DNA from: Flavobacterium gilvum
GTDB lineage: Bacteria > Bacteroidota > Bacteroidia > Flavobacteriales > Flavobacteriaceae
Length of the DNA: 64,000 nt
Assembly (NCBI RefSeq): GCF_001761465.1
Contig: NZ_CP017479.1
Coordinates: forward strand, 1,674,001-1,738,000
Direction of reading: 5' to 3'
Shown: positions 1-64,000 of the stretch, piece after piece
Position numbering within the stretch: the first letter of the stretch is position 1
Layout: each line of letters begins with the position of its first letter
The notes under the pieces: generated by a model
What the model saw: only the letters and a program-made list of their open reading frames with translations
The model's database searches: none
What the model was told of the DNA's origin: nothing
Program-made: the position numbers and the translations under genes

Positions 1-623
1 TTCCAAAGACCAAAACGCCGAAAGTGATTACTTTGATTTCGGATATGGATTATAATAATAAAGCAATTTATGCCGATTCATTGGTTTTGATTTCATTAGA
101 ATTATATTTAGGAAAAGAACATAAGTTTTATACTTTTCCAAAATATTTGAAGCAGAATTTTGAACTAAGACAAATGATGCCAGATGTTGTAAAGAGTTTT
201 GCATTTAGGGAAATTGCTCCACCAACAGATAAGAATTTGTTGTCACAAATGATTTATTTCGGGAAAGAACTTTACCTAAAAGATCTTTTACTGCCGGAAT
301 ATTCAGATGCCGAAAAAATGGGATATACTCCGGAACAAATTGTTTGGTGTCAGGAAAACGAAAGTTATATTTGGCGTTACTTTATTGAAAAAGAATTGCT
401 TTTTAGTGACGAGCAAAAGTTAAATTCGCGTTTTATTGATGTAGCTCCCTTTTCAAAATTTTATTTAGAAATAGACAATGAGTCGCCTGGGCAAGTTGGC
501 TCATGGATTGGCTGGCAAATTGTTAGATCCTATATGGAAAATAATGACACCAAGGTAGATCAAATGTTAAAGATGGATGCCAAAGAAATATTCGAAAAAT
601 CAAAATACAAACCCAAGAAATAA
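1..623 (+). CDS. gldB: Gliding motility lipoprotein GldB (C-terminal part, cut by window edge)
   Basis: The reading frame is open from the first bases (frame beginning at base 3), so the start and the expected lipoprotein signal lie outside the window. About 206 residues are present, roughly the last two thirds of a family that is usually near 320 residues. GldB is a cell-envelope lipoprotein required for gliding in Flavobacterium and associated with type IX secretion; its biochemical role is not settled. I assign it by sequence resemblance and by its direct coupling to gldC, the known partner order: the gldB stop TAA and the gldC ATG share one base. No internal GTG or ATG should be taken as the start. 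Confidence 0.85.
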   Translation, partial: PKTKTPKVITLISDMDYNNKAIYADSLVLISLELYLGKEHKFYTFPKYLKQNFELRQMMPDVVKSFAFREIAPPTDKNLLSQMIYFGKELYLKDLLLPEYSDAEKMGYTPEQIVWCQENESYIWRYFIEKELLFSDEQKLNSRFIDVAPFSKFYLEIDNESPGQVGSWIGWQIVRSYMENNDTKVDQMLKMDAKEIFEKSKYKPKK

Positions 624-958
624 TGTCAGATAACAATACTTCAGAAATAAAATTTTTAGTCGAATTAGACGAAAACCGTGTGCCGGAAAAACTTTTTTGG
701 ACAGCACAAGACGGCGGAGTGCAACAATCCGAAACTAAAGCGATTATGCTTAATGTTTGGGACAGCAAAGCCAAGGAAAGCATGCGTATCGATTTGTGGA
801 CAAAAGATATGCCTGTTGATGAAATGAAAATTTTCTTTCACCAAACATTAGTGTCTATGGCCGAAACTTTTAGAAGAGCCACAAATGATGAAAAAATGTC
901 GGATACGATGTTGGACTTCTGTGATTATTTTGCCGAGAAATTAGATTTGAAACAATAA
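623..958 (+). CDS. gldC: Gliding motility protein GldC
   Basis: This 111-residue protein has no signal peptide or membrane segment. It matches GldC, a small protein that supports gliding in Flavobacterium and is thought to act with GldB. The ATG overlaps the last base of the gldB stop codon, which implies translational coupling. Charged stretches and a C-terminal region reading DFCDYFAEKLDLKQ are typical of the family. A hairpin with a T tract follows at once, so gldC is the last gene of its transcript. GldC can be dispensable for weak gliding in F. johnsoniae, so an auxiliary role is likely. Confidence 0.88.
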   Translation: MSDNNTSEIKFLVELDENRVPEKLFWTAQDGGVQQSETKAIMLNVWDSKAKESMRIDLWTKDMPVDEMKIFFHQTLVSMAETFRRATNDEKMSDTMLDFCDYFAEKLDLKQ

Positions 959-960
959 AG

Positions 961-988
961 AAAAGCGGTCAAATGGCCGCTTTTTTTA
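961..988 (+). terminator. Intrinsic terminator of gldBC
   Basis: AAAGCGG and CCGCTTT arms enclose a short loop and are followed by seven T residues. The hairpin ends the gldB-gldC transcript. It overlaps the last codons of the convergent gene on the minus strand. Confidence 0.8.
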
Positions 989-1304
989 GGTATATAATTG
1001 TTTGGATATCTTTTGTAATGGTATTCGGGATTTTTATGATTTCTATAGTGAAAGATTTTAGGTTTTCAATTTTATTTATTGTGTCGGCTGGGAAAAATTT
1101 ACCGTTGTAGTAAACAAAATTTTTTTTGCCGTAATTTTTAGTTGCTAATGCCGATTGTACAGATGAATCATTTAAGTCAATAATATCTTTTCCACTATTG
1201 GTTTTAATATCTTTTTTAATGATTTTAGAAGTTTCCTTTTCTTGGCTGTAAGACAAATTTATTATTAGTAAAAAAAGAAAGATTAATGCTTTTTTTGGAG
1301 TCAT
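969..1304 (-). CDS. Small secreted hypothetical protein
   Basis: This 111-residue protein begins with a clear signal peptide (MTPKKALIFLFLLIINLSYS, then QEK), so it is probably exported. The mature part of about 90 residues is basic and polar with no motif I recognise, and it has no cysteines. Its stop codon lies inside the gldC terminator hairpin. A TATATTTG element lies about 27 nt upstream of the ATG, so it may have its own promoter rather than read-through from engB. I do not recognise a family and suggest no function. Confidence 0.6.
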   Translation of the reverse strand: MTPKKALIFLFLLIINLSYSQEKETSKIIKKDIKTNSGKDIIDLNDSSVQSALATKNYGKKNFVYYNGKFFPADTINKIENLKSFTIEIIKIPNTITKDIQTIIYLKKAAI

Positions 1305-1330
1305 AAGAATCTGTATTTTAGGTTTGTACC

Positions 1331-1357
1331 CAAATATAATTAAATAATCCAGAACAA
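1331..1357 (-). promoter_or_regulatory. Possible Bacteroidota-type promoter of the small secreted gene
   Basis: On the minus strand TATATTTG (1331-1338) matches the -7 consensus TAnnTTTG. A TTG at 1355-1357 is a weak -33 candidate, with a spacing of 16 bp that is shorter than the usual 19-21. The -7 match is good and the whole promoter call is moderate. Confidence 0.4.
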
Positions 1358-1359
1358 GA

Positions 1360-1974
1360 TTAATTTCCTCCTTTAAAAATCTCTTGGTTTACTTCTTCTA
1401 TATAACTTAATAATTCTTCTTTCCCTAAAGCTTCTGTCGATGAAGTGACAAAGTAAGGTGGCATTTCGGCCCAGTTGTTGGCAAACATTTGTTTTTTGTA
1501 AGCCGCGATATGAGAGCTTATTTTTACTTTACTGATTTTATCGGCTTTCGTAAAAATAATACAAAACGGAATTTCGCTTTCTCCCATATAAGTCATGAAT
1601 TCAATATCGATTTTTTGTGCTTCGTGACGAATGTCTATTAGAACAAAAGCGCAAGCCAACTGTTCTCTTTTTTCAAAATAATCAGTGATAAACTGCTGAA
1701 AGATAGACTTTGTTTTTTTTGAAACTTTGGCATAACCGTATCCTGGTAAATCAACAAGAAACCAGTTGTTGTTTATTAAAAAATGATTAATCAGTTGGGT
1801 TTTACCTGGTTTTCCCGAAGTTTTTGCCAAATTTTTATGATTGGTCAACATGTTGATCAAAGAGGATTTTCCAACATTGGAACGACCAATAAAAGCATAT
1901 TCAGGCAAAAAATCCTTTGGACATTTGCTTACGTCTGAGTTGCTTATTACGAATTCGGCGGTATTAATTTTCAT
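1360..1974 (-). CDS. engB: Ribosome biogenesis GTPase EngB (YihA/YsxC)
   Basis: This 204-residue cytoplasmic GTPase acts in assembly of the large ribosomal subunit. The G motifs are all visible: G1 GRSNVGKS at residues 30-37, the GKPGKTQ region near 54-60 for G2, DLPGYG for G3, TKAD for G4 and TSS for G5. The length is normal for the family. It starts 24 bases after the end of the alpha/beta hydrolase gene, so the two are probably cotranscribed. In other phyla engB has different neighbours, so the pairing is lineage context rather than a functional link. Confidence 0.95.
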   Translation of the reverse strand: MKINTAEFVISNSDVSKCPKDFLPEYAFIGRSNVGKSSLINMLTNHKNLAKTSGKPGKTQLINHFLINNNWFLVDLPGYGYAKVSKKTKSIFQQFITDYFEKREQLACAFVLIDIRHEAQKIDIEFMTYMGESEIPFCIIFTKADKISKVKISSHIAAYKKQMFANNWAEMPPYFVTSSTEALGKEELLSYIEEVNQEIFKGGN

Positions 1975-1998
1975 TGTCTTGAGTGTAAAATTCCTCTA

Positions 1999-2772
1999 TT
2001 AATGTTCTGCTAGATGCGTGTGTGTAAGCCAGTCTTCAAGATGTGCATTGAATTCTTCTGGCTGTTCCATCATGGCGGCATGACCACATTTGTCAATCCA
2101 GTATAGAGTGGAATTAGGTAATAATTTATGGAATTCATCGGCTACATCTGGAGGAGTTACAGTGTCGTTTTTCCCCCAAATAATGCAGGTTTGTACATGC
2201 ATTTTTGGTAAATCTTTAGCCATATTATGACGGATTGCACTTTTGGCAATAGTCAGGGTTTTTATCAATTTCAAACGATCATTTACTGTTGCATAGACTT
2301 CATCAACCAATTCTGGTGTTGCTATTTTTGGATCATAAAAAACATCTTCAGCTTTTTTTCTGATGTATTCGTAGTCACCTCTCTTGGGATAACTGTCTCC
2401 CATTGCACTTTCGTATAGACCTGAACTTCCTGTAATTACTAGTCCAGAAACTTTTTCGGGGAACAATTTTGTGTGGTATAAGGCGATATGGCCGCCCAAT
2501 GAATTTCCTAAGAGAATTACTCTGTCTAATTTTTTGAAATTGATAAAGTTTTTTACATAAATAGCAAAACTCTTTACGTTTGTTTTTAATATGTTTTGGG
2601 TATAAATTGGTAAATCAGGAATGATAATTTTATATCCTTTATTAGAAAAATAGTTGGCTACAGCATCAAAGTTGCTAAGTCCACCCATTAATCCATGTAA
2701 GATGACAATCGGGATTCCTTCACCTGCTTCATAATATCCGTATTTGCCTTCTTTTTTGTAATATTTTTCCAT
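1999..2772 (-). CDS. Alpha/beta hydrolase
   Basis: This 257-residue alpha/beta-hydrolase-fold enzyme has an apparently complete catalytic triad: nucleophile Ser91 in GNSLGG, an acidic residue at Asp203 in GKNDTVTPP, and His231 in CGHAAMM. The HGLMGG segment (26-31) forms the oxyanion hole. It resembles the broad class of MhpC/BioH-like esterases and C-C hydrolases. There is no signal peptide, so it is cytoplasmic. The sequence does not give the substrate. It is the first gene of the minus-strand pair with engB and is divergent from the mraZ operon. Confidence 0.85.
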   Translation of the reverse strand: MEKYYKKEGKYGYYEAGEGIPIVILHGLMGGLSNFDAVANYFSNKGYKIIIPDLPIYTQNILKTNVKSFAIYVKNFINFKKLDRVILLGNSLGGHIALYHTKLFPEKVSGLVITGSSGLYESAMGDSYPKRGDYEYIRKKAEDVFYDPKIATPELVDEVYATVNDRLKLIKTLTIAKSAIRHNMAKDLPKMHVQTCIIWGKNDTVTPPDVADEFHKLLPNSTLYWIDKCGHAAMMEQPEEFNAHLEDWLTHTHLAEH

Positions 2773-3075
2773 CTTTTAAACAATAATTTTCAATTTTTCA
2801 CAAATATAGGGTTTATAAAATTAAAATGAATTTTAGGAGATGATTTTTAACCTTTTATTCTCTTTGGTTGAATTAGGCTGATTTGGTAATTTTTTAATAA
2901 TTTTTTAACTAATGAATAATAGATATTTTAAGCTTTTAAGAAGCTGTTTTAATTATTAAAAATGCAGGCTTTTTAACAAAAAGCAATCTTTCTTACAAAT
3001 AATTATCATGACATCTAACTTTCTGATTGTCTACAAAGTAGATGCTTTTGTCTCAAAAAGGGTAAACTTATTAAC
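2773..3075. other. Intergenic region upstream of the division cluster
   Basis: This AT-rich spacer lies between the divergent hydrolase and mraZ genes. It holds only small dyads (for example TCTAC/GTAGA around 3031-3044) and no reading frame I would support. The hydrolase promoter is presumably in its left part, but I could not place it with confidence. Confidence 0.5.
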
Positions 3076-3108
3076 AAAGTGGTATATAGTGGTAAAATGT
3101 GGTAAAAT
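3076..3108 (+). promoter_or_regulatory. Three 10-bp-spaced GTGGT boxes, likely MraZ operator
   Basis: GTGGT occurs at 3079, 3089 and 3099, exactly one helical turn apart, each preceded by an A/T-rich triplet (AAAGTGG, ATAGTGG, AATGTGG). In other bacteria MraZ represses its own operon by binding tandem direct repeats with about 10-bp spacing upstream of mraZ, for example AAAGTG-type boxes in mycoplasmas. The array lies just upstream of the -7 element, over the expected -33 region, where binding would block RNA polymerase. The pattern is directly visible; the assignment to MraZ is inferred from position and family knowledge. Confidence 0.75.
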
Positions 3109-3114
3109 TTTATA

Positions 3115-3123
3115 TATTTTTGC
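3115..3123 (+). promoter_or_regulatory. -7 element of the mraZ/dcw operon promoter
   Basis: TATTTTTGC fits TAnnTTTGC, the Bacteroidota -7 consensus. It places transcription start near 3129, upstream of the TTG start of mraZ at 3147 and downstream of the in-frame ATG at 3099. That ATG therefore cannot be the start codon on this transcript. No clear TTTG -33 box is present; the operator boxes occupy that position. Confidence 0.65.
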
Positions 3124-3146
3124 TTCATACAAATAACACTATTCAC

Positions 3147-3620
3147 TTGGGCGCAATTATAGGGACATATGAGTGTAAAGTTGATGCTAAAGGACGGGTT
3201 TTATTACCTGCTCCGTTAAAAAAGCAATTGGCTTCCTCGCTTCAGGACGGTTTCGTTTTGAAGCGTTCTGTATTTCAGCCCTGTCTGGAGTTGTATCCTA
3301 TGGAAGAGTGGAATTTGATGATGAAAAAAATTGGCAAACTTAATCGATTTGTAAAAAAGAACAATGATTTTATTCGTCGTTTCACTGCCGGTGTAAAAGA
3401 GATAGAAATCGATGCGCTGGGTAGAATGTTGATTCCTAAAGATTTGGTGCGTATTGCCAGCATTGATAAAGATGTGGTTTTTTCTTCAGCAGTAAACATT
3501 GTGGAGATTTGGGATAAGGATTTGTATGAGAAATCAATTGATGGTTCGGATGTTGATTTTGCAGATTTAGCCGAAGAAGTAATGGGTAATTTAAATGACG
3601 ATGACGATGGAGTATCATAA
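3147..3620 (+). CDS. mraZ: Transcriptional regulator / division-cluster protein MraZ
   Basis: MraZ is an AbrB-fold, ring-forming DNA-binding protein that represses its own operon. With the TTG start at 3147 the protein is about 157 residues, reading MGAIIGTYECKVDAKGR, which is the family's normal beginning. The second SpoVT/AbrB-like half carries EIDALGRMLIP. I prefer this start over the ATG at 3099 because the latter lies upstream of the -7 element and inside the third operator box. The 3' end overlaps rsmH by about 26 bases. It is the first gene of the division and cell wall cluster. Confidence 0.9.
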   Translation: MGAIIGTYECKVDAKGRVLLPAPLKKQLASSLQDGFVLKRSVFQPCLELYPMEEWNLMMKKIGKLNRFVKKNNDFIRRFTAGVKEIEIDALGRMLIPKDLVRIASIDKDVVFSSAVNIVEIWDKDLYEKSIDGSDVDFADLAEEVMGNLNDDDDGVS

Positions 3621-4506
3621 TCCAGTATTGCTGCACGCTTCTGTAGATGGTTTGAATATAAATCCTGATGGGGTTTATGTGGATGTAACTTTTGGTGGAG
3701 GAGGTCATTCAAAAGAAATTTTGAGAAGACTGGGGCCAAACGGAAAATTGTTTGCTTTTGATCAGGATGAAGATGCTTTGGCAAATGCAATTCCAGATGA
3801 AAGATTTACATTAATTAATGAAAATTTCAGATTCATAAAAAGGTTTTTGCGCTTTTATGGTATAAAACAAGTTGATGGTATTCTTGGTGATTTGGGAGTT
3901 TCTTCTCACCAGTTTGATGTTCCTGAAAGAGGTTTTTCGACCCGATTTGATGCGGAACTGGATATGCGAATGAGTCAAAAAAGTGATTTGAATGCTTATA
4001 AAGTGGTAAATGAATACGATGATGCTAATCTAAGAAGAGTCTTTTTGGATTATGGAGAATTGAAAAACGCTCCGGCTTTGTCACGTACAATCATTGAAGC
4101 TAGAACGCATCAATCAATCAAAACTACTGATGAGTTGAAAGAAGTTTTGAAAAAATATTTGCCTGAAAAAGTTAGAAACAAAGTTTTGGCTCAAATCTAT
4201 CAAGCGATTCGTATTGAGGTAAATCAGGAAATGGATGTTTTAAAAGAATTTTTGGAACAATCCCTTGAAATTTTGAAACCGGGCGGAAGACTTAGTGTGA
4301 TTTCGTATCATTCTCTGGAAGACAGATTGGTGAAACGATTTGTGAAAAACGGAATGTTTGAAGGGGAGCCTGAGCGTGATTTTTACGGGAATTTTTCGGT
4401 TCCTTTTGCAACTGTTGGGAAATTAATTGTTCCGGATAACGAAGAAATCAAATTGAATAACAGAGCCAGAAGTGCAAAGTTGAGAATTGCAGAGAAAAAA
4501 GGTTAG
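3595..4506 (+). CDS. rsmH: 16S rRNA (cytosine1402-N4)-methyltransferase RsmH
   Basis: RsmH (MraW) is a SAM-dependent enzyme that methylates N4 of C1402 in 16S rRNA. Around 303 residues give the usual length. The SAM-binding motif DVTFGGGGHS lies near residues 29-38, followed by GDLGVSSHQFD and, late in the protein, VISYHSLEDRLVKRF, all typical. Three in-frame ATGs (3595, 3601, 3607) are possible starts; I keep the longest. The overlap with mraZ suggests translational coupling. The C-terminal NNRARSAKLRIAEK is the standard family end. Confidence 0.95.
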   Translation: MTMTMEYHNPVLLHASVDGLNINPDGVYVDVTFGGGGHSKEILRRLGPNGKLFAFDQDEDALANAIPDERFTLINENFRFIKRFLRFYGIKQVDGILGDLGVSSHQFDVPERGFSTRFDAELDMRMSQKSDLNAYKVVNEYDDANLRRVFLDYGELKNAPALSRTIIEARTHQSIKTTDELKEVLKKYLPEKVRNKVLAQIYQAIRIEVNQEMDVLKEFLEQSLEILKPGGRLSVISYHSLEDRLVKRFVKNGMFEGEPERDFYGNFSVPFATVGKLIVPDNEEIKLNNRARSAKLRIAEKKG

Positions 4507-4579
4507 AATAGTTTAATAGTCTAAAGATAATTTGAATTCTAGAGTTTGTAACTCATAATTCATAATTCATAATTTACTA

Positions 4580-4927
4580 ATGAAAGGGGGAATTTATAAG
4601 TTATTAAAAGCACAGTTTCTTATAGACGATAACGCTGTTAAAAATTGGCGTTTTATCGTTTTTGCGATTTTTCTGGCTATAATAATGATTGGAAATACCC
4701 AACGATACGAACAAAAAGTATTCAGAATTGTTGAATTGACTAATCAGGTAAAAGAGTTACGCTCCGAGTTTGTTGATAGACGTTCTGAGTTGATGAAACT
4801 CAAAATGGAATCTACGGTTTCGGCCAAAATGGAAGAGAACAAAATCTTTCCATCCACAGTTCCTCCCGTAAAAATTGAAGTTGCAGCACCCAAAGAAAAA
4901 AGTTTCCTAGAAAGAATATGGCAGTAG
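4580..4927 (+). CDS. ftsL: FtsL-like division protein
   Basis: This 115-residue bitopic membrane protein occupies the ftsL slot between rsmH and ftsI. One membrane segment (about residues 23-40, WRFIVFAIFLAIIMIGN) is followed by a heptad-like coiled coil (about 45-80), the FtsL layout. FtsL links FtsQ/FtsB to the septal synthase FtsWI. Sequence similarity to proteobacterial FtsL is weak, so the name rests on architecture, size and position. The 3' end overlaps the ftsI ATG by 10 bases. Confidence 0.75.
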   Translation: MKGGIYKLLKAQFLIDDNAVKNWRFIVFAIFLAIIMIGNTQRYEQKVFRIVELTNQVKELRSEFVDRRSELMKLKMESTVSAKMEENKIFPSTVPPVKIEVAAPKEKSFLERIWQ

Positions 4928-6921
4928 ACGATAAATATATATCCTATAGAACCTATCTGGTTGCCTTTTTCATCTTTATGATGGCGATTGCCATTGCTGT
5001 AAAGTTGACCAATATTCAGTGGGTTGATGGAGATCATTATAGAGAATTAGCAAAAGAAAGAACCGTTAGGAATTTTGTAATTCCTGCCAATAAAGGGAAT
5101 ATTTATTCTGCAGACGGAAGTCTTCTAGCGACTTCAATTCCTAGTTATGCAATACGTTTTGATGCTGTCGCTCCAAAAACAGAAACTTTTGAAAAAAATG
5201 TAAAACTGTTATCGGATTCATTGGGGTTGATTCTTAAAAAATCAAGCAGCAAAATCGAAAATGAATTACGAAAAGCGAGAGTAAATAAAAGCAGATATTA
5301 TCTTGTTGCGCAAAATTTGAGTTATACAGAGTACGCAAAAATAAAAGGTTTTCCATTGTTTAAATTGGGCCCATATAAAGGCGGAATTATAATTGAGCAA
5401 AAAACGGTTAGAAAACATCCAATTGGGCAGATTGCAGAGCGTAGTATTGGTTACGAAAGAAAAATGCCAGAAGGTTATTCGGATGGAAAAGGGATTGAAT
5501 GGGCTTATAGAGAATATCTTAACGGTAAAGACGGTAAAATTTTAAAACAAAAAATTGCCAAAGGTCAATGGAAACCTATTCGTGACGTAAACGAAGTAGA
5601 GCCACAAGATGGTTACGATGTAATTTCGACTATAGATGTTTATATTCAGGATATTGCGCATCATGCTTTGTTGAAGCAGTTGGAAGAATACGAAGCAGAT
5701 CACGGTTGTGCTGTAGTTATGGAAACCAAAACGGGTCAGATCAAAGCCATTTCAAATTTAGGAAGAGCCGAGGATGGCAGCTATTATGAAACGACCAATT
5801 ATGCTTATGCCGAATCTCACGAGCCAGGATCGACTTTTAAGTTGGTCGATTTGATGGCAATTCTGGAAGATAAAGTGGCAGACACAAGTACGGTTTATGA
5901 CAGTCATGGTGGAATAATCACTTATTCCGGGCGCAAAGTAAGGGATTCTCATGATGGAGGTTATGGCAAAATATCGTTAGCCCGCGGTTTTGAAGTTTCT
6001 TCAAATACAGTAATGGTTCAGGCGGTTTATGATAATTACAAAAACAACCCTACAAAGTTTGTGAATCATATTGATTCCTGGGGTTTGAATAAAAAATTGG
6101 GTCTGACTTTCAAAGGTGAAGGAAAACCATTTATTCCGCATCCTACGGATAAAAATTGGTCTAATATTTCACTTCCCTGGATGGCTTTTGGATACGGGGT
6201 ATCTGTGACACCATTACAAACATTGACTTTTTATAATGCAGTAGCAAATAATGGAGTGATGGTAAAACCACAATTGGTTTCGGAGATTAAAGAATGGAAT
6301 AACACCATCAAAAAATTTAATACCGAAGTGATGAACCCCAGAGTTTGTTCTCCAGAAACATTGAAAAAAATTAAAGCCGTTTTGGCGAATGTTGTAAAAA
6401 AGGGAACAGGTGCCAAGTTATATTCCAAAGATTTTTCTATGGCGGGAAAAACAGGAACAGCTCAAGTGAATTATGCTGTAAAAGGAGGAACAGAGAAACA
6501 TTATGCGTCTTCATTTGTTGGGTATTTCCCTGCTGATAAGCCTAAGTATTCCTGTATTGTGGTGGTTCATAAACCTAACACAAAGAATAATAATTATTAC
6601 GGGGCAGATGTTGCCGGGCCGGTTTTTAAAAGAATTGCCCAAAAAATATTTACCGACACTCCTTCGACCAATGTGATTAAAAAATTAGATGATCCTAATC
6701 CTCAACAGGATAAGAGTTATAATTCCTATTACGTGAAAATGGAAAATAAGCAAAATGCTGTGCCAAATGTGAAAGGAATGGCTGGAATGGATGCAGTTGC
6801 GTTACTAGAAAATTTAGGGTTAAAGGTTAAGGCTGTCGGGGTTGGGAAAGTAAAAAAACAATCCATTCAGGCAGGTCAGAATATTGTAAAAAATTCAACA
6901 ATTCTATTGGAATTATCATGA
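4918..6921 (+). CDS. ftsI: Class B penicillin-binding protein FtsI with PASTA domain
   Basis: This 667-residue septal peptidoglycan transpeptidase has a short cytoplasmic end and one membrane anchor (about 12-30). A dimerisation domain follows, then the transpeptidase domain with Ser305-x-x-Lys308 in PGSTFK, SSN at 361-363 and KTG at 511-513. The last 60 or so residues, starting AVPNVKGMAGMDAVALLENLG, form a single PASTA domain, common in Bacteroidota and Gram-positive homologues and absent from E. coli FtsI. The stop overlaps the murE ATG (ATGA). The protein is expected to work with FtsW encoded downstream. Confidence 0.95.
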   Translation: MAVDDKYISYRTYLVAFFIFMMAIAIAVKLTNIQWVDGDHYRELAKERTVRNFVIPANKGNIYSADGSLLATSIPSYAIRFDAVAPKTETFEKNVKLLSDSLGLILKKSSSKIENELRKARVNKSRYYLVAQNLSYTEYAKIKGFPLFKLGPYKGGIIIEQKTVRKHPIGQIAERSIGYERKMPEGYSDGKGIEWAYREYLNGKDGKILKQKIAKGQWKPIRDVNEVEPQDGYDVISTIDVYIQDIAHHALLKQLEEYEADHGCAVVMETKTGQIKAISNLGRAEDGSYYETTNYAYAESHEPGSTFKLVDLMAILEDKVADTSTVYDSHGGIITYSGRKVRDSHDGGYGKISLARGFEVSSNTVMVQAVYDNYKNNPTKFVNHIDSWGLNKKLGLTFKGEGKPFIPHPTDKNWSNISLPWMAFGYGVSVTPLQTLTFYNAVANNGVMVKPQLVSEIKEWNNTIKKFNTEVMNPRVCSPETLKKIKAVLANVVKKGTGAKLYSKDFSMAGKTGTAQVNYAVKGGTEKHYASSFVGYFPADKPKYSCIVVVHKPNTKNNNYYGADVAGPVFKRIAQKIFTDTPSTNVIKKLDDPNPQQDKSYNSYYVKMENKQNAVPNVKGMAGMDAVALLENLGLKVKAVGVGKVKKQSIQAGQNIVKNSTILLELS

Positions 6922-8381
6922 GTGTATTAAAGGACATATTATATAAAGTAGCAATAGAATCTGTAACGGGTTCCACCGAAATTGAGATAAATCAACTGCA
7001 TTTTGATTCCAGAAAAGTCGAAAAAAATGATGTTTTTATCGCAATCCGTGGCACAATTGCAGATGGTCATGATTTTATTGAAAAAGCGATTGGTCTGGGA
7101 GCTTCGACAGTTATTTGTGATACACTTCCGGATACTCTTGTAAATGGAGTGACTTATGTATGTGTGAAAGATACCAATTCGGCTTTGGCTTTTATGGCAG
7201 CCAATTTTTTTGGTAATCCGTCTAAAAAATTACAATTGGTTGGTATTACCGGAACCAATGGTAAAACAACGATTGCCTCTTTATTGTATCAATTGTTTAA
7301 AAAAGCCGGTTTTAAAGTAGGCTTGCTTTCGACAGTAAAAATTTTAGTTGATGAATTAGAATACAAAGCAACCCATACAACTCCAGATTCAATTACCATT
7401 AATCATTATTTGAATGAAATGGTTGACGCTGGAGTAGAATATTGTTTCATGGAAGTAAGTTCACACGGAATCCATCAAAAACGTACTGAAGCCTTGCATT
7501 TTAGAGGTGGGATATTCACGAATTTATCGCACGATCATTTGGATTACCATCCTACTTTCGCTGAATATAGAGATGTAAAAAAATCCTTTTTCGATCATTT
7601 GTCGGTAGATGCTTTTGCACTTACAAACATTGATGACAAAAATGGTCAGGTAATGCTGCAAAATACAAGAGCAAAAAAACTGACGTATGCCCTAAAATCG
7701 TATGCTGATTATAAAGCGCAAATTCTGGAAAATCAATTATCAGGGTTGTTGCTAAAAGTAAATGGTAATGAAGTTTGGGTAAAATTAATTGGAACTTTTA
7801 ATGCTTACAATTTGTTGGCAATATATGGAGTATCTGTAGAATTAGGAATTGATAGTCTGGAAGTGCTTCGATTGATGTCGGAATTGGAAAGTGTATCTGG
7901 GCGATTCCAATATGTTGTTTCCAATACGAGCATAACGGCTATTGTGGATTATGCACATACGCCAGATGCACTCGAAAATGTTTTGAATACCATTAACGAT
8001 GTCCGAACCAATAATGAGCAATTGATAACTGTTGTGGGGTGCGGTGGAAACAGAGATACGGCAAAGCGTCCTGTAATGGCCAACATAGCAACAGAATTAA
8101 GCGATAAAGTAATCATAACTTCCGATAATCCTAGAAACGAAGAGCCGGAGGCTATAATTCAAGAAATGGAAAAAGGCATTCAGCCTCAAAATTTCAAAAA
8201 AGCATTGTCGATTACAGATAGGTTGCAGGCTATAAAAACAGCTTGCCAATTGGCGCAGCCAAATGATATTATATTGATTGCTGGTAAAGGCCACGAAACT
8301 TACCAGGAAATCAAAGGGATACGTCACGATTTTGATGACATGAAAATTGTAAAAGAAATTTTAGAACAACTGTTAAAATAA
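6918..8381 (+). CDS. murE: UDP-MurNAc-tripeptide synthetase MurE
   Basis: This 487-residue Mur ligase adds the third amino acid to UDP-MurNAc-L-Ala-D-Glu. The ATP-binding loop GITGTNGKTT begins at residue 109. The residues Asp403-Asn404-Pro405-Arg406 (DNPR) are the signature of enzymes that select meso-diaminopimelate over lysine, so the organism should have a mDAP-type wall. The ATG overlaps the ftsI stop. Length and domain order (UDP-binding, ATPase, C-terminal ligase domain) are normal. No murF lies in this cluster. Confidence 0.95.
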   Translation: MSVLKDILYKVAIESVTGSTEIEINQLHFDSRKVEKNDVFIAIRGTIADGHDFIEKAIGLGASTVICDTLPDTLVNGVTYVCVKDTNSALAFMAANFFGNPSKKLQLVGITGTNGKTTIASLLYQLFKKAGFKVGLLSTVKILVDELEYKATHTTPDSITINHYLNEMVDAGVEYCFMEVSSHGIHQKRTEALHFRGGIFTNLSHDHLDYHPTFAEYRDVKKSFFDHLSVDAFALTNIDDKNGQVMLQNTRAKKLTYALKSYADYKAQILENQLSGLLLKVNGNEVWVKLIGTFNAYNLLAIYGVSVELGIDSLEVLRLMSELESVSGRFQYVVSNTSITAIVDYAHTPDALENVLNTINDVRTNNEQLITVVGCGGNRDTAKRPVMANIATELSDKVIITSDNPRNEEPEAIIQEMEKGIQPQNFKKALSITDRLQAIKTACQLAQPNDIILIAGKGHETYQEIKGIRHDFDDMKIVKEILEQLLK

Positions 8382-8387
8382 AACAAT

Positions 8388-9617
8388 ATGCTATACTACT
8401 TATTTCAATATTTAGACAAAGTAATGGATGTACCTGGTACAGGTGTTTTTCAATATATCACTTTTAGATCTTCATTAGCATTATTGTTATCATTGTTGTT
8501 GTCTACTATTTATGGGAAACGTATAATTGCCTTTTTAAGCAGACAACAAGTTGGGGAAACAGTTCGTGAACTTGGATTGGCTGGGCAAAATGAAAAAGCA
8601 GGTACTCCTACAATGGGGGGTATTATTATCATTTTTGCGACGTTGGTTCCTGTTGTTCTTTTTGCTAGGTTACACAATATATATATAGTCCTGTTGATTG
8701 TTACTACCTTATGGATGGGGACTATCGGTTTTATTGACGATTATATCAAAATATTCAAAAAAGACAAACAAGGGCTTAAAGGTATTTTTAAGGTATTTGG
8801 ACAAGTAGGATTAGGTGTAATCGTAGGTTCTGTCTTGTATTTTAGCCCAGTTGTAACGGTTAAAACAGATACTGCAAGCAGCAAAATTTTTCAGCAAACT
8901 AGCCAAACGGTTGTAAGATCTGCTTCAATGGAAGAAAAATCTACAGTAACCACAATTCCTTTTGTTAAAAATAACGAATTCGATTATGCTAAAATTTTAG
9001 AATGGATTGGTCCTGACTACGAAAAATGGGCTTGGCTGGTTTTTATCCCGGTTGTGATTTTTATTATTACTGCAGTTTCAAATGGAGCCAATCTTACTGA
9101 TGGTATTGACGGCTTGGCAGCGGGAACTTCGGCTGTTTCGGTCTTTGCATTGGGGATTTTTACATTCGTTTCCGGAAATATAATTTTCTCAAATTATCTG
9201 AATATAATGTACATCCCGCATTCAGGAGAAATGACCGTCTTTATAGCTGCATTCCTCGGAGCTTTGATTGGTTTTCTTTGGTACAACTCTTATCCGGCAT
9301 CTGTCTTTATGGGTGATACAGGAAGTTTAACCATCGGGGGAATTATTGCAGTATTGGCAATTGCGGTCCGAAAAGAATTGCTTATTCCTTTATTGTGCGG
9401 AATCTTTTTGGTCGAAAATTTCTCTGTTGTTTTACAAGTAAGCTATTTTAAATATACCAAAAAGCGCTTTGGCGAAGGCCGAAGAATTTTTCTAATGTCA
9501 CCGCTTCATCACCACTATCAAAAAAAAGGGTATCATGAAAGTAAGATAGTGACGCGATTTTGGGTTGTAGCCATAATGCTGGCCATTTTGTCAATTGTTA
9601 CACTGAAATTGAGATAA
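8388..9617 (+). CDS. mraY: Phospho-N-acetylmuramoyl-pentapeptide transferase MraY
   Basis: MraY makes lipid I by moving phospho-MurNAc-pentapeptide onto undecaprenyl phosphate in the inner membrane. The 409-residue polytopic protein shows [34 protein letters not shown] and the late SPLHHHYQ motif. It is about 50 residues longer than E. coli MraY. The extra length is a loop around residues 160-215, rich in Ser, Thr and Lys, as seen in Bacteroidota homologues. It begins six bases after the murE stop. Confidence 0.95.
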
Positions 9618-9620
9618 TAT

Positions 9621-10952
9621 ATGAGGCTAGTAATTTTAGGTGGAGGAGAAAGTGGGGTAGGAACTGCTATTCTCGGTAAGAAAAAGGGTTACGAAGTTTT
9701 TGTTTCCGATTTTGGAAAGATAAAAGACAGTTACAAAGAGGTGTTGATTATTAATGGCATCGAATGGGAAGAAGGAAAACATACTGAAGATCTGGTTTTG
9801 AATGCTGATGTGGTCATGAAAAGTCCGGGAATACCGGATAAATCGCCAATCGTGAAGCAATTAAAGGCTAAAGGGATTCCTGTAATTTCCGAAATTGAAT
9901 TTGCAGCACCTTTTACAAACGCCCAAACTATCGGAATAACGGGAAGTAACGGGAAAACAACCACAACAATGTTGACGTATCACTTGCTGAAATCAGCCGG
10001 ATTGAATGTGGGTTTGGCCGGAAATGTTGGTAAAAGCTTTGCTTGGCAGGTCGCCGATAATAGTTACGATTATTATGTGATTGAGTTGAGTAGTTTTCAA
10101 CTGGACGGAATTGTGAAATTCAGACCCGATATAGCAATAATAACAAACATTAGCCCGGATCATTTGGATCGATATGAATACAAATTTCAAAATTATATAG
10201 AGTCGAAATTTCGTATCACTATGAATCAAACAGAGGATGATTTCCTGATTTATGATGCAAATGATGAAGCCATTTCCGAATGGTTGAGTAAAAATAAAGT
10301 AAAAGCCAAATTAATTCCTTTTTCGTTAACAGATGAATTCAACGAAGGAGCTTATTTAAAAAACAATAAAATGGAAGTAAAAATCAATCAGGACGAGTTT
10401 ACAATGGAAACAGAGTACATTGCATTGGAAGGAAAACATAATTTAAAGAATGCTATGGCGGCTACTTCTGTTGCAAAGATTTTGCAGATAAGAAAAGAAA
10501 CGATTCGTGAGAGTTTGTCAAATTTTCAAGGTGTTGAACACCGTTTAGAAAAAGTACTGAAGATTCAAAACGTGCAGTATATCAATGATTCCAAGGCTAC
10601 AAACGTGAATTCGGTATTTTTTGCTTTAGATAGTATGAATACACCTACCGTTTGGATAGTGGGCGGTGTTGATAAAGGGAATGATTACCACGAGTTAATG
10701 TCATTAGTGCGAGAAAAAGTAAAAGCCATTATTTGTTTGGGAGTTGATAACAAAAAAATCATAGATACTTTCGGTAATGTCGTGGATATTATGGTAGAAG
10801 TAGGTAGCATGACCGAAGCAGTCCGAATGGCTCAACGTTTATCCGAAAAAGGAGATACAGTATTGTTGTCTCCGGCCTGTGCCAGTTTTGATTTGTTTGA
10901 AAACTATGAAGATAGAGGAAGACAATTCAAACAAGCGGTGAAGAATTTGTAA
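9621..10952 (+). CDS. murD: UDP-MurNAc-L-alanine:D-glutamate ligase MurD
   Basis: This 443-residue cytoplasmic Mur ligase adds D-glutamate to UDP-MurNAc-L-Ala. The N-terminal domain begins MRLVILGGGESGVG. The ATP loop GITGSNGKTTT is near residue 110. The central and C-terminal domains include NDSKATN and SPACASFDLFENYEDRG, the MurD family ending. It follows mraY by three bases and belongs to the same operon. Confidence 0.95.
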   Translation: MRLVILGGGESGVGTAILGKKKGYEVFVSDFGKIKDSYKEVLIINGIEWEEGKHTEDLVLNADVVMKSPGIPDKSPIVKQLKAKGIPVISEIEFAAPFTNAQTIGITGSNGKTTTTMLTYHLLKSAGLNVGLAGNVGKSFAWQVADNSYDYYVIELSSFQLDGIVKFRPDIAIITNISPDHLDRYEYKFQNYIESKFRITMNQTEDDFLIYDANDEAISEWLSKNKVKAKLIPFSLTDEFNEGAYLKNNKMEVKINQDEFTMETEYIALEGKHNLKNAMAATSVAKILQIRKETIRESLSNFQGVEHRLEKVLKIQNVQYINDSKATNVNSVFFALDSMNTPTVWIVGGVDKGNDYHELMSLVREKVKAIICLGVDNKKIIDTFGNVVDIMVEVGSMTEAVRMAQRLSEKGDTVLLSPACASFDLFENYEDRGRQFKQAVKNL

Positions 10953-11021
10953 TTAGATAATAGGAAAATTAGACAATTAGTTAATTTGAAAAATGGAAAT
11001 TAACTGTAAATAATAAATGTA

Positions 11022-12341
11022 ATGAAAGAGCTAATTAACAAGTTAAAAGGGGACAAAGGCATTTGGTCATTCGTGGCCTTATTGGGCTTGTTTTCTTTTA
11101 TGCCTGTTTTTAGTGCGAGCAGTAATTTGGCTTATTTGGGACATGGTACCGGGAATACTTTGGGGTATCTGGTGAAACATTTTGCCCATATCTGTATAGG
11201 ATTTTTAATAATTTATTGGGTTCACAAAATACCATATCATTATTTTAGGGCTATTTCCAAGGCAGGATTGCCGATAGTTTGGGTGATATTGGCATATACT
11301 TTGGTAAAAGGAACTGTTATCGCTGGCGCAAATGCCAGTAGATGGATTCAGATTCCGTTTATTGGGTTGTCTTTTCAGCCTTCGACCGTGGCGGCCATAA
11401 TGTTATTTGTTTTTGTTGCTCGTTATTTATCTAAAACCAGAGAAACTCCAATCACTTTTAAATCGTCTTTGTGGGAATTGTGGACTCCTGTTTTTATTAC
11501 GTTGATGTTCATTCTACCAGCCAATTTTTCTACGACGGCTTTGATATTTTCTATGGTGATTATGCTTGTTTTTATTGGCAGATATCCTTTAAAATACATC
11601 TTTTTTATAATAAGTTCAGGAGTTGTGTTGTTGGTTTTCTTTGTGATAATTGGTAAAGCATTTCCTAATTCTAAATTTTTCAGCAGGGTAGGAACATGGG
11701 AAAGCCGAATAGAAAATTTTACAAGTAAGGGTTCTGACGAAGATGATTATCAAATCGAAAAGGCCAAAATTGCTATTGCTTCCGGTCAGCTTTATGGTTT
11801 GGGGCCAGGGAAAAGCGTTCAGAAAAATTTCTTGCCTCAGTCTTCTTCCGATTTTATTTATGCCATTATTGTTGAAGAATATGGACTTGTAGGAGGATTG
11901 ACGGTTTTGCTTTTGTATTTGCTTTTGTTATTCCGTTTTGTAATTGCTTCACATAAAGCCAATACACTTTTTGGAAAATTGGTGGTCGTCGGTTTGGGTT
12001 TTCCAATGATTTTTCAGGCGATGATTAATATGGCTGTCGCAGTCGAATTATTGCCGGTTACTGGACAAACATTGCCTTTGATAAGTAGCGGGGGAAGTTC
12101 AATATGGATGACTTGTTTTGGGTTGGGAATCATTTTGAGTGTTACCAAAAAAGAAGAAGAAATTGCACAGGAAAAATTGGAAAAAGAAAAAAGAGAAGAA
12201 ATTCTTCAAAAACTTATAGATAGGGAATTAGAAGCAGATCTTGAGGAAGCTGATTTGAATAATAGTAATGAGGATTTTGATTCAGGCAATTATTCAATTA
12301 CGGATAATTCAAAGAACCCAATGAACGCAGTGTTGAAATAA
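11022..12341 (+). CDS. ftsW: SEDS-family septal glycosyltransferase FtsW
   Basis: This 439-residue polytopic membrane protein of the SEDS family (FtsW/RodA/SpoVE) polymerises lipid II together with its class B PBP partner. About ten hydrophobic segments are visible. The family signatures [21 protein letters not shown] and [10 protein letters not shown] are present. After the last membrane segment comes a charged, helix-forming cytoplasmic tail of about 55 residues ([18 protein letters not shown]). Its place between murD and murG marks it as FtsW rather than RodA. Confidence 0.93.
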
Positions 12342-12364
12342 AAACGATTTTAGAATTTTTCAAA

Positions 12365-13465
12365 ATGGCAAAACATAAATTCATCTTAAGCGGAGGAGGT
12401 ACTGGAGGGCATATTTATCCTGCAATTGCAATTGCAAATGAATTGGAGTCCCGTTTTCCAGATGCCGAAATTTTGTTTGTTGGTGCCAAAGACAAAATGG
12501 AAATGCAAAAAGTTCCTCAGGCAGGCTATAAAATTGAAGGACTTTGGATTGCCGGACTGCAAAGAAAATTAACATTACAAAACGCAATGTTTCCGTTTAA
12601 ATTGTTGAGCAGTTTATGGAAATCAAGAAAAATAATTAAAAAATTTAAGCCAGATGTAGTGATTGGTACGGGAGGTTTTGCCAGCGGACCTTTGTTGCAA
12701 ATGGCCAACAGCATGAATATCCCAACTGTAATCCAGGAGCAAAATTCATATCCGGGAATTACCAATAAACTGTTGAGCAAAAAAGCAAATAGTATTTGTG
12801 TTGCTTATGATAATTTGGAACGCTTTTTTCCTGCTGATAAAATGATTTTGACTGGAAATCCGGTTCGTCAGGATTTATTGGATATTCAGGAAAAAAGAAA
12901 AGAAGCCATTGAATATTTCAATTTGGATCCATCCAAAAAAACGCTCTTAGTTCTAGGAGGAAGTCTTGGTGCGAGAAGAATTAATCAATTGATCGAAAAA
13001 GAATTGACTAATCTGCTTTCGCTAAAAGTGCAAGTGATATGGCAATGTGGCAAGTTCTATTTGGAAGATTATAAAAATCAAAACCGCCATAATGTTCAGG
13101 TAACGGCTTTTATTGAGCGTATGGATTTGGTTTATGCCGCCGCAGATGTGATTATTTCAAGGGCTGGAGCTTCTTCAGTTTCTGAATTGTGCATTGTTGG
13201 AAAACCAGTGATTTTTATTCCGTCACCAAATGTGGCCGAAGATCATCAAACCAAAAATGCCGAAGCTATTGTAAATAAAAAAGGAGCCATTTTGCTCAAA
13301 GAATCACAATTGGATGAAGATTTTAGTTTGGTTTTCGAATCGTTGATAAAAGATCAGGGGAAGCAAGATCAACTAAGTGAAAATATTAAATTATTGGCAA
13401 AGCCAAAAGCAACTGAACAAATTGTTGACGAAATAATCAAATTAGTCCAAAGCCGAAAGTTGTAA
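12365..13465 (+). CDS. murG: UDP-GlcNAc transferase MurG
   Basis: MurG adds GlcNAc to lipid I to form lipid II on the inner face of the membrane. The 366-residue GT-B enzyme has the N-terminal glycine-rich loop [15 protein letters not shown] (about 10-24), a QEQNSYPG segment, and the donor-binding motif [17 protein letters not shown] in the second domain. Length is normal. It is encoded between ftsW and murC in the division cluster. Confidence 0.95.
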
Positions 13466-13511
13466 AGTCAAGCGACTTTATGACATTGAAACTTTTTGAC
13501 ATTAAGACTTA

Positions 13512-14867
13512 ATGAATATGAATTTAAATCAAATAAAAAACGTCTATTTCATTGGAATCGGAGGTATTGGGATGAGTGCTTTGGCGCGTTATTTCAAAGC
13601 TATCGGAAAACAGGTTTCAGGATATGACAAAACCCCTTCTATTCTTACCGGTGAATTGATAGAAAGTGGTATTGATATTCATTTTGAAGATAATATTAGT
13701 CTAATTTCAACTGATTATTATGTCGAAAATACGTTGGTGATTATTACTCCTGCCGTGCCTGTAAAACATTCCGAGTGGAATTATTTTCTAGAGAGAGGCT
13801 ATCAGGTTAAAAAACGCGCAGAAGTTTTAGGTATTATTACTAAAGATACTTTTTGTTTTGCTGTTGCAGGAACGCATGGAAAAACTACTACTTCTAGTAT
13901 TTTGGGACATATTTTGTATGAAAGTGGGGCAGATGTAACCGCTTTTATAGGCGGAATTGTTGAGAATTATGATTCTAATTTAATAGGAACCGGAAAAACA
14001 GTCACTGTTGTTGAAGCTGATGAATTTGATCGTTCCTTTTTACACCTGCATCCAGATATTGCCTGTGTTACGTCTATGGATGCCGATCATTTGGATATTT
14101 ACGGTACCAGTACTGCGATTGAAGCTTCATTTGTGGAATTTGCAAATAAAGTTGAGGATAAAAACAATCTTTTTATAACCAATGAATTGCCTATTGAAGG
14201 AGTGATTTGTGCAGTTAATGAAGAAGCTGTTTTTGAGGCTTTCAACGTAAGAATAGAAAATAGCAGTTATGTTTTTGATGTTAAAACGCCAAACGGAAAT
14301 ATTAAGGATTTGCGTTTCGGGTTACCGGGGAAACATAATTTAATGAATGCATTAATGGCGTCAGCAATGGCAATAACATACGGAACCCCAACCGATGTTA
14401 TCGCCAGAGCTTTGGCGTCTTTTATGGGAATCAGAAGACGTTTTTCTTATCAGATAAAAGAAGAAAACTTAGTTTATATTGATGATTATGCTCATCACCC
14501 TACTGAAATTAATGCGGTTCATCAGGCTGTTCGGGAATTGTATCCGGGACAAAAAGTTTTAGCTGTTTTTCAACCACATTTGTTTAGCAGAACAAGGGAT
14601 TTTGCAGATAATTTTGCTAAAAGTTTATCCGCTTTTGACGAAGTTTTTCTGATGGAAATTTACCCTGCCCGTGAATTGCCAATGGAAGGCATTAATTCAC
14701 AATGGTTATTGGATAAAATGACAAATGATCATAAAAAAATTGTTAGTAAAGAAGAACTGATTCCTTCAATTTTGGCAAATGATGCCAGTGTGATTGTTAC
14801 TATTGGAGCTGGTGATTTGGGAGAAATGGTGCCTACAATTAAAAAAGCATTGTATGAAAGTCTTTAA
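13512..14867 (+). CDS. murC: UDP-MurNAc:L-alanine ligase MurC
   Basis: This 451-residue ligase adds L-alanine, the first residue of the wall stem peptide. The UDP-binding motif GIGGIGMSALARY is at the N-terminus and the ATP loop AGTHGKTTTSS near residue 120. DDYAHHPTE and QPHLFSRT are typical of MurC. Two in-frame ATGs open the gene (13512 and 13518). Its last 14 bases overlap ftsQ in another frame. Confidence 0.95.
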   Translation: MNMNLNQIKNVYFIGIGGIGMSALARYFKAIGKQVSGYDKTPSILTGELIESGIDIHFEDNISLISTDYYVENTLVIITPAVPVKHSEWNYFLERGYQVKKRAEVLGIITKDTFCFAVAGTHGKTTTSSILGHILYESGADVTAFIGGIVENYDSNLIGTGKTVTVVEADEFDRSFLHLHPDIACVTSMDADHLDIYGTSTAIEASFVEFANKVEDKNNLFITNELPIEGVICAVNEEAVFEAFNVRIENSSYVFDVKTPNGNIKDLRFGLPGKHNLMNALMASAMAITYGTPTDVIARALASFMGIRRRFSYQIKEENLVYIDDYAHHPTEINAVHQAVRELYPGQKVLAVFQPHLFSRTRDFADNFAKSLSAFDEVFLMEIYPARELPMEGINSQWLLDKMTNDHKKIVSKEELIPSILANDASVIVTIGAGDLGEMVPTIKKALYESL

Positions 14868-15576
14868 TTGGAATAATATAAGATTATTGCTCATGTTTAT
14901 TTTGGTTGTTTTTCTTTTTTCGTTTACATCCAAACGAAATTCGAAAAGGAAATTAACCAAAACAGAGGTTGTTTTTGTAGGTGAAAACGCTCTTTTTTTA
15001 AAAAGAGAAACGGTTAATAAATTGTTAATAGAAAATAATTCGAATGCAGTAACCATAAGGAAAGATAGGCTAGATTTGAATAAATTGGAGCAAGTGTTAA
15101 ATACTCAAAAAATGATCGCTAAGGCGGATGTATGTGTGAGTATTGATGGTGTTCTGAAAGCAGTTGTGAAACAGAAGACTCCTATCGCTAGGGTCTTTAA
15201 TGATGAAGGTTCTTTCTATATTGACAGTGAGGGTGATACAATGCCTTTGTCGGAAAATTTTACAGCTAGAGTTCCACTTGTTTCTGGGGAGATTAACAAG
15301 AAAAACAGTGAAGATTTATTTAAATTATTTAAGATAATTTATGATGATGTGTTTTTGAGAAAAAACATCATTGGGATACAAATTATGCCTAATGGTAGCT
15401 TATTAATGCAGAATAGAAATTATAATTATCGAATCGATTTTGGTGGTTTGGTAAACATGGAACGAAAATTTCAAAACTATAAAGCTTTTTTTCAAAAAGT
15501 AAGTTTGGATGGTTCTTTGGATAAATATAAAATAATAGATCTCAGATTTACGGAACAGGTAGTCTGTACAAAATAA
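14854..15576 (+). CDS. ftsQ: Cell division protein FtsQ/DivIB
   Basis: I place the start at the ATG at 14854 (MKVFNWNNIRLLLMF), giving 240 residues; the frame is open further upstream but only inside murC. One membrane segment (about 9-25) is followed by a periplasmic part with a POTRA-like beta-strand region and the sequence LDLNKLEQVL, typical of FtsQ. FtsQ recruits FtsL/FtsB and regulates FtsWI. The 14-base overlap with murC suggests coupled translation. Sequence conservation in this family is low, so the call rests on layout and position between murC and ftsA. Confidence 0.85.
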   Translation: MKVFNWNNIRLLLMFILVVFLFSFTSKRNSKRKLTKTEVVFVGENALFLKRETVNKLLIENNSNAVTIRKDRLDLNKLEQVLNTQKMIAKADVCVSIDGVLKAVVKQKTPIARVFNDEGSFYIDSEGDTMPLSENFTARVPLVSGEINKKNSEDLFKLFKIIYDDVFLRKNIIGIQIMPNGSLLMQNRNYNYRIDFGGLVNMERKFQNYKAFFQKVSLDGSLDKYKIIDLRFTEQVVCTK

Positions 15577-15582
15577 TAGAAA

Positions 15583-16968
15583 ATGGAAAAAGAGAATATT
15601 GCAGTAGGTCTAGATATTGGGACGACGAAAATTGTTGCCATGATAGGCAAAAAGAATGGGTATGGCAAGTTGGAAATTTTGGGGGTTGGGAAATCTAAAA
15701 GTTTAGGTGTGGCCAGAGGGGTTGTGAATAATATTACACAAACAATCCAGTCTATTCAACAAGCAATTCTTGAGGCAGAGAATAATTCAGGATATAAAAT
15801 TAAAGATGTTGTAGTAGGTATCGCAGGACAGCACATAAGAAGCATTCAGCATAGCGATTACATCAGCAGAAATAATCCAGAAGAGGTAATAGGAGGAAAT
15901 GATATTGATTTATTAATCAATCAGGTTCATAAATTGGCAATGTTGCCAGGTGAAGAAATTATCCACGTTTTGCCACAGGAATTCAAAATTGATGGGCAAT
16001 CAGATATTAAAGAACCTATTGGAATGTATGGCGGAAGATTGGAGAGCAGTTTTCACGTTGTTGTAGGACAGGCTTCATCAATTAGAAATGTTGGTAGATG
16101 TATTCAGAGTTCAGGGATTGAATTGTCAGGACTTACTTTGGAACCACTGGCTTCATCGGATGCTGTTTTGAGTCAGGAAGAAAAAGAAGCCGGAGTTGCA
16201 CTTATCGATATTGGTGGAGGAACAACAGATTTGGCTATTTTTAAAGATGGAATTATTCGTCACACAGCAGTTATACCTTTTGGAGGAAATGTTATTACAG
16301 ATGACATCAAAGAAGGATGTTCGATTATTGAAAAACAAGCCGAATTGCTAAAAGTTAAATTTGGTTCGGCCTGGCCGGGAGAAAACAAAGACAATGAAAT
16401 TGTTTCGATTCCAGGATTAAGAGGAAGAGAGCCTAAAGAAATTTCACTAAAAAATCTTTCAAAAATAATTAATGCCAGAGTTGTTGAGATTATTGAACAG
16501 GTTTTTACCGAGGTAAGAGCTTATGGGCATGAAGATCCTCGCAAAAAATTGATCGCTGGTATCGTTCTTACAGGTGGTGGTGCACAATTGAAACACATCA
16601 AACAATTAGTGGAGTACATTACCGGAATGGATACAAGGATTGGTTATCCAAATGAGCATTTGGCAGGAAACTCAGATGAGGAAATTTCAAGTCCTTTATA
16701 CGCAACAGCGGTTGGTTTGGTAATGAACAGCATCGAAAATAAAACACAGAGTGCTGTAAAAATGAAACCAGTCGTAAGCGAAAAAGTAACTTATTACAGG
16801 GAACCCATTGTTGAAGAAAAAGTTGAAGTGAAAGAAGAGGTTTATGTTCAGCCAGAAAGAGTACTGCAAGTAGAGCCTGTAAGGGAATCTACCGAAAATA
16901 AAATAAGAAGGTCGTTTTTTGATAAATATGTCGACAAGATTAAAGATTTTTTGGATAACGCAGAATAA
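15583..16968 (+). CDS. ftsA: Cell division actin-like ATPase FtsA
   Basis: FtsA tethers FtsZ to the membrane and activates septal synthesis. The 461-residue protein begins with the actin-fold phosphate-1 motif GLDIGTTKIVAMIG. It has phosphate-2 DIGGGTTDLAIF and the adenosine motif LTGGGAQL. A variable acidic linker of about 50 residues precedes the C-terminal amphipathic helix FFDKYVDKIKDFLDNAE, the membrane-targeting sequence. It lies six bases after ftsQ. Confidence 0.95.
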   Translation: MEKENIAVGLDIGTTKIVAMIGKKNGYGKLEILGVGKSKSLGVARGVVNNITQTIQSIQQAILEAENNSGYKIKDVVVGIAGQHIRSIQHSDYISRNNPEEVIGGNDIDLLINQVHKLAMLPGEEIIHVLPQEFKIDGQSDIKEPIGMYGGRLESSFHVVVGQASSIRNVGRCIQSSGIELSGLTLEPLASSDAVLSQEEKEAGVALIDIGGGTTDLAIFKDGIIRHTAVIPFGGNVITDDIKEGCSIIEKQAELLKVKFGSAWPGENKDNEIVSIPGLRGREPKEISLKNLSKIINARVVEIIEQVFTEVRAYGHEDPRKKLIAGIVLTGGGAQLKHIKQLVEYITGMDTRIGYPNEHLAGNSDEEISSPLYATAVGLVMNSIENKTQSAVKMKPVVSEKVTYYREPIVEEKVEVKEEVYVQPERVLQVEPVRESTENKIRRSFFDKYVDKIKDFLDNAE

Positions 16969-17064
16969 ATTGATTAAAGAATAAATATAAAAATATCAAA
17001 CTCCTTTTTGTCCCGAGCTAGAGTAGTTAGAGAAAAGTTAATAAAAAATTTAAAACCCCATATT

Positions 17065-19020
17065 ATGCCAAGCAACACAGAATTTGGAAGTATTTCATTT
17101 GATTTGCCAAAAAATCAATCAAATGTAATCAAAGTAATTGGAGTTGGTGGTGGCGGTAGTAACGCTATCAACCACATGTTCAGACAAGGTATTAAAGGTG
17201 TAGATTTCATCGTTTGTAATACCGATTCTCAAGCATTGGAAAACAGTGCTGTGCCCAATAAAATTCAGTTAGGTGTGAATTTGACTGAGGGACTTGGTGC
17301 TGGAGCAAATCCAGATATCGGACATCAATCTGCTATAGAAAGTATATCTGATATTGAAAAAGTATTGGATGTTAATACCAAAATGGTATTCATTACAGCG
17401 GGAATGGGTGGAGGAACCGGTACAGGAGCAGCTCCTGTGATTGCTCAGCTAGCCAAAGAAAGAGATATACTTACTGTAGGAATCGTTACTTTGCCATTTT
17501 TGTTTGAAGGAAAAGTGCGTCAGGAACAAGCGCTTATCGGAATTGAGAAATTACGTAAGCAAGTTGACTCATTGATTGTAATCAATAATAATAAATTAAG
17601 AGAAGTATATGGGAATCTTGGTTTCAAAGCCGGGTTTTCAAAAGCCGATGAAGTTTTGGCAACAGCCTCAAGAGGTATCGCCGAAGTAATTACACATCAC
17701 TATACTCAAAATATCGATTTACGTGATGCCAAAACTGTTTTGTATAACAGTGGAACAGCTATCATGGGATCTTCAGTTTCTTCTGGAGAAAATAGAGCCA
17801 AAGAAGGAATTGTTGCTGCTTTGGATTCTCCGCTTTTAAACGATAATAAAATAACAGGAGCCAAAAACGTATTGTTGCTTATCGTTTCTGGAACTAATGA
17901 AATCACGATTGACGAAATCGCCGAAATCAACGAGCATATTCAATACGAAGCAGGTTCGAATGCCAATATCATCATGGGAGTTGGTGAAGACGAATCACTT
18001 GGTGATTCCATTGCAGTGACCATTATTGCTACTGGTTTTGCAGTTGAGCAACAAAATGAAATCGTAAATGTTGAGCCTAAGAAAATAATCCATACTCTTG
18101 AAGAAGAGCAAAGAGGAGTATTTGATTTAACAAAAAATACAGTTGCAAGTTTTAATTTGAATACTGAAGTACCAGTTTCAAACACAGAGGAAAGAATAGT
18201 TTTTGATTTAATCGAAGACGAGGTTACACCAGAACCGATAATTGAAACGCCTATCGTTGCTTCTATTAATGAAGACGAATTAATAGGGATGACAGAATTT
18301 ATCAAAAATCTCGATGTGACATTCGAAATTGTTTCTCCAATGAAAGAAATTGATTTTTTGGTAACAAGTCCTGTAGCCGAACAAGTTAGAGAAGTGAAGC
18401 CTGAGCCAATTCGTTTTGAAGAAAAACAAGAACAAGCTGCATTTTCTTTTGATTTGCCATTAAGCAAACCAGAGCCAGTTCAGGCAAAAGAGGAAGTAAA
18501 TAACTTCTTATTTGAATTGTCAAATGAGACTCGTGATATAAAAGTTGTTGAGCCTGTTCAGTTTGTTCCTGTAACCGAATTATCTGATAATGGGATAATA
18601 AAGTACTCTCTTGAAGAGTATATGGAAACAGAAAATGACTTATTGGAAAGTAAACCTGTAGCCAAAATAGAGGAAGTAGTTCCGGCAGAATTGAACATCA
18701 CAATGAAACAAGTGATTGAGTCAGCAGTAGAAGCCCCTGTTTTGAGTAACAATTCACCTGTTGAAATGACAATCGAAGAAACTTTGAGATTTAGAGCCGA
18801 AGAAAGAAGAAAAAAACTTAAAGATTTTAATTACAAGTTTCATGATAGTGTGTCAAGAGTTGATGAACTGGAAAGAGAACCGGCTTACAAAAGATTTGGA
18901 ATAGATCTTGGCAGTATAAACAAAAACAATTCAACTTCAAGAATATCTGTTGGGACAGATAGTAATAATGATTTACAGTTACGTTCCAATAATTCGTATT
19001 TGCACGACAATGTAGACTAA
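17065..19020 (+). CDS. ftsZ: Cell division GTPase FtsZ with long C-terminal linker
   Basis: FtsZ is the tubulin-like ring-forming GTPase. I choose the ATG at 17065 (MPSNTEFGSISFDL), giving 651 residues; the frame extends upstream to a TTG at 17008 but that part resembles no FtsZ. The core has GGGGSNAINHM, the tubulin signature GGGTGTGAAP and the T7 loop region. After about residue 325 comes an acidic, low-complexity linker near 280 residues long. The conserved tail EREPAYKRFGIDLG then follows, with a further 35-residue extension. The long linker is characteristic of Bacteroidota. A terminator follows, closing the operon. Confidence 0.95.
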   Translation: MPSNTEFGSISFDLPKNQSNVIKVIGVGGGGSNAINHMFRQGIKGVDFIVCNTDSQALENSAVPNKIQLGVNLTEGLGAGANPDIGHQSAIESISDIEKVLDVNTKMVFITAGMGGGTGTGAAPVIAQLAKERDILTVGIVTLPFLFEGKVRQEQALIGIEKLRKQVDSLIVINNNKLREVYGNLGFKAGFSKADEVLATASRGIAEVITHHYTQNIDLRDAKTVLYNSGTAIMGSSVSSGENRAKEGIVAALDSPLLNDNKITGAKNVLLLIVSGTNEITIDEIAEINEHIQYEAGSNANIIMGVGEDESLGDSIAVTIIATGFAVEQQNEIVNVEPKKIIHTLEEEQRGVFDLTKNTVASFNLNTEVPVSNTEERIVFDLIEDEVTPEPIIETPIVASINEDELIGMTEFIKNLDVTFEIVSPMKEIDFLVTSPVAEQVREVKPEPIRFEEKQEQAAFSFDLPLSKPEPVQAKEEVNNFLFELSNETRDIKVVEPVQFVPVTELSDNGIIKYSLEEYMETENDLLESKPVAKIEEVVPAELNITMKQVIESAVEAPVLSNNSPVEMTIEETLRFRAEERRKKLKDFNYKFHDSVSRVDELEREPAYKRFGIDLGSINKNNSTSRISVGTDSNNDLQLRSNNSYLHDNVD

Positions 19021-19044
19021 CTAAACCTAGCCATTTTTGAAAAT

Positions 19045-19084
19045 AGCCCGAAGATTCTTTTTTAGTTTTCGGGCTTTTTTTTGA
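19045..19084 (+). terminator. Terminator of the division cluster
   Basis: AGCCCGAA (19045-19052) and TTCGGGCT (19068-19075) form an eight-pair stem followed by eight or more T residues. It sits 24 bases after the ftsZ stop. Confidence 0.85.
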
Positions 19085-19138
19085 CTATAATGCTTCAAAC
19101 AACTTGTTGTTAATACCAGTAAAATTTTCTAAATTTGT

Positions 19139-19283
19139 CGGGCCTCATCCAGCTGTACATTACAAGCTTTTTGTCGTAACTATTTTTTTCTAAGAACAAG
19201 AAAGAGCTTCTTTCAGTCGCTTTTCTGGTTCAAGAAAAAATATAGTTTCTCGCAAAAAGGCTTTTCATTTCCATCTGGGGCAG
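19139..19283. repeat. Imperfect palindromic intergenic repeat
   Basis: An outer pair (AAGCTTTTTGTCGTAACTAT and its near-complement ending in GCAAAAAGGCTT) surrounds an inner pair (GAACAAGAAAGAGC / GCTTTTCTGGTTC). The whole can fold into a long hairpin. The head ATCCAGCTGTACATTACAAGC and the tail TTTCCATCTGGGGC resemble the ends of the element at 59124-59192 (ATCCGCTACAATC ... TTTCCACTTCTATCGGGGC). I read both as members of one dispersed flavobacterial repeat family. No coding capacity is seen. Confidence 0.55.
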
Positions 19284-19376
19284 GTGATTTGAGATTGTAG
19301 ATTTATGATTGCAGATTTAAGATTTGTGATTGAAAATCTAAAATCTAAGTTCAAGAATCTAAAATCAAAATATAAT

Positions 19377-19826
19377 ATGAGTTTATCAATTCAAATCATG
19401 GACGAAATCAAAAACGCCATGAGAGCCAAAGATACAGTAGCATTAGAAGCTTTAAGAGCAATAAAATCAGAGCTTTTGTTGGCTCAAACAGCTTCGGGTT
19501 CCAAAGAAGAAATTTCTGCCGATGATGAGATTAAATTGCTTCAAAGGTTGGTTAAAACACGTAAAGAAAGTGCAAGAATTTTTACAGAACAAAACCGTCT
19601 TGATTTGGCTGAACCAGAATTGGCACAAGTTGCAGTAATCGAAAAGTTTCTGCCTGCCCAATTAAGCGAGGCTGAAGTTGAAGCTGTGATTGCAAAAATC
19701 ATTGCCGAAACAGGTGCATCTGGAATTGCATCAATGGGAAAAGTAATGGGATTGGCTACCGCTCAATTGGGAGGAACAGCCGAAGGAAAAACTATCTCTG
19801 CCATTGTAAAGAAATTATTGGCTTAA
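19377..19826 (+). CDS. GatB/YqeY-domain protein
   Basis: This 149-residue protein consists of the YqeY/GatB C-terminal-like helical domain, also found at the end of the amidotransferase subunit GatB where it contacts tRNA. I use the ATG at 19377 (MSLSIQIMDEIKNAMRAKD); an upstream in-frame ATG at 19305 lies in low-complexity AT-rich DNA. EVEAVIAKIIAETGASGIASMGKVMG is the conserved part (central third to end). The stand-alone protein's role is unknown, though tRNA-related functions are suspected. It follows ftsZ in many Flavobacteriia. Confidence 0.88.
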   Translation: MSLSIQIMDEIKNAMRAKDTVALEALRAIKSELLLAQTASGSKEEISADDEIKLLQRLVKTRKESARIFTEQNRLDLAEPELAQVAVIEKFLPAQLSEAEVEAVIAKIIAETGASGIASMGKVMGLATAQLGGTAEGKTISAIVKKLLA

Positions 19827-19833
19827 AATAAAA

Positions 19834-19888
19834 TTAGATTGTTGATCAATGTTTTTAAATCTCAAATCGTTGATCAACAATCTAAAAT
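19834..19888. repeat. Palindrome between the yqeY-like gene and tRNA-Arg
   Basis: TAGATTGTTGATCAA and TTGATCAACAATCTA form a 15-bp perfect inverted repeat with a roughly 20-base loop. It could act as the terminator of the upstream gene, but it lacks a T tract. It belongs to the class of word-built palindromes seen at many operon borders in this window. Confidence 0.6.
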
Positions 19889-19900
19889 CTAAAATTAACT

Positions 19901-19974
19901 GACCACGTAGTTCAACTGGATAGAATATCAGATTTCGGCTCTGAGGGTTGGGGGTTCGAACCCCTCCGTGGTCA
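19901..19974 (+). tRNA. tRNA-Arg (anticodon TCG)
   Basis: The sequence folds as a cloverleaf. The acceptor stem is GACCACG/CGTGGTC, the anticodon stem is TCAGA/TCTGA around the loop TTTCGGC, and the T arm is GGGGG TTCGAAC CCCTC. In the seven-base loop the anticodon is TCG, which reads CGA and related arginine codons. The discriminator is A and CCA is not encoded. The 74-nt length is normal. Confidence 0.93.
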
Positions 19975-19978
19975 CTTT

Positions 19979-20026
19979 AAAAGCAAAATTGTAAATGAAT
20001 TTTTATGATTTTGCTTTTTATTTTTA
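19979..20026 (+). terminator. Hairpin terminator after tRNA-Arg
   Basis: AAAAGCAAAATTGT pairs with ATGATTTTGCTTTT, followed by a T-rich run. It sits five bases downstream of the tRNA. Confidence 0.7.
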
Positions 20027-20053
20027 TAGAAATAATAAACAGAAAATATTTTT

Positions 20054-20881
20054 ATGGATAACAATATATCGGTGGCTATTACTCTTGTCTTTCTTTTTTT
20101 TGTTGTCGTTGTATTTCTGATTTTTTTTCTTTTTATGTTTTTTAGATTCTTCGAATATTTTTTTGGTTTGGCTTTTGGTAAACCTGTATTTGTTCATTTT
20201 TATCCTTTTCCAAAAAAAATAAGCATTGATTCAATCCAGTTTTTGAATAACAAATTCCCTTTTTACGTTGGTTTAACAGACAAAGAAAAAGCATATTTTG
20301 AGCACAGAGTAGCCTGTTTTATGAATAAATACGAATTTGTAGGACGTGAGAATTTCATAATTACGGAGGAGGTGAAAGTCCATGTAGCAGCCACGTTAGT
20401 AATGTTGTCATTTGGTATGAGGGAATATCTATGTGAAGTTTTTGATAAAATAATCATTTATCCTTCAGTCTATTTTTCAAGAATTACCCAACAATACCAC
20501 AAAGGGGAATTTAATCCAAATACGAAAGCTGTGGTTTTCTCGTGGGAAGATTTTCAAAAGGGATTTGATATTTCTTCTGATAATTTGAATCTCGGAATTC
20601 ATGAATTTGCTCATGTTTTACATTATCAGGGATTAGAAAGCAATAATGTTAGTTGTGTTCTTTTTTCAAGGATGTACACTTTAATTAATGAAGAAATGAA
20701 TGATGCGGCATTCAGGAAAGAATTAGTACAGTCCAATTATTTCAGACTTTATGCCTTTACGAATCAATTTGAATTCCTTGCGGTGGTATTAGAGCATTAT
20801 TTTGAAACCCCTTTGGAGTTTAAAATCCGTTTCCCTGATTTATATGATAAAGTGAGTCAGATGTTGAATATGAGTCATTAA
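20054..20881 (+). CDS. MtfA-like zinc metallopeptidase (M90)
   Basis: This 275-residue protein has an N-terminal membrane segment (about 8-36) followed by a soluble domain with His183-Glu184-Phe-Ala-His187 (HEFAH), the HExxH zinc site, and a downstream conserved EEMNDAAFR segment. It matches the M90/MtfA family (zinc-dependent peptidase). In E. coli MtfA affects the glucose phosphotransferase regulator Mlc; that role need not apply here. The membrane anchor is an addition relative to cytoplasmic E. coli MtfA. It is flanked by tRNA-Arg and a CBS gene. Confidence 0.85.
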   Translation: MDNNISVAITLVFLFFVVVVFLIFFLFMFFRFFEYFFGLAFGKPVFVHFYPFPKKISIDSIQFLNNKFPFYVGLTDKEKAYFEHRVACFMNKYEFVGRENFIITEEVKVHVAATLVMLSFGMREYLCEVFDKIIIYPSVYFSRITQQYHKGEFNPNTKAVVFSWEDFQKGFDISSDNLNLGIHEFAHVLHYQGLESNNVSCVLFSRMYTLINEEMNDAAFRKELVQSNYFRLYAFTNQFEFLAVVLEHYFETPLEFKIRFPDLYDKVSQMLNMSH

Positions 20882-20975
20882 TATCTTAAAATTGTTTTGA
20901 TTAACACCTGATAAACATCATGTTTTTGGCTGATTTTCTATTCTAAATTTGAATATAATTTAAAGAAGAGGCCCT

Positions 20976-21401
20976 ATGAAAAAGAATGTTCCCATATCAA
21001 CAATCATGACCAAAGATATCATCAAACTTACTATTTCTGATGATTTAACCAAAGCAGAATCTCTTTTTAAGCATTATAAAATTAGGCATATACCTGTTGT
21101 AAGTGGTGCGACAATTATCGGAATGTTAAGTTATACTGATTTGTTGCGCATTTCTTTTGCAGATGCTATAGATGATGATGAAGAGGTTGTGGATACCACA
21201 GTTTACAATATGTTTACTGTTGAGCAGGTAATGGCAAAAAAATTAACAACAATAACTCCGGACACTACTATTAAAGAAGCAGCAGAAATATTGGCAAAGA
21301 AAGACTTTCATGCTTTGCCAGTTTGTGAAGGCCATCTGTTGGTCGGGATTGTAACCACTACAGATTTGATAAAGTATTTATTAGAACAATATAAAAATTG
21401 A
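20976..21401 (+). CDS. Protein of two CBS domains
   Basis: This 141-residue cytoplasmic protein is made only of two CBS domains (about 5-60 and 78-138), each with the HIPVV/HALPV core and the G-xx-(T/S)-x-x-D end (MLSYTDLL, IVTTTDLI). CBS pairs usually bind adenosine nucleotides such as AMP or ATP and regulate partners; no partner domain is fused here. A strong hairpin follows. I cannot name its target. Confidence 0.88.
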   Translation: MKKNVPISTIMTKDIIKLTISDDLTKAESLFKHYKIRHIPVVSGATIIGMLSYTDLLRISFADAIDDDEEVVDTTVYNMFTVEQVMAKKLTTITPDTTIKEAAEILAKKDFHALPVCEGHLLVGIVTTTDLIKYLLEQYKN

Positions 21402-21414
21402 GTGCTTACTGATG

Positions 21415-21455
21415 AAAGTCCCAATGCTCATTTTAAGTATTGGGACTTTTTATTT
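21415..21455 (+). terminator. Terminator between convergent CBS and rpe genes
   Basis: AAAGTCCCAAT (21415-21425) and ATTGGGACTTT (21439-21449) form an 11-bp perfect stem followed by T-rich sequence on the plus strand. It mainly serves the CBS gene and may also slow read-through from rpe on the other strand. Confidence 0.85.
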
Positions 21456-22121
21456 TTATACTGTTGTCAATTTTTTTAAATCGGCTACGGTTTGAATTGG
21501 GTCTTTTGCATTAAATACAAAACTTCCCGCCACAAGTACGTCTGCTCCGGCTTCAATCAATTGCAAGGCATTTTTATTGGTTACACCACCGTCAATTTCG
21601 ATAAGTGTTGAAGCTTCTTTTCTAGTAATTAAATCTTTTAGTTTTTTTACTTTCGAATAGGTGTTTTCGATAAAAGATTGTCCTCCAAAACCAGGATTCA
21701 CGCTCATAATACAAACCATATCAATATCATTGATTATATCTTCCAGTAAATCCACATTTGTGTGAGGATTTAATGCTACACCTGCTTTCATTCCTTGTGC
21801 TTTGATAGCTTGAAGGGTTCTGTGTAAATGTGTACAGGCTTCGTAATGTACAGTCAAAATATCGGCACCTAAATCTTTGAATGTTTTAATATATTGATCA
21901 GGATTGACAATCATCAAATGCACATCGACAGTTTTTTTGGTGTGTCTAGTGATTGCTTCAAGAACAGGCATTCCAAAGGATATATTTGGAACAAAAACAC
22001 CATCCATGATGTCAATGTGAAACCAGTCAGCCTCGCTGCTGTTAATCATTTCAATATCCCGTTGCAAATTAGCAAAGTCAGCCGCCAATACTGATGGAGC
22101 AATAATTGTATTTTTACTCAT
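21456..22121 (-). CDS. rpe: Ribulose-phosphate 3-epimerase
   Basis: This 221-residue TIM-barrel enzyme interconverts ribulose-5-phosphate and xylulose-5-phosphate in the pentose phosphate pathway. It begins IIAPSVLAADFANL and contains HIDIMDGVFVPNISFG, HLMIVNPDQY, MSVNPGFGGQSF and EIDGGVT. These carry the metal-binding His/Asp residues and the phosphate loop. Length is normal. It is convergent with the CBS gene. Confidence 0.95.
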   Translation of the reverse strand: MSKNTIIAPSVLAADFANLQRDIEMINSSEADWFHIDIMDGVFVPNISFGMPVLEAITRHTKKTVDVHLMIVNPDQYIKTFKDLGADILTVHYEACTHLHRTLQAIKAQGMKAGVALNPHTNVDLLEDIINDIDMVCIMSVNPGFGGQSFIENTYSKVKKLKDLITRKEASTLIEIDGGVTNKNALQLIEAGADVLVAGSFVFNAKDPIQTVADLKKLTTV

Positions 22122-22435
22122 TGTTTATATTTTTTTGTATTCGTGAATCGCAAAAGCGATTTCATTGTGTGTATTTGTGTGTATTATTTTTTGCAAATGT
22201 AGATTTTAGTTTCTTTAAAATGAAATTAGAATTCATTTTTTGAACCATTAAGAGATTAAGTGACTGTATTTTATTAAAAAAATAAAACTCCGGTAATCAG
22301 CCGGAGTTTCAATCATCAATCAAAAAACGAACAGTTAATCAGACTGTTGTTTGCTTTAAAATCCCAAATTTAAAAATCCAAATTCCAATTGTTATATTGG
22401 AATTTGGGATTTAAAAATATTGAAAATTATATTAT
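22122..22435. other. Intergenic region between rpe and rpoD with two hairpins
   Basis: Besides the rpe upstream region, this stretch holds the rpoD terminator at 22275-22309. It also holds a longer palindrome at 22358-22412, whose inner arms CCAAATTCCAAT / ATTGGAATTTGG are perfect. The latter is built from the repeated word AATTCCAAATT that recurs at 40095-40253. No gene is seen. Confidence 0.7.
22275..22309 (-). terminator. Intrinsic terminator of rpoD
   Basis: On the minus strand AAACTCCGG pairs with CCGGAGTTT around a short loop, followed by a T-rich tract (TTATTTTTTTAATA). This is the first hairpin with a U tract after the rpoD stop. Confidence 0.8.
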
Positions 22436-23299
22436 TTATCCTAAATAAGTTTTCAGGATTTTACTTCTGGAAGTATGTTTCAATCTACGGATTGCTTTTT
22501 CCTTAATTTGACGAACACGCTCACGAGTCAGGTCAAAAGTTTCTCCAATTTCTTCAAGTGTCATTGGATGTTGGTCTCCAAGTCCAAAATATAATCGTAC
22601 AACATCAGCTTCTCTAGGAGTTAATGTTTCTAATGAACGCTCTATTTCAGTACGCAATGATTCGTGAATTAATTCTCTGTCAGGATTTGGAGATTCACCA
22701 GAACGTAATACGTCGTAAAGGTTAGAGTCTTCTCCTTCTACAAGAGGAGCATCCATTGATAAGTGACGACCAGAGTTTTTCATGGACTCTTTTACATCAT
22801 TTACAGTCATGTCAAGTTCTTTTGCAATTTCTTCAGCAGAAGGTGGGCGCTCATTAGACTGTTCTAATAAAGCGTACATTTTGTTGATTTTATTGATAGA
22901 ACCAATTTTGTTTAAAGGCAAACGAACAATACGGGATTGCTCTGCCAAAGCCTGAAGAATCGATTGACGAATCCACCATACGGCGTAAGAAATGAATTTA
23001 AAACCACGGGTTTCGTCAAAACGTTGTGCTGCTTTTATCAAACCAAGATTTCCTTCATTAATTAAGTCAGGAAGGGTAAGACCTTGGTTTTGGTATTGTT
23101 TGGCTACCGAAACTACGAAACGCAAATTAGCTTTTGTCAATTTTTCAAGAGCTCTTTGATCTCCGGCTTTGATTCTTTGTGCTAATTCTACCTCTTCGTC
23201 AGCGGTGATAAGGTCAACTTTTCCAATTTCTTGTAAATATTTGTCTAATGAAGCGGTTTCACGATTGGTTACCTGCTTGGTGATTTTAAGTTGTCTCAT
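22436..23299 (-). CDS. rpoD: Primary RNA polymerase sigma factor RpoD/SigA
   Basis: This 287-residue sigma-70 family protein has regions 1.2 ([17 protein letters not shown]), 2 ([37 protein letters not shown], positions about 80-125), 3 and 4 ([30 protein letters not shown]). It lacks region 1.1, as do the compact primary sigma factors of Bacteroidota, which recognise TTTG/TAnnTTTG promoters. The candidate promoters found in this window fit that specificity. It has its own terminator and appears monocistronic. Confidence 0.95.
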
Positions 23300-23445
23300 G
23301 TTTTTTGTCTCCTCAATTTTTTTAAGTGTACAAGTAGTTATACGTATGGAGTTTCAAAAAAGTTACAAAAGATGAATTCTTTTTTTGAATTAAAATAATA
23401 ATACCTGATTTTAAAAGATATAAATTAGGTGAAACTAGCTGATTT

Positions 23446-23613
23446 TTACCAGTTAAGTGATATGTTTTGATTGATAATCAATGTTTTGTAGAGGTTTGTC
23501 TTAATTTGTTCTATTTCTTCTAAATTGATGATTTCATTAGGAATTTGCTTTAAGAGCGGAATATGATTTAGAAATATAAAATAATCCAATCCAATCCAAG
23601 CTCCATTGCCTAC
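23446..23613 (-). pseudogene. Possible C-terminal remnant of an unidentified gene
   Basis: On the minus strand a frame of 55 sense codons ends with TAA at 23446-23448. It has protein-like content (for example GLDYFIFLNHIPLLKQ and INLEEIEQIKTNLYKTL) but no start codon. Reading upstream, the frame hits a stop just inside the palindromic element at 23611-23830. I infer that the element or an associated deletion removed the front of the gene. The family is not recognised. The open stretch is short enough that chance cannot be excluded. Confidence 0.35.
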
Positions 23614-23830
23614 CTACCGTCTGGGCACAAATATATTACGCTTAAAATAGAACACAGATTTAACAGATTAGACAGATTCTCACTGATTTTTTTTGCATGA
23701 TACCAAAAAGAGAGAAGTAAAAATAAATAATTTCTTATTATTGGAAATAGATTATCAAATTTCATCTGTTTAAATCCGTTAAATCTGTGTCATCTGTGTT
23801 CTATTTTTAGTTGTGTCCAGATGGTAGGTA
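23611..23830. repeat. 220-bp palindromic element with 20-bp terminal inverted repeats
   Basis: The ends (TACCTACCGTCTGGGCAC... and its complement at 23811-23830) are 20-bp inverted repeats with two mismatches. Inside them a second, longer imperfect pair is built from the words AACACAGATTTAACAG and CTGTGTTCTATTTT. The core is AT-rich and has no reading frame. It looks like a MITE-like or REP-type non-coding element. I see no clear target-site duplication. Confidence 0.65.
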
Positions 23831-23933
23831 ATTACGGGAGAGGGGAGGGTAAACTAAAAACTATTATATAATTCCAAATGGTATAAATGGAATAATGTTG
23901 AAATAAAGTACATTGATGATGCTTATAAAATCG

Positions 23934-23970
23934 AAAACCCCGTTTCACTATAATGAAACGGGGTTTTTTC
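23934..23970 (-). terminator. Terminator downstream of pnp
   Basis: AAAACCCCGTTTCA and TGAAACGGGGTTTT form a 14-bp perfect stem with a six-base loop, 34 bases past the pnp stop. T residues follow on both strands, though the minus-strand tract is short. Confidence 0.85.
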
Positions 23971-24003
23971 TATAAAATAAACCTTTAGTAAACTAAGATT
24001 GGA

Positions 24004-26148
24004 TTACTCTTTTTTCTCCTCACGCGGAGGTCTTGGGATAAGTGCTTTTCTTGATACCTTCTCTTTTTTGGTTTTTGGATCAAGACCAAAGTATTTCACT
24101 TGGAAAACATCTCCCATTTTCACTACGTCAGAAACGTTTTCTGTACGTTCCCAAGCTAGTTCTGATACGTGAAGCAATACTTCATTTCCTGGTGCTGCTG
24201 TATATTCTACGACTGCTCCAAAATCAAGCATTTTGATTACTTTTACTTCGTATGCTTCTCCAACTTGTGGTTTGAAAGTAATAGAGTCAATTTTAGCCAA
24301 TACAGCTTTGATTCCATCTGGATTAGTACCTAGAATTTCGATAACTCCTTGTTCATCCACTTCATTGATAACGATAGTAGTTCCAGTAGCTTTTTGCAAT
24401 TCTTGAATTACTTTTCCACCAGGTCCAATCAGCGCTCCAATAAAGTTGCCAGGAATTGTTCTAGTAATGATTTTTGGTGCATGAGCTTTAACGTCTGGTC
24501 TTGGAGTTGCAATCGTTTCAGTCAATTTTCCTAAAATATGCATACGTCCGTCACGAGCCTGACCTAGAGCTTGCTCCATAATATCATAGCGCAATCCGTC
24601 AATTTTGATATCCATTTGACAAGCAGTAATACCGTCAGCAGTTCCGGTTACTTTAAAGTCCATGTCTCCTAAGTGATCTTCGTCTCCTAAGATGTCTGAC
24701 AATACAGCGAATTTTGCTCCGTCAGTAATTAATCCCATAGCGATTCCAGAAACAGGTTTCACCATTTGAACTCCCGCATCCATAAGCGCCATTGTTCCGG
24801 CACAAACTGTTGCCATAGAGGAAGAACCGTTAGATTCCAATACTTCAGAAACAACACGAATTGTATAAGGACAATCGGCAGGAATCATATTTTTTAAGGC
24901 ACGTTGCGCCAAGTTACCATGTCCTACTTCTCTTCTTGATGTTCCTCTTAATGGTTTTGCTTCACCAGTCGAGAAAGGAGGGAAGTTATAGTGTAAGTAG
25001 AATTTTTCTTCTCCTTGTTCTGATGGTGAATCGATTTGGTTTGCTTCTCTAGAAGTTCCCAAAGTTACAGTTGCCAAAGCTTGAGTTTCTCCACGAGTAA
25101 ACAAAGAGGAACCGTGTACGGATGGTAAATAATCTGTTTCACACCAGATTGGTCTGATTTCGGTTGTTTTTCTTCCGTCTAGACGAATACCTTTCTCAAG
25201 GATTACATTACGAACAGCTTCTTTATTGGTTTTGTAGAAATATTTCCCAACTAATCCAGACAAATCCGAATTTTCGGCATATTCTTCTTCAGTAAACAAC
25301 GCTTTTGCTTCTTCTTTTACAGCAGCAAATTTTTCGCTTCTTTCACTTTTTCCAGACGCTTCTTGAGCAATTGCATAACATTTGTCATAAGCGGCAGCTT
25401 TTACTTTGGCATAAACAGCTTCGTCTTCAACTTCACCTTCGTAAGTTCTGTATTCAGGAGATCCTACAGCGGCTCTTAGACGTTGTTGTGCGATAATTTG
25501 AACTTTGATGGCTTCGTGAGCAAATTTAATAGCTTCAACCATTTCGGCTTCTGATATTTCTTTCATCTCACCTTCAACCATGGCAACAGAATCCATAGAA
25601 GCTCCAATCATCATGTCGATGTCTGATTTTTCTAATTCTGCTCTGCTTGGGTTGATAACCAATTTCCCGTCGATACGTGCTACACGAACTTCAGAAATTA
25701 AGTTGTAAAATGGAATGTCAGAAACAGCCAATGCTGCAGATGCTGCTAATCCAGCAAGTGCATCCGGCATAACGTTTTCGTCATGTGACATTAATTGAAT
25801 CATTACCTGCGTTTCTGCGTGGTAATCATCTGGGAAAAGAGGACGCAAAACACGATCTACTAATCTCATTGTTAAAACTTCGCTGTCGCTTGGTCTTGCT
25901 TCTCTTTTGAAAAATCCACCAGGGAAACGTCCTGCAGCGGCAAATTTTTCACGGTAATCTACGGTTAATGGCAAAAAGTCAACACCAGGATTTGATGTTC
26001 TTGCAGATACAGCAGTTGCGAGCAACATACAATCTCCTAAACGTACAACAACAGAACCGTCGGCTTGTTTTGCTAATTTACCTGTTTCGATCGAGATGCT
26101 TCTTCCATCTCCCAAATCGATAATTTCTTTTGAAACTATTGGAATCAT
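24004..26148 (-). CDS. pnp: Polyribonucleotide nucleotidyltransferase (PNPase)
   Basis: PNPase degrades RNA 3' to 5' by phosphorolysis. I start it at 26148 ([15 protein letters not shown]), giving 714 residues; the frame runs 31 codons further upstream without family resemblance. The order is RNase PH domain 1, a helical linker, RNase PH domain 2 (with [13 protein letters not shown] and a [13 protein letters not shown] metal-binding segment), a KH domain ([18 protein letters not shown]) and an S1 domain ([21 protein letters not shown]). It lies downstream of rpsO, the classical rpsO-pnp order. Confidence 0.96.
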
Positions 26149-26315
26149 AATTTTTTTCCTTTTGATTATACAATGGGTTTTAGTTGTGTTGTTAGTTGTA
26201 GTTGTTGCGTAGTTAATGCCTAAAACCCAATGAAAAACCAAACTTTTTTATGTAAATATCAATTTTTTTAAATTAATTTCAAATTGAAGAATCTAAAAAA
26301 ATCGGTTAAAGTTCA

Positions 26316-26346
26316 AAATAAAAAAGAGGCACTCTCGCACCTCTTT
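26316..26346 (-). terminator. Terminator after rpsO
   Basis: AAAGAGG(T) and (A)CCTCTTT-type arms close on the minus strand just past the rpsO stop and are followed by a T-rich run. It separates rpsO from pnp, perhaps partially. Confidence 0.75.
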
Positions 26347-26356
26347 ATTATATTGA

Positions 26357-26626
26357 TTATTTTCTGATATTCAATACTTTGATAATCTCACGATATCTGT
26401 TGATCTCTTTCTTTTTCAAGTAATCCAACAAAGATCTTCTTTTACCTACTAATAGTACCAATGAACGCTCTGTGTTGTAATCGTGACGATTTTTTTTCAA
26501 GTGCTCAGTAAGGTGCGTGATTCTGTGAGTAAATAACGCGATTTGTCCTTCTGCAGATCCAGTGTTTTCTGCTTTTCCTCCGTGTTTAGCGAAGATTTCT
26601 TCTTTAACTTCTTTAGTTAAGTACAT
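26357..26626 (-). CDS. rpsO: 30S ribosomal protein S15
   Basis: This 89-residue S15 binds 16S rRNA in the central domain and nucleates assembly of the platform. The conserved segments TGSAEGQIALFTHRITHLTEHLKKNRHDYNT and LVGKRRSLLDYLKK (residues about 21-70) are present at normal length. It is transcribed just ahead of pnp on the minus strand. Confidence 0.97.
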   Translation of the reverse strand: MYLTKEVKEEIFAKHGGKAENTGSAEGQIALFTHRITHLTEHLKKNRHDYNTERSLVLLVGKRRSLLDYLKKKEINRYREIIKVLNIRK

Positions 26627-26773
26627 TCCAATATTTTTTAAATGATTATTATGTATTCTTACATCTGTTGCAAGATGGGTGCAAAAGTAAAAAATAATTA
26701 TGAATTATGACCCGAAAAAAAATATTTTTATTTTTTGAATCGGCGAAGCAATTATGAATTGTGAATTATTTGT

Positions 26774-27796
26774 TTATCTAAATGTGTTATTGTTCGTTTG
26801 AAAAGGATCATTGCTTCTTTGAAGTTGTTCATTATATATTTGACGCGCATTCAAGGACGCTTGTGTAGCTTTAATAGTAATTGGTAAAGAATACATTACT
26901 TTTACCGGAATTCCTCTCATAGTTCCAGGAACCCATTTTCCGTAACTACTTACAGTTTTGATGCCTTCTAATCCGGTGCCATAGCCAATGTCTCTTAATA
27001 CTCTAAAATTGGTAAGATTCCCATTTTCATCTACTACAAAAGATAAATATATTTTTCCTTGTAGTCCTTCTATTTTAGGAGTGTTGAAATTCCTTCCAAT
27101 ATGTCTGTAAAAATCCTCCATTCCCTTTGCTGGATGAGGTTTTGAGCATTCTTCTCCATATGGGATTTGATTGTTGTTTTCATCGGTGCTTATGCCAGAA
27201 ATAAATTTTCCTTCATTATAGTTTTCTGTGAAGCTGTATTTTTTCTTTAGGTGTTTTCCTTCCCAAACACCTTGTTTTTCTCCATTTTTAATTTCTCCTT
27301 TTTCATAGAGATCATCGTCAGCGTCTTCATAAAAACCATTTCCATCGATTACCGTTTGCTTTTTGTCTTTATTCCAAAACTGTACTATTTTAACTTTGGA
27401 AATTTTCTTTATGGGATCCCAGGTTATTTCTTTTTCTGATTTTTCTTCTTTGTTTTCGTACCAATCAATTTGTTTTCCGCTTAAATTATTGTCAACATAG
27501 TTGGATTCTCTTTTTTCGTTTCCATTTTCGTAATAATCGATGCGAGGTCCATTAATCTTTAGCTCCTCTTTTTTTGTTGAAATGGCCCTCATGATCATTT
27601 TTTCTTCTCGGGTAAATTCAGTGAAAATAAATAAGTTGGGCTGATTGTCGTAATTTTCGACTATTCGGATGTATTTAAAATCCGGTTTGTATGTTATGAC
27701 GTGTAAGGAATCAAGGTTGTATCGCGTTGGCTGAATAATCTGCGAGTAGGAAGCAATTGATAATAAAAGGATGAAGGTTAATAAAGAGGTTTTCAT
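26774..27796 (-). CDS. Secreted TonB C-terminal-domain protein with MORN-like repeats
   Basis: This 340-residue protein has a signal peptide (MKTSLLTFILLLSIASYSQ). Residues about 85-190 contain repeats of the form G-x-x-x-x-YYENG-x-K and G-x-x-x-G-WE, like MORN_2/antitoxin-type strands. The C-terminal 100 residues (GLQGKIYLSFVVDENGNLTNF ... GIPVKVMYSLPITIKA) form a TonB C-terminal domain. There is no N-terminal membrane anchor of a true TonB, so it is probably a periplasmic or surface protein that uses the fold for binding rather than for energy transduction. No operon partners are evident. Confidence 0.75.
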   Translation of the reverse strand: MKTSLLTFILLLSIASYSQIIQPTRYNLDSLHVITYKPDFKYIRIVENYDNQPNLFIFTEFTREEKMIMRAISTKKEELKINGPRIDYYENGNEKRESNYVDNNLSGKQIDWYENKEEKSEKEITWDPIKKISKVKIVQFWNKDKKQTVIDGNGFYEDADDDLYEKGEIKNGEKQGVWEGKHLKKKYSFTENYNEGKFISGISTDENNNQIPYGEECSKPHPAKGMEDFYRHIGRNFNTPKIEGLQGKIYLSFVVDENGNLTNFRVLRDIGYGTGLEGIKTVSSYGKWVPGTMRGIPVKVMYSLPITIKATQASLNARQIYNEQLQRSNDPFQTNNNTFR

Positions 27797-27833
27797 TGAA
27801 TAACTTTTTGGTCAGAAAGCGAATGTATTAATT

Positions 27834-28289
27834 TTAATACAACTTCGCAATCTCGCCATTCACAAATTCCAAAAAGCGTTCATCTTTTTCTGTAAAAGGA
27901 TCAAGAACATGGCTGTCGATGTCTATTTGCCCAATGTTTGTGCCATTTACAAAAAGCGGAACCACAATTTCGGATTTAACGGTAAAACTGCAGGCGATAT
28001 AATTGTCTTGTGCGCTAACGTCAGGAACAACAAAATTAGCGTTGGAAACCGCCACCTGCCCGCAAATACCTTTCCCAAAAGGGATTACTGTATGATCAGT
28101 TTCGGCACCAACATAAGGGCCAAGATGTAATGTTTGGGCTTCGTGATTGGCAAAATAAAAACCTACCCAGTTGTAGTAGGAGATAGAATCGCTTAAAAGT
28201 TGGCAAATAGCCAAAAGTTTTTCGTCTCTTGTTAGACTTGTACTTGTAGTTATTTCGGTTACTTTGGGCTGTAGTTCTTGAAAAGTCAT
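27834..28289 (-). CDS. GAF-domain protein, fRMsr-like
   Basis: This 151-residue single-GAF protein resembles free methionine-(R)-sulfoxide reductases. It has GKGICG with Cys76 and NYIAC with Cys100 followed by SEIVVPLF. Those enzymes normally have a third cysteine about ten residues before the first; here that stretch reads GAETDHTVIPFG with no cysteine. The catalytic cysteine equivalent (Cys100) is kept, so activity with a different resolving thiol is possible, as is a ligand-sensing role. It starts with MTFQELQPK and lacks signal or membrane segments. Confidence 0.8.
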   Translation of the reverse strand: MTFQELQPKVTEITTSTSLTRDEKLLAICQLLSDSISYYNWVGFYFANHEAQTLHLGPYVGAETDHTVIPFGKGICGQVAVSNANFVVPDVSAQDNYIACSFTVKSEIVVPLFVNGTNIGQIDIDSHVLDPFTEKDERFLEFVNGEIAKLY

Positions 28290-28645
28290 AGTTAATTGTT
28301 TTTTGCAAAAGTATTTAAAGCCAATTTTAAAAATTGTATAAATTTGTTAAAAAAAACTTGCTGGATGTAATTGTTTTTAAACACATAGAAACATAGAATT
28401 TATTGTGTTTAAAAAGGATATAATAGTCATTTTACTTCTCACATAGCAATCTATGTGAAAAATAGTTATATTTCTATTCAATCTTTAATGATTTGATATT
28501 AAATCTATGTATCTATGTGTTTCATTTTTTATTTAAACTGATTTTCACCCAATGGGTTTAAAAAAATAAATTATTAAATCGCTTCAATTTAAGAATGTAG
28601 GCAAATGATTTGCCTTGCTTTTCAATTATTCCCAAAATAAATTAA
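28290..28645. other. Intergenic region with palindrome upstream of xrtF
   Basis: Arms AAACACATAGAAACATAGA (28379-28397) and TCTATGTATCTATGTGTTT (28504-28522) enclose an inner perfect hairpin CACATAG/CTATGTG around 28440-28457. No gene is seen. The divergent promoters of the GAF gene and xrtF presumably lie at its edges. Confidence 0.6.
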
Positions 28646-29182
28646 ATGAAAAAATATTTTGTCCAATACAGACCTTTTTTGCTTTTTCTGGCTAGTTTTT
28701 TTGGTACATATATATTGCTTACCTTTTTGTATCAGGTTTTTTTGAATGGTTTTGGAGAAAACGAGGTGGATGCTATAACGCGTTTCGTTTCCGGAAATAC
28801 AGAAAATGTGCTTTCTTGGTTTTGTAAATCGGTGCGCTTTGAAGAGGTAAATTATGAGCCTTCGTTTGTAGTGTATTTATTTAACCAAAGTGTTATTCGG
28901 ATTGTAGAAGGTTGCAACGGAATTAGTGTGATTATTTTGTTTGTTTCTTTTGTTGTGGCATTTTCGGGAAGCCTGAAAAATACGTTGCTTTTTATCTTTG
29001 GCGGAAGCCTAATAATTTATGTTTTAAATGTGTTCCGAATTGCAGTTTTGACCGGTTTACTTTACCGTTTTCCCGAGTATACTCATTTATTACATGGTGT
29101 ACTTTTTCCGCTGATTATTTATGGGGTGGTTTTTGTTTTATGGGTAATTTGGGTTAATAAATTCTCGGGCTATGTTAAATAA
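28646..29182 (+). CDS. xrtF: Exosortase family protein XrtF
   Basis: This 178-residue polytopic membrane protein of the exosortase/archaeosortase family processes C-terminal sorting signals. The catalytic residues are in place: Cys90 in EGCNGISV, Arg131 in NVFRIA and His150 in LLHGVLFP. It is short compared with EpsH-type exosortases, as expected for the Bacteroidota XrtF branch. The next gene, overlapping by 11 bases, encodes the usual partner protein. No obvious substrate with a PEP-CTERM-like tail is in the window, and the physiological substrate of XrtF is not known to me. Confidence 0.88.
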   Translation: MKKYFVQYRPFLLFLASFFGTYILLTFLYQVFLNGFGENEVDAITRFVSGNTENVLSWFCKSVRFEEVNYEPSFVVYLFNQSVIRIVEGCNGISVIILFVSFVVAFSGSLKNTLLFIFGGSLIIYVLNVFRIAVLTGLLYRFPEYTHLLHGVLFPLIIYGVVFVLWVIWVNKFSGYVK

Positions 29183-29615
29183 ACTACTTCAGAATAAAAC
29201 TACTTCTTTGGTAGTGATTGTATTTGTCGTTCTATTGGCGCTTGTCCGGATGTTTGAAAAACAATTATTTTATGATCCTTTTTTGGTCTATTTTGAAGGG
29301 GATTACATGAAAATGCCTTTGCCAGAATATGATAGTTTCAAACTTTTTTTGGGATTATTTTTTCGTTTTTTATTGAACACCTTACTTTCTCTGGGAGTTC
29401 TTTATTTACTTTTCAGAGATAGGGAAATGCTTGTTTTTATTTCTATTTTGTTCTTCTTTTTGTTTGTTGCGTTAATTGTTTCTTTCTTTTGTGTTCTTCA
29501 TTTTTTTGAGAATCGCGAAAATCTATTACTGTTTTATTTAAGACGATTTTTAATTCAGCCTTTGTTTCTAATTCTTTTTGTACCAGCTTTTTATTATCAA
29601 AAGTTAAAGAATTGA
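29172..29615 (+). CDS. Exosortase F system-associated membrane protein
   Basis: This 147-residue protein with about four hydrophobic segments overlaps the end of xrtF. It matches the family repeatedly found next to XrtF in Flavobacteriia and named only for that association. There are conserved-looking polar patches at YDPFLVYFEGDY (about 34-45) and after the third membrane segment (FENRENLLLFYLRRF). The overlap implies cotranslation and perhaps a membrane complex with XrtF. Its biochemical role is unknown. Confidence 0.8.
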   Translation: MLNKLLQNKTTSLVVIVFVVLLALVRMFEKQLFYDPFLVYFEGDYMKMPLPEYDSFKLFLGLFFRFLLNTLLSLGVLYLLFRDREMLVFISILFFFLFVALIVSFFCVLHFFENRENLLLFYLRRFLIQPLFLILFVPAFYYQKLKN

Positions 29616-29676
29616 CGTGTCTTTTTCTTATCTTTAAGGAAGTTTTGAATTTACGGATCGACAAATTTTATTAAAG

Positions 29677-30507
29677 ATGAAAGTAGTAAAACATTCAAAG
29701 GCTATTGTTGATTTTAATCACTCAAAACTGAAAGAGTCACTGTTGAAATCGGGCGCTTCTCCAGATATTGCTGACGATATTTTGCAGACTATAGAAAAAG
29801 AAGCATACGAAGGCATTTCTACCAAACATATTTATAAAATGGCTTTTGGTCTCCTCAAAAAAGCATCCAATTCGCACGCAGCCCGATATAATTTAAGAGA
29901 ATCCATTCGATTGTTAGGGCCTGCAGGTTTCTTTTTTGAAAAATTTATTGCCCGACTTTTTGCCTCCGAGCATTATGAAACCAAGGTGGGGATGATTTTG
30001 CAAGGCAAATGTGTTTCGCATGAAATCGATGTTCTGGTCAAAAACGCTAATGTTATTTCGATGGTCGAATGTAAGTTTCATACGGGGCAGGATGTGGCTA
30101 CAGATGTGAAAGTACCAATGTATATTTTATCTCGGTTCAATGATATAAGAGATAAGGAGCATGAGATATTTTCTAGAAAAGATTTTATTTCAAAATGTTT
30201 TATTGTTACCAATAATCGTTTTACTGCCGATGCGGTTGATTTTGCAAAATGTTCAGGGATTAATTTGTTGAGTTGGGATTATCCCGAAATCAGTAATTTA
30301 AAGACAAAAATAGACAGCCATCATTTATATCCCATAACCTGTTTGACAACGCTGACACTCTCCGAAAAAGAGAAACTTTTGCTCTTGGATGTCATCTTGG
30401 TTTTAGAAGTTATAAATAATAGAGCTGCGTTGGAACAAATAGGTTTGAGTCCTAACAGGATAAAGAATGTGTTTAAAGAAGCGTCTGAGTTGTGCAAGTT
30501 TTTTTGA
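29677..30507 (+). CDS. ATP-cone domain fused to PD-(D/E)XK nuclease domain
   Basis: The 276-residue protein has two parts. Residues 1-90 resemble an ATP-cone, the nucleotide-sensing domain of ribonucleotide reductases and NrdR (VVKHSKAIVDFNHSKLKESL). Residues about 85-200 carry a Mrr/restriction-endonuclease-like core: Glu88 in FEKF, His115-Glu-Ile-Asp118 and Glu131-Cys-Lys133, i.e. the E...D...ExK pattern. The last 50 residues are helical. It is predicted to be a nucleotide-regulated DNase or RNase. The beta-CASP hydrolase gene lies 123 bases downstream on the same strand, with a palindrome in between. Confidence 0.72.
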   Translation: MKVVKHSKAIVDFNHSKLKESLLKSGASPDIADDILQTIEKEAYEGISTKHIYKMAFGLLKKASNSHAARYNLRESIRLLGPAGFFFEKFIARLFASEHYETKVGMILQGKCVSHEIDVLVKNANVISMVECKFHTGQDVATDVKVPMYILSRFNDIRDKEHEIFSRKDFISKCFIVTNNRFTADAVDFAKCSGINLLSWDYPEISNLKTKIDSHHLYPITCLTTLTLSEKEKLLLLDVILVLEVINNRAALEQIGLSPNRIKNVFKEASELCKFF

Positions 30508-30510
30508 AAG

Positions 30511-30619
30511 AAACTAAGATGCTGAGAGGCTAAGAAGCTAAGTTTTTTTCTTGTTATTCAAAAGAGCTAAAGTGTTTTAATCTTAAAAACTTAGCGTCTC
30601 GACATCTTAGTAACTTAAA
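30511..30619. repeat. Palindrome built from CTAAG words
   Basis: AACTAAGATGCTGAGAGGCTAAG... at the left and AAAAACTTAGCGTCTCGACATCTTAG at the right form an imperfect inverted repeat between two genes. The stretch GAGGCTAAGAAGCTAAG occurs again at 59059-59075, in the left arm of another palindrome. Confidence 0.65.
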
Positions 30620-30630
30620 AAGAAATAAAA

Positions 30631-31986
30631 ATGAAAATTACATGCATTGGCGGAGTAGGAACAGTTACAGGATCCAAGACTTTGGTAGAAAGTAATGGAC
30701 TCCGAATTTTGATTGATTGTGGACAATTTCAGGGTTTGAAACAATTACGGGAGCTCAATTGGGAACCGCTTCCAATTTTGCCATCTACTATCGATTTTGT
30801 GTTGTTGACACATGGGCATTTGGATCATTGCGGTTGGTTGCCAAGATTAATCAATCAGGGGTTTTCGGGTAAAATATATTGTTCGGCTCCAACAGCGGCT
30901 GTCAGTAAACTTATTCTTTTGGATAGTGCCAAGATTCAGGAAGAAGATGCAAAAATGGCAAATGAAGGCAAATATTCAAAACACGAAATAGCAGAACCTC
31001 TATATACAGTAGAGCAGGCCGAAAAAGTTTTTTCTCATTTTCAGATAATACAACCGAATGAAAATGTCGTTTTGGAAGAAGGGATTGAAGCTGTTTTTAC
31101 CAACGCCGGGCATATTTTGGGAGCGTGCAGTATAGAACTTCGGCTTGAAAATAAAGTTGTCGTTTTTTCGGGAGATATTGGCAGGGATAATGATTTGCTT
31201 ATGTTTTCGCCCACAAAACCCAAAAAAGCCGATTATGTTTTCCTTGAAAGTACGTACGGGAATAGACTGCATCCGGATACAGACCCAAAAACAGAATTAG
31301 AAAAGTATATTAACGATGCTATTCAAAATCAAGGAACTGTAATAATTCCGAGTTTTGCTGTAGAAAGAGCACAAAGTGTTATGTATTTGCTTTGGCAATT
31401 GAAAGAAGAAAAAAGAATCCCTGACATTCCTTATATTGTTGATACTCCGATGGGAATAAGTATGTTGGAACTTTTTATCAATCATAAAAAATGGCATCGT
31501 TTGCCGCAAGAAGAATTTACTTCCATGTGCAAAATGTTTACTATGGTTTCGGATTATAAAGAGACAATAGAAGTCATTTATAATAAACAACCCAAAGTGG
31601 TGATTGTTGCCAGCGGAATGGTTACTGGAGGTAGAGTTTTAAGTTATTTGGAGCGATATGTAGGATTGCCGGAAACCACTGTTGTTATTATTGGGTATCA
31701 AGGCGAAGGCACTCGGGGGCGAAAAATGCTTGATGGCGCAAAGGATATAAAAATAAGAGGAAAATATTATGAGTTGAAGTCCAAGGTGGTTGAAATTGAA
31801 ACCTTATCAGCTCACGGAGATCAAAAAGATTTAATGAATTGGCTTTCGGAATTGGAAGAAAAGCCAAAGAAAGTTTTTTTGGTTCATGGGGAAAATGAAG
31901 CAGCCGATGAACTCAGAATAAAGATTAAGGAGGAATACGGTTTTGAGTGCGTTATTCCGTGGATAGGACAGGAGTTTGAATTGTAA
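30631..31986 (+). CDS. Beta-CASP metallo-beta-lactamase-fold hydrolase (RNase-like)
   Basis: The 451-residue enzyme has the metal site His61-x-His63-x-Asp65-His66 (HGHLDHCG), AGHILGA, the SGDIGRD acid and STYGNR. A beta-CASP insert with VIIPSFAVERAQ and SGMVTGGR follows, then the RMMBL end with SAHGDQ and VHGE. This is the arrangement of YSH1/CPSF73-like RNases found in bacteria. It is expected to be a cytoplasmic, zinc-dependent endo/exoribonuclease; the substrate is unknown. Position downstream of the ATP-cone nuclease suggests a joint role in nucleic acid turnover, which is inference. Confidence 0.88.
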   Translation: MKITCIGGVGTVTGSKTLVESNGLRILIDCGQFQGLKQLRELNWEPLPILPSTIDFVLLTHGHLDHCGWLPRLINQGFSGKIYCSAPTAAVSKLILLDSAKIQEEDAKMANEGKYSKHEIAEPLYTVEQAEKVFSHFQIIQPNENVVLEEGIEAVFTNAGHILGACSIELRLENKVVVFSGDIGRDNDLLMFSPTKPKKADYVFLESTYGNRLHPDTDPKTELEKYINDAIQNQGTVIIPSFAVERAQSVMYLLWQLKEEKRIPDIPYIVDTPMGISMLELFINHKKWHRLPQEEFTSMCKMFTMVSDYKETIEVIYNKQPKVVIVASGMVTGGRVLSYLERYVGLPETTVVIIGYQGEGTRGRKMLDGAKDIKIRGKYYELKSKVVEIETLSAHGDQKDLMNWLSELEEKPKKVFLVHGENEAADELRIKIKEEYGFECVIPWIGQEFEL

Positions 31987-32056
31987 TCTTGCTTTTCTTT
32001 TGAAAAATTAACAGAAATTTGGTTTTTTTGGCTGATAATAATGCTAATTTTGTAAT

Positions 32057-32470
32057 ATGAGATTCAAAAGACAAATAAGTATTTTTTTAGCGATTCTATT
32101 GTTGGTTTCCAACGTAGGGTTGGCTTTTGATGTACATTATTGTGGCGGAAAAATAGCTTCGGTTTCTTTGAATTCAACTTTACCTTCGCTTCAAACTGAA
32201 AAAGGTTGTTGTGAAAAAAAAGTAACCACTAAAAAAGACAGCTGTTGTAAAGACAAAAAAATCGTCTTTCAGAAAAAAACAGACAATGGAATTGTAAAGT
32301 CTTTTTCTTTTCAGTTTGATTCTGTTTTTTTAATTCCAGAATTTCATCCTATTGTTTTTGAAGCTGTGCCAAATTTCAAAAACAATTTAACTCTAGCTTA
32401 CTATTGCGATGCAAATGCACCGCCACTTTTCAAGCTGTACAGCCAATACCTCCTTTACGATAAGTTATAA
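32057..32470 (+). CDS. HYC_CC_PP family periplasmic protein
   Basis: This 137-residue exported protein has a signal peptide (about 1-23), then His27-Tyr-Cys29-Gly, Cys51-Cys52, Cys63-Cys64 and late APPLF, the features for which the HYC_CC_PP family is named. The cysteines and His suggest metal binding. It heads an apparent operon with a TonB receptor (63 bases downstream) and an HMA-domain protein. The context suggests copper or similar metal handling at the envelope, not proven. A TAATTTTG -7-like element ends only four bases before the ATG. Confidence 0.8.
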   Translation: MRFKRQISIFLAILLLVSNVGLAFDVHYCGGKIASVSLNSTLPSLQTEKGCCEKKVTTKKDSCCKDKKIVFQKKTDNGIVKSFSFQFDSVFLIPEFHPIVFEAVPNFKNNLTLAYYCDANAPPLFKLYSQYLLYDKL

Positions 32471-32533
32471 TGTTTAATTTAGGTTGAACCAATTTGTTGT
32501 GGTTTGACATTTTAAATCATTATAATAAAAATC

Positions 32534-34546
32534 ATGAAAACAAAAATCACAATCGTTTTGTTTCTCTTGTTTGCTGCTTTTAATTCCTATTCGCAAGATA
32601 CTTTGAAGGAAATAAAAGTACAATCCAAACGCAAGAGCTTACAAAAAACATATACAGTTACCGGTAATACAACTTTGGTAACCAAAAAAGAATTGCTCAA
32701 AGCCGCCTGTTGTAATCTCGCAGAAAGTTTTGAAACCAACCCTTCCATCGATGTCAATTTTTCGGATGCGTTGACCGGAACCAAGCAAATTAAAATGCTG
32801 GGACTTACGAGTCCTTACCTAATGATGACACAGGAAAATGTTCCTTCTGTTCGTGGGGCTTCGCAGGTTTACGGACTTTCTTTTACGCCGGGACCTTGGG
32901 TAGAGAGTATTCAGATTTCAAAAGGGGCTGGGAGTGTTGTCAATGGCTTCGAAAGTATATCGGGGCAAATCAATACCGAATTGATAAAACCCATGTCTGA
33001 AGTTCCTTTTTTATTAAATCTTTACGGTTCTACAGATTCCCGTTTTGAGCTGAATGCCAATGTTAATCAAAAACTTTCTGATAAATGGGCTACCGGAATA
33101 TTGGTCCATGGTAATATGCGAAATTCCAAAATGGACAATAATCATGATGGTTTTTTGGACAATCCTTTGCAAAATCAATTCAATTTGCTTAATCGTTACC
33201 AATATTATAATGCCGAAACGGGCTGGATTAGCTTCATAAATCTGCAGTATATGAATGATACAAAGCAGATGGGGCAAACTGATTTTGATCCTGATAAAGA
33301 CAAGGGAACGACTAATTCATGGGGTTCTGAAATTGATACCAGGAAGATTGATGTTTCTACAAAAATCGGCTACGTTTTTAAAGATATGCCTTTTCAGAGT
33401 TTTGGTTTCCAAAATGCCTTTTCAAGCTATAATCAGGATTCGTATTTTGGGTTGAATGGTTACAATATCCAACAGAATAGTTTTTATTCGAACTTGATTT
33501 TTAATTCGATTATCAATAATGAAAAAAACAAATTCGCCACAGGTTTGAATTTTACCTATGACAGTTACAATGAGTTTCTCAACACGACAGATTACAGCAG
33601 GATAGACAATACTGTTGGAGCGTTTTTTGAATATACTTATGATAATCAGGATAATTTCAGTTTCATACTTGGTGGAAGGCTTGATTATGGAAATCGTTTG
33701 GGCGTTTTTGCAACTCCGAGAGTACATCTGAAATACAATCCGTGGGAAAAAGGAGTTTTGAGAGTTTCTGCCGGAAGAGGAAAGCGTCCCAATAATATTT
33801 TTGCCGAAAATCAAACCTTGTTTGCGAGTTCAAGAACTTTTGAAATCATGAATGAAGGAGGTAAATTGTATGGTTTGGATCCGGAAATTGCCTGGAATTA
33901 TGGCTTGAGTTTTATGCAGGGTTTCAAATTGTTTGGTAGAAATGGTGATGTTACCGCCGATTTTTACAGAACCAATTTTCAAAATCAAGTAGTGGTCGAT
34001 ATCATGCAAAGTCCGCAGCAGGTGATTTTTCATAATTTGAATGGGGTTTCCTATGCTAATAGCTTTCAATTGGAATTCAATTATGAGTTGGCAAAACACC
34101 TGGAATTGCGCTCGGCTTACAAATATTATGATATCAAAACCGATTATTTGTCTGGAAAGTTTCAGAGACCATTGCAGGCACAACATCGTTTCTTCGGAAA
34201 TTTGGGTTATGAAACGCACAGAACCGATAAAGGACAGCAATGGAAATTTGATTTCACTTACAACTGGATTGGTGAACAGCAATTGCCTTACACGGCCTCA
34301 AACCCTGCAGAATTTAGGCTAGCAGAACATTCTCCAGCTTATTCTTTGATGAATGCTCAGGTTACCAAAGTTTTTTCGCCAACTTTTGAAGTGTATGTAG
34401 GAGGGGAGAATATTGGTAATTACACTCAAAATCCTGCCATTGTAGATTCGCAGAATCCTTTTGGCCCTTATTTTGATGCAACTATTTTATATGCGCCAGT
34501 TTTTGGGCAAATGTATTATGCAGGATTAAGGTTTAAGATAAAATAA
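32534..34546 (+). CDS. TonB-dependent outer membrane receptor, metal-operon type
   Basis: This 670-residue outer membrane protein has a signal peptide ending NSYSQ at residue 21. A plug domain of about 110 residues follows, with Cys59-Cys60 in KAACCNLAESF, then a long beta-barrel finishing MYYAGLRFKIK. It lacks the carboxypeptidase-like N-terminal extension of SusC proteins, so it is a classic receptor. The paired cysteines at the plug start and the flanking HYC_CC_PP and HMA genes point to a metal or metallophore ligand. The ligand itself cannot be read from the sequence. Confidence 0.88.
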   Translation: MKTKITIVLFLLFAAFNSYSQDTLKEIKVQSKRKSLQKTYTVTGNTTLVTKKELLKAACCNLAESFETNPSIDVNFSDALTGTKQIKMLGLTSPYLMMTQENVPSVRGASQVYGLSFTPGPWVESIQISKGAGSVVNGFESISGQINTELIKPMSEVPFLLNLYGSTDSRFELNANVNQKLSDKWATGILVHGNMRNSKMDNNHDGFLDNPLQNQFNLLNRYQYYNAETGWISFINLQYMNDTKQMGQTDFDPDKDKGTTNSWGSEIDTRKIDVSTKIGYVFKDMPFQSFGFQNAFSSYNQDSYFGLNGYNIQQNSFYSNLIFNSIINNEKNKFATGLNFTYDSYNEFLNTTDYSRIDNTVGAFFEYTYDNQDNFSFILGGRLDYGNRLGVFATPRVHLKYNPWEKGVLRVSAGRGKRPNNIFAENQTLFASSRTFEIMNEGGKLYGLDPEIAWNYGLSFMQGFKLFGRNGDVTADFYRTNFQNQVVVDIMQSPQQVIFHNLNGVSYANSFQLEFNYELAKHLELRSAYKYYDIKTDYLSGKFQRPLQAQHRFFGNLGYETHRTDKGQQWKFDFTYNWIGEQQLPYTASNPAEFRLAEHSPAYSLMNAQVTKVFSPTFEVYVGGENIGNYTQNPAIVDSQNPFGPYFDATILYAPVFGQMYYAGLRFKIK

Positions 34547-34616
34547 CAGATAATGTCAGTAGGAATGACAATGTCAAAATGAATTTCAATAAAAATAAAT
34601 TTAATATTAAATAAAA

Positions 34617-34988
34617 ATGAAAACAAATAATAATAACAATATGATAAAGAATGTGTTTTTGGTTATACTACTAACTGTATTTGTGTTTTCGGCTCAAGGC
34701 CAAGAAAAGAAAAATAAAAATGCCAAATATACTACTGAAGTAAACGGTAATTGTGAACAATGCCAAAAGCGAATTCAAAAAGCAGCTTATTCTGTAGGCG
34801 GGGTAAAATCAGCTTCTTGGGATGTAGGGACTCATCAGTTGAGTTTGATAATCAACGAAGAAAAATGTTCTTTGATGGATGTAAAAAAAGCAATTGCCAA
34901 AGTGGGGCATGATACCGATTCTGTAAAATCGACTCAGCAGGATTATGATAATCTTCATTCTTGTTGTCAATACGAAAGGATAAAATAA
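34617..34988 (+). CDS. Exported heavy-metal-associated (HMA) domain protein
   Basis: This 123-residue protein has a signal peptide (hydrophobic stretch about 11-28). An HMA/ferredoxin-like domain follows with Cys46-x-x-Cys49 (NCEQCQKRI) and the typical VGGVKSASWDVGTHQLSL. His114 and Cys116-Cys117 near the C-terminus may add a second site. It probably binds a soft metal such as copper in the periplasm and may pass it to or from the TonB receptor system encoded upstream. An ATG at 34641 is an alternative start; both keep the signal. Confidence 0.85.
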   Translation: MKTNNNNNMIKNVFLVILLTVFVFSAQGQEKKNKNAKYTTEVNGNCEQCQKRIQKAAYSVGGVKSASWDVGTHQLSLIINEEKCSLMDVKKAIAKVGHDTDSVKSTQQDYDNLHSCCQYERIK

Positions 34989-35175
34989 AATTGTGCAACT
35001 CGAAAGTGTGATTCTGCTTGGTTTCATTCTTAAATAATTATAAAAGCATCAAGACTGTTGTGGTTTTGGTGTTTTTTTGTTTTTTTATTCGTTAATAAAA
35101 CTTTAAAATGAAATAATAAATTGTAGGTCACCTAAATTATCCTTATTTTCACAGCAAAATTTAACACAGAAATTT

Positions 35176-35874
35176 ATGAATAATTTTGAATGGACCCAAT
35201 TAGTAAATCCTGAATTTTATATAACATTTACAATTGGTGGCATTCAACTGGGTTTGTATATAGTGTTATTCATCGTTTTTGCCGAAACTGGACTTTTTGC
35301 CGGTTTTTTTCTTCCTGGTGATAGCCTGCTTTTCTTAGCCGGAATTTACAGCCGTGATTTAATTCAGAATATTGTTTATATAGAAAGTGATTTTATAAAT
35401 CTGGTATTGCTTTCCTCATTAGTCGCGCTTTCAGGTGTTTTTGGGAATATGGTCGGTTATTGGTTTGGTGCCAAAAGCGGATATTATTTGTACAACAGAG
35501 AAGATACACTTTTGTTTAAGAAAAAATATTTACTGCAATCCAAAGAATTTTTTGAAAAACACGGAGGTAAAGCCATTATTTATGCGAGATTTTTGCCTAT
35601 CGTGAGAACTTTTGCTCCAATAGTCGCGGGTATTGGTTCTATGAACAGACAACGATTTATGTTTTATAATATAGTGAGTTCGATTTTATGGTCATTCGTT
35701 TTGATTTTCTCAGGGCATTATTTATACGGTATGTTTTTGGAAATGGGAATTGACCTAAAAGAACATATTGAGAAAATTGTCATCGGAATTATATTGGTTT
35801 CTACGTTGCCTGTTTTCTTAAAATTAATTAAGAAAAAAGTGATTCATCATGATCATCACGATCAAAACGGTTAA
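35176..35874 (+). CDS. DedA-family membrane protein
   Basis: This 232-residue integral membrane protein has the VTT/DedA domain: FAETGLFAGFFLPGDSLLF, GNMVGYWFGAKSG, FFEKHGGKAIIYARFLPIVRTFAPIVAGIG and four to five membrane spans. DedA proteins are linked to lipid carrier recycling (undecaprenyl phosphate) and membrane homeostasis in other bacteria. The GxxxARFxPxxR motif thought to be essential is intact. The C-terminus is His/Asp-rich (HHDHHDQNG), which is unusual but not diagnostic. A terminator follows at once. Confidence 0.88.
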   Translation: MNNFEWTQLVNPEFYITFTIGGIQLGLYIVLFIVFAETGLFAGFFLPGDSLLFLAGIYSRDLIQNIVYIESDFINLVLLSSLVALSGVFGNMVGYWFGAKSGYYLYNREDTLLFKKKYLLQSKEFFEKHGGKAIIYARFLPIVRTFAPIVAGIGSMNRQRFMFYNIVSSILWSFVLIFSGHYLYGMFLEMGIDLKEHIEKIVIGIILVSTLPVFLKLIKKKVIHHDHHDQNG

Positions 35875-35886
35875 GAAATAAAAAAC

Positions 35887-35918
35887 CGCCTTATTCTATT
35901 GGACAAGGCGTTTTTTTT
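35887..35918 (+). terminator. Terminator of the dedA gene
   Basis: CGCCTT and AAGGCG close a short hairpin followed by eight T residues, 13 bases after the stop codon. Confidence 0.8.
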
Positions 35919-35954
35919 GTGACATATATTTTCTTCTGAAATTAATGTATGTCA

Positions 35955-35992
35955 TAAAAAAATCCGACAAGAACGAATTCAAGTCGGATTTT
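35955..35992 (-). terminator. Terminator of groESL
   Basis: On the minus strand AAAATCCGAC and GTCGGATTTT form a ten-pair stem followed by a run of seven T residues, 24 bases past the groEL stop. Confidence 0.85.
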
Positions 35993-36015
35993 AATTTATT
36001 CAAAAATGTGATTTA

Positions 36016-37650
<1,635 letters not shown>

Positions 37651-37753
37651 CTATTTTGTTTAAAATTGTTTAAGGTTTAAATGTTTAAAGTTGTTCAACG
37701 AGAACAACAAAACTTTATTCTTAATACTTAATTCTTTGTACTTAATTCTTTTT

Positions 37754-38029
37754 TTAGATTATTGCAAGAATATCGTCCTCACGCATTATCAGATAATCTT
37801 TGCCTTCAAGTTTTAATTCAGTTCCGGCATATTTTCCATAAAGGACAGAGTCACCAATTTTGACAGTCATGTTATGGTCTTTAGTGCCGTTTCCTACTGC
37901 AACTACAGTTCCTTTTTGTGGTTTTTCTTTTGCAGTATCTGGAATAAAAATCCCTGACGCCGTTTTCGTTTCAGCAGCAACTGGTTCGATAAGAACTCGA
38001 TCTGAAAGTGGTTTAATGTTTAAAGCCAT
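37754..38029 (-). CDS. groES: Co-chaperonin GroES
   Basis: This 91-residue lid of the GroEL chamber begins with the conserved [15 protein letters not shown], carries the mobile loop [18 protein letters not shown] near 21-38 and ends [14 protein letters not shown]. It is the first gene of groESL. I see no CIRCE element upstream, so heat regulation must use another mechanism or go unrecognised here. Confidence 0.97.
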
Positions 38030-38117
38030 GATTTTTTATGTTTATGTTAATTTTATTTTATTGGTGTATTATTTCAGAAATTGTGCCATAGTAGACAAAC
38101 TGACATTTTTTCTTATA

Positions 38118-38147
38118 AAAACGCCAGCTTTGACAGGCTGGCGTTTA
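38118..38147 (-). terminator. Terminator of secG
   Basis: AAACGCCAGC and GCTGGCGTTT (as read on the minus strand) form a near-perfect ten-pair stem followed by TTTT. It lies just after the secG stop. Confidence 0.8.
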
Positions 38148-38170
38148 AAATATTATTTTATGAGAATGTA

Positions 38171-38506
38171 TTATTTTGCTGGTGCAGGAGTCGCAGGCGT
38201 TGCAGGAGCATTTTGCGCTGGAGCAGTAGCTGGAGCTGCAGTTTCAGATTTTTCGATGATTTTTGATTCAGAATCGCTCAAAGTTCCTGTAAAACTCAAG
38301 CCAGAAAGTAAAATCAAGGCAATTAATATAGTTGCTAATGTCCAGGTACTTTTGTCTAAGAAATCAGTAGTTTTTTGCACACCACCTAACATCTGAGAAC
38401 CACTTATTGTAGATGAAAGACCTCCACCTTTAGGGTTTTGAACCATTATTACTACTATCAATAGAAAACATACTATTGTAATTAAAACTAAAAAAATTGA
38501 AAACAT
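38171..38506 (-). CDS. secG: Preprotein translocase subunit SecG
   Basis: This 111-residue protein has two membrane segments (about 1-22 and 56-76). The conserved segment VIMVQNPKGGGLSSTISGSQMLGG between them is the SecG signature. SecG assists the SecYE channel. The C-terminal tail is rich in Ala, Pro and Thr (PATPATPAPAK). It lies 11 bases downstream of the TPR-like gene and probably shares its transcript with lptE and the sigma-54-type activator upstream. Confidence 0.92.
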   Translation of the reverse strand: MFSIFLVLITIVCFLLIVVIMVQNPKGGGLSSTISGSQMLGGVQKTTDFLDKSTWTLATILIALILLSGLSFTGTLSDSESKIIEKSETAAPATAPAQNAPATPATPAPAK

Positions 38507-38517
38507 AATCTATATTA

Positions 38518-39477
38518 TTAATTGTTATTTTGTTGTACTATTTTAATATCTTTTATTCGGTCTGCAAATAAACTACTTTTTTCTGGATATTTCAAAATTA
38601 ATATTTCATAAGCTTGAATGGCTTTTTGATATTTTTTTTGTTCCAAATACACTTTGGCCAAAGTCTCGGTCATTAGATAGGAATTATCTTCTTTGTTGAG
38701 ATCAATATTGGGTGAAAACACAGTTCCAGGCTTAATAGGTGGAATCTTTGGACTAGTTTCGATGAACTTATCAATTAATGCGGCTTTTTTTATTTTGCTT
38801 TCGTCAACGATAGGTTCAGGTTCTTGTAGCATACTGTTGTTTTGTTGGTTGTTTTCTCGTATTATGGGTTCTATCCTCGAAAGTTGTAGCCATTGGTGGA
38901 ACGAATGTGTTTCTGATTTGGAGAAATCCAATGGTTTTCCAATTTCTAATTTTTTTTCGGCCTCTGTTGTCTGTGTTTCAGATTCAGCAGGAGAAGCTTC
39001 CTTAATAGAATCCAGAATCGACTGTTCTACATTTTTATTAATATCTAATTTCTCAAACGTAATGGGATGAAGTGAGTCCGTATTGGAGCTTGCTTCTTTT
39101 ATAGATGTCAGAATGGATTGTTCTAAAGCGGTTGTTGCAATTGGTGCTGTTTCTTCCTTTTTTACAATCTCGCTGTCAATTACTATAATATTAAGGAGTT
39201 CTTCTATTTTTTTCTCGTATGTCTTTTTCTGAATGGCAACAAAAGAGTCTGAGGTGATAAAGTCAAATAATACGCTACGGTCTGTAGTGTGTGCAGCGGT
39301 TGTTTTTAAAGCAAAATTATATTTGTAGCTATTTTGGTTGTAAAGCCCTTTTAAACGCAATGCTCTTGCACTTTGAAAATACGGAAATTCATCCAATACT
39401 TTTTCCAGAGCCACCGTTTGAATGTCGTTGATTTCTTCGGGTTGGTTTAATAAATAATTATAGCTACTAACGTTCAT
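38518..39477 (-). CDS. Tetratricopeptide-like hypothetical protein
   Basis: This 319-residue cytoplasmic protein has no signal peptide. The N-terminal 80 residues contain a helical pair starting NQPEEINDIQTVALEKVLDEFPYFQSARAL. The middle is acidic and low-complexity with a repeated motif QSILxSIKEAS at two to three places. The C-terminal 50 residues (YLMTETLAKVYLEQKKYQKAIQAYEILILKYPEKS) form one clear TPR unit. It is conserved between secG and lptE in Flavobacteriia as far as I recall. A scaffold role is plausible but unproven. Confidence 0.7.
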   Translation of the reverse strand: MNVSSYNYLLNQPEEINDIQTVALEKVLDEFPYFQSARALRLKGLYNQNSYKYNFALKTTAAHTTDRSVLFDFITSDSFVAIQKKTYEKKIEELLNIIVIDSEIVKKEETAPIATTALEQSILTSIKEASSNTDSLHPITFEKLDINKNVEQSILDSIKEASPAESETQTTEAEKKLEIGKPLDFSKSETHSFHQWLQLSRIEPIIRENNQQNNSMLQEPEPIVDESKIKKAALIDKFIETSPKIPPIKPGTVFSPNIDLNKEDNSYLMTETLAKVYLEQKKYQKAIQAYEILILKYPEKSSLFADRIKDIKIVQQNNN

Positions 39478-39483
39478 TTTTTC

Positions 39484-39575
39484 TGTTATCGGTTATCTGT
39501 TATCAGTTTTCGGTTATCTGTTGTCAGTTTTCGGTTTTCGGTTTTCAGAGAACGGATAACCAAAAACGGATAACT
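39484..39575. repeat. Short word repeat GTTATC(A/G)GTT with inverted copies
   Basis: Words of the form GTTATCGGTTATCTG and GTTTTCGGTT recur in direct order, then AACGGATAACC and AACGGATAAC occur inverted. The block can fold back on itself. It fills the gap between the TPR-like gene and lptE. Confidence 0.55.
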
Positions 39576-39581
39576 TCATAA

Positions 39582-40085
39582 TTACCATTTTGCAAGTGAA
39601 TCATTAAAGATATCTTGTGTAATTCTTTCGAAAATTTCTTTGATTGCCGCGTCTTTGGTTGACCCGACTAATTGCTGTGATGCAGGGTAATCATAATAAA
39701 ATTCAAATACCTTTTCAAAATCATCAGCTTCTTTATTTTTATTGGAGAATCTGACATTAACTCGTATTTTTAAACGGTTTTGTGCCGCCTGTTGATCGGC
39801 TGTTGCTGTCATCGGACTAATGTGATAATCTATTATTTCTCCTTCATAGGTTAAATCTCCGCTATTTTTTACCAAACGCAAATTAGTTTGATTCTGAATC
39901 AAGTCTTGCAATGTAAGGGTGAATATCTTGTCAATTCCGGGTTCAATCAATTCAGAATTGTTTGGGAACCAATTCACCTGATAGGTTTTGGCATCAATTT
40001 TACCAGTCCCCGTAAAGTTATATACAGAACAGCTGTTTAGGACGAATGAACTGATTAGTATTAAAATATAATGTGATTTTTTCAT
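39582..40085 (-). CDS. lptE: LPS-assembly lipoprotein LptE
   Basis: This protein belongs to the Bacteroidota LptE family, the lipoprotein plug of the LPS transporter LptD at the outer membrane. With the ATG at 40085 it has 167 residues; the longer frame to 40100 would precede the signal. The lipobox LNSC places the lipidated cysteine at residue 19 and is followed by VYNFTG. The mature part has the expected strand-helix pattern. It lies between the sigma-54-type activator and the TPR-like gene. Confidence 0.85.
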   Translation of the reverse strand: MKKSHYILILISSFVLNSCSVYNFTGTGKIDAKTYQVNWFPNNSELIEPGIDKIFTLTLQDLIQNQTNLRLVKNSGDLTYEGEIIDYHISPMTATADQQAAQNRLKIRVNVRFSNKNKEADDFEKVFEFYYDYPASQQLVGSTKDAAIKEIFERITQDIFNDSLAKW

Positions 40086-40094
40086 AAGATGTTT

Positions 40095-40253
40095 GGCCAA
40101 ATTCCAATTTTTTAAATTCCAAATTCCAATTCAGGACTGATTCAGAATCACTTTTCAAATATATGAATTTTCAATTTTGGAATTTGGAATTTTATTTTTT
40201 GAGTTTTTCGTTTTTTAAAAAATTTGGAATTTTGAAATTTGGAATTTTATTTT
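40095..40253. repeat. AATTCCAAATT word palindrome
   Basis: CCAAATTCC-type words on the left (40098-40130) are complemented by repeated GGAATTTGGAATTTT words on the right (40178-40250). The same word pair makes the palindrome at 22358-22412. No gene is seen. Confidence 0.55.
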
Positions 40254-41513
40254 TTATAAATCAAATTGCTTTATTTTTCGATACAAAGTACGTTCCGAAA
40301 TTCCGAGTTCATCGGCTGCAGCTTTTCGTTTTCCTTTGTTTTTTTCCAATGACTTTTTAATCATCTCGATTTCTTTCTGTTCAAGTCTCAATACTTCTTC
40401 CTCTTCAATAGTTTCGGCCAAAAGATAATTGCTGTTGTCCTGTTCTTCGTAATCGTCTTCTATTGTCTGGTTTGGAAGGTAGGAAGTTCTTGGCTCTTCT
40501 TCAAAATCTATTTCACTGTCTTCTTCCTTAGAACCGTATATTTTTTTGATAAGCGATTTGTTGGTTTCCTGAACATTTGAACTGCCATTTTGCATTAATT
40601 CCAAAGTCAGTTTTTTTAGATCATGCAAGTCGCTTTTCATATCAAAAAGAACTTTGTACAGGATTTCCCTTTCGGTATTAAAATCACTGTCGCTTTTTTT
40701 GTCTTTTATCACCGAAGGTAAATTGCTGTCCTCGTTTGGTAAATACGTTTGCAACGTTGTGGCTGTAATATCCCTGTTGGTTTCCAGTACCGAAATTTGT
40801 TCGGCCACATTTCGCAACTGACGGATATTACCGCTCCAGCGAAATTTTTGCAAAAGCAAAATAGCGCCTTCATCCAGTTTTAATGGAGGCATTTTGTATT
40901 TGTTAGCAAAATCGGCTACAAATTTTCGGAACAATAAATGAATATCCTCTTTTCTTTCGCGAAGCGGAGGTAATTGGATATCCACCGTACTCAAACGGTA
41001 ATACAAATCTTCACGGAATTTTCCTTTTTCTATGGCTTTGAATAAATTGACATTGGTCGCGGCTACAATTCGGACATTTGTTTTTTGAACCTGTGAAGAA
41101 CCTACTTTTATGAATTCTCCGTTTTCCAAAACACGCAACAAACGTACTTGGGTGGTCAAAGGTAATTCTCCTACTTCGTCAAGGAAAATGGTACCGCCGT
41201 TGGCTACCTCAAAATAGCCTTCACGCGTGCTCGTGGCTCCGGTAAAAGCGCCTTTTTCGTGACCGAAAAGCTCGCTGTCAATAGTTCCTTCTGGGATTGC
41301 TCCGCAGTTTACCGCTATGTATTTTCCGTGTTTTCGGTGTGATAAGGAATGGATAATCTTTGGGATGTTTTCTTTTCCCACACCGCTTTCACCAGCCACC
41401 AAAACCGTAATGTCAGTTGGGGCAACCTGAATGGCTTTTTCTATGGCACGATTGAGTTTTGGATCGTTTCCAATAATCTCAAAGCGTTGTTTTATTGATT
41501 GTACTGTATCCAT
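40254..41513 (-). CDS. Sigma-54-type AAA+ transcriptional activator without receiver domain
   Basis: In this 419-residue protein the AAA+ domain comes first: Walker A GESGVGKE (41-48), the sigma-54 contact loop GAFTGA (88-93), Walker B GGTIFLDEVGELP, and the R-finger region. An acidic linker of about 110 residues follows. The Fis-type helix-turn-helix GKRKAAADELGISERTLYRKIKQFDL closes it. No N-terminal sensor or receiver domain is present, so activity must be controlled by partners or amount. An intact GAFTGA implies that it can activate sigma-54; no rpoN is in the window. The next gene downstream on its strand is lptE. Confidence 0.88.
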   Translation of the reverse strand: MDTVQSIKQRFEIIGNDPKLNRAIEKAIQVAPTDITVLVAGESGVGKENIPKIIHSLSHRKHGKYIAVNCGAIPEGTIDSELFGHEKGAFTGATSTREGYFEVANGGTIFLDEVGELPLTTQVRLLRVLENGEFIKVGSSQVQKTNVRIVAATNVNLFKAIEKGKFREDLYYRLSTVDIQLPPLRERKEDIHLLFRKFVADFANKYKMPPLKLDEGAILLLQKFRWSGNIRQLRNVAEQISVLETNRDITATTLQTYLPNEDSNLPSVIKDKKSDSDFNTEREILYKVLFDMKSDLHDLKKLTLELMQNGSSNVQETNKSLIKKIYGSKEEDSEIDFEEEPRTSYLPNQTIEDDYEEQDNSNYLLAETIEEEEVLRLEQKEIEMIKKSLEKNKGKRKAAADELGISERTLYRKIKQFDL

Positions 41514-41599
41514 TTTTGAAGGTTTAAAGTTTAAAATAGTTTAAATGTTTAAACTATTTACTTTAATGATTTTTTCTTTGTCTTAAAGATGTTTTGCTG

Positions 41600-41740
41600 T
41601 TATGGCTTTGTCAGCGTATCTTTTTTAACTGCTGTTTTTTCAACTTTGTGTTTTGGAAAATAGGTTCTAATAACATAGAATGTTGTCCCAAATCCAATTA
41701 TGAAAGTGATTAAAGCGATAAGTATGTTTTTTTTAGTCAT
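41600..41740 (-). CDS. 46-residue single-span membrane peptide
   Basis: This short frame was found by reading the gap between miaB and the activator. It starts MTKKNILIALITFIIGFG and has one membrane segment (about 5-25) followed by a basic cytoplasmic or periplasmic tail ending KDTLTKP. Charge bias and a proper start support coding. It lies 87 bases upstream of the activator gene and downstream of a perfect palindrome. I do not recognise a family. Confidence 0.55.
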   Translation of the reverse strand: MTKKNILIALITFIIGFGTTFYVIRTYFPKHKVEKTAVKKDTLTKP

Positions 41741-41753
41741 ATAGTTTTTTTTT

Positions 41754-41814
41754 GCCACAGATTAAAAAGATTTTCACAGATTTTGAAATCCTTTTAATCT
41801 TTTTAATCTGTGGC
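41754..41814. repeat. Perfect 19-bp inverted repeat (GCCACAGATTAAAAAGATT)
   Basis: The arms at 41754-41772 and 41796-41814 are exact complements, separated by 23 bases that contain a further CACAGATTTTG word. It sits 24 bases past the miaB stop and could act as its terminator. It is also in the word-palindrome class seen elsewhere. Its CACAGATT word is shared with the element at 23611-23830. Confidence 0.75.
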
Positions 41815-41837
41815 GAATATAATTTGAGGTTGAAAAA

Positions 41838-43286
41838 TCAATTCATATCGCTCAATCCAATCGCTTCGCCTTTCAGCGTACCCGAAGTGCAGGAAGTTAT
41901 TTTTACATTCACAAAATCACCAATTTTATAATTTTCTTTTGGGAAAACAACCGTAACATTTTGAGAATTTCGCCCTGAAAACTCCTCTGCCGATTTTTTG
42001 GAAATTTTTTCAATCAAAACTTCAACGGTTTTTCCGATGAATTCCTGAGATCGAATCAAAGAATGTTTTTGTTGCAAATCGACAATTTCTTGTAACCTGC
42101 GAAGTTTGGTTTCTTCCGGAACATCATCTTCCATTTTTCTTCCAGCCAAAGTTCCCGGACGCTCGGAATAAGCAAACATATATCCAAAACTATATTTTAC
42201 ATATTCCATCAAACTCAAAGTGTCTTGATGGTCTTCTTCGGTTTCTGTAGGGAAACCCGAAATCATATCTTGAGTAACAGCACAATCCGGAATGATGCTG
42301 TACACTTTGTTAATCAAATCTTTGTATTCTTCACGGGTGTGCAAACGATTCATTTCTTTCAAAATTCGATCACTTCCCGATTGAACCGGAAGATGGATGT
42401 GCTTGCAAATATTTGGATGTTTTGCAATTACATGCAAAATGCTTTCGTGCATATCCTGTGGATTCGAAGTCGAAAAACGAATTCGCATCTTTGGGAAAGC
42501 CACAGCAGTCATTTCAAGTAATTGATCAAAATTTACAGCCGTCGCTTTTTGCATTTCGGTAGCATTGACAAAATCCTTTTTCAATCCGCCGCCATACCAT
42601 AGATAGCTGTCAACGTTTTGTCCTAAAAGAGTAACTTCTTTATATCCTCGGTCCGACAAATCCTGAATTTCGTTTATGATACTTTGTGGTTCACGACTGC
42701 GCTCACGGCCACGGGTAAAAGGCACCACGCAAAACGTACACATATTATCGCAACCTCTTGTGATAGAAACAAAAGCCGTAATTCCGTTGCTCATCAATCG
42801 AACGGGCGAAATATCACCATAGGTTTCCTCTTTCGACAAAATCACATTGATGGCGTCTCGACCTTCTTCTACTTCGGCCAATAAATTAGGTAAATCTTTG
42901 TAGGCATCAGGGCCAACGACAAGGTCGACAATTTTTTCTTCTTCGAGGAATTGACTTTTCAAACGTTCTGCCATACAGCCCAAAACCCCAACTTTCATTT
43001 TAGGATTCTTTGCGCGTTTTACAGCGTTGTATTTTTCTAGTCGTTTACGAATTGTTTGTTCAGCTTTGTCACGAATTGAACAGGTATTCACCAAAACCAA
43101 ATCGGCTTCCTCCATCACTTGTGTGGTATTGAATCCGTTTTCAGACAATATCGAAGCCACAATCTCGCTGTCCGAAAAATTCATCGCACAACCATAGCTT
43201 TCTATATACAGTTTTTTAACATTTTCCGGTTTGTATTCCAGAACAAGGCTGTCTCCTTGTTTGCTTTCTTCAATTATCTTTTCCAT
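41838..43286 (-). CDS. miaB: tRNA-2-methylthio-N6-dimethylallyladenosine synthase MiaB
   Basis: This 482-residue radical SAM methylthiotransferase modifies A37 of tRNAs reading UNN codons. The N-terminal cluster cysteines are Cys33 (ESYGCAMN), Cys69 (NTCSIRD) and Cys104 (GCMAERL). The radical SAM cluster cysteines are Cys179, Cys183 and Cys186 (CDNMCTFC). A TRAM domain closes the protein. A strong TATATTTGC promoter element lies just upstream. It appears to head its minus-strand transcript. Confidence 0.95.
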
Positions 43287-43302
43287 AAGGCTTTTTCAAA
43301 CC

Positions 43303-43335
43303 GCAAATATAAGTTAAAATCTGTGATTATGACAA
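43303..43335 (-). promoter_or_regulatory. Promoter of miaB (Bacteroidota type)
   Basis: On the minus strand TTG (43333-43335) lies 21 bp before TATATTTGC (43303-43311), a full match to TAnnTTTGC. The start codon follows about 17 bases downstream of the -7 element. Confidence 0.65.
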
Positions 43336-43420
43336 GATGTCAGCCTAAGAATTAACAAAAAATAAAGGATTGTAGATTTTAGATTTTTGATTAAGGATTG
43401 TTGATTTATAATGTTGTTGG

Positions 43421-43520
43421 TTTAGTCTTTGCGAGGAACGAAGCAATCTTATTTGCTATATCCGCAACTAGTTTGCCGCCATTGATATTGAGGTTGTTTC
43501 GTTCCTCGCAAAGACTTAAA
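43421..43520. repeat. Inverted repeat AGTCTTTGCGAGGAACGAA
   Basis: The arm at 43424-43442 and its exact complement at 43498-43516 enclose about 55 bases, between glpD and miaB. Outside them, TAGATTTT and AAAATCTA words make a second weaker pair. The GC-richer arms stand out from the surroundings. I recall similar sequences dispersed in other Flavobacterium genomes. Confidence 0.7.
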
Positions 43521-43563
43521 TCATTTTTTTTATATCTAAAATCAACAATTGTTAATCATAAAT

Positions 43564-45144
43564 CTAAATTCTGAACTCTTTTAATAAAAATCCATTAGCG
43601 ACAGCTTTAAAATCCACTAATTGATTCTGAATCCAAATTTCATCATGACCTAATTCTTTTGCCATTATACGTGCCACTTTATCGGCGCAGGAAATTGCGG
43701 CTCGCGCATCCAGGAATAGCAGCCGAACGCGTCTCGCCAAAACATCTTCAACAGTAATAGCCATTTCTTCCCGGATGGCCCAAACGACTTCAGCCAAAGT
43801 ATAATTATAGTCGGGGTGTAATTTTTCTTTTAGGGAGGGATCGTTTTCCTGTAATTTCAAAATTGCACTACTGTCAGTCCCGTAAACGAAAAGGTGATTT
43901 TGAAAATCAGCTTCACTATTTTTCTTGTTTCCGTGAATAGGCAAATGTTGCGTTATACATTTATAAGGACTTAGTTGGTGTGTTTCAATTGCCTTGTTGA
44001 CTATTTCTTCGGCAATTTGTCGATAGGTTGTCCATTTTCCGCCGGTGACGGTGATTAAGCCTGTTTTGGAAACGATTATTTTGTGGCTTCTGGAAACTTC
44101 TTTTGTGGCTTGGCCTTTTTTCTCTGGAGCGGCCAAAGGCCTTAGTCCCGCAAAAACCGAAAGCACATCGGCTCGTGTCGGATCTTTGGTCAGGTATTTT
44201 TGAGCTGTTTTCAGTACAAATTCGATTTCTTCTTCAAGGGCAATTGGTTCAATATCTGACTTTTTTACCAAAGTATCCGTTGTGCCCACAACAATTTTGT
44301 CGTGCCATGGAACTGCAAAAAGAACCCTTCCGTCACTCGTTTTGGGAATCATCAATGCATGTTCGCCGGGTAAAAAGGATTTGTCAAAAACCAAATGAAT
44401 GCCTTGACTGGGAACTATATATTTTTTATAAACACTATCGTTCATTTTCATAATGGCATTGGTAAAAACCCCCGTCGCATTTATTACCGTTTTGCCTTGC
44501 AAAGTATATTCTTCGTTGGATATCTGGTCTACGGCTGCAACTCCAGTAATTTGTTTTTTGTCGTTCTTTAATAATTGCGTGACTTTAATATGATTGAGTA
44601 CACAGGCTCCTTTTTCGACAGCAGTTTGGGCAAGATTTATGGCCAAACGGGAATCGTCAAATTGCCCGTCGTGATACAGAACGCCGCTTTGCAATCCATT
44701 CGGTTCAATTGACGGAATTAAGGCCAAAGTTTTTTCTTTGGATAGATATTTGGAACTCCCAAGACTTAGTTTTCCGGCGAGTAAATCGTATAATTTTAAA
44801 CCAAATGTATAAAAATACCCGCCCCACCAGTTGTAATTCGGGATAACGAAAGATTCGTTTTTTACCAAATGCCCTGCGTTTTTCTCCATCAACCCTCTTT
44901 CTCTAAGAGCTTCAATGACCAAAGAAATATTTCCCTGCTCTAAATAGCGGACCCCGCCGTGAGCCAATTTTGTGCTTCGGCTAGAAGTACCCTTGGCAAA
45001 ATCTACGGCTTCGAGAAGAACTGTTTTAAAACCTCTGCTCGCGGCATCAACAGCAACACCGAGTCCGTTGGCACCTCCTCCTATAATAATGATGTCCCAA
45101 ATTTGGTTTTGTTTGAGTTTTTCCAGCTGTTCGATTCGGTTCAT
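43564..45144 (-). CDS. glpD: Glycerol-3-phosphate dehydrogenase (FAD, GlpD type)
   Basis: This 526-residue flavoprotein oxidises glycerol-3-phosphate to dihydroxyacetone phosphate at the inner membrane and passes electrons to quinone. The FAD dinucleotide motif IIGGGANGLGVAVDAASRG is at residues 20-38. Further motifs are GTSSRSTKLAHGGVRYLEQ, GTTDT and TVTGGKWTTYR. The C-terminal helical domain of the DAO_C type is complete. No glpK or glpF is beside it. Confidence 0.94.
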   Translation of the reverse strand: MNRIEQLEKLKQNQIWDIIIIGGGANGLGVAVDAASRGFKTVLLEAVDFAKGTSSRSTKLAHGGVRYLEQGNISLVIEALRERGLMEKNAGHLVKNESFVIPNYNWWGGYFYTFGLKLYDLLAGKLSLGSSKYLSKEKTLALIPSIEPNGLQSGVLYHDGQFDDSRLAINLAQTAVEKGACVLNHIKVTQLLKNDKKQITGVAAVDQISNEEYTLQGKTVINATGVFTNAIMKMNDSVYKKYIVPSQGIHLVFDKSFLPGEHALMIPKTSDGRVLFAVPWHDKIVVGTTDTLVKKSDIEPIALEEEIEFVLKTAQKYLTKDPTRADVLSVFAGLRPLAAPEKKGQATKEVSRSHKIIVSKTGLITVTGGKWTTYRQIAEEIVNKAIETHQLSPYKCITQHLPIHGNKKNSEADFQNHLFVYGTDSSAILKLQENDPSLKEKLHPDYNYTLAEVVWAIREEMAITVEDVLARRVRLLFLDARAAISCADKVARIMAKELGHDEIWIQNQLVDFKAVANGFLLKEFRI

Positions 45145-45432
45145 TGGATGGATTTGTTGGTTTGGTTAGGTCTTCTGTAGTAAATTTAACCAAATAATTA
45201 AAAGGATTTTTTAAATCTGTATTTTATTTTATGCAACAATTAATAAAAAGGAATCGTTATTTTATTGTTAGGAAATGACTTTGTTGTAGAATTTATTTTG
45301 ACGGATGTCTTTTTGTTAGTGATTATTAGAATAATGATAAGCCCAGATTGAAGCGGGCTGTAAATTGTGGTGAGTTGAGTTGTTGAAAAGTGTCTTCTAC
45401 CGATTTAATTGGTTTTTAAAATCGATGTAAGG
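45145..45432. other. Intergenic region between glpD and topA
   Basis: This is AT-rich DNA between divergent genes. A small hairpin AGCCC/GGGCT near 45348-45361 has no T tract. No reading frame is supported. The glpD promoter is not identified. Confidence 0.5.
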
Positions 45433-45461
45433 TTGATATTTAAAAAAAAAAATTACTTTTG
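45433..45461 (+). promoter_or_regulatory. Promoter of topA (Bacteroidota type)
   Basis: TTG (45433-45435) and TACTTTTG (45454-45461) are spaced 18 bp and fit the TTTG / TAnnTTTG pattern. The ATG at 45481 lies about 20 bases downstream of the -7 box. Confidence 0.6.
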
Positions 45462-45480
45462 CGATTCAAACAATAGCAAT

Positions 45481-48000
45481 ATGGCAAAGAATTTAGTGAT
45501 AGTTGAGTCCCCAGCGAAGGCTAAAACAATCGAGAAATTTCTAGGAAGTGAATATCAGGTAGAATCAAGTTACGGGCATATAGCCGATTTGCCTTCTAAG
45601 GAAATTGGCGTTGATGTCGAAAATGGATTTACTCCCAAATATGAAGTTTCTTCGGATAAAAAAGCATTAGTAGCCAAATTGAAGACTTTAGCCAAAAATG
45701 CCGAAATGGTTTGGTTAGCAAGTGATGAAGATCGTGAGGGAGAAGCTATTTCCTGGCACTTGGCAGAAGAACTAAAACTAAAAAAAGAAAAAACAAAACG
45801 TATTGTTTTTCATGAAATAACTAAGTCAGCTATTCTTAAAGCTATTGAAAAACCACGTGAGATTGATTATAATTTAGTTAATGCACAACAAGCCCGAAGA
45901 GTTTTGGATCGTTTGGTTGGTTATGAATTGTCACCAGTACTTTGGCGAAAAGTGAAAGGCGGTTTGTCTGCCGGACGCGTGCAGTCGGTTTCTGTTCGAT
46001 TAATTGTTGAAAGAGAGCGCGAAATTCAAAACTTCACTGCAGTTGCTACGTATTCTGTTGTGGCAGAATTTACAAATGAAGCAGGCAAGACTTTTAAAGC
46101 CAAGCTTCCAAAAAATTTTAACACCAAAAAAGACGCCGAAGAATTTTTAAAACAAAATATCGGTTCTATATATAAGGTAGCAGATTTGGAAACCAAACCT
46201 ACCAAAAAATCACCGGCAGCTCCTTTTACAACTTCGACTTTGCAACAGGAAGCAGCTAGAAAATTGTATTTACCCGTTGGAATCACAATGCAATTGGCGC
46301 AACGATTGTATGAAGCGGGGCTTATTACTTATATGAGAACGGACAGTGTGAACTTGTCCAAAGAGGCGATGGATGCGGCACAGGCCGAAATTATCAAATC
46401 GTACGGAAAGGAATATGCAAATCCACGAACTTTTGCCAATAAAAGCAAAGGAGCGCAAGAGGCTCACGAAGCAATTCGTCCTACAGATATGTCACTTCAT
46501 AATGTAAATATTGACAGAGATCAAGCGCGTTTATATGATTTGATTTGGAAAAGGACCTTGGCTTCGCAAATGAGTGATGCCAAATTGGAACGTACCAATG
46601 TGAAAATAGATGCGAATAATCACGTGGAACAATTTACCGCATCTGGAGAGGTATTGCTTTTTGAAGGATTTTTGAAAGTGTATCTTGAAGGGCACGATGA
46701 TGAAGAGGAAGAGCAAGAAGGTTTGTTGCCTGCTCTGAAAGTGAATGAAAAATTACAAAACAATTATATTACCGCAACCGAAAGATATTCAAGAGCTGCA
46801 GCCAGATATACCGAAGCATCTTTGGTGAAAAAACTGGAAGAATTGGGAATTGGTCGTCCATCTACTTATGCACCAACAATTTCTACCATCATCAACAGAA
46901 ATTATGTTGAGAAAGGAAATCTGGAAGGTGTTGAACGTAATTATACGCAGTTGACTTTGCAATCTGGTAAAGTAGGCGAGAAGTTGCTGAAGGAAAACAC
47001 AGGTTCGGATAAAGGGAAATTAGTTCCTACAGACATTGGTGCCATTGTTACCGATTTCTTGGTGAAGAACTTTGGGAATATTTTGGACTATAATTTCACA
47101 GCAAAAGTTGAACATGATTTTGATGAAATAGCCGAAGGAAATATCGAATGGACCAAAATGATGCAAGAGTTCTACAATAAATTTCACCCAACTGTGAAAG
47201 ATGTAGAAGCCAATGCTGATAGAGAAAGCGGAGAGAGAATATTAGGAATTGATCCTGCGTCTGGAAAGCCGGTTTCTGTTCGTTTGGGTAAATTTGGACC
47301 AATGGCTCAAATAGGTGATTCTGAAGATGATGATAAAAAATTTGCGAGTCTAAGACAAGAACAAAATATTGGTAATATTACCTTGGAAGAAGCATTGAAT
47401 TTATTTTTGCTTCCTAAAAATTTAGGTTTGTACAAAGGGGAAGAAGTCGAAGTGAGTAATGGTCGTTTTGGTCCGTATGTACGCCACGGAAGTGTTTTTG
47501 TTTCTTTGCCAAGAGGAGAAGATCCGTTGGATGTTACTATGGCAAGAGCTCAAGAATTAATCGATGAAAAAGCCGCCGCCGATGCTCCTATAGCTATTTA
47601 TAAAGGAGAAAGCGTTCAAAAAGGAACTGGTCGTTTTGGCCCTTTTATCAAGTGGAACGGAATTTTTATAAATGTAAGCAAGAAATATAATTTTGATAAT
47701 TTGTCCAAAGCAGACATTGAAGAACTGATTGAAGATAAATTGCAGAAAAACATTGATAAAGTACTCCATAATTGGGAAGAAGAAGGAATTTTGGTTGAAA
47801 AAGCCCGTTGGGGACGTTCAGTAATAACAAAAGGGAAAATCAAAATTGAATTAAGTAAAGATGTTGATGCGACTAAATTGACATTGGCAGAGGTTCAGGA
47901 TATGATTGCCAAGAAAACACCTGCTAAAAAAGTTGCCGCGAAAAAGTCAACAACAGCAAAAAAACCTGTTGCTAAAAAAACAGTTGCCAAAAAGAAATAA
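45481..48000 (+). CDS. topA: DNA topoisomerase I
   Basis: This type IA topoisomerase relaxes negative supercoils. I start at 45481 (MAKNLVIVESPAKAKTIEKFLG), giving 839 residues; the frame extends 24 codons upstream across the promoter. The Toprim domain holds SDEDREGEAISWHL. The active-site tyrosine is Tyr284 in GLITYMRTDSV. C-terminal repeats GRFGPMAQIG, GRFGPYVRHG and GRFGPFIKWNG replace the zinc fingers of E. coli TopA. The last 30 residues are a Lys/Ala-rich histone-like tail (KKVAAKKSTTAKK). Confidence 0.95.
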   Translation: MAKNLVIVESPAKAKTIEKFLGSEYQVESSYGHIADLPSKEIGVDVENGFTPKYEVSSDKKALVAKLKTLAKNAEMVWLASDEDREGEAISWHLAEELKLKKEKTKRIVFHEITKSAILKAIEKPREIDYNLVNAQQARRVLDRLVGYELSPVLWRKVKGGLSAGRVQSVSVRLIVEREREIQNFTAVATYSVVAEFTNEAGKTFKAKLPKNFNTKKDAEEFLKQNIGSIYKVADLETKPTKKSPAAPFTTSTLQQEAARKLYLPVGITMQLAQRLYEAGLITYMRTDSVNLSKEAMDAAQAEIIKSYGKEYANPRTFANKSKGAQEAHEAIRPTDMSLHNVNIDRDQARLYDLIWKRTLASQMSDAKLERTNVKIDANNHVEQFTASGEVLLFEGFLKVYLEGHDDEEEEQEGLLPALKVNEKLQNNYITATERYSRAAARYTEASLVKKLEELGIGRPSTYAPTISTIINRNYVEKGNLEGVERNYTQLTLQSGKVGEKLLKENTGSDKGKLVPTDIGAIVTDFLVKNFGNILDYNFTAKVEHDFDEIAEGNIEWTKMMQEFYNKFHPTVKDVEANADRESGERILGIDPASGKPVSVRLGKFGPMAQIGDSEDDDKKFASLRQEQNIGNITLEEALNLFLLPKNLGLYKGEEVEVSNGRFGPYVRHGSVFVSLPRGEDPLDVTMARAQELIDEKAAADAPIAIYKGESVQKGTGRFGPFIKWNGIFINVSKKYNFDNLSKADIEELIEDKLQKNIDKVLHNWEEEGILVEKARWGRSVITKGKIKIELSKDVDATKLTLAEVQDMIAKKTPAKKVAAKKSTTAKKPVAKKTVAKKK

Positions 48001-48083
48001 AGAATTAATTTCAATGAATCCCAATTTCTTTCTGGTTATTTCGGAAAATAAATATAGGAAGACGTAAAACAAGTAATAAATAA

Positions 48084-49235
48084 ATGGAGTTTGATTTTTT
48101 AAAGCCATTAGATAAAGAATTTCTGGACTATGTTTTGGGATTGTCCCCACAGCATTTGGGAAGCAAAATAGTAATGCATACTAATGAGGCTATGCCTGAT
48201 TTGGATAAAGTTGACATTGCTATTATTGGTGTTCTTGAAAATAGAGGTGCTAAAAATGCTGATTCTGAGGTTGACTTAAAATCGATTCGAAAAGAATTAT
48301 ACGGAATGTTTCCGGGTAATTGGAATTTTTCGATTGCAGATTTTGGAGATATTCTTTCAGGGAATTCAAAAGAGGATACTTTTTTTGCATTAAAAAAAAT
48401 TGCTTCAAGTCTGATAAAAAGAAAAATTATACCTGTAATTATCGGAGGTTCTCAGGATTTGACCTATGCAATGTATAGAGCTTACGATGATTTGGAACAA
48501 ATGGTTAATCTAGTTTCCATTGATAGTAAGTTTGATTTTGGTAAAGAAAATGAGATAATAAGCGCAGATTCTTTTTTGACTAAAATTATTATTGATGAAC
48601 CTAATAATCTGTTTAATTTTTGTAATATTGGTTACCAAACTTATTATAATTCACAGGAAGAGATTGACCTTATAGATAAGTTGTTTTTTGATGCGTATCG
48701 TTTGGGAGAGGTTTCAAATAATATATCCATTTCGGAGCCTGTTTTTAGAGATGCAGATGTGGTGAGTATAGATTTGAATTCAGTGAAGTCCTCAGATTCC
48801 GGTAACTTTACTGTTTTTAATCCAAATGGGTTTAATGGAAAAGAAATATGTTCTTTGTCAAGATATGCAGGAATAAGTGATAAAGTATCTTCTTTTGGGG
48901 TTTTTAATCACAATAATTCGATTCCTGAATCTGTAATTATTGCGCAAATAATCTGGTACTTTATAGAAGGCTTTCATTACAGGTCAAATGAGTATCCTTT
49001 TGGTAGCAGAGAAAGTTATTTGAAATATAATGTACCGCTTGAAGAGGAAGATTTGGTGTTTTATAAAAGTGATAAAACAGATCGCTGGTGGATAGAAATA
49101 CCATTTATTTCAAATACGAGCAATAAACTGAAGAAAAATACGTTGTTACCATGTTCTTATGAGGAATATCTTGCTGCCTGTAATCAGGAAATGCCGGAGA
49201 GATGGTGGAAAGCCCAAAGGAAAAATGTTATATAA
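48084..49235 (+). CDS. Arginase/formimidoylglutamase-fold protein with degraded metal site
   Basis: This 383-residue protein has the ureohydrolase fold, but the manganese ligands are altered. The usual GGDHS reads GGSQD (121-125), DAHxD reads Asp147-Ser-Lys149-Phe-Asp151, and SxDxD reads Ser228-Ile-Asp230-Leu-Asn232. Two His and one Asp ligand are thus lost while three Asp remain. I expect a non-catalytic homologue. It lies between topA and gldK, ahead of the gliding/secretion operon. The C-terminal region (PERWWKAQRKN) looks specific to this branch. Annotation as formimidoylglutamase is likely in databases but is not supported by the residues. Confidence 0.8.
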   Translation: MEFDFLKPLDKEFLDYVLGLSPQHLGSKIVMHTNEAMPDLDKVDIAIIGVLENRGAKNADSEVDLKSIRKELYGMFPGNWNFSIADFGDILSGNSKEDTFFALKKIASSLIKRKIIPVIIGGSQDLTYAMYRAYDDLEQMVNLVSIDSKFDFGKENEIISADSFLTKIIIDEPNNLFNFCNIGYQTYYNSQEEIDLIDKLFFDAYRLGEVSNNISISEPVFRDADVVSIDLNSVKSSDSGNFTVFNPNGFNGKEICSLSRYAGISDKVSSFGVFNHNNSIPESVIIAQIIWYFIEGFHYRSNEYPFGSRESYLKYNVPLEEEDLVFYKSDKTDRWWIEIPFISNTSNKLKKNTLLPCSYEEYLAACNQEMPERWWKAQRKNVI

Positions 49236-49433
49236 GGATTTAATCCTAAAACGATTAGCGAATACTTAGTAAAACTGTTAATTTTATACAAATACTTCAA
49301 AATTTTACTTTATACTTACAAAAATTTCAAAACGATGTTTTTTATCGTACTTTTCTAGCACTTTGGCGATAAAATATTTTTTTTTTAAAAATTTTAACAT
49401 ACATTTGACGAAATATTAAGTGATTGTAAAGAA

Positions 49434-49465
49434 TTGTTTTTTAATTAAAAAATAAATAGGTTTGC
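49434..49465 (+). promoter_or_regulatory. Promoter of gldKLMN
   Basis: TTG (49434-49436) lies 20 bp before TAGGTTTGC (49457-49465), a full TAnnTTTGC match. Transcription would start near 49471, about 33 bases before the gldK ATG. Confidence 0.65.
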
Positions 49466-49503
49466 GTTACTATTAATAATGAATTGATAATCCCCCAATT
49501 TTT

Positions 49504-50907
49504 ATGAAGAAAATTATTGCATTTACGGCAATTTTAACAGTGTTGATTAGCTGTGGTAGATCAAGCGACAAAGGAGAGTTGGTTGGTGTTAAAGGTGCAA
49601 AGTGGCATCCTGAAAAGCCATATGGAATGACTTTGGTTCCTGGAGGCTCTTTTATCATGGGTAAATCGGATGATGATGTTGCCAACGTCGGTGATGCCCC
49701 AACAAAGACTGTTACTGTTAGAGCCTTTTATATGGACGAAACAGAAATTACTAATAGCGAATACCGTCAGTTTGTGGAATGGGTAAAGGATTCTACGATT
49801 CGTTTCAAGTTGGCTATCTTGGCTGAAGAAAGTGGACAAAGCGCTCCAGCCGGTGGAAAAGGAAAAAATGCAGGAAGTATTGCTGATTATTCTTTTAGCA
49901 ATAATAATTCTGATCCTGCTAAAATGACTGCCTACGATAAATACATGTATGACAATTATTACAGTATTGGTACGGATAAAGATCCAAACGCTTATAAACG
50001 ATTAAACAGAAAAGTAAAATTAATTAAAGATGTTAAAAAATACCCAGATGAGTACTATGCTGAGGTAATGGATTCAATGTATTTACCATTGGAAGCTTCT
50101 TATAATGGTTTGAGAACCATCGATGTGAACAAACTTAAGTTCCGTTACACTTGGATGGATATCCAAGCAGCGGCTAAAGCTAAAAAAGGTAAAAGACAGG
50201 AGTTCATCAAAACAGAAGAAGTAATGGTTTATCCAGATACTACAGTTTGGATTAAAGATTTTGCTTATTCTTACAATGAGCCAATGCATAATGATTATTT
50301 TTGGCACAAAGCTTACGGAGATTATCCTGTAGTAGGGGTGACATGGAGTCAAGCTAAGGCATTTTGTGAATGGAGAACTTTAAATAAAAACGGTTATTTA
50401 AAATCTAAGAAAAGTCATGTTGATAACGTAAACTCATTCAGATTACCTCAAGAAGCAGAATGGGAATATGCAGCAAGAGGAGGTCTGGAATCAGCTACTT
50501 TTCCATGGGGAGGTCCTTATGCTAAAAGTGACAGAGGCTGTTTTATGGCAAACTTCAAACCTAATAGAGGTGATTATGCTGCAGATCAAGCATTATATAC
50601 AGTAGAGGCTAAATCTTATGAGCCAAATGGATATAATCTTTATAATATGGCAGGTAACGTATCCGAGTGGACAGATTCTGCTTACGATGCAAATGCTTAC
50701 GAATTTGTATCTACAATGAATCCTGCTGTTATTGATAACTCAAACAAGCGTAAAGTTGTGAGAGGTGGTTCCTGGAAAGATGTTGCTTATTTCCTCCAAG
50801 TAAGTACACGAGCATTTGAATATGCAGATTCTTCTAGAAGCTACATTGGATTTAGAACGGTTCAAGACTACATGGGAACCAAAACAACCGGGAACGGTAA
50901 AAAATAA
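49504..50907 (+). CDS. gldK: Type IX secretion outer-membrane lipoprotein GldK
   Basis: This 467-residue lipoprotein has the lipidation cysteine at Cys17 (VLISC). The rest is a formylglycine-generating-enzyme-like (SUMF1) fold: LVPGGSFIMGKSDDD, FYMDETEITNSEYRQFV, FRLPQEAEWEYAARGG, MAGNVSEWTDSAYD and VRGGSWKD. In GldK the fold is structural: with GldN it forms the periplasmic ring of the type IX secretion system, attached to the outer membrane. It starts the gldKLMN operon. Confidence 0.96.
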   Translation: MKKIIAFTAILTVLISCGRSSDKGELVGVKGAKWHPEKPYGMTLVPGGSFIMGKSDDDVANVGDAPTKTVTVRAFYMDETEITNSEYRQFVEWVKDSTIRFKLAILAEESGQSAPAGGKGKNAGSIADYSFSNNNSDPAKMTAYDKYMYDNYYSIGTDKDPNAYKRLNRKVKLIKDVKKYPDEYYAEVMDSMYLPLEASYNGLRTIDVNKLKFRYTWMDIQAAAKAKKGKRQEFIKTEEVMVYPDTTVWIKDFAYSYNEPMHNDYFWHKAYGDYPVVGVTWSQAKAFCEWRTLNKNGYLKSKKSHVDNVNSFRLPQEAEWEYAARGGLESATFPWGGPYAKSDRGCFMANFKPNRGDYAADQALYTVEAKSYEPNGYNLYNMAGNVSEWTDSAYDANAYEFVSTMNPAVIDNSNKRKVVRGGSWKDVAYFLQVSTRAFEYADSSRSYIGFRTVQDYMGTKTTGNGKK

Positions 50908-50964
50908 TAACCTAATCATTTAAATAAACATAACCTATTAAATTAACTTTAAAACTTTTGAAAG

Positions 50965-51594
50965 ATGGCAGTATTGAGCAAAAAAGCAATGAATTTTACC
51001 TATGGTATGGGAGCAGCAGTAGTAATTATCGGGGCTCTATTTAAAATTCAACATTATCCTTATGCAAGTGCATTATTAATAGTTGGTCTTTGTACAGAAG
51101 CCTTCATTTTTGCTCTATCAGCTTTTGAACCAGTTGAAAAAGAATTAGACTGGTCATTAGTTTATCCTGAATTAGCCGGAGGTGAAAAATCAGACAGAAA
51201 AGAAGCAGTAGCTGAAGATCCACAAGGATTATTGTCTTCTAAACTGGATGCAATGTTGAAAGAAGCTAAAATCGATGGTGAATTGATGAACAGCCTTGGG
51301 AATAGCATCAGAAATTTTGGTGAGGCTTCAAAAAGTATAGCTCCTACAGTTGATTCTATGGCTGCAACAAAAAAATACAGCGAAGAATTGTCTATGGCTG
51401 CAGCTCAAATGGAATCTTTGAACAGTTTATATAAAGTACAATTGGAAAGTGCTTCTAGAAATGCTGAGGCAAATAAAGAAATTGCTGAGAATGCCAGTAA
51501 ATTGAAAGAGCAAATGCAATCAATGACTGCAAACATTGCTTCTTTGAACAATGTTTACGGAGGTATGCTTTCTGCTATGAGTAATAAAGGATAA
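50965..51594 (+). CDS. gldL: Type IX secretion/gliding motor protein GldL
   Basis: This 209-residue inner membrane protein has two membrane segments (about 8-27 and 31-51, including FKIQHYPYASALLIVG). A cytoplasmic helical tail follows with many Ala/Glu residues (about 90-200). GldL forms a pentamer around a GldM dimer and converts proton flow into rotation, powering secretion and gliding. The short loop KIQHYPYA between the segments is characteristic. It lies 57 bases after gldK. Confidence 0.96.
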   Translation: MAVLSKKAMNFTYGMGAAVVIIGALFKIQHYPYASALLIVGLCTEAFIFALSAFEPVEKELDWSLVYPELAGGEKSDRKEAVAEDPQGLLSSKLDAMLKEAKIDGELMNSLGNSIRNFGEASKSIAPTVDSMAATKKYSEELSMAAAQMESLNSLYKVQLESASRNAEANKEIAENASKLKEQMQSMTANIASLNNVYGGMLSAMSNKG

Positions 51595-51640
51595 TTAGTT
51601 TTTTAACTATATAACTACTAAATAATAAACTAATTAGAAG

Positions 51641-53200
51641 ATGGCAGGAGGAAAATTAACCCCTAGACAGAAGATGATTAACCTAATGTACTTGGTTTTC
51701 ATCGCAATGTTAGCTTTAAATATGTCCAAAGAAGTATTATCTGCTTTTGGATTAATCAATGAAAGATTTGAAACAGCAAATAGTTTGGCTTTAACAACCA
51801 ATGAATCTATTTTAGCTGATTTAGATGTTAAGGCTCAAGATAAGCCTGAGCAATATAAAGTTCCAAGTGAAATTGGGAAAAAAGTAAATGCAGCAACTTC
51901 TACTTTTTATAAATATGTGGAATCTTTAAAAGTAGATTTAACAAAAGATGTAAAAAGAGAAGAAAATGGTAAACTGCCTTATGAAACTATGGATAATTCA
52001 TCAAAATTAGATGAGTCTTGGTTTAGTGGTGATGGTTTATCTGCAAAAGGAAAAGAAGTAGTTGTAGCTGTTGAAAATTACAAAGCTGCAATTAAATCCG
52101 CAATTGGAAGTGATCCTAAATTTAAAGATATTGCTACTGAGTTCAATACGAAATTCAATACTGGTGATGTAGTGGATAAAGAAGGAATTAAAAAAAATAA
52201 TTTAGATTATAATTTCAAGCATTTCCCTCTTATTGCTTCAGTTGCAAAATTGACTACAATTCAAAACGACATCAATACAATTGAGAATCAAATTTTGAGT
52301 AGATTAACTGGTTCAACAGCTGTTGCAGCGGCCTCTATGAAAAATTATAAAGCTATTGTTATTCCTGAAAAATCTGCTTTCTTTGCAGGTGAAGCAGTAA
52401 AAGGTAGAATTGTTTTAGGGCGTTATGATAAATCTACAGTTCCGACTAAAGTTGTTGTAAATGGAAGTAATATCAATTTAAGTTCTTCTTTGCATGATGG
52501 ACAGGTTGATTTTAGTTTCGGTGCTGGAAATGTAGGTGAACATGACATTAAAGGTACCTTTACTTTTATGGAAGACGGTAAACCAGTTCCTATTCCTGTA
52601 GAAGGGAATTATGTAGTGGTTCCAAAACCAAATTCAGCGACTATTTCTGCAGACAAAATGAACGTTGTTTATAGAGGTGTTATCAACCCAATGACAATTT
52701 CATTTGCAGGTATTTCTCCAGATAAAGTATCAGCATCTGCTCCAGGTTTGAGCTCAGCTGGTAAAGCGGGGACATATAATATGAATCCAGGACAGGGTTC
52801 TGAAGTTGTAATTAATGTTACAGGGACTTTACCTGATGGTTCTAAAGTGTCTGATAAAAAAGCATTTAGAATTAAAGGAATTCCTGCTCCAGTTGGTGCA
52901 ATTGCAGGAGATATGGGAATTGTTAAAGGAGCTAAGTCTCGTTTAGAAGTTTCTCAAGTATCTGCAAAACTTCCTGATTTTGATTTTAATGTTAATCTAA
53001 TTGTTGTTGGATTTACATTCAAAGTTACAGGTCAGGCTGCTGTGATTGTATCAGGAGACAGAGTTAATGCACAATGTAAAACTGCTATGGCTAGAGCTAC
53101 AAGAGGTGATCAGATTACTATTTCTGATATTAAAACTAAATTAGTTGGTTCTGATATTATGCTTTCAAGAACAGCTCCTGTAATTTTCGAAATACAATAA
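51641..53200 (+). CDS. gldM: Type IX secretion/gliding motor protein GldM
   Basis: This 519-residue protein has a single N-terminal membrane segment (about 15-35, MINLMYLVFIAMLALNMSKEV). A long periplasmic region of four domains spans the periplasm to reach the GldK/GldN ring. It pairs with GldL to form the motor. The membrane segment contains no charged residue before KEV at its end, as expected. It lies 46 bases after gldL, same operon. Confidence 0.96.
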   Translation: MAGGKLTPRQKMINLMYLVFIAMLALNMSKEVLSAFGLINERFETANSLALTTNESILADLDVKAQDKPEQYKVPSEIGKKVNAATSTFYKYVESLKVDLTKDVKREENGKLPYETMDNSSKLDESWFSGDGLSAKGKEVVVAVENYKAAIKSAIGSDPKFKDIATEFNTKFNTGDVVDKEGIKKNNLDYNFKHFPLIASVAKLTTIQNDINTIENQILSRLTGSTAVAAASMKNYKAIVIPEKSAFFAGEAVKGRIVLGRYDKSTVPTKVVVNGSNINLSSSLHDGQVDFSFGAGNVGEHDIKGTFTFMEDGKPVPIPVEGNYVVVPKPNSATISADKMNVVYRGVINPMTISFAGISPDKVSASAPGLSSAGKAGTYNMNPGQGSEVVINVTGTLPDGSKVSDKKAFRIKGIPAPVGAIAGDMGIVKGAKSRLEVSQVSAKLPDFDFNVNLIVVGFTFKVTGQAAVIVSGDRVNAQCKTAMARATRGDQITISDIKTKLVGSDIMLSRTAPVIFEIQ

Positions 53201-53249
53201 TGTTTAAGTTGCCATTTGCCCTACTTAAATAACTTAATAATTAATAAAG

Positions 53250-54239
53250 ATGAAGACTAAAAATTTAATTGCGGTTATAGCATTTGTTGCGGGAAGCTTT
53301 TCTTCATTTGCGCAGTCTAATTTGTTGAATGCTAAGACTCCAGATCAAATTGGGAAAAAGACGAAATCTCAAGTGTCTCTTGATAATGATAAACCTTTGG
53401 CCTACGGTTATGTAGATGACAGGGATATTTTGATGGGGAAAACAGTTTGGGAGATTGTCGATTTGAATGAGCGGTTTAATTTTCCTCTTTATTTCCCAAT
53501 TGATTCAATGAACATTGGAAAAGACAGAAGATCATTGTTTGATGTTTTAATTAAAGGTATCAAATCAGACAGTATAAAAGAGGTGTATACTGATGATTAT
53601 TTTAATACCAAAAAAACATTTAAAGATATGAGTAGTTCATTTACTTATATCGATACAACCAATGCCGGTAGAGAGGAAGTAAATGCTAATAGAGACTTGT
53701 ATTTTCCAAAAGCAAAACCGTCGGTTACTTATAAAACTGTTAAAGGTAAAAAAGTAAAAGTGGTTGGTCCTGCTACTGTTCCAGTTGCTAAAGTTTTAGA
53801 TCCTCAGTTTATTGATAGAAGAGAACTTACTGCTCAAGATATTACAGGGTATAAATTAAAAGGGTATTGGTATTTTGATAAACGTCAAAGTGAATTAAAA
53901 TATCGTTTATTAGGAATTTGTCCAATTGCTCCAGAAGCGAGAGAAGTAGGTTCTGAAAATCCTGATTATATTGATTTATTTTGGATATTTTATCCATCTG
54001 TTCGAAACTATTTGCATGGGTACCTAGCTTTCAATGAGAAAAATTCAGCTATGCCAATTTCTTTTGATAGAATTCTTGATTCACGCCAATTTAGCGGAGT
54101 TATCTATAAAGAAGAAAATGTATACGGTGACCGTTTGATAACTGAATATATTAATGAAAATGCATTAAATCAGTTGTTGGAATCAGATAGGATAAAAGAC
54201 AAAATACGCGATTTTGAACACGATATGTGGAATTACTAA
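53250..54239 (+). CDS. gldN: Type IX secretion periplasmic ring protein GldN
   Basis: This 329-residue exported protein has a signal peptide ending SFAQS near residue 22. The mature part contains the conserved DDRDILMGKTVWEIVDLNER and IYPSV/FYPSVRNYLHG-type segments of GldN. It partners GldK in the secretion ring. F. johnsoniae carries a second copy, gldO, just downstream; here a terminator and an unrelated oxidoreductase follow, so only one copy is present at this locus. Confidence 0.95.
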   Translation: MKTKNLIAVIAFVAGSFSSFAQSNLLNAKTPDQIGKKTKSQVSLDNDKPLAYGYVDDRDILMGKTVWEIVDLNERFNFPLYFPIDSMNIGKDRRSLFDVLIKGIKSDSIKEVYTDDYFNTKKTFKDMSSSFTYIDTTNAGREEVNANRDLYFPKAKPSVTYKTVKGKKVKVVGPATVPVAKVLDPQFIDRRELTAQDITGYKLKGYWYFDKRQSELKYRLLGICPIAPEAREVGSENPDYIDLFWIFYPSVRNYLHGYLAFNEKNSAMPISFDRILDSRQFSGVIYKEENVYGDRLITEYINENALNQLLESDRIKDKIRDFEHDMWNY

Positions 54240-54257
54240 TTGCTAATAATTTTCAAC

Positions 54258-54297
54258 AAAAACTCTTACTTTATCAAAGTAAGAGTTTTTGTTTTTT
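54258..54297 (+). terminator. Terminator of gldKLMN
   Basis: AAAAACTCTTACTTT (54258-54272) and AAAGTAAGAGTTTTT (54276-54290) make a 15-bp perfect stem with a three-base loop and T-rich tail, 19 bases after the gldN stop. Confidence 0.9.
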
Positions 54298-54315
54298 ATA
54301 TTCATTACGTTATTT

Positions 54316-55377
54316 ATGGTAGATTATATAATTGTAGGCTCCGGTTTGGCCGGTATTTCTTTTAGTGAAATTGCCTTGATGAATAATAAAAGTGTTATCG
54401 TTTTTAATGATGACTCCCAAAATTCGTCTAAAATTGCCGGAGGGTTGTATAATCCAGTTATTTTAAAGCGTTTCAGTGAAGTTTGGCAGGCTCAGAATCA
54501 ATTGGAGTTAATGGGTGAATTTTACTCTAATCTTAGCAATAAAATTAAATCTAAGGTAAATTTTAAGATACCGATATTGAGGAAATTCTTTTCGGTTGAA
54601 GAGCAAAATAATTGGTTTGCCGCTTCGGATAAACCTAATTTAGCCCCTTTTTTGTCGACTTCGTTGATATTTAAAACTTTCGAAGGAATTGATTCTCCAT
54701 TTGGTTATGGCGAAGTATTGCAGACCGGTTATGTTGATACGGCTTTATTTCTTACGGAGTATCATAATTATTTGATGTCGCATAAGCTTTTGCGAAGCGA
54801 AACTTTTGATTATGAAAGTTTAATTATTAAAGAGGATGGATTATTGTCTTATAAAGACATTGAAGCTAGGCATATTGTATTTGCCGAAGGTTTTGGTATG
54901 CACGCTAATCCTTTTTTTAATGATTTGCCTTTGGACGGGACAAAAGGGGAATTGTTTATTATCAAAGCGCCACTTTTGAAATTGGATGTTATCATTAATA
55001 CAAGTGTTTTTATTTTGCCTTTGAAAAATGATCTATTTAAAGTTGGGGCTACTTACAATTGGAATGATAAAACCGATTTGCCCACTGAAGAAGGAAAAGA
55101 AGAGCTAATCGAAAAAATCAAGGAAATAATAAACTGTGATTTTGAAATCATCAAACATGATGCTGGTGTAAGACCGACAGTCAAAGATAGAAGGCCATTA
55201 GTAGGAACTCATCCAGAACATGGCAAAGTACATGTTTTGAATGGATTGGGAACGCGTGGCGTAATGCTTGGACCCGCAATGGCTAAAGCTTTGTTTGATG
55301 CAATCGAAAATAATATCCCATTGGATAAAGAGATTGATATAAAAAGATTTGCTAATAAACGTACAAAAAAGGCTTAA
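54316..55377 (+). CDS. FAD-dependent oxidoreductase (DAO family)
   Basis: The ATG at 54316 (MVDYIIVGSGLAGISF) gives 353 residues; an upstream start at 54289 would lie inside the gldN terminator. The dinucleotide-binding motif is Gly8-Ser-Gly-Leu-Ala-Gly13. Near the C-terminus the FAD segment GVRPTVKDRRPLVGTHPEH is followed by LNGLGTRGVMLGPAMAKAL, as in glycine oxidase and D-amino-acid oxidase homologues. The substrate is unknown. Its stop overlaps the stop of the convergent DUF983 gene in a shared TTAA. Confidence 0.85.
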   Translation: MVDYIIVGSGLAGISFSEIALMNNKSVIVFNDDSQNSSKIAGGLYNPVILKRFSEVWQAQNQLELMGEFYSNLSNKIKSKVNFKIPILRKFFSVEEQNNWFAASDKPNLAPFLSTSLIFKTFEGIDSPFGYGEVLQTGYVDTALFLTEYHNYLMSHKLLRSETFDYESLIIKEDGLLSYKDIEARHIVFAEGFGMHANPFFNDLPLDGTKGELFIIKAPLLKLDVIINTSVFILPLKNDLFKVGATYNWNDKTDLPTEEGKEELIEKIKEIINCDFEIIKHDAGVRPTVKDRRPLVGTHPEHGKVHVLNGLGTRGVMLGPAMAKALFDAIENNIPLDKEIDIKRFANKRTKKA

Positions 55378-55763
55378 TTCTTTTTTGTAGTAGGGTCATA
55401 AGAAATGAACATATTGATATAAATGTTTCTTGACCATCTTAAAACTAAAGGATACAGGACAATTAATGAGGCAATGATAGAAATGAAAGAGACTTTTATG
55501 CTGGTTTTCAGCATAAGATAGGACACGATAAATGCCCCGATTCCTATTGCGACGTTTACGCCATAACTGACATACATTGCTCCGTAAAAAAAGGAAGGTT
55601 CAATTTGGTATTTTAAGCCACAATGACTGCAGCGTTCGTTCATTTTAAGCATTGATCCTAAATGAAAAGGATTTTTGTCAACATACATGCTTTCGTTCAT
55701 GCATTTTGGACAAGTTCCTGTTAAAATGCTATATAGTTTGGATCCTTTTTTTAACATTTGCAA
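55374..55763 (-). CDS. DUF983 membrane protein
   Basis: This 129-residue protein has a zinc-ribbon-like pair (Cys18-x-x-Cys21 and Cys45-x-x-Cys48) near the N-terminus and two membrane segments (about 62-84 and 88-108). This is the DUF983 layout. The cysteines probably bind zinc. The function is unknown; in some bacteria the family sits by cytochrome oxidase genes, but not here. Confidence 0.85.
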   Translation of the reverse strand: MQMLKKGSKLYSILTGTCPKCMNESMYVDKNPFHLGSMLKMNERCSHCGLKYQIEPSFFYGAMYVSYGVNVAIGIGAFIVSYLMLKTSIKVSFISIIASLIVLYPLVLRWSRNIYINMFISYDPTTKKN

Positions 55764-55831
55764 AAATTTAATTTTTCTTTTTTTTTAGACAGACAAATTT
55801 ACTAATTCATAAAGGAATAAAATAATAATAC

Positions 55832-57739
55832 ATGCTTAATATACATAATTTATCGGTTTCGTTTGGGGGATCTTATTTGTTTGAAGAAGTAACTTTTCGA
55901 TTGGGTGCGGGTGACCGAGTGGGGCTTGTCGGGAAGAACGGTGCCGGGAAATCGACTATGCTTAAAATTTTGGCAAAAGATTTTGCTCCTGATTCTGGGG
56001 TGATTTCTCAGGAAAAGGAAATTAAGTTGGGTTTTCTTCGTCAGGATATTGATTTTGAAAAAGGAAGAACCGTTCTTGAAGAAGCATATGAAGCCTTTAC
56101 AGAAATCAAAATTGTAGAGAAAAAGTTAGCCGACATCAATCATCAATTGGTAACAAGAACCGATTACGAAAGCGAAGAATACAGCCAGATTATCGAAGAT
56201 CTTTCTGATTACACGCATCGTTTTGAATTATTGGGAGGCTATAATTACGTTGGCGATACCGAAAAAATTCTTTTGGGTCTTGGTTTCAAACGAGAAGTTT
56301 TTGACAACCAAACCGAAACTTTTTCGGGAGGTTGGAGAATGCGTATTGAGTTGGCTAAATTATTATTGCAGTCCAATGATGTATTATTGCTCGATGAGCC
56401 TACGAATCACTTGGACATCGAAAGTATCATTTGGTTGGAAAACTTTTTAAGAAATTACCCTGGCGTTGTTGTTATTGTTTCGCACGATAAGATGTTTTTG
56501 GATAATGTAACCAATAGGACTATCGAAATATCTCTTGGAAAAGCGTATGATTTTAATAAGCCATATTCCCAATATTTGGAGTTGCGTGAGGAGCTTCGCG
56601 AAAAACAATTGGCAACTCAAAAAAACCAAGCCAAAAAAATAGAAGAAACACAAAAATTGATCGACAGGTTCCGATATAGTGCTACCAAATCATCTATGGC
56701 GCAATCTTTAATCAAAAAATTGGATAAAGTTGAGCGCATTGAAGTAGATGAAGATGATAACTCAGTGATGAATATTTCTTTTCCTGTTTCAAAAGAACCA
56801 GGAAGAGTCGTGATTGAAGCTGAAAATGTTGGTAAAAGTTACGGTGAGAAGACCATTCTTAAAGACATCAATTTATTGGTAGAGCGTGGTAGTAAAATTG
56901 CTTTTGTTGGTCAAAACGGTCAAGGGAAATCGACCTTTATGAAAGCTATTGTCAATGAGTTTGAATTCCAAGGTTCAATTAAATTAGGTCATAATGTTCA
57001 GTTGGGTTATTTTGCCCAAAACCAGGCAGAATATCTAGATGGAGAAATCACCTTGTTGCAGACGATGGAGGATGCTGCGATGGATTCAAACCGCATGAAA
57101 GTGCGTGATATGTTGGGTTCATTCCTGTTTCGTGGAGATGATGTTGAGAAAAAAGTAAAAGTGCTTTCTGGAGGTGAAAGAAATCGCCTTGCATTATGTA
57201 AATTGTTACTGCAGCCCATAAATGTATTAGTGATGGATGAGCCTACAAACCACTTGGATATTAAATCCAAAAATGTTTTGAAGGCGGCTCTGCAAAAATT
57301 TGGCGGAACTTTATTGTTGGTTTCGCACGATAGGGATTTTCTTCAAGGGATGTCCAATATTGTTTACGAATTCAAAGACCAACATATCAAGGAATATTTA
57401 GGAGATATTAATTATTTCTTAGAACAGCGCAATTTGGAAAACATGCGTGAAGTAGAGAAAAAAGATGTTGCTAAGCCTGCTGCTACCAAAGAAAGTAATA
57501 AAGCATCTTATGAAGATCAGAAAAAAGCTAAGGCGCTACAAAACCGATTGAGTAAAATAGAAAGTCAGATTAAGCAATTGGAAAAAGATATTCAGCATGA
57601 CGACAAAATGCTAGCTTCCAATTATGATAAACATATTGAAGATGCTTCGTTTTTTGTCGCTTACAACAAAAAGAAAGAGGAATTGGATAAACTATTATTC
57701 GACTGGGAAGTTGTTCAGGAAGAAATAGATGCGTTGTAG
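55832..57739 (+). CDS. ABC-F family ATPase (Uup/EttA-like)
   Basis: This 635-residue soluble protein has two ABC ATPase domains. Walker A motifs are GKNGAGKS (34-41) and, in the second half, GQNGQGKS. Signatures are FSGGWRMRIELA and LSGGERNRLALC, each followed by DEPTNHLDI. A linker helix pair between the domains (PtIM-like) and a C-terminal coiled coil (QNRLSKIESQIKQLEKDI) complete it. There are no membrane domains. ABC-F proteins act on the ribosome; the coiled-coil tail is Uup-like. Antibiotic resistance is not implied. Confidence 0.92.
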   Translation: MLNIHNLSVSFGGSYLFEEVTFRLGAGDRVGLVGKNGAGKSTMLKILAKDFAPDSGVISQEKEIKLGFLRQDIDFEKGRTVLEEAYEAFTEIKIVEKKLADINHQLVTRTDYESEEYSQIIEDLSDYTHRFELLGGYNYVGDTEKILLGLGFKREVFDNQTETFSGGWRMRIELAKLLLQSNDVLLLDEPTNHLDIESIIWLENFLRNYPGVVVIVSHDKMFLDNVTNRTIEISLGKAYDFNKPYSQYLELREELREKQLATQKNQAKKIEETQKLIDRFRYSATKSSMAQSLIKKLDKVERIEVDEDDNSVMNISFPVSKEPGRVVIEAENVGKSYGEKTILKDINLLVERGSKIAFVGQNGQGKSTFMKAIVNEFEFQGSIKLGHNVQLGYFAQNQAEYLDGEITLLQTMEDAAMDSNRMKVRDMLGSFLFRGDDVEKKVKVLSGGERNRLALCKLLLQPINVLVMDEPTNHLDIKSKNVLKAALQKFGGTLLLVSHDRDFLQGMSNIVYEFKDQHIKEYLGDINYFLEQRNLENMREVEKKDVAKPAATKESNKASYEDQKKAKALQNRLSKIESQIKQLEKDIQHDDKMLASNYDKHIEDASFFVAYNKKKEELDKLLFDWEVVQEEIDAL

Positions 57740-57748
57740 AGAAAATAG

Positions 57749-57807
57749 AATAAAGAGAATAGAGAATAGATGGAAAATCGATATTCTATTCTCTTTTTTC
57801 TTTATTC
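57749..57807 (+). terminator. Hairpin after the ABC-F gene
   Basis: GAATAAAGAGAATAGAGAATA pairs imperfectly with TATTCTATTCTCTTTTTTC...TTTATTC, giving a long AT-rich stem with T-rich stretches. It lies ten bases past the stop. Confidence 0.6.
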
Positions 57808-57845
57808 TAAAATCAGAAATCTAAAATCTCCAATCAAAAATCTAC

Positions 57846-58997
57846 CTACTCCTTAAAAGGATTTCGTTCCTGCCATACAATATCAGGTTCGAGTTTTGGA
57901 AATATCTTGGGAACATGTTTGTTTATTCCGGAATTACTGTGTTCCATAAAACCGTACATTTCAAGAGGTTTTGCTCCAACAGAGCTTTTGATTTCCAAAG
58001 CCGTTCTTGCAAAAATAATTTCTTTATAGCCTTTGTTAATCGAATAGGCAATCATGTCGTAAAGCATGTTTAAATACAGCATTTTCTCCCTTTGTACTGT
58101 ATCGTCATAACCCAAAAAATAGGTATCTATGGTGTTACCGTTTTTAATCAGCGTATTGAAACCTATCAAATTTCCATCCAAAAAATAACCATAGAATAAG
58201 AATTTGTCTTTTAAAGTTTCCTTGAAAACTCTAAAATGGTTTTTCTTTAGGAAAAAAGTGTTGAAAGGAGCATTTTGGGCAACGTGATGGTATAAGTCAA
58301 AAATCACTTCCTCATGCCTGATAATGTCTTCCAAGTGTAATTTTCTTTTCTCAATTCCTTCAGCTTTTTTTCGTGCTCTTTTGTATTGGTCGCGGTATTT
58401 TTTGGTTAGGGAATTAATATAGTCCTGTTCTGTTTTCCATTCGTCACGGATGGAAAAAGTCATATTGGGCTGAATGCTATATTTATAGTTTTTTTTAAAG
58501 ATTTCCTGACTGAAATTTTCAATGTCTTCATGACTGTAATCTTTAAACGTAGTGATGTGCACTTTTTTACCCATCGATTTAAACTTTAATTTCAAATCAT
58601 TGGTTGCTTTTTTTAAGGTTTTAACTCCCTCATCCATCGATATGGAATCCGAAAAAACAAACGAATTTTGTCCCGTGAGCATGTTATTGCCTATGAGCAG
58701 AACGTGTGAAGCAAAATTTTTCAGAATAAATTTCCGAACAGATGCTTTAACGCATCGATCTCTGTCTCCAAATGATTCCAATTTGTTTAAATCCAAAAAT
58801 TGTGAGATAGCAATGCCAACTAAATTTTGTTCTTTAAAAATTCCGATATAATGACAAATCATATTGCTTGGCGCTGATTTTTCTAAAATTTCAAAATAGT
58901 CTTTGGACAAAAAAATATTTTGGCAACCTAAATCATCCCAGTTTTCTGGAAGTTGAGCTTTGGTTTCGTAAATTTGGTATGAAAGAGTTGTTTTCAA
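57846..58997 (-). CDS. GNAT/FemAB-like acyltransferase
   Basis: This 383-residue cytoplasmic protein has two GNAT-like halves, as in FemAB-type or peptidogalycan-type acyltransferases. The second half reads LIGFNTLIKNGNTIDTYFLGYD followed by MLYLNMLYDMIAYSINKGYKEIIFARTALEIK. A positively charged helix (TKKYRDQYKRARKKAEGIEKRK, split by the family) sits in the middle. The acceptor is unknown; lipid, peptide or cell wall substrates are possible. It is a single gene with no operon partners. Confidence 0.7.
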   Translation of the reverse strand: MKTTLSYQIYETKAQLPENWDDLGCQNIFLSKDYFEILEKSAPSNMICHYIGIFKEQNLVGIAISQFLDLNKLESFGDRDRCVKASVRKFILKNFASHVLLIGNNMLTGQNSFVFSDSISMDEGVKTLKKATNDLKLKFKSMGKKVHITTFKDYSHEDIENFSQEIFKKNYKYSIQPNMTFSIRDEWKTEQDYINSLTKKYRDQYKRARKKAEGIEKRKLHLEDIIRHEEVIFDLYHHVAQNAPFNTFFLKKNHFRVFKETLKDKFLFYGYFLDGNLIGFNTLIKNGNTIDTYFLGYDDTVQREKMLYLNMLYDMIAYSINKGYKEIIFARTALEIKSSVGAKPLEMYGFMEHSNSGINKHVPKIFPKLEPDIVWQERNPFKE

Positions 58998-59051
58998 ATT
59001 GGATAATAATATTTTCCAAATTTAACCAATTTATGTGGAATTGTGGTTAAG

Positions 59052-59400
59052 TTTCTAAGAGGCTAAGAAGCTAAGATTCTAAGTTTTTTGGAGCAGAAAC
59101 ATTTGGTGTTTTCAGGAAACATCGTCCCGCTATCCGCTACAATCTCTTGCGCTGAACCCCAGCGCAGGAGGATTTCCACTTCTATCGGGGCTAAAGACCA
59201 ATAATTTGCTTTTTTGTAATCATCCAAAAAAAGAATACAATACCCGCTAGCGCGAGCGTCCCGCTCGTGAACACAATCTAAAATAATTTAACGATAAATA
59301 AGTAATTTTTTTTCAGGAACAGAAGGATAAATAGTCACGAGCGAGACGCTCGCGCAAGCGTGAAAACTTAGAATCTCAGAATCTTAGAATCTCATAAACT
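59052..59400. repeat. Nested palindromic repeats
   Basis: There are three layers. The outer arms are CTAAG words (59052-59090 and 59363-59400). Inside, 59124-59192 is a compact element with hairpin CTCTTGCGCTG/CAGCGCAGGAG and ends like those of 19139-19283. A GC-rich pair, GCGCGAGCGTCCCGCTCGTGA (59249 on) against CACGAGCGAGACGCTCGCGC (59336 on), forms the third. The region between the acyltransferase and pterin dehydratase genes holds nothing else I can support. Confidence 0.7.
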
Positions 59401-59429
59401 TTTCCTAACTTTATAGAAAAGAAACGATT

Positions 59430-59711
59430 ATGCAAACATATACAGAACAATCGGCGAGCCCCTTTTTGGAAAATTTAAAAGATTGGCATTTTAAGGAAAA
59501 TGCAATTGAAAAAGATTTTAAATTCAAGAATTTCAATCAGGCATTGGGGTTTATAGTACAAGTTGGTCTACTAGCCGAAAAGATGAATCATCATCCAGAA
59601 CTTTTTAATGTGTATAACAGAGTGAATATTCGTTTAAATACGCATGATTCTGGAGGAGTAACAACAAAAGATTTTGATTTGGCTGGACAAATAGAAAGTT
59701 TGTTCCAATAA
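59430..59711 (+). CDS. 4a-hydroxytetrahydrobiopterin dehydratase
   Basis: This 93-residue pterin-4a-carbinolamine dehydratase regenerates the pterin cofactor used by aromatic amino acid hydroxylases. The catalytic region [20 protein letters not shown] includes the His-His pair and downstream His. Length is typical. No phenylalanine hydroxylase gene is adjacent. The protein is convergent with the DUF1761 gene across a hairpin. Confidence 0.9.
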
Positions 59712-59712
59712 A

Positions 59713-59755
59713 AAAGCCTCATTTCTATGTTTTTTAGAAATAAGGCTTATAGTGT
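59713..59755 (-). terminator. Terminator between pterin dehydratase and DUF1761 genes
   Basis: AAGCCTCATTTCTA (59714-59727) pairs with TAGAAATAAGGCTT (59735-59748). The T tract is best on the minus strand, where TTTTTT follows, so it mainly ends the DUF1761 transcript. Confidence 0.75.
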
Positions 59756-59770
59756 ATTTTATTTTTCGGT

Positions 59771-60259
59771 TTATTGCCAGCCGCAAATTATGGCTCCAAT
59801 AATAGTCAAAGAAACTATCCAGAATCCCGCATGAATCCAAATATATCTCCAGGATTTTCTTTCGAATAAACCGTTTATTGCAATTATAGGGAAAGCAAAA
59901 AACAAACCAGAAATGAATCCGTGCAATGCACCATGTTTGAATGTTCTGAAAGCGGTACCGTAATCATTCATAAAAGCTTTGAACGAAGGAAGTGCTTCGT
60001 TTACTTTTGCAAATCCTCCCACCATACTCACGGCTCCGGATTGATGTATTGTCAAAGCCATTTCGACTGTTACAATTAGCAGAGAGAAAAAATAAGTCAG
60101 TCCAAATATTTTTAACATATTACCTTTTCTTAGTTCCTCTTGGGTGAGACCGTTTTCTTCCATCCAAGCAGTACCAAATACTTTGGGATTGTACCAAATA
60201 AATCCAACTACTAATGTTGTCAATGCGCTAACAAAAATTGCTATCAAATTCATTTCCAT
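59771..60259 (-). CDS. DUF1761 membrane protein
   Basis: The ATG at 60259 (MEMNLIAIFVSALTTLVVGFIWY) gives 162 residues; the longer frame to 60283 lacks support. Four membrane segments are visible (about 5-24, 50-70, 100-122, 138-158). The N-terminal GFIWYNPKVFGTAWMEENGL is the DUF1761 signature. The function is unknown. Confidence 0.85.
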   Translation of the reverse strand: MEMNLIAIFVSALTTLVVGFIWYNPKVFGTAWMEENGLTQEELRKGNMLKIFGLTYFFSLLIVTVEMALTIHQSGAVSMVGGFAKVNEALPSFKAFMNDYGTAFRTFKHGALHGFISGLFFAFPIIAINGLFERKSWRYIWIHAGFWIVSLTIIGAIICGWQ

Positions 60260-60389
60260 AATTTTAGGTTTTAGGGTTATCACATCAAATATAATTATTT
60301 TTTTGAATATGAGTTTTTTACTTTTTTAGCATTATAGTGTAATGTAAAGATTACATTAGCATTTAAAATAATGTATTTTGTCGATTTTT

Positions 60390-60421
60390 TTTGTATTTGA
60401 CTGATACTCTGAGTACTTTTG
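60390..60421 (+). promoter_or_regulatory. Promoter of the LRR gene
   Basis: TTTG (60390-60393) is 20 bp from TACTTTTG (60414-60421), matching the Bacteroidota pattern. The ATG is at 60450. Confidence 0.65.
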
Positions 60422-60449
60422 TGCCATCAAAATGTAAATACATGTTATT

Positions 60450-61304
60450 ATGAAAAATATCATTACATTATTACTTACCACTTTCTTCTCGATTTCATTA
60501 TTGGCTAATATTTCAAATTCTGAAAAAAACAGTTTGATTAAATTGTACAAAAGTACAAATGGAAGTCAATGGAACATTAAATGGGATTTGGAAAAACCAG
60601 TTTCTACATGGTATGGCGTTAAAATCGTTAATGACAAAGTAGTAGGAATTAATCTTTCAAACAATAATTTGGTGGGAACTTTGCCAGCCGAAGTTTCAGA
60701 ATTAAAAAACTTAGAAGAATTAAATTTATTCAAAAACCAGATTTCTGGAGCAATTCCTCAAAATATCGGGAAATTATCAAATTTAAAAGAATTAAATCTT
60801 TCGTTCAATAAATTGTCAGGGACTATTCCAAGTTCTATTTGCGAGATATCTCATTTGAATTCATTAAAACTTTTCATGAATCAACTTTCGGGAGAATTAC
60901 CAAGCAAAATTGGTAATTTAAAGGAATTGGAAGTGGTTTCTTTGTTTAATAATGAATTATCGGGAGAGCTTCCTGCTTCATTGTACCAACTTAAGAATCT
61001 GAAAGAGTTGATGTTAAATAGTAACAAGTTTTCAGGGAAAATAAGTTGGAATATTGAAAACTTAAGTGCTTTGGAAAATTTAAGTCTTTTTGATAATAAT
61101 ATGCATGGAAACATACCTTATGTTTTGGTCAAAATGAATAATCTGAAAAATGTTAATTTATCTTATAATTCGTTTTCTGGTGCCGTTTCCGAAGCTTTGG
61201 TAGGAAAAGATGATTTTAATCTTACTATGAGAAATGACTCTGGAGTTTCATATCAATTGGAAGTGTCAAATAATGCCAAAGGTGTTTTGGCTGCCGAAGA
61301 ATAA
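60450..61304 (+). CDS. Secreted leucine-rich repeat protein, plant-type repeats
   Basis: This 284-residue protein has a signal peptide (MKNIITLLLTTFFSISLLA). An N-terminal cap with a Trp-rich segment (NGSQWNIKWDLEKPVSTWYG) resembles the LRRNT of plant receptors. About seven 24-residue repeats follow, of the form L-x-x-L-x-x-L-x-L-x-x-N-x-L-S-G-x-(I/L)-P. There is no membrane anchor and no recognisable type IX C-terminal sorting domain. A ligand-binding role outside the cell or in the periplasm is plausible. Confidence 0.85.
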   Translation: MKNIITLLLTTFFSISLLANISNSEKNSLIKLYKSTNGSQWNIKWDLEKPVSTWYGVKIVNDKVVGINLSNNNLVGTLPAEVSELKNLEELNLFKNQISGAIPQNIGKLSNLKELNLSFNKLSGTIPSSICEISHLNSLKLFMNQLSGELPSKIGNLKELEVVSLFNNELSGELPASLYQLKNLKELMLNSNKFSGKISWNIENLSALENLSLFDNNMHGNIPYVLVKMNNLKNVNLSYNSFSGAVSEALVGKDDFNLTMRNDSGVSYQLEVSNNAKGVLAAEE

Positions 61305-61365
61305 ATATAACGGCTAATAATTATAATTTGATTAGTCAAATATAAAAAGTGTTTAACTTTTTTTG

Positions 61366-61405
61366 AGTGCAATTGTTTTTTTATAAAACAATTGCACTTT
61401 TTTTA
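61366..61405 (+). terminator. Terminator of the LRR gene
   Basis: AGTGCAATTGTTTT (61366-61379) and AAAACAATTGCACT (61385-61398) form a 14-bp perfect stem with a five-base loop and a T7 tail. Confidence 0.9.
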
Positions 61406-61500
61406 TTGTTTAAAACCGCTGATTTTCAGTTGTTTGTGTTTGTTTGTGCTTCTCTTTTTTATCCCGATTAACATTTTTTTAGTAAATAATTGTAATTTTT

Positions 61501-61531
61501 TTTGGTAGTTAATTATTTTAACTTACTTTTG
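61501..61531 (+). promoter_or_regulatory. Promoter of the susC leader
   Basis: TTTG (61501-61504) and TACTTTTG (61524-61531) are spaced 19 bp, a strong Bacteroidota promoter. It predicts transcription start near 61538, leaving about 430 nt of leader before susC. Confidence 0.7.
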
Positions 61532-61585
61532 TCTATAGAAATAGTAGAGTTTAAAAAAAACGATATTAACACTAAAACAAAAATT

Positions 61586-61672
61586 GTGAAGACAATCAAA
61601 AACATACCTATTTTGATACTGCAAGAATCTTTCTCATTCGGCACTCTTCGTCGAATGTGTTGTTGCTGTTAA
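61586..61672 (+). CDS. Polycysteine leader peptide 1 (ends LRRMCCCC)
   Basis: A GTG-started frame of 28 codons begins MKTIKNIPILILQ and ends SFGTLRRMCCCC followed directly by TAA. Four Cys codons (TGT TGT TGC TGT, 61658-61669) precede the stop. Just before them CATTCG (61635-61640) and CGAATG (61652-61657) can pair as a hairpin inside the frame. An A-rich stretch lies upstream of the GTG, in Bacteroidota style. It lies about 50 nt into the leader of the susC transcript. I infer a regulatory peptide, not a structural protein. Confidence 0.6.
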   Translation: MKTIKNIPILILQESFSFGTLRRMCCCC

Positions 61673-61810
61673 TGTCTTCAATCGATACCCTCTCTTTTTT
61701 GTAATTTTCAGTTTATAAATATTTTATTCGATAATAAATTATTTAATAAGTCTGGCATGTGATTTTTGGAGAATACTAAATCAAGTAATAATTCTAATTA
61801 AAATGATAAA

Positions 61811-61843
61811 ATGGAAAAACGAATGTGTTGTAGTTGCAAATAA
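61811..61843 (+). CDS. Polycysteine leader peptide 2 (MEKRMCCSCK)
   Basis: An ATG-started ten-codon frame encodes MEKRMCCSCK then TAA. It repeats the R-M-C-C-x-C ending of the first leader frame, and the DNA CGAATGTGTTG is identical in both (61652 and 61820). It lies 139 bases downstream of the first, directly before a hairpin at 61851-61876. Cysteine codons at the end of both suggest that charged tRNA-Cys is being sensed. Confidence 0.5.
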   Translation: MEKRMCCSCK

Positions 61844-61850
61844 AAAAAAA

Positions 61851-61876
61851 GCCATTTCTGCGGCAACAGAAATGGC
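61851..61876 (+). promoter_or_regulatory. Hairpin in the susC leader
   Basis: GCCATTTCTG (61851-61860) and CAGAAATGGC (61867-61876) make a ten-pair stem with a six-base loop. On the plus strand it is flanked by A runs, not T runs, so it is not a standard terminator for susC. On the minus strand T runs flank it. It lies eight bases after the second leader frame. Confidence 0.7.
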
Positions 61877-61967
61877 AGGCTTAAAAAAAAATGTTATCGT
61901 TAAACGGAAATGAAAATTGATAGAAATCAGTTTTCAAGCTCCTTATTTATTAAACCAAAGCAAAGTA

Positions 61968-64000
61968 ATGAAAAAAATATTATATAATCTTTTCTGGCTT
62001 GGCATTTTTCTGGTTTCAGCCGGAATTTATGCCCAAAACACGAAGCCACTTATCCAGTCTAAACTAGACGGAACAGTGGTAAACAAAATAACAAGTTTAC
62101 CTGTTTCTGGAGCTACAGTAACTATCAAAGGAACCACGCACGCAGTGGTAACCGATTCTGAAGGTAAATTTTATTTTCAAACGGGACAAAAATTTCCCTA
62201 TACCTTAGTTATAACTTATGTGGGCTTTAAAAAAACAGAATACATTGCAGATGGAAGTCCGGTTTTCATCAGTTTAGAAGAAGATCTTCAGGAGCTCAAC
62301 GGACTGGTGGTTGTGGGTTATGGTTCCCAAAAAAGGAAAGATATTACAGGAGCCATTGCATCAGTTCCGAAAGCAAATTTAAATCAGGTTACTTCATCTG
62401 CCGATAATTTATTGAGAGGAGCCGTGCCTGGAGTTGTGGTTACACAAAGTTCCGGACGACCTGGAGCTACTTCGAGTGTTCGAATCCGTGGCGGAAGTTC
62501 GATTACGGCAGGTAATGAACCTCTTTATGTTATTGATGGTGTATTAATTTATAATGACAACAACAATGGAACTGCAGGCGTGTCAAATGCGGGAGCTGGA
62601 GTCAATGTATTGTCAACTATCAGTCCTGGTGATATTGAGTCTATCGAAGTATTGAAAGACGCATCGGCGACGGCTATTTATGGTTCGCGTGGGGCGAATG
62701 GGGTAGTACTCATTACAACCAAAAAAGGGATCAAAGGTCAAGATATTATTTCCTACCAAGGTTATATAGGGTTTCAACAGGTTTCCAAAAAATTAGATTT
62801 GTTGAATGCCAGTGAATGGGCAAGTTTACGTAATGATGTTCAGGCGAGCATTGGTCAGGCTCCTTCTTTTTCGCCAGCACAAATCGAAGCTCTTAAAACT
62901 TCGGGAGATTATGATTGGCAGTCTGCTGCTTTTAGAACTGCTCCGGTTCAAAATCACCAATTGACATTTTCTGGGGGTGACGATCGTTCGAGATATGCCG
63001 TTTCTGCGGGCTATTTTGATCAGGACGGAGTTATTATTGCGACTGATTTCAAAAGAATTTCACTTCGCGCCAATTACGAACGAAATTATTCTCAAAATTT
63101 CAAATTTGGAGTAAATGCCAATTATAGTAATTCGATTTCAAACGGTATTGGAATGAATGGAGGTAATGGTGGAGGAAGAAATCCTAATCCATTGTCTGGT
63201 GTTTTGTATCAACCTCCTGTGGTTCCAATTAGAAATGCCGACGGCTCTTATAATTTGACCAATAATCCTTATGCAACTGCGGTTAATGGAATAATAACCA
63301 ACCCAATTAATGATTTGGAAAACACTACCAATGAGACTAAGATTAATCGAATTTTAACCAGTTTGTTTGGGGAATACAAAATAAACAAAGAAATCACAGC
63401 CAAAGTTTCTGTTAGTGGAGATGTAATTAACACCAAACAAAATTACTATGCTCCATCTACTACCGGAATTGGTGCTGGAACCAAGGGGTTAGCTTCGGTT
63501 GGGGACAGATTGGTAAGCTCGGTATTGAATGAAAACACCTTGAATTACAACACTCGTTTTGGAGAAAATCATAAGTTTTCTGCTTTGGCAGGATATACAC
63601 TTCAATATACACAAGGTGAGGTTGTCAATGCAGGTGCCAATTATTTTGTAAATGATGCTGTAGAATACAACTCTTTACAAGATGGTACGGCCGTAAAACC
63701 GTACAGTGAGGCATTCGAAAGTGTATTGAAATCGTGGCTTGCAAGAGTAAATTATTCTTATGATGGAAAATATAATTTAACAGTTTCGGCGCGTGCCGAT
63801 GGTTCTTCACGATTTGGTTCAGAATCGCTTTGGGGTTATTTCCCATCTGCAGGTTTTTCTTGGAACATCACCGAAGAAGATTTTGCCAAAAACATCAAAG
63901 GCGTAGATGATGCAAAACTTAGATTCAGCGTAGGAACAACCGGTAATCAGGAAATTGGTAATTATCTTTCTTTGGCATCAATTGGTTCTGTTAATTATTC
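61968..64000 (+). CDS. SusC/RagA-family TonB-linked outer membrane protein (cut by window edge)
   Basis: A frame begins with ATG at 61968 and stays open to the end of the window (677 codons seen; the family is usually near 1000 residues). A signal peptide (MKKILYNLFWLGIFLVSAGI) is followed by a carboxypeptidase-regulatory-like domain (DGTVVNKITSLPVSGATVTI). The plug has the hallmark LVVVGYGSQKRKDITGAIASV, GVVVTQSSGRPGATSSVRIRG and YVIDGVL. The start of the barrel follows. SusC proteins import oligosaccharides or peptides with a SusD partner, expected just outside the window. The leader upstream carries two polycysteine frames. Confidence 0.93.
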   Translation, partial: MKKILYNLFWLGIFLVSAGIYAQNTKPLIQSKLDGTVVNKITSLPVSGATVTIKGTTHAVVTDSEGKFYFQTGQKFPYTLVITYVGFKKTEYIADGSPVFISLEEDLQELNGLVVVGYGSQKRKDITGAIASVPKANLNQVTSSADNLLRGAVPGVVVTQSSGRPGATSSVRIRGGSSITAGNEPLYVIDGVLIYNDNNNGTAGVSNAGAGVNVLSTISPGDIESIEVLKDASATAIYGSRGANGVVLITTKKGIKGQDIISYQGYIGFQQVSKKLDLLNASEWASLRNDVQASIGQAPSFSPAQIEALKTSGDYDWQSAAFRTAPVQNHQLTFSGGDDRSRYAVSAGYFDQDGVIIATDFKRISLRANYERNYSQNFKFGVNANYSNSISNGIGMNGGNGGGRNPNPLSGVLYQPPVVPIRNADGSYNLTNNPYATAVNGIITNPINDLENTTNETKINRILTSLFGEYKINKEITAKVSVSGDVINTKQNYYAPSTTGIGAGTKGLASVGDRLVSSVLNENTLNYNTRFGENHKFSALAGYTLQYTQGEVVNAGANYFVNDAVEYNSLQDGTAVKPYSEAFESVLKSWLARVNYSYDGKYNLTVSARADGSSRFGSESLWGYFPSAGFSWNITEEDFAKNIKGVDDAKLRFSVGTTGNQEIGNYLSLASIGSVNY

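Follow-up and report, generated by a model that had tools for sequence, protein, structure and literature searches.

The leader ahead of susC in Flavobacterium gilvum probably senses cysteine by way of the ribosome and serves an operon that scavenges sulfur. In the window, the whole 64,000-nt stretch of DNA that was analysed, this leader occupies approximately 430 nt of the + strand between a promoter of the Bacteroidota type (61501-61531) and susC, which encodes a TonB-linked outer membrane receptor (61968-63998, extending beyond the window end). The promoter was predicted by eye; TTTG at 61501-61504 and TACTTTTG at 61524-61531, with a spacer of 19, match the Bacteroidota -33/-7 consensus, and the -7 part is conserved among relatives. 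A sigma-70 scan, which does not cover this promoter type, returned no + strand site. Directly 3' of the -7 box, at the predicted transcript start, lies an imperfect, operator-like palindrome, CTATAGAAATAGTAG (61533-61547). The first short frame, uORF1 (61586-61672), begins with GTG 55 nt 3' of the end of the -7 box, approximately 45-50 nt into the predicted transcript, and runs for 28 codons to the TAA at 61672; its peptide, VKTIKNIPILILQESFSFGTLRRMCCCC, ends M-C-C-C-C-stop, with the Cys codons TGT TGT TGC TGT read at 61658-61669. The second frame, uORF2 (61811-61843, ATG at 61811 to TAA at 61843), has ten codons reading MEKRMCCSCK-stop. Both frames, the longer one ending RMCCCC, had been claimed in the earlier note and were read in the sequence as described. 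No Rfam match above the gathering score fell in the susC leader (four in the window), and an NCBIfam search with the 28-residue uORF1 peptide gave no match. Elsewhere in the window, all on the - strand, Rfam matches included two Flavo-1 RNAs together with an S15-Flavobacteria ribosomal protein leader (59119-59196, 19142-19285 and 26624-26689).

Comparison with relatives indicates that uORF1 and uORF2 are not chance: both are conserved as coding units, and their Cys codons are constrained. The relatives were the best 80 of 157 loci related by SusC protein, nearly all named Flavobacterium, which with the window made 81 loci; one that carries the leader is the F. johnsoniae CI04 locus (L018). When 620 nt of upstream sequence was taken, a uORF1 ending in a Cys cluster was present in 80/80 loci with enough sequence (L076, in which a contig end cuts the upstream part, was excluded from this count); in 77 of the 80 it ran for 28 codons after a TTG or GTG start was included, and in three (L051, L057, L068) it had 29 codons. 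A Cys-rich uORF2 stood just 5' of hairpin A in 81/81 loci. Its last four residues were CCCK in 54 of the 81, and of 57 distinct uORF2 sequences 56 had Cys at position -3 and 53 had it at position -2. For uORF1, 119 distinct sequences were pooled, chosen for an upstream TAGTNG motif and for three or more Cys among the five final residues; seven were dropped (four with 29 codons, three with 27) and 112 were analysed. Codons 25, 27 and 28 were Cys in 112, 111 and 110 of these 112 sequences, which share descent so that the counts are not independent events, and codon 26 was variable. TGC and TGT swapped freely at the three Cys positions (72/40, 20/91 and 46/64, respectively), and variation rose from the first to the third codon position (0.109, 0.147 and 0.204). 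The Cys residues were held, third bases were free, and 40% of one-base codon differences were synonymous in frame compared with 20% and 33% out of frame. The start codon was TTG in 93 sequences, GTG in 19 and ATG in none. The inner ATG before the Cys codons was conserved in 111/112, and uORF1 may alternatively be translated from it.

Two narrower readings of the frames were tried and rejected. A five-codon MCxCC-stop minigene as the sole real frame arose from upstream sequence taken only to 420 nt; the long uORF1 is preferred because the 28-codon TTG/GTG frame is conserved at 620 nt. As a search pattern, MCxCC-stop gave 66 matches in 150 genomes compared with 10 for the reversed pattern, and 12 of 20 fetched stretches were without the leader, showing that chance matches occur. 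The DNA word said to be shared by the two frames, CGAATGTGTTG, is indeed in both (61652-61662 and 61820-61830), but it is not conserved in relatives, most of which end YMCFCC in uORF1 and MQSCCCK in uORF2. The word CGNATGTGYTGY occurs at four places in the genome, the two leader frames and two sites inside long ORFs. Rare as it is, it is lost in relatives while the Cys codons persist, and it was set aside as a functional feature. The expectation that RMCC endings would recur upstream of related susC genes likewise stood for the leader, which recurs, but not for RMCC itself, which is confined to part of the relatives.

The operon behind the leader, read from the same genome, consists of susC, susD, two sulfatase genes, a fatty-acid-hydroxylase-like gene and a rhodanese-thioredoxin gene (L005). 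Two leucine-rich-repeat proteins flank it (window 60450-61304 and L005:13828-14655). Approximately 18 to 22 kb beyond susC, on its downstream side, lies an encapsulin shell with a cysteine desulfurase cargo (L006); the two proteins are approximately 90% and 60-68% identical to proteins of relatives that NCBIfam names family 2A. The same region carries a formylglycine-generating enzyme (FGE), the type of enzyme that activates sulfatases, and a Cons_hypoth698 transporter. The guess that the imported substrate is sulfur-related is thus well supported by the sulfatases in the operon, by the encapsulin-desulfurase and FGE genes nearby and by sulfur genes behind the same leader elsewhere. The latter were located with a sequence-only model (A1, R1) covering the stretch from promoter to uORF1. 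With a cutoff of E <= 0.001, this uORF1 leader model had matches in 70 of 299 Flavobacterium genomes, and in the genome of the window the susC leader was the sole strong match, four others having E values of 0.2 to 4. Strong matches numbered 105 (E <= 2.1e-18), one of them at a contig end, and the other 104 were fetched. The first recognised gene behind these 104 leaders was a SusC at least 60% identical in 61, 40-59% identical in 12 and less than 40% identical in 6; it was a sulfatase in 12, cysE in 9, an encapsulin shell in 2 and metY in 1, with none recognised in 1. A sulfatase, cysE, cysK, encapsulin/desulfurase or metY gene was on the same strand in 96/104 stretches, and the other eight comprised five SusCD-amidohydrolase loci, L229 and two stretches ending at a contig end (L266, L283). 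In the five (L239, L241, L249, L262, L263), the strong leader precedes SusCD and an amidohydrolase (Amidohydro_3) with no sulfur gene in the stretch; such loci possibly serve a new sulfur source. Five SusC-sulfatase stretches passed over by the leader pattern had the leader in 5/5 on re-reading. Two relatives carry three leaders each within approximately 20-35 kb, each before another sulfur operon (L118-L122).

The uORF1 leader class appears so far only in Flavobacterium. In a set of 199 Flavobacteriaceae genomes, with close to one genome from each genus, R1 matched strongly only in the two Flavobacterium; of 20 weak matches in other genera (E 1e-4 to 0.008), nine were inspected and had no leader, and the rest were taken as chance. 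Across 296 genomes of the order, matches at E <= 1e-5 were in 1 of 90 genera, in searches whose filters, as in all those over more than 40 genomes, were stricter, so that distant leaders may escape. From many cysE loci the best were taken, representing 29 other genera; none had the leader, and two had a loosely Cys-rich frame.

The same genome also has leaders of a more familiar kind. Upstream of its metY (- strand, L191:16288-16565, C1:435787-436064 of the genome), two short Met/Cys-rich frames stand in tandem, MYNMCCMMWKISAE and MKIMVTIMMCCCMMSMCIPYCYCQKRRI; behind each comes a stem with a T run, the stems being identified by eye. The metY leader in L308 is alike by eye, and one metY leader in another genome (L133) is of the uORF1 type. 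The metY leaders of the window's genome look like textbook Met/Cys attenuators, making it likely that the organism reads such codon runs. These leaders bear on whether the Cys-rich tails could act through the nascent peptide, responding to copper, zinc, sulfide or redox state instead of Cys-tRNA supply. Cys clusters do bind metals, and metal-responsive leader peptides exist in other bacteria; yet sulfur genes, not metal genes, lie downstream, codon 26 varies while Cys 25, 27 and 28 hold, and Met/Cys runs with terminators precede metY, so we consider sensing through the nascent peptide unlikely and keep to Cys-tRNA as the probable signal.

Several RNA structures accompany the frames. Hairpin P1 (CATTCGGCACTCTTCGTCGAATG, 61635-61657, + strand) spans uORF1 codons 17-24 and ends on the in-frame ATG right before the Cys codons. 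Its arms read CATTCGG...CGAATG in the clade of the window and TATAACA...TGTTATA in the other clade, in one register. With a structure derived from one of the tested sequences, the covariation score of P1 was 0.427 compared with 0.228 +/- 0.021 in shuffles (0 of 500) and at most 0.162 when the structure was slid, and 87% of cells were paired compared with 77%; for two of five covariation measures the margin over shuffles was not clear (115 and 114 of 500), and a single pair was unpaired in 16 of 25. RNAalifold on 104 leaders returned P1 and a stem CGTT...AACGA. This stem, 3' of uORF1, was found in 52/119 sequences compared with a mean of 2.6 in shuffles; it is real in one clade only and was dropped as a general feature. 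A possible hairpin B, GAAAATTGAT-AGAA-ATCAGTTTTC, was identified by eye at 61912-61935 (+ strand), where relatives have GAGAGTTGA...TCAACTTTC.

Hairpin A (GCCATTTCTG-CGGCAA-CAGAAATGGC, 61851-61876, + strand) is a perfect 10-bp stem 7 nt 3' of the uORF2 stop. It was identical in 80 of 81 loci and lay 5-9 nt 3' of the uORF2 stop in 81/81. A set of 22 distinct versions was chosen by likeness among the strong leaders. Their inner six pairs were mostly kept and their outer pairs often broken; the changes were G-C to A-T at the loop in 2, T-A to T-G in 7 and C-A breaks in 4. The core pattern of hairpin A occurred at 57 sites in 34 of 150 genomes (palindromic double rows merged; control 0), and an R1 match lay no more than 700 nt upstream of at least 48 of the 57. 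A coding reading of the hairpin (apparent peptide AISAATEM...) was rejected on inspection of the sister-class changes, because G-C to A-T and C-G to T-A keep the pair and alter the residue. In several sister classes uORF2 has few or no cysteines (MTKNNHFNYT, MNLTIN, MTQMQQLPS), and the uORF2-hairpin module was absent from the seven cysE/encapsulin loci examined.

Read on the - strand, hairpin A is terminator-like, with a perfect stem followed by T9, and 6-10 A precede the stem on the + strand in 81/81 loci. It could accordingly be the terminator of an antisense RNA begun near the susC start and repressing susC in the manner of the cis-encoded antisense sRNAs of Bacteroides PULs, which a 2016 J. 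Bacteriol. paper is said to report. The susC leader shares with those sRNAs a - strand terminator-like hairpin between promoter and susC, but some sister classes (L249, L263, L277) have an interrupted A tract and an intact stem. No - strand promoter was seen by eye, and the Cys codons would be left unexplained; an antisense origin of hairpin A seems improbable, and we return to ribosome-mediated sensing of cysteine.

On the sense strand, a good intrinsic terminator in the uORF1 end and the next 200 nt was found in 2 of 119 leaders, compared with 1 in one shuffle. A looser scan flagged P1, but its T tract is broken, and no competing or alternative RNA fold able to switch was found in the leader. 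The 150 nt after uORF1 had a C/G ratio of 1.63, compared with 0.91 in 566 upstream stretches that still include leaders. An excess of C over G is frequent at Rho sites; the window lacks it (15 C, 15 G). The earlier reading of the region as an attenuator stands as to the conserved Cys-run frames and the sulfur genes behind them, but no good sense-strand terminator was found near uORF1. Like attenuators of the trp/his type and the metY leaders of the same genome, the susC leader has a short frame, a regulatory codon run and genes for the matching nutrient behind it. The metY leaders have stem-plus-T-run terminators, whereas neither a good terminator nor a competing fold was found for susC; the susC leader is therefore not classed with the trp/his type, although it may work alike.

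We propose that when charged Cys-tRNA is plentiful, ribosomes would reach the end of both uORFs and detach. The leader between the two frames would be untranslated, hairpin A would form, and little susC message or protein would be made. When Cys-tRNA is scarce, ribosomes would stall at uORF1 Cys codons 25-28 and at the Cys near the uORF2 end. The uORF1 stall would avoid an early transcript end, proposed to be Rho-type rather than intrinsic because no good terminator was seen. The uORF2 stall would abut hairpin A and hold it open, a stalled ribosome presumably being able to block it over the spacing of 5-9 nt, and both stalls would raise SusCD and sulfatase output. An increase on Cys-tRNA shortage is the most likely direction of response, given this logic and the metY precedent. 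For the output step, Rho-type early termination would be the first choice and translational control via hairpin A the second. In that second form, a ribosome on uORF2 would open or close hairpin A and the stretch before susC, altering susC translation or re-initiation, and uORF1 would add cysteine sensitivity, a sub-case of cysteine sensing that we regard as possible without favoring it. The fixed place of hairpin A just past the uORF2 stop in 81/81 loci and the lack of a good intrinsic terminator agree with it; however, hairpin A ends approximately 90 nt before susC, so that the start codon is not covered, and in the loci examined uORF1 also stands ahead of cysE and encapsulin genes without the uORF2-hairpin module.

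Taken in its fullest form, cysteine sensing by the ribosome would make the leader a new class, which we put forward tentatively. Two cysteine-reading uORFs in series would act as a two-step gate: the uORF1 stall would let RNA polymerase proceed without an intrinsic terminator being involved, and the uORF2 stall would open a hairpin A that otherwise shuts the susC message. Import of sulfated compounds would then be tied directly to Cys-tRNA charging, and the uORF1 module would have been reused before cysteine-synthesis and encapsulin sulfur genes across Flavobacterium.

The palindrome at the susC transcript start, its word also written CTATAGNATTAGTAG and its site form CTATNNNATTAGTAG, is conserved in leaders of differing operons and suggests a second, promoter-level sulfur control. 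In the same genome it also occurs in the metY-metK gap and, as CTATCTAATTAGTAG, ahead of the FGE gene. A one-mismatch scan of that genome found 15 places compared with 40 in the control, so that context alone supports the palindrome; it was discarded as a genome-wide regulon marker, and a transcription-factor regulon is at most a lead. Of the one-mismatch places, the only sensible ones were susC and the metY-metK gap, and an exact but loose pattern gave the FGE site and sites inside ORFs. Ahead of the FGE gene (L006:4353-4500), a -7-like box and CTATCTAATTAGTAG are followed by a long stem and a T run (CATCAGTAAAA..TTTTACTGATG-TTTGTTTTTT), and no Cys frame was seen there by eye. A regulator of the Rrf2 family, to which the Bacillus cysteine regulator CymR also belongs, is encoded in the sulfate-assimilation cluster of the genome.

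A weak SusCD class (SusC 27-28% identical; 19 loci, L211-L224, L227, L230, L307, L309 and L310) separates these elements. A long Cys-ended uORF1 from ATG was present in 4/19 loci, no Cys-ended uORF1 was found within 190 nt in 10/19, and the frame was short or shifted in 5. The palindrome is kept and uORF2 is often MKKRMCCR-like; hairpin A was found in 17/19, with the loop changed and the stem mostly kept. With uORF1 degenerate and both other elements retained, the palindrome and hairpin A may be older or longer-lasting than the cysteine codons, which they may predate or outlive. These copies, most of which keep palindrome and hairpin, together with the Rrf2-family regulator in the genome's own sulfur cluster, would fit a view in which the Cys frames are chance or remnants and palindrome and regulator alone control the operon. 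That view is very improbable, with the frames kept in 80/80 (uORF1) and 81/81 (uORF2) closer loci and the Cys of uORF1 held while third bases are free; cysteine sensing through the frames remains the preferred reading.

Polycysteine leaderless short ORFs were reportedly described by Canestrari et al. in 2020 as cysteine-responsive attenuators in mycobacteria. In M. tuberculosis, six polycysteine frames are predicted to control the gene behind them according to how much cysteine is available (PMC9094748). The Flavobacterium leader is alike in its conserved short Cys-run frames ahead of genes and in cysteine supply as the proposed signal. However, the mycobacterial frames are leaderless, whereas leaderless translation of uORF1 is unlikely given its distance from the -7 box and the predicted transcript start; the Flavobacterium leader differs further in its TTG/GTG starts, two serial frames, hairpins P1 and A and SusCD/sulfatase operons. 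Common descent of the two is not expected. The peptides are too short for a comparison by descent, and the leader model matched Flavobacterium only. Within the genus, F. psychrophilum has given hints of leader peptides ahead of operons for amino-acid biosynthesis, in a text whose passages considered here name neither cysteine frames nor a SusCD or sulfatase operon (PMC9723704). Short frames lying in long 5' UTRs are mentioned in a map of Bacteroides thetaiotaomicron. A Synechococcus Family-2A encapsulin with cysteine desulfurase is raised by sulfur starvation (PMC8049743). The same shell and cargo families lie behind the leader in other Flavobacterium, and close relatives of them lie 18 kb from the susC of the window; the Synechococcus system is cyanobacterial, and a leader peptide is not mentioned in the passages considered. 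The earlier note knew of no polycysteine leader described ahead of susC in Bacteroidota, and no polycysteine leader in Bacteroidota was found in the open-licence literature, represented mostly by titles and the starts of abstracts.

SusCD systems are usually regarded as induced by the compound they import. The leader described here points to a Flavobacterium SusCD class governed by the cell's own cysteine status. Such control would make sulfatase-bearing SusCD loci sulfur scavengers, not carbon feeders, and would offer a codon-level, directly testable case of leader-peptide nutrient sensing in Bacteroidota.
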